Assembly (NCBI GenBank): GCA_900128585.1
Contig: LT642304.1
Span: 1-24,397, forward strand
From: Stramenopiles sp. TOSAG23-3
Taxonomy: Eukaryota > Sar
Length of the DNA: 24,397 nt
Reading direction: 5' to 3'
The position numbers and the translations under genes are program-made. Positions 1 through 24,397 of the stretch are shown one piece after another. The notes beneath the pieces are model-generated. The model saw only the letters and a list, made by a program, of their open reading frames with translations, did no database searches and was not told where the DNA came from. The stretch's first letter is position 1; each line of letters opens with the position of its first letter.

Positions 1-174
1 ATACATGTTATACATAGAGGAAGAAAAAATTTGATTACTTCATCGTTGGTTGTCAGCCATTATTATTTGTTTTAAAAATATAGTCGTCAAAATATTTTAG
101 AAGAAGTTCGTACGAAGTACAACAAAATTTAAATTCTAAAAGTTAGTACCCGTCTCTCACGCTCAGAATTTTAC

Positions 175-2490
175 TCAATAAGGTGTGAGAGGTTTGCCCA
201 AGTGCCCTTTTTTGTGTTTTGGCAAAGCTGCAGCGTCCCTGTGATCCTCGTGTGACACAACTTTCGATGACGGGCAACATAGGATGTGTAGAGCCCCTTC
301 GCATTTTCCAGCCACTGTATCAACGGTGCAAGTACTTTCATATGTGTCAATACAAACTCCACTGCCAGATTTACAGCGAGTTCCCTGGGCATTCTTAACT
401 TTTTCGGCGACGACTTTACCCAACGCTTTAACAGCATTCAAATTGGTGTGAATCATGGCACCTTTCCAATGCCCAAAACTTTTCCCATCCCCTAACATAG
501 TAGCTATTTTCTTTACATTGTCTTTTACCCCCGGGATATCCCACGGTTTCTCAATAAATATCTGCTTCCCAGACCCGGTGTACTTACTGCCTTGGGGGGC
601 GACGTATCCTTCGTAAAGCTTCGTTCCTGCGGGGATTTCGACTTGGTAAACGGAATCGATACTACTCCATTCCGATTTCACAGCAGCGTTTCGCCGCACT
701 TCAAAACGGGTTTTTGGTGGAGTTCTAGTCCAATACTGACCGAGGGCTCTATCTTTTGGCCCAGCTCGATAAAGCGTGATAGGTTCTTTCAATTCAACTA
801 CATTATATTGCCCATCTTTAAACGAATTGGCGTTATTACGGGCAGACTGGATTTCTTTTTGGTACTCTGCGTCGGGAATCTTCCCTTTTTTTGCCTTAGC
901 ATTGTCTAAAATCGGGTTTCGTCCAAGTTTCCCGCTTTCCGCGGCATCGCACGCAAAGATCCCCTTGTTTAACATTTTCTCCGCTTCTACTTTATCTGTT
1001 ATGACTGGCGTTTTGTGCTTACCTACTTTACAACTTTTACACCACTTGCGCATAACCCTCGGTTTAATTCTCGGTTTCCATGGAGTCAACAAGTTTTTCG
1101 GAGGCTTTTTTAGGACTAGCTTTTTTACCATGTTACCTATTTGCTTACGAACTTTAGCGTTTTTTGCCACCTTGACCGCTTGTTTCACCACAGTAATATC
1201 ATGAACCATATTCGTATTGAATTCTATAGCGCCTCTCTTGCCCTTCATAAATTGAAACGTATCCGCAACGGCCCCCAAGATAAGGATTTCCCCGATGCAA
1301 CCAACAATAGAAAATGAATGGAAAGCGACTTGATTTTCGCACTTGGTTTTGCACTTGTCTTGCTTTTTCAACTCAAGATTCATTTGGAGCTTTGAGTACG
1401 CGCGATGCAAGTAGTTCATAGAAAAGTACAACCCAACAATAGCTCCCACCCATTTGATAATCAAAGGCACTATGACCCAGCCAGCTGTTATCATTAACAT
1501 ATTGAGTTTCAATGCTGTCAAAATTACGCCGAGCGTAATAGCGATCTGTTGTGCTGCTGGGCACTTGACCAGGCCAACAATCATGTTCCGAAAGAAATTA
1601 AACAGTGCTTGCAGTGAACTTCTGATATGGGCTAAAACTTCATTTCTTGCGGCTTTAGAGAACAACAGAATTTTCGCATTGCTTTTAATGGCGTGAAGTA
1701 ATTCTTTAAAGGAATGGATTACATCTTTAATCCCATCACGAAAATCACTTTTGAACGCCAAGCAGTGTTTGTTATTTTTCCAAGGGGTCCTGATATCAGT
1801 AAACATCCCGCCTAGGAATCCATCCACGAACCCCAAAAGGGCCTCCAAGGGGGACGATTTAGAGGCTTTGAAAATGCTGACAATGCTGGCCTCATTGTCC
1901 AGAGCTCCAGCAAGCGGGTTATCGAAGGTGATGTTTACGACGCACTCGCAATTATTAATTCTGTCGGTATTGCACTGACACAGGCCTTTGCACGGGTTCG
2001 TCTTCGAGCTATTACACTCGTTGTTAGTATCGCATGTGTCTAACAAGGAGACGGTCTTTTCACACTCCCCCGACGCAAGATTTTTTCCTTTGGTTTCAGA
2101 TGTCAGAATGCCACCGACCCCATGCATTTCCAGCAAACCGATAACGTTTTGCAACGGTTGTACCGACTTGTGGAGAATATTTGATATTTCCCTTTTATAT
2201 TTCGTCATCTCCTTTGGGGATGCGTCCTGGTTGACTGGGGACAACTCCTTTAGTTCCATAAGAACTGGGCTATTTTTGGAGCTTAGGCTTTCCTTCAAAC
2301 TATTGTGTATCTCGATGATTTGCTCTGGGGTTAAATTGTCCATTCCACCTCCAAACGCATGGGATTCTAAGTACCGTGGAGTATTGACCGCTTCATCTAC
2401 TTTTCTCTTCAGGGCGATGGCCTCGCTGGATACAATCAAGTAAAGGAAAAAAATACCCAAATGGTAGGAACGGAACTTAGGCGTTACCAT
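175..2490 (-). CDS. Secreted/membrane protein with polymorphic-toxin-like ADP-ribosyltransferase-type domain
   Basis: The protein has 771 residues. The ATG at 2488-2490 is chosen because the frame is open to about 2535 but holds no earlier ATG, and G at -3 and +4 suits initiation. Seen: a signal peptide (hydrophobic LGIFFLYLIV, likely cleavage near residue 24); a Cys-rich patch at 143-183 with eight Cys; hydrophobic stretches at about 312-358 and 390-411 (possible membrane segments); a Lys-rich linker at about 436-495; a compact domain at about 560-655 with LYRAG (R575), YWTRTPP (586-592), PAGTKLYEG (620-628) and QIFIE (643-647); and a tail at 706-739 with Cys at 706, 713, 721, 730, 738 and 739. 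The 560-655 block resembles the C-terminal NAD-using, ART-type toxin tips of bacterial polymorphic toxins, recalled from family knowledge; R575, T588/T590 and Q643/E647 are candidate active-site positions. The tail resembles a six-Cys module of secreted fungal and protist wall enzymes. No immunity-like gene is adjacent. Activity and target are unknown. The gene call is firm; the domain call is moderate. Confidence 0.8.
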   Translation of the reverse strand: MVTPKFRSYHLGIFFLYLIVSSEAIALKRKVDEAVNTPRYLESHAFGGGMDNLTPEQIIEIHNSLKESLSSKNSPVLMELKELSPVNQDASPKEMTKYKREISNILHKSVQPLQNVIGLLEMHGVGGILTSETKGKNLASGECEKTVSLLDTCDTNNECNSSKTNPCKGLCQCNTDRINNCECVVNITFDNPLAGALDNEASIVSIFKASKSSPLEALLGFVDGFLGGMFTDIRTPWKNNKHCLAFKSDFRDGIKDVIHSFKELLHAIKSNAKILLFSKAARNEVLAHIRSSLQALFNFFRNMIVGLVKCPAAQQIAITLGVILTALKLNMLMITAGWVIVPLIIKWVGAIVGLYFSMNYLHRAYSKLQMNLELKKQDKCKTKCENQVAFHSFSIVGCIGEILILGAVADTFQFMKGKRGAIEFNTNMVHDITVVKQAVKVAKNAKVRKQIGNMVKKLVLKKPPKNLLTPWKPRIKPRVMRKWCKSCKVGKHKTPVITDKVEAEKMLNKGIFACDAAESGKLGRNPILDNAKAKKGKIPDAEYQKEIQSARNNANSFKDGQYNVVELKEPITLYRAGPKDRALGQYWTRTPPKTRFEVRRNAAVKSEWSSIDSVYQVEIPAGTKLYEGYVAPQGSKYTGSGKQIFIEKPWDIPGVKDNVKKIATMLGDGKSFGHWKGAMIHTNLNAVKALGKVVAEKVKNAQGTRCKSGSGVCIDTYESTCTVDTVAGKCEGALHILCCPSSKVVSHEDHRDAAALPKHKKGHLGKPLTPY

Positions 2491-2502
2491 GACAGCAATT
2501 TT

Positions 2503-2539
2503 CTGTGAACAAATGAACAAATGAACAAAGTGTGCTTAC
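2503..2539 (-). other. Candidate very short 5'-UTR intron
   Basis: On the minus strand this 37-nt stretch begins GTAAGC and ends TTCACAG after a T-rich run, 13 nt before the chosen ATG. It has donor and acceptor consensus ends but would be unusually short, and no clear branch point was identified. It lies wholly in the leader, so splicing would not change the protein. Confidence 0.25.
2506..2529. repeat. Three perfect tandem copies of an 8-bp unit
   Basis: TGAACAAA is repeated three times without mismatch, just upstream of the minus-strand start codon at 2490. On the minus strand the repeat makes the T-rich tract of the putative splice acceptor. Confidence 0.85.
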
Positions 2540-2589
2540 AGCGCTCCAACCTAGACAATTTGATGTGTATGTATTTCCATTTCGATTTG

Positions 2590-2597
2590 CTATATAG
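2590..2597 (-). promoter_or_regulatory. TATA-like element of the 175-2490 gene
   Basis: The palindrome CTATATAG sits 99 nt upstream of the ATG. It is embedded in an inverted repeat (TTGCT at 2587-2591, AGCAA at 2598-2602). An identical octamer lies 88 nt upstream of the ASPM-like gene. Position and sequence suit a core promoter; no transcription data support it. Confidence 0.45.
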
Positions 2598-2823
2598 AGC
2601 AATCCCCATGCAAGTTGACGATCATTCAACAGATTGGATGATGAAACAGTACAAGAGTATTAATTAAAATAACTGGGTTTTGACTGATGCTATCTCAATA
2701 TTATTTTATATTAATTAATCTTTCATCAGATTGTACTACTTCTAGTCTATTTATAATTGTATTATAGTCCTCATACTGGTACTACAGGGACTGCTCAGCA
2801 GCAGCAATTTTTAATAAAATAAT

Positions 2824-2835
2824 CCCCCCCCCCCC
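2824..2835. repeat. Poly-C run (C12)
   Basis: Twelve consecutive C lie in AT-rich spacer DNA and are followed by a short CA-rich stretch. The run may be length-variable or a sequencing weak spot. Confidence 0.9.
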
Positions 2836-3320
2836 TCCACACGCACACAGGTAAGCATTTTAAACCTTCCTTCCGCACAGCCTTCATCTTTCTTTCGTAA
2901 AAAACATTGCAAGTACAATAATATTGTATTGTTACCATTTTATATAGGTATCAAAGCCTCGGTATAATTTTAGATACGAATTGTTTTTTGAGAGAGTCTT
3001 ATTCCTCAATTTTATTTTTTAATATAAAATTCCTCGTAATTATTTTTGTAAGGCTTTACATGGAAATAGTATTAGTTTCAACTATGACCTTCTGTGAAAT
3101 TTCTTTCATTACCCAAGGAGAAATTATCAACAGAAACAAAACTACACACTATAGGAAACAAGAACAGGGTGATGATGAAAAAGAACGATATGCTGTGTCT
3201 ATGTTGCGTTCAGCATTTTGTTTTTTGCTTCTCCCTCTTCGTTCTTTTTTTCTTCTTCTTCATCACTTCTTCTCACCACTTTCTTCAACACCACAACATC
3301 TCCTACGCAGTGGTGGTGGT

Positions 3321-3351
3321 ATTCGTTCGTGGTGTTCCTTTATGAACGAAT
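3321..3351. repeat. Inverted repeat, 8-bp stem
   Basis: ATTCGTTC at 3321-3328 and GAACGAAT at 3344-3351 are perfectly complementary around a 15-nt loop. The repeat lies about 130 nt upstream of the RBR-like start codon and about 70 nt before its TATA-like box, so it could be a dimeric factor site. Confidence 0.6.
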
Positions 3352-3420
3352 GATGTGGATTTCACAATTAAAATGCTAGAAAAGTGAAGAATATGGAACA
3401 ATGTAGCATAAAACATCAAG

Positions 3421-3427
3421 TATAAAA
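3421..3427 (+). promoter_or_regulatory. TATA box of the RBR-like gene
   Basis: TATAAAA followed by further A residues lies 51 nt upstream of the ATG at 3479. A start of transcription near 3450, around CATTCAGTCA, would give a leader of about 30 nt. Confidence 0.5.
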
Positions 3428-3478
3428 AAAACTCGCTCTACATTCAGTCACACCAAACATAAGCCTTCAATTCATAAT

Positions 3479-4585
3479 ATGTCGCAGCTGCTATCGGAGA
3501 CAGGATCGGTCGACGCATGCGAACAGGAACACCGTTTACAAACGTGTGCAATATGCCTTGAGCCTCAAGACAATCTTGTATCACTTTGTAAATCGGCGTG
3601 TTCTTCAGCTTGTCAAAATTGTTTACAGCAGTATTTGAAACAAGCATTAGAAGATACTTACTATGTACAATCATTAAAATGCTTTGGCTGCAACGAGAAA
3701 GTTTCATTTAGTGGTTGGAAAGAGCACTGCGGGCACAGAAATTATTGCACCTATGTAAAAAAAATGAGGAACTTTTTGTCTTTACGATGCACGAGTTGTC
3801 ACACCGAACACTCTCTCTTCTGCACGGATCCTATGAAAGAACATTTAAAACGAGAAGAAGGAAAACAATCAGAATCCCCGACACAAGTTGAACGTTCCGA
3901 TTCCCTGATACAATTTGAAAATGGAGAGATGGACGCAAAAACATTCGTTTCGAAAACGTTTGGTCCGATCGAGTCTAAAAAAGTATCTTTTGAGTCGAAA
4001 GCTTGCATAAAAGCTCGGTGTGATTCTATGGTGAAAATTGCCCACGCTATCCAAGATCTTGAAAAAAGCTTTCAATTCCAATTCGCATTTTACATGATGT
4101 ATCGTTCATGTATTATGCCTTGTACTTGCCAAAAACGAATGTGTTTTTATTGTAAATCCGCCCATCACCCCGCTTTCAATTGTCAAGAAAACATTGAAAA
4201 ACTACACAAATTTTCAACCTATGTAAATTATTGCCGGCGATGCGGAATTCCTCTAATGAAACACGACGGGTGCGATTCTGTTCGTTGCATTTGTGGCTTC
4301 AAGTTTCAGTGGAGGCAAAACGACGAACTTAACTTGCGAAGGCCAGCACCTGCTGAAATTGGTAAGATTTCTAATGGCTATATTAGAGTAGCAAATGGCT
4401 GGCAAAGGTGGATTCCACCCCCGCCATCTCGCTCTGCTACACGCCAGCGCCTGGAACAGGAGGACTCTATGCCGTTGGAACGATTTAATGAGATTCGTAA
4501 TGTTTTGGAGAGCCGATTAGTTTTCTGGAGTAGTTCTGGAATAGTTCTTCCTAACAACAGAGTGAGAAGGCCAAGCATTGGTTGA
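3479..4585 (+). CDS. RBR-type (RING-IBR-RING2) E3 ubiquitin ligase-like zinc protein
   Basis: The protein has 368 residues. The ATG has A at -3 and follows a TATA box closely. Seen: a RING1-like module with C23-x2-C26, C37, C41, C45-x2-C48 and C68-x2-C71; a further Cys/His group at 84-115, including C104-x2-C107; a charged linker at about 118-200; an IBR-like module with C215, C217, C222-x2-C225, H229/H230 and C235; and a RING2-like module C252-x2-C255, HDGC (C265), C270 and C272. In RBR ligases the Cys of the GC element accepts ubiquitin from E2, so C265 is the candidate catalytic residue. The closing Cys pair normal in RING2 is missing; the sequence reads FKFQWRQ. The linker between RING1 and IBR is longer than usual. 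The tail has a four-proline run and a Trp-rich GWQRW. It converges on the giant HECT gene. An active RBR ligase or a zinc-binding relative that has lost activity are both possible. Confidence 0.8.
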   Translation: MSQLLSETGSVDACEQEHRLQTCAICLEPQDNLVSLCKSACSSACQNCLQQYLKQALEDTYYVQSLKCFGCNEKVSFSGWKEHCGHRNYCTYVKKMRNFLSLRCTSCHTEHSLFCTDPMKEHLKREEGKQSESPTQVERSDSLIQFENGEMDAKTFVSKTFGPIESKKVSFESKACIKARCDSMVKIAHAIQDLEKSFQFQFAFYMMYRSCIMPCTCQKRMCFYCKSAHHPAFNCQENIEKLHKFSTYVNYCRRCGIPLMKHDGCDSVRCICGFKFQWRQNDELNLRRPAPAEIGKISNGYIRVANGWQRWIPPPPSRSATRQRLEQEDSMPLERFNEIRNVLESRLVFWSSSGIVLPNNRVRRPSIG

Positions 4586-4700
4586 AAATGACAATTTAGG
4601 AAACACAAAAATGCAAATATTACATACTATATTTAAAACATACTATATATTTTGGTTTTTTTACATTACTATATTTTAATTTGTTTTTTTATAAACTCGT

Positions 4701-4706
4701 AATAAA
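4701..4706 (+). terminator. Poly(A) signal of the RBR-like gene
   Basis: AATAAA lies about 115 nt after the TGA at 4583-4585. It is the first canonical hexamer downstream, in a very AT-rich convergent spacer. Confidence 0.5.
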
Positions 4707-4720
4707 AGAGAACTCATCTT

Positions 4721-4726
4721 TTTATT
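4721..4726 (-). terminator. Poly(A) signal of the HECT gene
   Basis: The minus strand reads AATAAA about 62 nt past the HECT stop codon (TGA at 4788-4790). It lies beyond the facing gene's own AATAAA, so the two mRNAs probably overlap at their 3' ends. Confidence 0.5.
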
Positions 4727-4787
4727 TAAAATTTTTAAAATTTAATTGAATTATTAGTTAAATTATCATAAGAACCTAATAATTTTT

Positions 4788-7700
4788 TCACTTATTCATC
4801 ATAGCACCTAAGCCGTATTCTATCGCGGTAACAATTTTAGTGCGCATGACTGAGTCACTACTATAACTTGGCAATTCAACCTGAAAAAAACATGTATGAA
4901 CTATCGGCAGACTGGAAGTTTTCGCGTTGGTAGTGGTCAATTTAAATTCCCATTTTTCTCTTGCGTTTCTAGAAGGCAAGCGAGAACGGCCCCACGAAAA
5001 CTTTATAAAGGCCACCCGCTGCTCATGTGACAACGTTCCCATAACTCGCCAAAATCTTTTGGCAAGCGCCGAATTTGCACTAAAACCTGGCCCCGTATAT
5101 CTTGTGTGTGCCTTCCAAAAATCGATGTCAATATCGGCATCCCCACATATAGCAATTTCCAATTCACTTGGAGTAAGGTACTGTAATGCTCGAAATGGGA
5201 CAATACAAGAAAGTCCTCGCCGAATAGCATCGACTTGCACGTCAAATTCGTGAACTCGTTCTTGTGTATACAGGTGATAATATTTGGAACGATTTTTCCA
5301 CGTAACCTTCTTTTTTTCACCACCCAAAAATAAAGGTACTTTTTTACCAGAGCAGTTCAGAAATTCAAAACAAAGCGTTGATGGCAGTGCCTCAAAACTG
5401 TCTTCTGTTGGACACCGTTTTATTTTGTCGACCATACTGAATTTATTTTCATTCGGGCGGCTTTCTTCTCTGTGATCTATTGAAGCAACATCACTCATAG
5501 AGATAGAGTCGGTGATTAGAAGTTTGTACACAAGTAGTGGAAATTTAAAAGGGAAAAAACCTTCTGTTCTTAACGAAATTCCCATAATTTTCCCTACTGT
5601 TTCAAACATTTTAATGCACTCACGCGTTGTGCACTGGGGATTTGGAAGGTAGTTGGTCTGGTTCAAACCATCGTGACTCTTGCCATTTGGGGTCAAAATA
5701 AAGAGGGAGAAGGTTTTTGAAAAAAGCTGATCAACTATTGTATTCATAGCATCTCGGTAGAGACCACCGTAATCCAAGCCTTCTCCCAGCACATATTGGA
5801 CTTCAAATAGTGCTTGGACCCCTCGCTCGTTCTTTGTCTTCAGCTTAGATCTTAATTTAAACACACTTACAGCATGTAGCTGTGAGTGCAATTGTATAAA
5901 CAAATTTTTACTTTTGTGTGGGTTCGACAGGCCCAATCGTTCAGATTTGTCAGAGTCCAATTGATCAAGGCATACTTTTAATCCACTTCCTTGTTCATGA
6001 CCCCACGTCATGTCCAGAGCAGATCGTAGAAACTTCTCTTTTACCACAAAGAATATCGTATGGCTCAACTTTTGCAGTTTTGCAGAAATTGACCACGGCT
6101 GGGCCGAGTTTTTGAAATCAATCCACGCCATTAAACCGTCAATGAAATAGTTCAACAATTTTAGCAAGGCAAAACGCTGTCGAATGTTCAAATCATTCAA
6201 TGCTTGCAACTTTGTATAATTGCGCAATTCAGCACTGGAGATTTGCAACTCGCTGGGCTGACATTTCAAAGGGTTCATTCCTTTTCTCTTCATTTTGTTA
6301 TTTAGTAAATGGACCAATTGCGCGTCCATTTCTGGTGTCCATGTAGATAGTGATCGGACCATTCGCTCAACACGGGTGCGATGTGTATTGGTATTATATC
6401 TGTTGCCCCTTGAATGAAGAAATACACATAAAGCTAGGTGGTCTGGAAGTCGTGCATTCATGCTCATGCACGATACCAGATTAATTAAATCTGCGAATAT
6501 AACCTCCCGCGATGGCTTTGTGTCTCTATCCAACATTGATAAATACTCCATACACCTGTGCTCCTCTAGTTCCAAAGGAGGATCTAGTGGAATGCCTTGA
6601 TCTATCTTTGGATTCATTGGTTCTCTCTTATAGTTGCTGTTTGTGGCAAAAGATAGTTTTGTCATATTGATAGTCATGCACAACTCGACCAAAGAAGGCA
6701 AAGAGTGGGGTAAGAACAAATGGGTAGCGTGCTCTCTTTCGGCTCTGGCCATAACCGCTTCGGACACACCGTCAAAAATTTCAAGATTTGGGCGCTCATC
6801 AAAAAGCCATGGGCATTGACACAATTGTGTAAGCAGCACTACAATGCGATCCTTATATGGTGCACTAGGTGTTTTCAAGTACTCTGTCAAATTTCCCACT
6901 AATTCCCCTTCGTGAATTTTTGCAGAAATAGCGTCGTCAAGGCCCATTAAAAATGCCATTAACCAGAGTGCCCAATTTAGACTAGGGATATTGGTCACTT
7001 GATCTTCATTTATCCACATTCCCCACCCTCGGACAGCGGATGCTTCAAACTTAAACCCTTTGTATCGGAAAGAATCATTTCGTGATATTGCTTTTTCATC
7101 CATGTAAAAAGAAGAAAATTTGTAGAAAACCCTTTTGGATTCGATAATGAACGATCTTGGCGCGTTCCTAATATTGAACTTTTTGATAGGCACCCGGCAA
7201 CTTTTTTCAGTAAAAAAAGTGAGTTCGACTTGCGGATGCTGCCAAATCTCATCAGTGTACTCTTTATCGAATTCAATTCTAATGGCAGCAGCTCCATCAA
7301 TACTTACTTCCCCCGTATACGTGCATCTTGGCCAACATGGGTGCAATGACTCCCGGACAACCACATTCTCTTCGTCTGAATTTGAACTTAATGGTGAAGT
7401 ACATTCCCTTATGTTCCAGATGCATTCAGACACCAGACAGTCGTCCAGTGTTTGCGTCGATGAGAGCGTATCATCTAGGGCCTGTGCCGACAAAATGTCT
7501 ATGAATCGTTGTCTTAGCTTGTTTAGCGTCGATTTATTATTCATTTTTTTAGTTTTCCCCAGGCTCTCTTCCATAAATGAATCATCAGTTGCAGCAACAT
7601 ACTTCATTAAACTGACCAAATTCTTCGGACCTCCCAAATCGTCCACGGAGAAAGCTTGGTCTAGATCTAATACTGTCGACAGGATAACTTTACGAGCAAA

Positions 7701-10700
7701 CAAACTGCTTAGCGAGTCAGCAGTACTTTGTAACAGGTTCAGCACTGTAAATTTTCCAAGCATTGCCCCACCAAAGAGCTGGACAGGCCTTTTTAATCTG
7801 TCAACGGGGTATACACGTGTGGTTTTTACACCAGTAAACTGGTCAAGCATTTCCAACTTAACAGACTCCAACTCTTTGTATCCTCCTCGCAACTTATTTT
7901 TCTTGGTAACTACATCAACCACGACCCCTAGTCGTCCCGATACAAGCTTTTCATGACCAATGCTGTCGCTCACAATTAACATCATCCCCTTCCAAACAGG
8001 AGTGCATATGTGCTCCAGTTTAACTTGATCAGACGTCGTCGAATTATCATCAATCGAACTTTCATTTGTTGACAACGATTCCATCACTTTAGTAGCAATG
8101 CTCTTTGAACCTTTCGCCCAGTTCTCTTCACTTGACTCCAAAACTAAGGGCTCCGCTTCATCATTAATGGACGACAGCACTACTGCGTCTCCTTCGGGAA
8201 TTGCCGTATTCTCCGATGGCAACGAAGTGTAGTTCGATCCCAAGTAATACCCAAGCCCCTCATTCCCAGTCTTAAATTCGTAACCGGGCCACGCGCCCTC
8301 AAACCTATTTTTTTTTACGAACGGTGGTTTGGCAGAGGGAGATTTTTGTACCTTCTCTTCCTTCCTTGGCGTTGTACACAAGAGGCATTCTTTTGCTTCC
8401 AAATCTTCATTCAAAAAAGTGCACTTGTGACAAGCCCAAGATTTAGGATTATCATTGTCTTCGGGCTTATTTTCAACGCTAGCGTTGTAATAATCTAGCT
8501 TTGAGTAACGAGGCATCCCATTCATCAGTAACCAGTCGCCTGCTTTCACGGGATCGTCGCCAAAGAGTTCAAGAGCGTGATAGCACAGCTTCACTGAGGC
8601 CCCTACTTGCGAAAGCTCCGACGCACGCTCCCAGCGATTCGATATTTCATAGGACGTTTCGGTTTGCTCCAAACTTAGAGTCAACTTGACTTTTGCAGCT
8701 TCCTCCGTTTTTAGCCACTCAGAAGCCCGGTGAGAATCGTACTCGCCGTTCCTTTCCGTGAGTTTTACTGCTTTGATACAAAGTCTTAACGAGTAAACGG
8801 TTTCATTCATAGACCATACATCCACTGCCGTATCCATTACCTTACGATTCTTCGCTACGTTTTGAGAGACATTCCGGGTTGACGGCACAGCGTTATCTAT
8901 GTCTGTCCTCAGCGATAAATGTTCAACACTCTGTCGAGGCATCACGTCGCGCTGAACGTTTTCGCGGACCGGCGAAGGGTGATCCTTTGCTTCCCTCGGA
9001 TTACCAAGGGAAACTTTAGATTCTCCTTTCAGTAACATCGAGCTTCCCTCTTTAGACATTACTTCATAACCCCATTCTTGTAACAATCTGAACCTTTGCG
9101 ATAGCCGTTCGGGAGTAACAAAAGTAGATAAATCCAATGGTTGTAGAGCAACTGCAAACATCTCACTCAAAATTTTCGTGTCTCGAGCAACAATAGCAGA
9201 TGGGCCGTGCCCCAAAAGAAAGGATAGAGCATTTATTGCGCACGATCGTAAATACAGCAAATGGCACTGGTTATTGATATTCTTGTTTGAAATTAAACCA
9301 TCCATTAGGGATAACCGTCGTATTTTTTTGTTTTTTATGGCTAGGTCACCCCCATCTTTTAGCTCGAAGACGCCTTCTTTTGGCAGCACGTCGAAAGTCG
9401 GTATTAGAGAATCGGCAGGTACAAGCTGGGGCGGTGCCGAGACAGACTCTTTTAAAACAATTAATGCATTTGCCATTCCTCTTGTGTACAAAATAGTACG
9501 GGCTTCGGTGTTTTCATGCCCGTTCACAATGACTTTGCCTCCAATTCTTAGCATATCACTGATTCCACCCATAACACCGAGTGCAACAGCTGCGTAGCCG
9601 GCCAATGTCGATTTTTCAACATCTTCATAGGTAGAGCCAACAGAAAGCACACCGTCAGCTGAAAACCTGCTCAAAATATGATATACAAAATCACGAACAG
9701 TGTCAGTCCATTTTCCCCAATTTGTCATCTCTTTAAGTAACGACAGACATTCACACGATAGCCGGGCTAATACGTACCCGCTTCCAGCTCCAGTTGACCA
9801 GGCTTCTCTGATTCCTTTAAAAATGGAGTCAAAAATACTGTGAGTACAGGTCAGACCACTCCCGTGACTAATTATTGAGGCTGAACGCCATACCAAAAAT
9901 GACACAAAGGAGTTTCCATCGAATTTGTCAGTGGGCATGCCCATCTCCATAGCACCAGGCTGTAGTCTATTTCCAGCTTGTCCGAACGCTTTGTTCATAT
10001 CAAGGGGATCAATGCAATGTAAAATATTTTTTAAAATTCCAAGCGTAAGACCAATTATTCGAGGAGACCCAGCAAACAGTAACTGGCACATTGCAGTTAA
10101 AACCTCCATTTTTGAAAGGTATATTTTAATATGTTTCGCTCGAACAACTGACGTATAAAATAGAAGATGAGAGTAAACATACGATTCTGCTTCCATGGCT
10201 TCAACAAATTCGCACTCTTTGCAATCTTTACGAGTGAAAATGTCCACTGAGATCAAGAACTCACTTTCCAGAATATCAAAAATTTCTTTCTGCAAATCAA
10301 TAGAATCGTTGATAGCCGACAGAGAAAATATCTTAGAAGACATTCTACGCGATTTGCTGACAATGATTTCATCTGAGGGTGCTTCGGTGTTTGAGAACTG
10401 ATCCATGTTACTATCTATTTGGGAATGCTCGGAGTCTCTGACTCCACCAACTAAAAGAGTGGCTAAAAACCGAAAGAAAGCCCAGGCTCCTCGACGCAGT
10501 TGTCTCATTTCATGACCGGTGCCTTGCAGAACGTAATCAGAAAAGCCTGTCCGAAGAGATGCGTTTATTTCACCTTGTTTCATCATTTCAACGCGTCGAG
10601 TTGCTTGCCTTCTTCTGTACATAGACTGGACCATAATGGCAGCCTTTGTTGCTTCCGTTTTTTTTAATCGCAAGTGATCTTCCCATATCGATTCCATAGC

Positions 10701-13700
10701 TTCCCTCAAAGATCGATCGTATGCTTCAAGCACAGATGAGATAGTATGATGAGAAACTGCTTCTGACAAGGATCCCAAAAGGTTGCTACTTTCCCAAAAT
10801 TGAGGGTTCAAGTATTCTCTGGGCGTCTCTCTGATTTTGCAAATTACTTCCCTTATCGTCAGGTAACCACTTTGTAATGCTTGTCGCACTATGTGTGGAG
10901 GCCACGGTTTCCAATCGTTCAACTCCACTGCAGTTTTTGTGCTGTAGCTCTTTTCAGGATTCCATGATGTAGAATGTCGTCCAAACCACGCTTCTGACAT
11001 TCTGTTTCTAGTAACAACCGAAAATGTGTTGCGAAGATGGTGCAGCAGACCTGACGATAGCAACATTTTGTGATCTCGGGACTGGTAATCCAAACACAAT
11101 GTATCCAACACAATTTGGCTTAAAGCTGGGTTTCTTGAGTAACCATCATTGGTTTGCTCTTTATAAACGTTAACAATCAAAGAGAACAAAAAATCAAACG
11201 TTTTCTTAAGATCTCCAATAGCACGAGTCGAGCACCCGTCTACGTTCTTCATGTAGTGATGCTTGCGCTTGATGGTCATGGACAAATATTCAATTTGAGA
11301 GCTCGGGGTCGCTATGTCTGCCGAGACGGACTGAGAATCGGTACGAAAAACTCCTGCTAATGATCTCCGCAAAGGAAGTAGGCAATCTACCACGGCTGAT
11401 GAAATGTTAATGTTACCAATTAAGTCAGCGAAATAATTTAATCCCTCGACTCGCTGCAACACACGGGCCGTGCGAATGTTGATAAGGAGTCTGACGAGCG
11501 TTGGGGCGGCTATGGCACCGTGCTGAGCATAGTTACTAACAGCTAGGCATGCAATTTGCAGAGGACTTTTCTGCTCGTTTGCTTTACCTTGTTCATCACT
11601 GGCAATATCCTCATCAGAAACCACTCCCATCGATGTATTCGCCAGCCCTAAAGTCTGAGCAACGTTGTTTGCGTAAAGATTACCTGCAAGTCCGGGGGTT
11701 AGATCATCGTTAAAATTTGCCGAATTAAGACTAAGGATAAAGCTGCATCGTTCCTCGACATGCCGACATAACTCCTCGAAAGACCGCGGGGCGCGAACCA
11801 TTGCTCGAGTTGAGTAATTGTCACTTCCTACCGTTTCAGCAACATGGCTGCCTGATAACTTTCGTTCTGCGCTGAACGAGCGAGTCTCTTCCTTTGTCTC
11901 TACGGCTCCAATACCCTCGTCAAAAATATCGCTCAAATTTGACCAAGTACCGCTCAAATTTGAACTCCGTCTCTGCTTAAAGGCACTTTCGCTTTTTTCG
12001 TCTGTAAACACAGGCGCATTTTCTTCCTCGGCTATAATTTGAGATCGCTCGCTCCAATCTATAGATTTCTGGGAACGCAACCAACCACGAAATATCCTAA
12101 CATTGGCAGCAATTTCGGAAATATTCTTTTTAAAATCCTTTGAATTTTCGTCCGACTCGAACACTTTTCCATTCAAATGATCTCTCAAAAGGGCCCACAA
12201 CCCCGATTGCCACAAAATTGCGGCCAGATACTTACGTTCCATCTTGGGAAAGGCACCCAATCGCTTTAAAAGAACTTTGTTCTTATATATCATACGGTCC
12301 ATTCCACCTTTTTTGTCCTGAAAATTTACCCATTCTAGAATCTTATTTGTGGAAGAAACTTTCAGCAAAAACTTGCCCGGCTTTTCTAACATGGTAGTTA
12401 CAGAATCTTCCAACATGGTATCTGCAGGCTTGTCCCATTGCGTTACATTTGTAGCTTTATTCCAGAAGTAGGAACGCTGAGAATCTGGGTCAATAAGTTC
12501 TTCCCAGGCAGAGTCGCCGGTCTCTTTGCTCGATGTTGACACCAAGTCAAGTTTAGGAACCGAAAAGAAAAGTTTTAAGGGTCTCGATGCTTCTCGAATC
12601 GCACGATAGACATCGTTCAAAGACAAAAAGTTGGAGTGTACGCTGACAGACGAAGAAATTTTTGTGAGTACATGCCCAGGATGTACTAGACCGCATTTCT
12701 CTAAAAAAGAGCGCTCGTTGAGCTCACTGCCAACGCGCCGAAAACCTCTCACGACAGCAACAAAATCCTCTCCCTGCGATTCCATAATGGACTCTTCGAA
12801 CATAATTCCAAGCTCACCAGTATGATGAACTTCCACGCTAAATTGTTCGTTCAGTTCATGTTCCTTCAAGCCAGCAGAAAATAGCGGCGAGGCCAACCAG
12901 GGATCCATCTCTAACTCTAAAGTTGTGTTTGGAACTCCAGACACGAGCGAGGATGCAAATAGGGAAGTACAACTAACAATTGTCTTTTCAAGGTCTAGCA
13001 AATAGGGAAGACAGGCAGTCCCACCGCTGTATCCGGCACCACGGACAGAAATTTCACTACCTTTATCTTCCATTGTGACGACCAGATGTATTGGATTTTC
13101 AGTATTGGTTACTCTCTCAACTTTCGTGCTGCCTTCAAACCCATTGCCCAAAAAAACACCATTGGCAAAATAGCTCAATGTGCCTGATTCCGTGTCTAGT
13201 TTCATACAGATAATATCACCTGCTTTCCCTTCATAATCCAATTGTCCTACCTTCTGCCCACCATACCACAGCGAGCCGTCTTTGACGTTCACGGCCCAAC
13301 AAGACTGCTGGTCTTCTACCCCAGCGTAAGAAACAGCTGATATGTAATGACACACGCCAATGTATATGCTGGCGGAGTTGATGTTGAATTCCCAGGCATG
13401 GAGGCCATGACTTACACCACTGGACGAGAAGACAGTCACGACCCCGCTCGTGTTGGACGTTACCGTTTGTTGATCATTAGTGGTTAAAATATCGTGATCA
13501 TCCTCGATGACATCTAAAAACTGTTTTGCCGTATTGTCTACGGGACGACTTTTCTCGACCTTAAACAATTTTGTTGAGAACCTTGGGGGGCTGGTACCGT
13601 TAGCAAACTTCTCTGTCGGATTATGTTCTTTGTCTATATCTGAGCTATTGTTCGTATAAAATGTTTTCTCCGCGTTCTTGATATGAGGTAAAGACACGTT

Positions 13701-16187
13701 TAAAGCATCGAGCTGCTTAATTGTGTCGACAAGGTGAGGGACAAGCATTTTGGATAACCAAAGTAAATGAAAATTTAAGCATGCTTCCATAACAAAGGAA
13801 GGGAGAAGCTGCCGAATTATTGATTTTTGTAATGCAGCATCAAGGTCAACGCGCGACAGCTTTGCGCTCTTCGCAGTCTTTAAAATGACCTGGGCATGTT
13901 GACATAACAACTCCCCGTATATAATCGTGACTCGCGATGGAGCAGTGTACCTTGAGGATTCACGGCTGAACAAGGCCATGAGGTGCCTTTGATAATCCAT
14001 TAGGAGTTTCAACGCGCTATCTTGCAAATCTGTGCTCGGTTTCAGTGAGGCGCCTGTCAACAAGTCTACGGTTCCATCCACACTAAAATTGAACAGTGTG
14101 GCTAACGGACCAGCGTGCTTTCTGGCATCTTCTTCGGTACAAAATTTATTTGCCTGGGGGAGGCTGTTGACAATGCCACCCTTAAATCTCTTCAACATGT
14201 TCGCAATAAGCTGCTGTTTCCCAGGGCTAAGCTGGTCCAATTCTAGCTCTTCGTTATCCTTGAGTACTTGCGTCAATACGCTAACGCGCTTTGCTTCCGA
14301 GGAGTAAATACACTCGAATCCTTCCGAGAACGCACCGGCAGCTTTCAATTGAATACTTTTCGGCAGAGACGCGTCCGCGGTAATCCTTGAGAGAGTGTTC
14401 GCCAAATCCTGTAAACAGTTTGCTTCGAAACCAACGCTTGCTGGATTTACCATAGAAATTCTAATGCGTCGAAAAGATGCGTTCAACAGGGTCAAGATTT
14501 GCTCTTTAAAGGTATCCTGTTTAAATTTATCCTGAAAGCCACCGCTCGCTAAAGCCGGGTCTATCAAAAATTGGTTGCACAAATAAAACGTCTCAACACA
14601 ACCTTCAATGCAAAATGGTACCTCCAAGTCCAGGTCAGCAACTTGGAGATCATTTTCTAAAGGCCAGATATCAAAAAGCTCTGTAGTTTCACAGAGCATC
14701 GCCATGAGGTATTCAATCACTGTACATTCACTTTTATCCCCCTGTATCTCTGCTATCCTCAACTTTATTTCCGACCGTGGCTCCCGCCCCTTTGCACGTA
14801 CTTCATTCAGAACTGTAGAAGAGACCGTATCCCAGTGCCTGCGTATGTCCTTAAAAAAGCTGCTCCACGCACCATCTTCTTCGGTAACGGGTGTTTGGCT
14901 GTACAAAGGGTTTGTGCCGGACTTTATGCACGCTTTCACAAGGTGCAACACGGTGCAGAAAGAACCGCCTAATCTTACCAGCATCATCAGCGCTTTGATA
15001 GCATCTGAATTCGACTCTGTATTGCGGTTTGTGGAGCAGATTTCGCTAAGCCAAGTGTGAATGTCGCTGATTATGCGACGTCGGTTACTCGTGCAAGGGC
15101 GATCCGTACTGCCCCATAGTTGAAAATTGCAAATCCCAACTGGGAGATAATGCGTTTTTCGGTTTGGGTCAGCAGTATGCTTACATTCCAATTTCACATG
15201 CGTCAACATGTTCCCCTCCAAGGAAACGACAGTTTTTCTAGTTATGTACGGCTTTTGAAGTGTGTAGACGCGAAACCAAGACGTCCCATCCGAAGAAACC
15301 TGGACCGATATACTTTCAGGTAGCTCTGACGTAAAAAAGAACTCCATGCTTTTTATAGCAACCGGCTCGCTCCCTTTTACACGAACCACAACTTCGCTTT
15401 TGACCCGGTTGCGCGCGGGGACAAAAACCATTCCTGGCAATTCCTTTTGCGAAGCTTTCCATTTTCCAGGTACACATAAATGCAATGGCAAATTTTCGGA
15501 AATTTTCCCCGGCGCGGAATAAGGCAACACAATCGTTGAACGGTCGATGCCCGAAGACAGGGCCTGAACCGTGACCAGTTTTCGTTCACTGTCCATCGGA
15601 GGACTCCATTCAGAAAACAGAGAGAGCGCCCCTTTTTCCTCTGAGAATTTTTTCAACCAATTGCAAACGCTGCGCAGAGGCTTACGGTCGCAGTTACCCC
15701 CAGCGTGAATCTTCGTAAGGGAAGAAAGCATCCGCAAATTAAACTCAGAGAGTGGTTCAAGTGCAATTGTTGGCGCCGCTTTTCGGCGTGCTTTGTAACG
15801 TTTTGATTGATGTTGCCGTTCATCTTCAGTCAGATTCTGGAAATACTGAAGAATTTTTACACGCTTCAAAACGGTCCCTAAAAAGCTAGGAAGATTTCCT
15901 GAGCTGCACGTCAAGTCTTTCACGCACCTATTCAAGGCAGAATTTAGGCTTTCGTCTTCTTCTACCCCTGCCGCGACACACAGGCGCTCCTGAGATATTG
16001 CATTCTCCATAATAAGCCTCTCGTCCATAGAAATATCCACGTACGGCAGCTGAAACTTGATACGTTTGATCTCTGTTTCATGTTTTCTATAAATAAAGTC
16101 AACGACGTGCGCATCAAAAAGTCCAGAAGCATAGCTCTCCTTTGCAGACGCAAGCTCACCAACAGAAGACGAGCCGCTTTCTGCCAT
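4788..16187 (-). CDS. Giant multidomain HECT E3 ubiquitin ligase
   Basis: The protein has 3,799 residues in a single uninterrupted frame. The ATG at 16185-16187 has A at -3 and G at +4. Domains seen, with approximate residues: discoidin/F5-8C-like beta domain 240-357; SPRY 925-1050 (HAWEF, IYIGVC, SLWYGG); PDZ-like 1112-1210 (GELGIMFEE); WW 1222-1256 (WEELIDPDSQRSYFWN with closing W and P); IQ motif 1845-1868; UBA-like helices 2470-2500 and 2525-2560 (ALELFGDDPVKAGDWLL); RanBP2-type zinc finger C2586-x2-C2589-x11-C2601-x2-C2604; a galactose-binding/CUB-like block 2935-3030 (RESLHPC...); and C-terminal HECT about 3440-3799. The catalytic Cys is C3766 in LPIVHTCFFQ, followed by the conserved LPSY. 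It should take ubiquitin from E2 as a thioester and pass it to substrates bound by the N-terminal modules. The size is in the range of HERC1, HERC2, HUWE1 and HECTD4. No RCC1 repeats were noticed, so it is not a typical HERC; closest named orthologue uncertain. The IQ motif suggests calmodulin or a light chain as partner. Confidence 0.95.
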   Translation of the reverse strand: MAESGSSSVGELASAKESYASGLFDAHVVDFIYRKHETEIKRIKFQLPYVDISMDERLIMENAISQERLCVAAGVEEDESLNSALNRCVKDLTCSSGNLPSFLGTVLKRVKILQYFQNLTEDERQHQSKRYKARRKAAPTIALEPLSEFNLRMLSSLTKIHAGGNCDRKPLRSVCNWLKKFSEEKGALSLFSEWSPPMDSERKLVTVQALSSGIDRSTIVLPYSAPGKISENLPLHLCVPGKWKASQKELPGMVFVPARNRVKSEVVVRVKGSEPVAIKSMEFFFTSELPESISVQVSSDGTSWFRVYTLQKPYITRKTVVSLEGNMLTHVKLECKHTADPNRKTHYLPVGICNFQLWGSTDRPCTSNRRRIISDIHTWLSEICSTNRNTESNSDAIKALMMLVRLGGSFCTVLHLVKACIKSGTNPLYSQTPVTEEDGAWSSFFKDIRRHWDTVSSTVLNEVRAKGREPRSEIKLRIAEIQGDKSECTVIEYLMAMLCETTELFDIWPLENDLQVADLDLEVPFCIEGCVETFYLCNQFLIDPALASGGFQDKFKQDTFKEQILTLLNASFRRIRISMVNPASVGFEANCLQDLANTLSRITADASLPKSIQLKAAGAFSEGFECIYSSEAKRVSVLTQVLKDNEELELDQLSPGKQQLIANMLKRFKGGIVNSLPQANKFCTEEDARKHAGPLATLFNFSVDGTVDLLTGASLKPSTDLQDSALKLLMDYQRHLMALFSRESSRYTAPSRVTIIYGELLCQHAQVILKTAKSAKLSRVDLDAALQKSIIRQLLPSFVMEACLNFHLLWLSKMLVPHLVDTIKQLDALNVSLPHIKNAEKTFYTNNSSDIDKEHNPTEKFANGTSPPRFSTKLFKVEKSRPVDNTAKQFLDVIEDDHDILTTNDQQTVTSNTSGVVTVFSSSGVSHGLHAWEFNINSASIYIGVCHYISAVSYAGVEDQQSCWAVNVKDGSLWYGGQKVGQLDYEGKAGDIICMKLDTESGTLSYFANGVFLGNGFEGSTKVERVTNTENPIHLVVTMEDKGSEISVRGAGYSGGTACLPYLLDLEKTIVSCTSLFASSLVSGVPNTTLELEMDPWLASPLFSAGLKEHELNEQFSVEVHHTGELGIMFEESIMESQGEDFVAVVRGFRRVGSELNERSFLEKCGLVHPGHVLTKISSSVSVHSNFLSLNDVYRAIREASRPLKLFFSVPKLDLVSTSSKETGDSAWEELIDPDSQRSYFWNKATNVTQWDKPADTMLEDSVTTMLEKPGKFLLKVSSTNKILEWVNFQDKKGGMDRMIYKNKVLLKRLGAFPKMERKYLAAILWQSGLWALLRDHLNGKVFESDENSKDFKKNISEIAANVRIFRGWLRSQKSIDWSERSQIIAEEENAPVFTDEKSESAFKQRRSSNLSGTWSNLSDIFDEGIGAVETKEETRSFSAERKLSGSHVAETVGSDNYSTRAMVRAPRSFEELCRHVEERCSFILSLNSANFNDDLTPGLAGNLYANNVAQTLGLANTSMGVVSDEDIASDEQGKANEQKSPLQIACLAVSNYAQHGAIAAPTLVRLLINIRTARVLQRVEGLNYFADLIGNINISSAVVDCLLPLRRSLAGVFRTDSQSVSADIATPSSQIEYLSMTIKRKHHYMKNVDGCSTRAIGDLKKTFDFLFSLIVNVYKEQTNDGYSRNPALSQIVLDTLCLDYQSRDHKMLLSSGLLHHLRNTFSVVTRNRMSEAWFGRHSTSWNPEKSYSTKTAVELNDWKPWPPHIVRQALQSGYLTIREVICKIRETPREYLNPQFWESSNLLGSLSEAVSHHTISSVLEAYDRSLREAMESIWEDHLRLKKTEATKAAIMVQSMYRRRQATRRVEMMKQGEINASLRTGFSDYVLQGTGHEMRQLRRGAWAFFRFLATLLVGGVRDSEHSQIDSNMDQFSNTEAPSDEIIVSKSRRMSSKIFSLSAINDSIDLQKEIFDILESEFLISVDIFTRKDCKECEFVEAMEAESYVYSHLLFYTSVVRAKHIKIYLSKMEVLTAMCQLLFAGSPRIIGLTLGILKNILHCIDPLDMNKAFGQAGNRLQPGAMEMGMPTDKFDGNSFVSFLVWRSASIISHGSGLTCTHSIFDSIFKGIREAWSTGAGSGYVLARLSCECLSLLKEMTNWGKWTDTVRDFVYHILSRFSADGVLSVGSTYEDVEKSTLAGYAAVALGVMGGISDMLRIGGKVIVNGHENTEARTILYTRGMANALIVLKESVSAPPQLVPADSLIPTFDVLPKEGVFELKDGGDLAIKNKKIRRLSLMDGLISNKNINNQCHLLYLRSCAINALSFLLGHGPSAIVARDTKILSEMFAVALQPLDLSTFVTPERLSQRFRLLQEWGYEVMSKEGSSMLLKGESKVSLGNPREAKDHPSPVRENVQRDVMPRQSVEHLSLRTDIDNAVPSTRNVSQNVAKNRKVMDTAVDVWSMNETVYSLRLCIKAVKLTERNGEYDSHRASEWLKTEEAAKVKLTLSLEQTETSYEISNRWERASELSQVGASVKLCYHALELFGDDPVKAGDWLLMNGMPRYSKLDYYNASVENKPEDNDNPKSWACHKCTFLNEDLEAKECLLCTTPRKEEKVQKSPSAKPPFVKKNRFEGAWPGYEFKTGNEGLGYYLGSNYTSLPSENTAIPEGDAVVLSSINDEAEPLVLESSEENWAKGSKSIATKVMESLSTNESSIDDNSTTSDQVKLEHICTPVWKGMMLIVSDSIGHEKLVSGRLGVVVDVVTKKNKLRGGYKELESVKLEMLDQFTGVKTTRVYPVDRLKRPVQLFGGAMLGKFTVLNLLQSTADSLSSLFARKVILSTVLDLDQAFSVDDLGGPKNLVSLMKYVAATDDSFMEESLGKTKKMNNKSTLNKLRQRFIDILSAQALDDTLSSTQTLDDCLVSECIWNIRECTSPLSSNSDEENVVVRESLHPCWPRCTYTGEVSIDGAAAIRIEFDKEYTDEIWQHPQVELTFFTEKSCRVPIKKFNIRNAPRSFIIESKRVFYKFSSFYMDEKAISRNDSFRYKGFKFEASAVRGWGMWINEDQVTNIPSLNWALWLMAFLMGLDDAISAKIHEGELVGNLTEYLKTPSAPYKDRIVVLLTQLCQCPWLFDERPNLEIFDGVSEAVMARAEREHATHLFLPHSLPSLVELCMTINMTKLSFATNSNYKREPMNPKIDQGIPLDPPLELEEHRCMEYLSMLDRDTKPSREVIFADLINLVSCMSMNARLPDHLALCVFLHSRGNRYNTNTHRTRVERMVRSLSTWTPEMDAQLVHLLNNKMKRKGMNPLKCQPSELQISSAELRNYTKLQALNDLNIRQRFALLKLLNYFIDGLMAWIDFKNSAQPWSISAKLQKLSHTIFFVVKEKFLRSALDMTWGHEQGSGLKVCLDQLDSDKSERLGLSNPHKSKNLFIQLHSQLHAVSVFKLRSKLKTKNERGVQALFEVQYVLGEGLDYGGLYRDAMNTIVDQLFSKTFSLFILTPNGKSHDGLNQTNYLPNPQCTTRECIKMFETVGKIMGISLRTEGFFPFKFPLLVYKLLITDSISMSDVASIDHREESRPNENKFSMVDKIKRCPTEDSFEALPSTLCFEFLNCSGKKVPLFLGGEKKKVTWKNRSKYYHLYTQERVHEFDVQVDAIRRGLSCIVPFRALQYLTPSELEIAICGDADIDIDFWKAHTRYTGPGFSANSALAKRFWRVMGTLSHEQRVAFIKFSWGRSRLPSRNAREKWEFKLTTTNAKTSSLPIVHTCFFQVELPSYSSDSVMRTKIVTAIEYGLGAMMNK

Positions 16188-16190
16188 TGT

Positions 16191-16573
16191 ACCTGGCAGA
16201 AGACCAAAAGAAACTGTAGTATACGCCGTGCCTTAAATGAGGGTGCAGATGTTGTGCCATGAAAATCAAAATGTTAGATGAACGACGACCATTTATGTAC
16301 ATTTTAACCTTCTATTCGGGCGATGACTTATTCAAAGAGACGACTAAAAACAATCTAAAATAAAAGATATCATCAAAAAAATTCTTCTTCTTTCTTCTTT
16401 CTTAAACTATTTTTAATATAATAATAATAATTAATAATTTATTTTTTTTTATTATCTAATAATACCAGGTTCGCTTGGTACCCGTACCTTTATAATAATA
16501 CCACCTGGACACCACCACATACTGTACACTACTACAACCTCGTATTCCACATTAGATAATACCAGGTACCTGG
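16191..16573. promoter_or_regulatory. Cluster of five CCAGGT/ACCTGG hexamers
   Basis: Copies lie at 16191-16196, 16465-16470, 16503-16508, 16562-16567 and 16568-16573. By chance a hexamer on either strand is expected about 0.2 times in 385 bp of even composition. The cluster spans the presumed HECT promoter and could bind a factor, possibly as a dimer at the last two abutting copies. Confidence 0.4.
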
Positions 16574-16577
16574 TATT
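16558..16577. repeat. Perfect 20-bp palindrome
   Basis: The half-site AATACCAGGT is followed at once by its exact reverse complement. The same half-site occurs alone at 16461-16470, where it is followed by an imperfect inverted copy (CTTGGTACC). Confidence 0.85.
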
Positions 16578-17023
16578 TTAAATTAGCTGTGCCTCTCATG
16601 ATCTCATGATCATACTAGACTAAGAAATTATTTTTTAGTCTCTTTGTATTTATTTAGACGACTGTCCATTGTCCATTTGTATTTTATTTTTTTATAGGCA
16701 CAGCTCTTGTATTGTAATAAATACCTGTAAATACGAAGACAATTATTAAAATTCTAATATATTTTAGCACCATAGAAGTACCGGTAAAACGTTGTAAAAA
16801 ATAATACAATATGACTAATAAAAATGAATAAAAATAAGAAGATTCTCTGTAAAAAACTTCATCAACAACAACCGACCTCTCAAAAATCATTTTTAGATTC
16901 AGCGCATTTTTTATTATTATTTTAATAAATAAATAAATAAATATTCTTCTATTTCCAATTATTCCTTCTCCTCCTCCTCCTCCTTCCTCAGCTCTTTCCT
17001 ATCCACACAAAGATCCAAATTGC

Positions 17024-17038
17024 TACCGTACTACGGTA
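17024..17038. repeat. 15-bp palindrome with one-base centre
   Basis: TACCGTA, C, TACGGTA forms a perfect inverted repeat about 240 nt upstream of the reductase ATG. The TACGGTAT half recurs at 18625-18632 upstream of the xylulokinase gene, which suggests a shared site. Confidence 0.6.
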
Positions 17039-17279
17039 TAATAATAACAACAACAAGAAAACAAAAAAAGAATAAAAAAAATAATAGAGAGAGTGATGAG
17101 TAGTAGTCGTCTACTCGTATTTTTATTTATTATAACAGGTACACCGACCGCCCCAACCGAACGCGAGACGACGAGGAATAACCGGCTAAGAAAGTATTAT
17201 AGTATGTCATGCGAACTTTTATTCGTACATCATTGATAAAGAAACAGAAAAGACATCAACGACAAAAGGAGAAGATTAA

Positions 17280-18320
17280 ATGGCCTTACAAAAGAACTAT
17301 TTTATACGCATAACAACACTCTTAGCACTTCTATTTTTTACCACAATGTCAAAGGCAAAACAACTTAACAGTGGGGCGACTATGCCACTTATCGGTCTCG
17401 GGACCTGGAAGAGCAAGGCGGGGGCGGTAGAGAATGCCGTGTTGGAGGCCTTGAAAGTAGGGTATCGCCATATTGACTGCGCTGCCGTATATGGGAATGA
17501 GAATGAGGTTGGGAATGCGCTTCAAACCGCTTTTTCTTCCGGGATTGTCGAGCGGAAAGACGTTTTCGTTACCAGTAAGCTATGGAATACTTTCCACAAG
17601 CCGGAGCACGTCGAAGCAGCCCTGAAAAAAACTTTGAAGGAACTGCAACTCGAGTATTTGGATCTTTATTTGGTCCATTGGCCGATCTCCCTTGAGTACA
17701 ACGGGCCAGACGACCACTTTCCAAAGAAAGAGGACGGCACAATGAACTACTCCAACGACTCTTACATCGAAACTTGGAAAGCGATGGAAAAGTGTGTCGA
17801 AGCGAAACTAACAAAGTCCATTGGGCTTTCAAATTTCAACACAAGGCAAATCACAGAAGTGCTTGAGATCGCGACCGTCAAACCGGCTGTGCATCAAATT
17901 GAGTCTCACCCGTACCTTATCCAATCGAAAATGATTGAGTTTTGTGTTTCAAACGATATTGCCGTGACAGCGTACAGCCCTCTAGGATCACCAGATCGCC
18001 CTTGGAGCCAGCCAGGCGACCCCACTCTACTTGATGACGAGCGGCTCGGTGAAATTGGAAAAAAATTTGGAAAGTCTGCCGCGCAGGTTTTGATTCGGTT
18101 TCAGCACCAAAGGGGGGTGATTGTAATACCCAAGTCAGTGACTCCGAGCCGCATTAAAGAAAATTTTGAAACCTTTGACTTTGAACTAAGCTCAGAGGAC
18201 GTCGAGTTTTTGAACTCCTTTGACCGCAACCACCGATTTTGCATTCCCAAAATTGTTGTCGATGGAAAGTCGGTGCCACGGGACGGCAAGCATGCATACT
18301 TTCCATTCAACGAGGAGTAA
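17280..18320 (+). CDS. Aldo-keto reductase, aldose/aldehyde reductase type, with signal-like N-terminus
   Basis: The protein has 346 residues and a TIM-barrel aldo-keto reductase fold, reducing aldehydes or sugars with NADPH. Seen: the family opening MPLIGLGTW (35-43); the catalytic tetrad D66 and Y71 (DCAAVYGNE), K100 (TSKLWN) and H133 (LVHWP); the SNF motif at 184-186; QIESHP (206-211); and the cofactor-gripping IPKS (283-286). The core matches AKR1-type aldehyde reductases closely. The first 26 residues form a basic start, a hydrophobic run (ITTLLALLFF) and a small-residue end, like a signal peptide; this is unusual for the normally cytosolic family. Residue M23 (ATG at 17346) coincides with the usual family N-terminus and has A at -3, whereas the first ATG has T at -3, so both forms may be made. 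The xylulokinase gene follows in the same direction 639 bp later. The exact substrate (glucuronate, xylose, other aldehydes) cannot be read from sequence. Confidence 0.93.
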   Translation: MALQKNYFIRITTLLALLFFTTMSKAKQLNSGATMPLIGLGTWKSKAGAVENAVLEALKVGYRHIDCAAVYGNENEVGNALQTAFSSGIVERKDVFVTSKLWNTFHKPEHVEAALKKTLKELQLEYLDLYLVHWPISLEYNGPDDHFPKKEDGTMNYSNDSYIETWKAMEKCVEAKLTKSIGLSNFNTRQITEVLEIATVKPAVHQIESHPYLIQSKMIEFCVSNDIAVTAYSPLGSPDRPWSQPGDPTLLDDERLGEIGKKFGKSAAQVLIRFQHQRGVIVIPKSVTPSRIKENFETFDFELSSEDVEFLNSFDRNHRFCIPKIVVDGKSVPRDGKHAYFPFNEE

Positions 18321-18523
18321 GCGATCTCTAGAAAAAATCCGAGAGTTTCTTTTTAAGAATTCGAAAAGGGTCTCTTGAAGCTTTTAAAGATAAATTGGGG
18401 GTAGTGATGACTCGGTACACAATGTCATTCTCGGCCTAATGGGCTAACAAGTAATACTTCACTTTCTAAAACAACAACAGTAATACCGAAAATTACAATG
18501 AATATTAGCTAATCATCTATAAT

Positions 18524-18533
18524 AATAAATAAA
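18524..18533 (+). terminator. Poly(A) signals of the reductase gene
   Basis: Two overlapping AATAAA hexamers (18524-18529 and 18528-18533) lie about 205 nt after the TAA stop, ahead of the pyrimidine tracts. Confidence 0.45.
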
Positions 18534-18684
18534 TAACAAAAAACTTCTCTTCTTCTTACTTCTTTTTTTTTTCGTCGTCGTTCTTTTCTTCCTTTTTTTT
18601 CTAGCTGCTGCTATTCCACACTAGTACGGTATTACGGGAATATCGGAATAATAGTACTATTTACCTGCCTGCCGTCCTCCTCCT

Positions 18685-18754
18685 CCCCCTTCTTTTCTTC
18701 TTCTTTCAAGAAGAAAAAAAAAAAAAGGAACAACGAAGAAAGAAGAAGGGGGGG
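18685..18754. repeat. Inverted purine/pyrimidine repeat with internal hairpin
   Basis: A C/T-rich arm (18685-18707) is answered by an A/G-rich arm (18736-18754); the first ten bases pair exactly and the rest with a small shift. Inside, TTTTCTTCTT (18693-18702) pairs perfectly with AAGAAGAAAA (18708-18717) across a 5-nt loop. It lies about 210-270 nt upstream of the xylulokinase ATG. Confidence 0.7.
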
Positions 18755-18959
18755 CGGGTGGTGGTGATTTTTATTATATTATTACTCTTCGTAAGGCTAA
18801 CTTTACTAACATTTTTCAGAGGTAGAGTTTGACTATCTCCTTCAACCAAATATCCGCGGGGCATTCCCTCGCGAGACTACATCAATATCCACCGGAATAG
18901 AAAATAAAAACTCTTGTTCAAAAAATTCAAGACACCCTTTTGGTTTCTTTTCACTCAGA

Positions 18960-20576
18960 ATGCCGCGCTACACTCTCGGGATCGACTCTTCAACTCAGTC
19001 ATGTTCGGGGGTTGTAATTGACTTGGACGAGAATAAAATTGTTATAGAGGCTTCCGTCAACTACGGCAAAGATTTGCCGCAATACAATGCTCCTCATGGA
19101 TTTATTCCGGGATCATCTGTGTCTGGGGAAGTCCATTCAGATCCATGTATGTGGCTTGATGCTTTAGACGTTTTGTTTCAGAAACTTTGTAGTTCCCCCG
19201 ACTGCAACCTCGCACACGTTTGCGCAATTTCAGGCGCTGGGCAACAGCATGGCTCCGTATATTTAAAAAAGGACTGGTGCAATGCGTTAAAAAATTTGAA
19301 TACCGAAAACAATCTATCAAATCAGTTAAAATCGTTCTTTTCACGCTCAACTTCTCCCATTTGGATGGACAGTTCAACAAGCGAGGAATGCAACGAAATT
19401 GCAGCGGCGGTGGGCGGAAACTTCACTGTGTGTTCCAAATCAGGCAGCCAGTCCACCGAAAGGTTCACTGGCCCGCAAATTCGAAAGTTTTATAAAAGTG
19501 AGAAGTCCGACTACGATCAGACCGACCGAATCCATTTAATCAGCTCGTTTCTTTGCAGTGTGCTGGTGGGGTCTGACTGTCCCATTGATACTGGCGATGG
19601 AGCTGGGATGAATTTGGTTAACGTTGGGACGTGGGACTGGGATAACGAATTGCTGGAGGCGACAGCACCCCAGCTTCGACAAAAATTACCAAATGTCGTC
19701 CCAGGGCGCACGCAAGTGGGATGTCTGTCTGATTATTTCGTGAAGAAGTATGGATTCTCTGCCGAAACGAAGGTTGCAGTATTTACAGGCGATAACCCCA
19801 GTAGTCTCATTGGAATGGGGGGAAGTCAACCTGGAAAAATTGTAATATCTCTTGGCACGTCTGACACATTTTTTGCAGCTATTTCAGACTCTGTCGACGC
19901 CGACCCCGACGGGTGCGGACACCTGTTTGGAAACCCTTTCGGGGGCTCAATGTCTCTGCAGTGTTTTATCAACGGGTCGTTGGCAAGGGAAAGTGTTCGG
20001 AATCGGTATGGGTACAGCTGGGGACAGTTTTCTGCTGCACTGGGCAAAACTTCTCCAGGGAACGATGGCAAAATGATGGTCCCTTTTTTTCGTCCAGAAT
20101 GTAGTCCAAATATTTCTCTAAAAAATGGTTGCCCTGTTTTGTTTGGCGGCAACGACGACACCGCAGAAAGCTTTTCCAATTGGAACGATGCCGACGGCGC
20201 CATTCGTGCTTGCATTGAAGGCCAATTTCTAAATATGAAACTTTGCTCTAGTTGGATGAATCTCTGCCCTGAAACCATATACCTTACCGGGGGCGCGTCT
20301 CAAAACAATGAAATAGCGCAGGTGATCGCAGATGTATTCCAGGCTAAGACCGTTAGACTGTCTGTTACAGGATCCGTTGCACTCGGCGGCGCGATTCGCG
20401 CCGCCAATGTGTGCATGGGGTTGTCCCAAACTGACCTAGAATCTGCCTTTTGCCAGCTTGATAGCTCAAGTATCATTGAGCCGCAGCAAGGTTCAAAAGA
20501 GGTTTACGATAGTCTTCTAGCCAAATATGCGAATAAAATGACTGCATTGAAACAACTACAACAACAACAAAAATAA
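18960..20576 (+). CDS. Xylulokinase (FGGY family)
   Basis: The protein has 538 residues and is predicted to phosphorylate D-xylulose to xylulose 5-phosphate with ATP (EC 2.7.1.17), feeding the pentose phosphate pathway. Seen: the N-terminal nucleotide-binding strand turn GIDSSTQS (7-14); SGAGQQHG (91-98), the sugar-contact region of xylulokinases; GDGAGMN (212-218) with D213 as catalytic base; the second ATPase-fold phosphate loop ISLGTSDT (296-303); and the adenosine-motif region LTGGASQN (442-449). Length is close to eukaryotic xylulokinases and a little over typical bacterial ones. The ATG has A at -3. No targeting sequence is seen, so it should be cytosolic. The C-terminus ends in a short Gln run from a CAA repeat. 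The motif wording looks bacterial-like, which may reflect old transfer; only a tree can tell. Another FGGY sugar kinase (for example ribulokinase) is the main alternative and is less likely. Confidence 0.9.
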   Translation: MPRYTLGIDSSTQSCSGVVIDLDENKIVIEASVNYGKDLPQYNAPHGFIPGSSVSGEVHSDPCMWLDALDVLFQKLCSSPDCNLAHVCAISGAGQQHGSVYLKKDWCNALKNLNTENNLSNQLKSFFSRSTSPIWMDSSTSEECNEIAAAVGGNFTVCSKSGSQSTERFTGPQIRKFYKSEKSDYDQTDRIHLISSFLCSVLVGSDCPIDTGDGAGMNLVNVGTWDWDNELLEATAPQLRQKLPNVVPGRTQVGCLSDYFVKKYGFSAETKVAVFTGDNPSSLIGMGGSQPGKIVISLGTSDTFFAAISDSVDADPDGCGHLFGNPFGGSMSLQCFINGSLARESVRNRYGYSWGQFSAALGKTSPGNDGKMMVPFFRPECSPNISLKNGCPVLFGGNDDTAESFSNWNDADGAIRACIEGQFLNMKLCSSWMNLCPETIYLTGGASQNNEIAQVIADVFQAKTVRLSVTGSVALGGAIRAANVCMGLSQTDLESAFCQLDSSSIIEPQQGSKEVYDSLLAKYANKMTALKQLQQQQK

Positions 20577-20629
20577 TTTGAAACAAGTTGACCTATCATT
20601 GTTTATTTAAATACATTTAATAGTACTTA

Positions 20630-20635
20630 AATAAA
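20630..20635 (+). terminator. Poly(A) signal of the xylulokinase gene
   Basis: AATAAA lies 54 nt after the TAA stop, a typical spacing for a short 3' UTR. Confidence 0.5.
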
Positions 20636-20668
20636 ACTACTATGTACAATAACACTCGTTGTAAGCAA

Positions 20669-20682
20669 CACGTGAACACGTG
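20669..20682. promoter_or_regulatory. Two CACGTG boxes spaced 8 bp apart
   Basis: CACGTG occurs at 20669-20674 and 20677-20682 within a tandem ACACGTGA repeat. CACGTG is the classical target of bHLH and some bZIP factors. The pair lies after the xylulokinase poly(A) signal and 422 nt before the ASPM-like ATG, so it more likely serves the latter. Confidence 0.45.
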
Positions 20683-21008
20683 AACGTTGAAAAATGGAAT
20701 GCTGCATTGTTAGATCATTTTGTCAATTATATAGACACAGCATAGTTTTCAAAAAAAAACTCCGCCAAAACATTATTGATTTTCTTACTGTGATCATCTT
20801 GTATTCTCTTCTCACTAAACAACAACAAAATCAATGATGAGATGAATACAACAAAACAACAACAAAAACCTTCTTCCTTTTTTTACTTATTTTTTACCAA
20901 GGAGGAGGAAAGGAACTGTGTTCTTTCATGTTTCGAAAGGCCCTTATGTACATCGTCAGCAAACACTTTCTGAAAAATTATTGTTGAAATAACGCAAATT
21001 TAACCTTT

Positions 21009-21016
21009 CTATATAG
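21009..21016 (+). promoter_or_regulatory. TATA-like element of the ASPM-like gene
   Basis: CTATATAG lies 88 nt upstream of the ATG at 21105. It is the same octamer found at a similar distance before the secreted-protein gene at the other end of the window. Confidence 0.45.
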
Positions 21017-21104
21017 TTTAAAGTAAAAAGTAATTTGATTAGCTGTCGACATACTTCAAAAAAGGGCTGTTTCAGTATAAGTACTACCAAGGGTCTTCAG
21101 GGAC

Positions 21105-24100
21105 ATGAACGACACCAGACGAATGGCTTTCGAGCTGGGAAAGGTCGACTTTTCAACGGAATTGAAAAATGCTACAAAGATTAAACGAGCTGCTACGATT
21201 TCAAAGGCGGTTTCAAACGTAACGAACACTCTATGCTTAGGCTTTGGATACAAAAAGATAACACTTGATTTCGGCAACATAGAAGATGAGAGCAATGCAT
21301 ATCAGCAGGAACTAGTGGTTGACAACCCAAACTCAACAAAGAAGCAAATCACGTTTCTTCCAGAGGCGGGGAGGTCCAATGCAGAGTTTACAGTGAGTCC
21401 TAGTGTCCTTACCATTCAAGGTAAGTCAAACGGGAAAATGATTGTTTATTTCAAGCCAAAAGCGTGTAGCAAAGCATTTTTTTATGGTAAAGTTAGTTTC
21501 AAAGTGAGCGGAATGAGCATACCGGTAGAAGTCAAGGCCGTTGCAAAATTTTCCCACCGCGCTCGGGCGCTAAAATCTGCAAATTCTCGTGATACGAAGA
21601 GTGCAAGAGGCCTGGAGTCCCGCAAAAAGGTTTCGAAAACGAAACAAAAAAATAGTAAAGCATTTTCTGGGATTAATTCTGTAAAAGTGAAGACAAATGG
21701 GGCGTTTAACTTCGACATAACCCCGTCCCCAAAGAAATGTACTAGTAATAGTTTGAACTCGCAGAGATGCAGTACTCAAACCGATGAAAAGCTGATGAAA
21801 ATACTGAGTGGCCCAGTAGGAATCCCGCCGAAACAAAGCATACCATTAACCAAACCTGTTTGTCCTTCCGCAAAACGAAAGGACGAAAAATTGCTGAAAA
21901 TATTAAATGGGCCGGTAGGAATCCCTTTTATCAAATCAAAACCATCAACAACCCCAGTATCTTTTCATTTCGGTCAGTCATCGAAAACAAAACTTTCTGA
22001 AAACGTCAATGCCACTGACGAAAATTATGAGAAAAACAACACGGTGAAACAATCAAATTGGAAACGCGAGATTAAGAACTTACGTAAAGAGAATATTGCA
22101 AGGCATCAAACAGAAATAATTAACAGTAAGAGCCTATCTATCCGTGAAAAAACATTTATTGAAGAAAAATCTTCCTTCGATAAGGTGGGTAAATTAAGAG
22201 GAGGTTCGCTAAGAACTAAGAATGTAAGGAAAGCAACACCCAAATATGACGGTGGAAACTACAAGGCCCGGAAAGTGCTATACGACGAGCACTGGGCTGA
22301 AAAACAAATGCAAGGGTTTACGATATGGCTAAACCATGTATTCTACCCCGCCGAAGACCCATTGTCGGACGGCAAGAACATTGTCAGTGCGCCAGGCGGG
22401 GGAACAAAGCCGATGGCGGTGGACCATTTCCGAATTCTTTTGCAAAAGCAAAAACAAGCTAAGATTCGACGAGCGGCCTTTCAGTTGCTCCATAGTTCTG
22501 GCATTGGGAGAGTGTGCTTTTTGATTGACAAAGAAGTTGCAGAAAAGAAACTTCGGGTGCGAACAGACCGAGAACTACATGCAGACTTGGGTATTAGGGG
22601 GGAAATAGTCGCTATGGTTATGTCGTATAACCCTGTTTGGCTTCGAATAGGCTTTGAGTCAGTGTACGGGGAAATTATCCCTATGGGTGAACGCTCAAAA
22701 GCTGACGCTGGAAGAAGAGTTTTAAAGCAATTTATTATTCGACGTCTACTTCAAGATCCAGACTTGTCAGAAAAATTTAAAACCTCCAAACAAGGTGTTT
22801 TCGGCAAAGGCTACCAAGAGTCCACAAGGAAGTTTACCCTTCGTCAATACTTGAAATTAGTGCTCTTTCTTGATAAGGCAAAAGAAGAAAATATTTTGGA
22901 AAATGGTCCGTGCTTATTTTCCATTACTTCGAAAATTAAATCTAGCGCAGAAATGGTTACAATATTTGCAAAAAAATTTCTTAGTGGTGAAGGGGATGTG
23001 CTGAGGCACTTGTCCCTTCTCGGTTGCACTTTAGGCTACAAGCAGACGAAGCTAGATGAGTTTGATTACAAAGTTAATAACATTGCGAGTGATTTGCGCG
23101 ACGGTGTAAGACTCTGTCGCCTTGTTGACGTCTTGGTCAACAATAAAGAGCATCAACTATCAAGAAAGTTAAGAGTGCCGGCAAACTCATTGTTGCAAAA
23201 GAAACATAATGTCAAATTGGCATTGGATAAGCTGAGATCTTATGGAATTTTGCTGACTAGAAAATCCGTTCGGGGATCATACAAGATCGAAGCCCGGGAT
23301 ATCGTGCGAGCCCATAAAGAGAACACTTTAGAAATTTTGTGGAAAATTATGGCACACTTTCAGCTCAAAAATCTTTTACCTCGTGATAAGCTAAGGCAGG
23401 AAATTGATAGTATTAAAGCTGCAATGACCACAAAAAGTCTCAAGTTTTTTTCACTTCAACAGCAACAAGATGATTCGATTTCAGATTTTCCGCCTTTCGC
23501 TGTTTTGTTAAAAAAATGGGCTCGATCTGTATGTTCGCAATACGAAATCCCAGTATATGACTTCACAAACTCTTTTGCAGATGGTAGGGCTCTGTGCGCG
23601 ATTGTAAATTTCTATCATCCAGAACTGCTACCCGAGGCTTCCATCTCCAGCACTAGCGCATCGATAGGCGGAGTTCGATCGTTTTATGAAAAGGCAAACA
23701 ATGACCGGTGGCTTTCCGAAAAAGAGGTTAGTCAACAAAATGCAAAAGAACAATACTTTGCTGCAATTGAAGGCGAGAGGCAGAATTTTTTGGCCTTCAA
23801 TCATGCGATTGACTGTTTGGGGTCTGTCCCTGCGATGCTGACTGGAAAGTTTTGCACTGAAAATTTACCCGAAGAAAAATCAGTTATGGCATGCCTTGGG
23901 TTCTTATGTGGAAGAGTGATAGAATCATCAAAAGAAATAAGAGCCGCTGTAAAACTGCAAGCTGTATGGAGGCGGTACTCTAATAATAAAGATTCTCGGC
24001 GACGAAAAAATGCTGCGCTTTTAATTAATAGGACAATTCAGTCCTACATTTCTAAATGTCACCATCAAAGGTTTGTAAAATGCGTAATTTCGCTGCAAAG

Positions 24101-24397
24101 ACGGTTTAAATGTCGATCGTATATGCTCTCACTGCGAAAAAAGGTTAATGCCCTTATTTGTATTCAGTCACTATTTAGAATGCAACTTGCTAAAACCAAT
24201 TTCTTCGCTTTAGTGGAGCTGAACCAACAAAAAAATAAGGCAGCAAGGTCCATTCAAAGCATTGCACGCATGAAAATTGCGTACATTTTCGTAGATAGAT
24301 TACGAAAAGAATCGTACCGTGCTGCAACACGTATCCAAACGTTAGTACGTATGGTGCAATCTCGGTCTCGTTTTAAGAATGTCAAAGGTGCATGCAT
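21105..24397 (+). CDS. ASPM/abnormal spindle homologue, 3' end cut by window
   Basis: The frame is open from the ATG at 21105 (in-frame stop at 21078-21080) to the window end: 1,097 codons. Seen, with approximate residues: ASH domain 41-150 (ITLDFG, VVDNPN, VYFKPK, IPVEVKAVA); a basic, Ser/Lys-rich disordered stretch 150-385 with a Cdk-like TPSPKK (206-211); two copies of a GPVGIP motif (227-241 and 260-274); calponin-homology region 1, about 570-760 (LRDGVRLCRLVDVL); calponin-homology region 2, about 795-945 (FADGRALCAIVNFYHP); then IQ repeats from about 946 (VKLQAVWRRY, CVISLQRRF, ICIQSLFRM, RSIQSIARM, TRIQTLVRM). ASPM proteins bind microtubule minus ends at spindle poles and bind calmodulin through IQ repeats. 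ASH domains are typical of centrosomal and ciliary proteins. The number of IQ repeats and the C-terminus lie outside the window. Confidence 0.93.
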   Translation, partial: MNDTRRMAFELGKVDFSTELKNATKIKRAATISKAVSNVTNTLCLGFGYKKITLDFGNIEDESNAYQQELVVDNPNSTKKQITFLPEAGRSNAEFTVSPSVLTIQGKSNGKMIVYFKPKACSKAFFYGKVSFKVSGMSIPVEVKAVAKFSHRARALKSANSRDTKSARGLESRKKVSKTKQKNSKAFSGINSVKVKTNGAFNFDITPSPKKCTSNSLNSQRCSTQTDEKLMKILSGPVGIPPKQSIPLTKPVCPSAKRKDEKLLKILNGPVGIPFIKSKPSTTPVSFHFGQSSKTKLSENVNATDENYEKNNTVKQSNWKREIKNLRKENIARHQTEIINSKSLSIREKTFIEEKSSFDKVGKLRGGSLRTKNVRKATPKYDGGNYKARKVLYDEHWAEKQMQGFTIWLNHVFYPAEDPLSDGKNIVSAPGGGTKPMAVDHFRILLQKQKQAKIRRAAFQLLHSSGIGRVCFLIDKEVAEKKLRVRTDRELHADLGIRGEIVAMVMSYNPVWLRIGFESVYGEIIPMGERSKADAGRRVLKQFIIRRLLQDPDLSEKFKTSKQGVFGKGYQESTRKFTLRQYLKLVLFLDKAKEENILENGPCLFSITSKIKSSAEMVTIFAKKFLSGEGDVLRHLSLLGCTLGYKQTKLDEFDYKVNNIASDLRDGVRLCRLVDVLVNNKEHQLSRKLRVPANSLLQKKHNVKLALDKLRSYGILLTRKSVRGSYKIEARDIVRAHKENTLEILWKIMAHFQLKNLLPRDKLRQEIDSIKAAMTTKSLKFFSLQQQQDDSISDFPPFAVLLKKWARSVCSQYEIPVYDFTNSFADGRALCAIVNFYHPELLPEASISSTSASIGGVRSFYEKANNDRWLSEKEVSQQNAKEQYFAAIEGERQNFLAFNHAIDCLGSVPAMLTGKFCTENLPEEKSVMACLGFLCGRVIESSKEIRAAVKLQAVWRRYSNNKDSRRRKNAALLINRTIQSYISKCHHQRFVKCVISLQRRFKCRSYMLSLRKKVNALICIQSLFRMQLAKTNFFALVELNQQKNKAARSIQSIARMKIAYIFVDRLRKESYRAATRIQTLVRMVQSRSRFKNVKGAC
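21783..21926 (+). repeat. Duplicated short peptide motif in the ASPM-like disordered region
   Basis: Residues 227-241 and 260-274 read DEKL-M/L-KIL-S/N-GPVGIP, matching at 13 of 15 positions and 33 residues apart, with Lys/Pro-rich sequence after each. Conservation inside an otherwise loose region points to a linear binding motif. Confidence 0.75.

Follow-up and report, generated by a model that had tools for sequence, protein, structure and literature searches.

A toxin tip related to bacterial LXG and Rhs toxins in a secretory-type protein of a stramenopile, with a predicted NAD(P)-glycohydrolase fold

Introduction

NADase domains have been described both in bacterial toxins and on the surfaces of fungi. 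TelB of Streptococcus intermedius is reported to be an LXG toxin whose NADase tip resembles TNT (PMC5555719). Mutation of R129, F137 or Q194 is reported to abolish the activity of AfNADase, whose R148 touches the nicotinamide part (PMC7955114), and TNT-like NADases are reported to have one strictly conserved glutamine in common (PMC10539506). A 2012 survey had already reported that toxin domains passed to eukaryotes on repeated occasions (PMC3482391).

The present analysis concerns a protein of Stramenopiles sp. TOSAG23-3, an apparently single-celled eukaryote. The whole stretch of DNA that was analysed, hereafter the window, is 24,397 nucleotides long and corresponds to contig C563 of an assembly of 12.9 Mb in 660 contigs. 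A preliminary description had proposed that the C-terminal block of this protein resembles the NAD-using tips of delivered bacterial toxins, with an ADP-ribosyltransferase (ART)-type identity, and that it sits in a eukaryotic secretory-pathway protein.

Results

An intact protein in a eukaryotic setting

The window protein (P0001) is encoded by one intact frame with an ATG start and without internal stop (Table 1), and a near-copy, P0002, lies on a separate contig (12,673 bases). The interval first singled out, 535-820, corresponds to about residues 557-652 of this real protein of 771 residues, and R575, YWTRT (586-590), PAGTKLYEG (620-628) and QIFIE (643-647) all lie where they had been placed.

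Table 1. Features of the window protein and its gene (positions in the window)
Feature	Position	Strand	Basis
Gene for P0001 (771 aa), stop codon included	175..2490	-	Frame translation; 99% identical P0002 on other contig
Putative signal peptide, residues 1-25 (family-wide pattern ...FFLLLLVSxEAI)	2416..2490	-	Hydropathy and alignment
Carrier N-terminal region, probably helical, residues 28-136	2083..2409	-	Alignment; low-confidence model
Cysteine-rich module, residues 137-185 (resemblance to EB not significant in Pfam, E 7.7)	1936..2082	-	Pfam, alignment, hydropathy
Long hydrophobic stretch, residues 315-358, conserved across carrier family; possible membrane hairpin	1417..1548	-	Hydropathy, alignment
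Second hydrophobic segment, residues 387-414	1249..1332	-	Hydropathy
NADase-type toxin tip, residues 543-662	505..864	-	Homologues, boundary alignment, structure model, fold matches
R575, R in 31/31 tips; proposed counterpart of AfNADase R129 (motif order only)	766..768	-	31-tip alignment; PMC7955114
Y586-W587-T588; position 586 W/Y/F in 31/31, position 588 T in 27/31 and S in 3/31	727..735	-	31-tip alignment
R599, R in 28/31 tips; possible counterpart of AfNADase R148 (motif order only)	694..696	-	Alignment; PMC7955114
Q633, Q in 31/31 tips	592..594	-	31-tip alignment
Q643, Q in 31/31 tips; proposed counterpart of TNT-like NADase glutamine (motif order only)	562..564	-	Alignment; PMC7955114, PMC10539506
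Cysteine-rich tail, residues 706-739, common to tip-less paralogue on contig C125	274..375	-	Sequence comparison

The remaining genes of the window are eukaryotic. Their products are a 3799-residue protein carrying HECT and WW domains, in which SPRY narrowly misses its cut-off; a second protein, in which IBR also falls just short of the threshold; and a CH/IQ protein whose ASPM-type ASH match lies below cut-off. The HECT/WW protein is read from one unbroken frame (window 4788-16187), 11.4 kb without need of an intron. The host is perhaps non-photosynthetic, which is weakly suggested because no chlorophyll-binding protein was found in its genome.

An assembly chimera or bacterial contamination might be suspected from the fragmentation into 660 contigs and from one 18S pattern that found no match. 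This explanation is exceedingly improbable given that four other sequences have the tip within the same type of carrier (54-69% identity in the tip region), that a tip-bearing paralogue lies on another contig, and that the other genes of the window are eukaryotic.

A secretory-type carrier with varied C-terminal ends

The proposed signal peptide and Cys-rich modules have counterparts in a hydrophobic segment at residues 9-27 and cysteine clusters at residues 143-183 and 706-739. ShK modules, too, are cysteine-rich. No bacterial delivery domain (LXG, PAAR, Rhs or the like) was found in the window protein, for which EB (7.7) was the only Pfam match at E up to 10. The tail had no match among solved structures at E up to 1, and the structure model of the full-length protein was of too poor quality for use.

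The host genome holds at least four members of the carrier family, namely the window protein and those on contigs C565, C125 and C471. The C565 paralogue (L003 853-3483) carries the tip without the cysteine tail, the C125 paralogue carries the tail without the tip, and the C471 paralogue has another C-terminal end. The C565 tip contains insertions and lacks the PAGT motif, and it keeps R575, T588, R599, W608, Q633 and Q643. Tips are likewise absent from the carrier relatives P0027-P0030, of which P0027 retains the cysteine tail and P0028-P0030 have a different, cysteine-containing end. A similar cysteine-tail pattern, 40% identical over residues 699-745 of the window protein, occurs in an otherwise different protein on contig C490 (L005/L022), and the two-module tail of relatives gave a weak match only (E 0.023) in the host genome.

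Because relatives from the host genome and from metagenomes bear the NADase with or without the cysteine tail, the tail without the tip, or other ends altogether, the carrier might be a eukaryotic counterpart of polymorphic toxins, having a conserved secretory front, a hydrophobic region that inserts into membranes, and C-terminal ends that can be swapped. A microbe-eating protist could then deploy modular effectors of its own against microbes, a speculative and rather unlikely proposal at present.

Relatives of the tip in delivered bacterial toxins

When residues 500-690 were used as a protein query, 23 of 328 candidates matched at E <= 1. These comprise P0002, four proteins that share the carrier (P0003-P0006, 54-69% identical), and 18 others that are 39-41% identical (E about 1e-9) and are taken to be bacterial, as judged from the four that were read. 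The tip is 45% identical over about 100 residues (3e-20) to an Enterococcus faecalis protein (L007:3969-5369) that is an LXG toxin, its LXG match being listed under P0031. A search with the E. faecalis tip returned 280 proteins at E <= 0.01 among 351 candidates, and several of the best 120 of these are named LXG or pre-toxin proteins.

Seven plasmid records matched the window tip at E <= 0.1, among them a Sphingomonas paucimobilis Rhs protein (WP_053003313.1; 43%, 8e-21) and a Paraburkholderia protein adjoining a ShlB-type secretion gene. Of 398 genomes from a single bacterial phylum, 7 contain a match to a tip profile, including the genome from which the profile started. One relative, P0041, has a Barstar domain (11-86) ahead of its NADase-type tip (223-351). 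A phage origin of the tip was considered and set aside: OR846588 bears a phage label, but the reading frames on either side of its tip have a chromosomal appearance. In OR846588.1 (39833-50159, L007; Enterococcus phage Efs 1-1-1), peptidase, RodZ-like and PgsA-like frames flank the LXG toxin gene, and this is probably host sequence. A pattern search of IMG/VR matched 11 stretches, none of them a relative of the tip.

The likeness to bacterial toxin tips, at 43-45% over about 100 residues, is far beyond chance. Homology over the domain and the invariant residues described below place the tip, at the level of sequence, in the family of polymorphic toxin tips borne by LXG and Rhs proteins. The suggestion that a homologue search would lead to the C-terminal tips of delivered bacterial toxins is thus borne out.

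Named families recovered little. The resemblance anticipated from toxin-family profiles holds as homology to toxin tips, but not as membership of a family named in the curated libraries, none of which gave a significant match for the window protein. Neither Pfam nor NCBIfam matched its tip, the single weak NCBIfam match lying at residues 293-371, and of six proteins searched against NCBIfam, three had chance-level matches far under cut-off. Pfam searches with ten relatives, eight of them tip-bearing, placed DUF2255 in the tips of P0116 (E 0.0011) and P0132 (E 0.0021), both under cut-off; DUF2255 might be a distant relation of the tip. The TNT model PF14021 was absent from the window protein (Pfam, E up to 10) and from ten relatives (E up to 5), and a PF14021 search of the host genome gave no match, as did its controls. 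PADLOC yielded no match for four proteins. Among PHROGs, the tip matched only the unnamed phage family phrog_24213 (E 4e-5 for the window protein). Two tip sequence profiles compared with solved structures gave chance matches only. The literature searches made here, which had no name for the tip to go by, turned up no account of it in a protist.

Fold and active-site residues

The predicted structure of the tip adopts an ART-like NAD-binding palm fold, as had been anticipated. Ranks 1-11 of its fold matches are all NADases, and within the ART-like fold the model is closest to NAD(P) glycohydrolases, not ADP-ribosyltransferases. The earlier ART-type assignment stands for the fold, with NAD(P) glycohydrolase the more probable activity.

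Residue conservation was assessed from 159 tips of at least 85 residues, taken from proteins and 14 loci (other than L028, L029, L035, L036 and the Rahnella, Sinorhizobium and P. caribensis matches). Removal of near-copies left 33 tips, and the further removal of L018 and L030 left 31. At the 22 positions counted, F557, R575, A603, W608, P620, G628, Q633 and Q643 are invariant in 31/31 tips. Of the three residues originally proposed for the pocket, R575 and Q643 do not vary, and E647 is not conserved, this position being E in only 3 of 31. Within the YWTRT block, T588 is well kept and T590 less so (T in 12/31). R575, the aromatic pair 586-587, R599 and Q643 occur in the same order as their proposed AfNADase counterparts, a match by motif and not by superposition; Q643 is paired with Q194 and Q1452 in the same manner.

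These results bear on two other views of the tip. A true ADP-ribosyltransferase that modifies protein or nucleic acid is improbable in light of the NADases that fill the first eleven fold-match ranks and the scarcity of glutamate at the proposed acid position, 647; an R-S-E transferase was put aside on the same order of fold matches and the lack of a conserved acid there. Captured enzymes can lose activity, and a catalytically dead tip retained as a binding module would suit the C565 copy with its insertions and missing PAGT motif. This view is very improbable, as R575, W608, Q633 and Q643 are present in 31/31 tips, both host-genome copies (window and C565) included, and as no other region exceeds the tip in conservation in any of the four relatives compared. 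Between the window protein and P0003-P0006, identity is 65-73% in the tip and 58-65% in the cysteine module (which equals the tip in P0005), against 33-46% in the signal-peptide region, 34-37% in the N-terminal region, 39-44% in the central part, 37-40% in the linker and 17-29% in the tail.

Genes behind the bacterial tips

At five of seven bacterial loci (E. faecalis, Listeria, Sphingomonas, Rhodoferax and Chimaeribacter), a gene for a protein of 92-102 aa lies directly behind the tip, and E. faecalis has two such small genes (97 and 99 aa). In a seven-sequence database, the small proteins of E. faecalis, Listeria and Sphingomonas are mutually related (E 1e-5 to 2e-28), as are those of Rhodoferax and Chimaeribacter (4e-13), E-values that would be weaker in a large database. 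The next gene in Paraburkholderia had no match among the seven small sequences, and Latilactobacillus has only a 55-aa frame behind its tip. Because the small genes are related across loci, the tip seems to have travelled with its small gene between LXG and Rhs carriers, in the manner of a toxin and its immunity gene, and the small protein is presumably an immunity protein.

A search of the host genome with the E. faecalis immunity-like protein found no counterpart (best E 0.92). The protist tip is filed here as a candidate captured domain and not as a toxin-immunity system.

Origin of the tip

In a tree of the 31 tips, the six from eukaryote-type carriers form one group (93/93; 92% of 200 bootstrap trees), which sits among bacterial tips when the tree is midpoint-rooted, the root being assumed. 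The fork that joins this group to Sphingomonas and Bacillota tips (80/82) is open, as are some other inner forks, and the C565 row is long. One transfer from a bacterium to a eukaryote would be the simplest reading, short of proof, and its direction depends on the midpoint root.

Discussion

We consider it reasonably probable, taking the whole statement together, that the window encodes a eukaryotic secretory-pathway carrier whose NAD(P)-glycohydrolase was captured once from bacterial polymorphic toxins, and that this non-cytosolic protein harms or digests microbes. The carrier, of eukaryotic make with its signal-peptide-like start, cysteine module, hydrophobic segments and cysteine-rich tail, would place the NADase outside the cytosol, at the cell surface or in a food vacuole or secretory granule. 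There the enzyme would split NAD(P)+ into nicotinamide and ADP-ribose, and its use would be the harm or digestion of bacteria or other microbes. Kept apart from the NAD of the cell's own cytosol, the enzyme would call for no immunity protein. The individual parts differ in strength: the tip is likely to be enzymatically active, a non-cytosolic location is equally likely, and antimicrobial use is proposed tentatively, at slightly less than an even chance.

The main rival is that the NADase is a nutritional or signaling ecto-enzyme, which degrades extracellular or vacuolar NAD for nicotinamide or ADP-ribose and is no weapon. The fold matches and conserved residues fit this role as well, and the lack of a counterpart of the E. 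faecalis immunity-like protein suits an enzyme that never meets the cytosol. AfNADase is reported to act at the surface of the fungus, and the report considers why the enzyme can do without an immunity factor (PMC7955114). Two points speak against this role, neither of them decisive: the family from which the tip came serves as a weapon, and the central hydrophobic region exceeds the length that a simple anchor requires. A weapon or digestion aid remains our first choice, and the ecto-enzyme is rather unlikely.

These observations link bacterial warfare to eukaryotic cell biology through a well-conserved LXG/Rhs toxin domain in a secretory-type eukaryotic protein and its relatives. They also point to a family of bacterial tips, probably NADases, that has no named model in the Pfam or NCBIfam searches made here. 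If the tip is active, the reuse of bacterial weapons by protists against bacteria could be tested directly.

Among known systems, the T6SS NADases Tne2 (6B12), Tse6 (4ZV0, 4ZV4) and Rhs1-CT (6XTD) match the tip in fold at 11-18% identity, but the tip sequence profiles did not match them beyond chance, and their carriers are different. TNT-domain NADases, among them surface enzymes of the fungi Aspergillus and Neurospora, differ in that their model PF14021 misses the window protein and in their carrier, the protist one having hydrophobic segments. For TelB, R626 and H661 are the residues reported as tested (PMC5555719), whereas the columns counted over the 31 tips include no invariant histidine, a comparison by residue and not by alignment. 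A eukaryotic NADase toxin domain beside small modules, as described in another study, resembles the protist protein; the same study models a Tne5 site with Lys1392 and Glu1482, which is set beside the protist tip without alignment (PMC13285283). LXG/Rhs toxins have delivery domains of bacterial type, and a small gene follows them, whereas the protist protein begins with a signal-peptide-like segment and contains hydrophobic stretches as well as cysteine modules, and its genome has no counterpart of the E. faecalis small gene. The tips of E. faecalis and S. paucimobilis share with the protist protein a homologous domain, 43-45% identical and with the same invariant residues.
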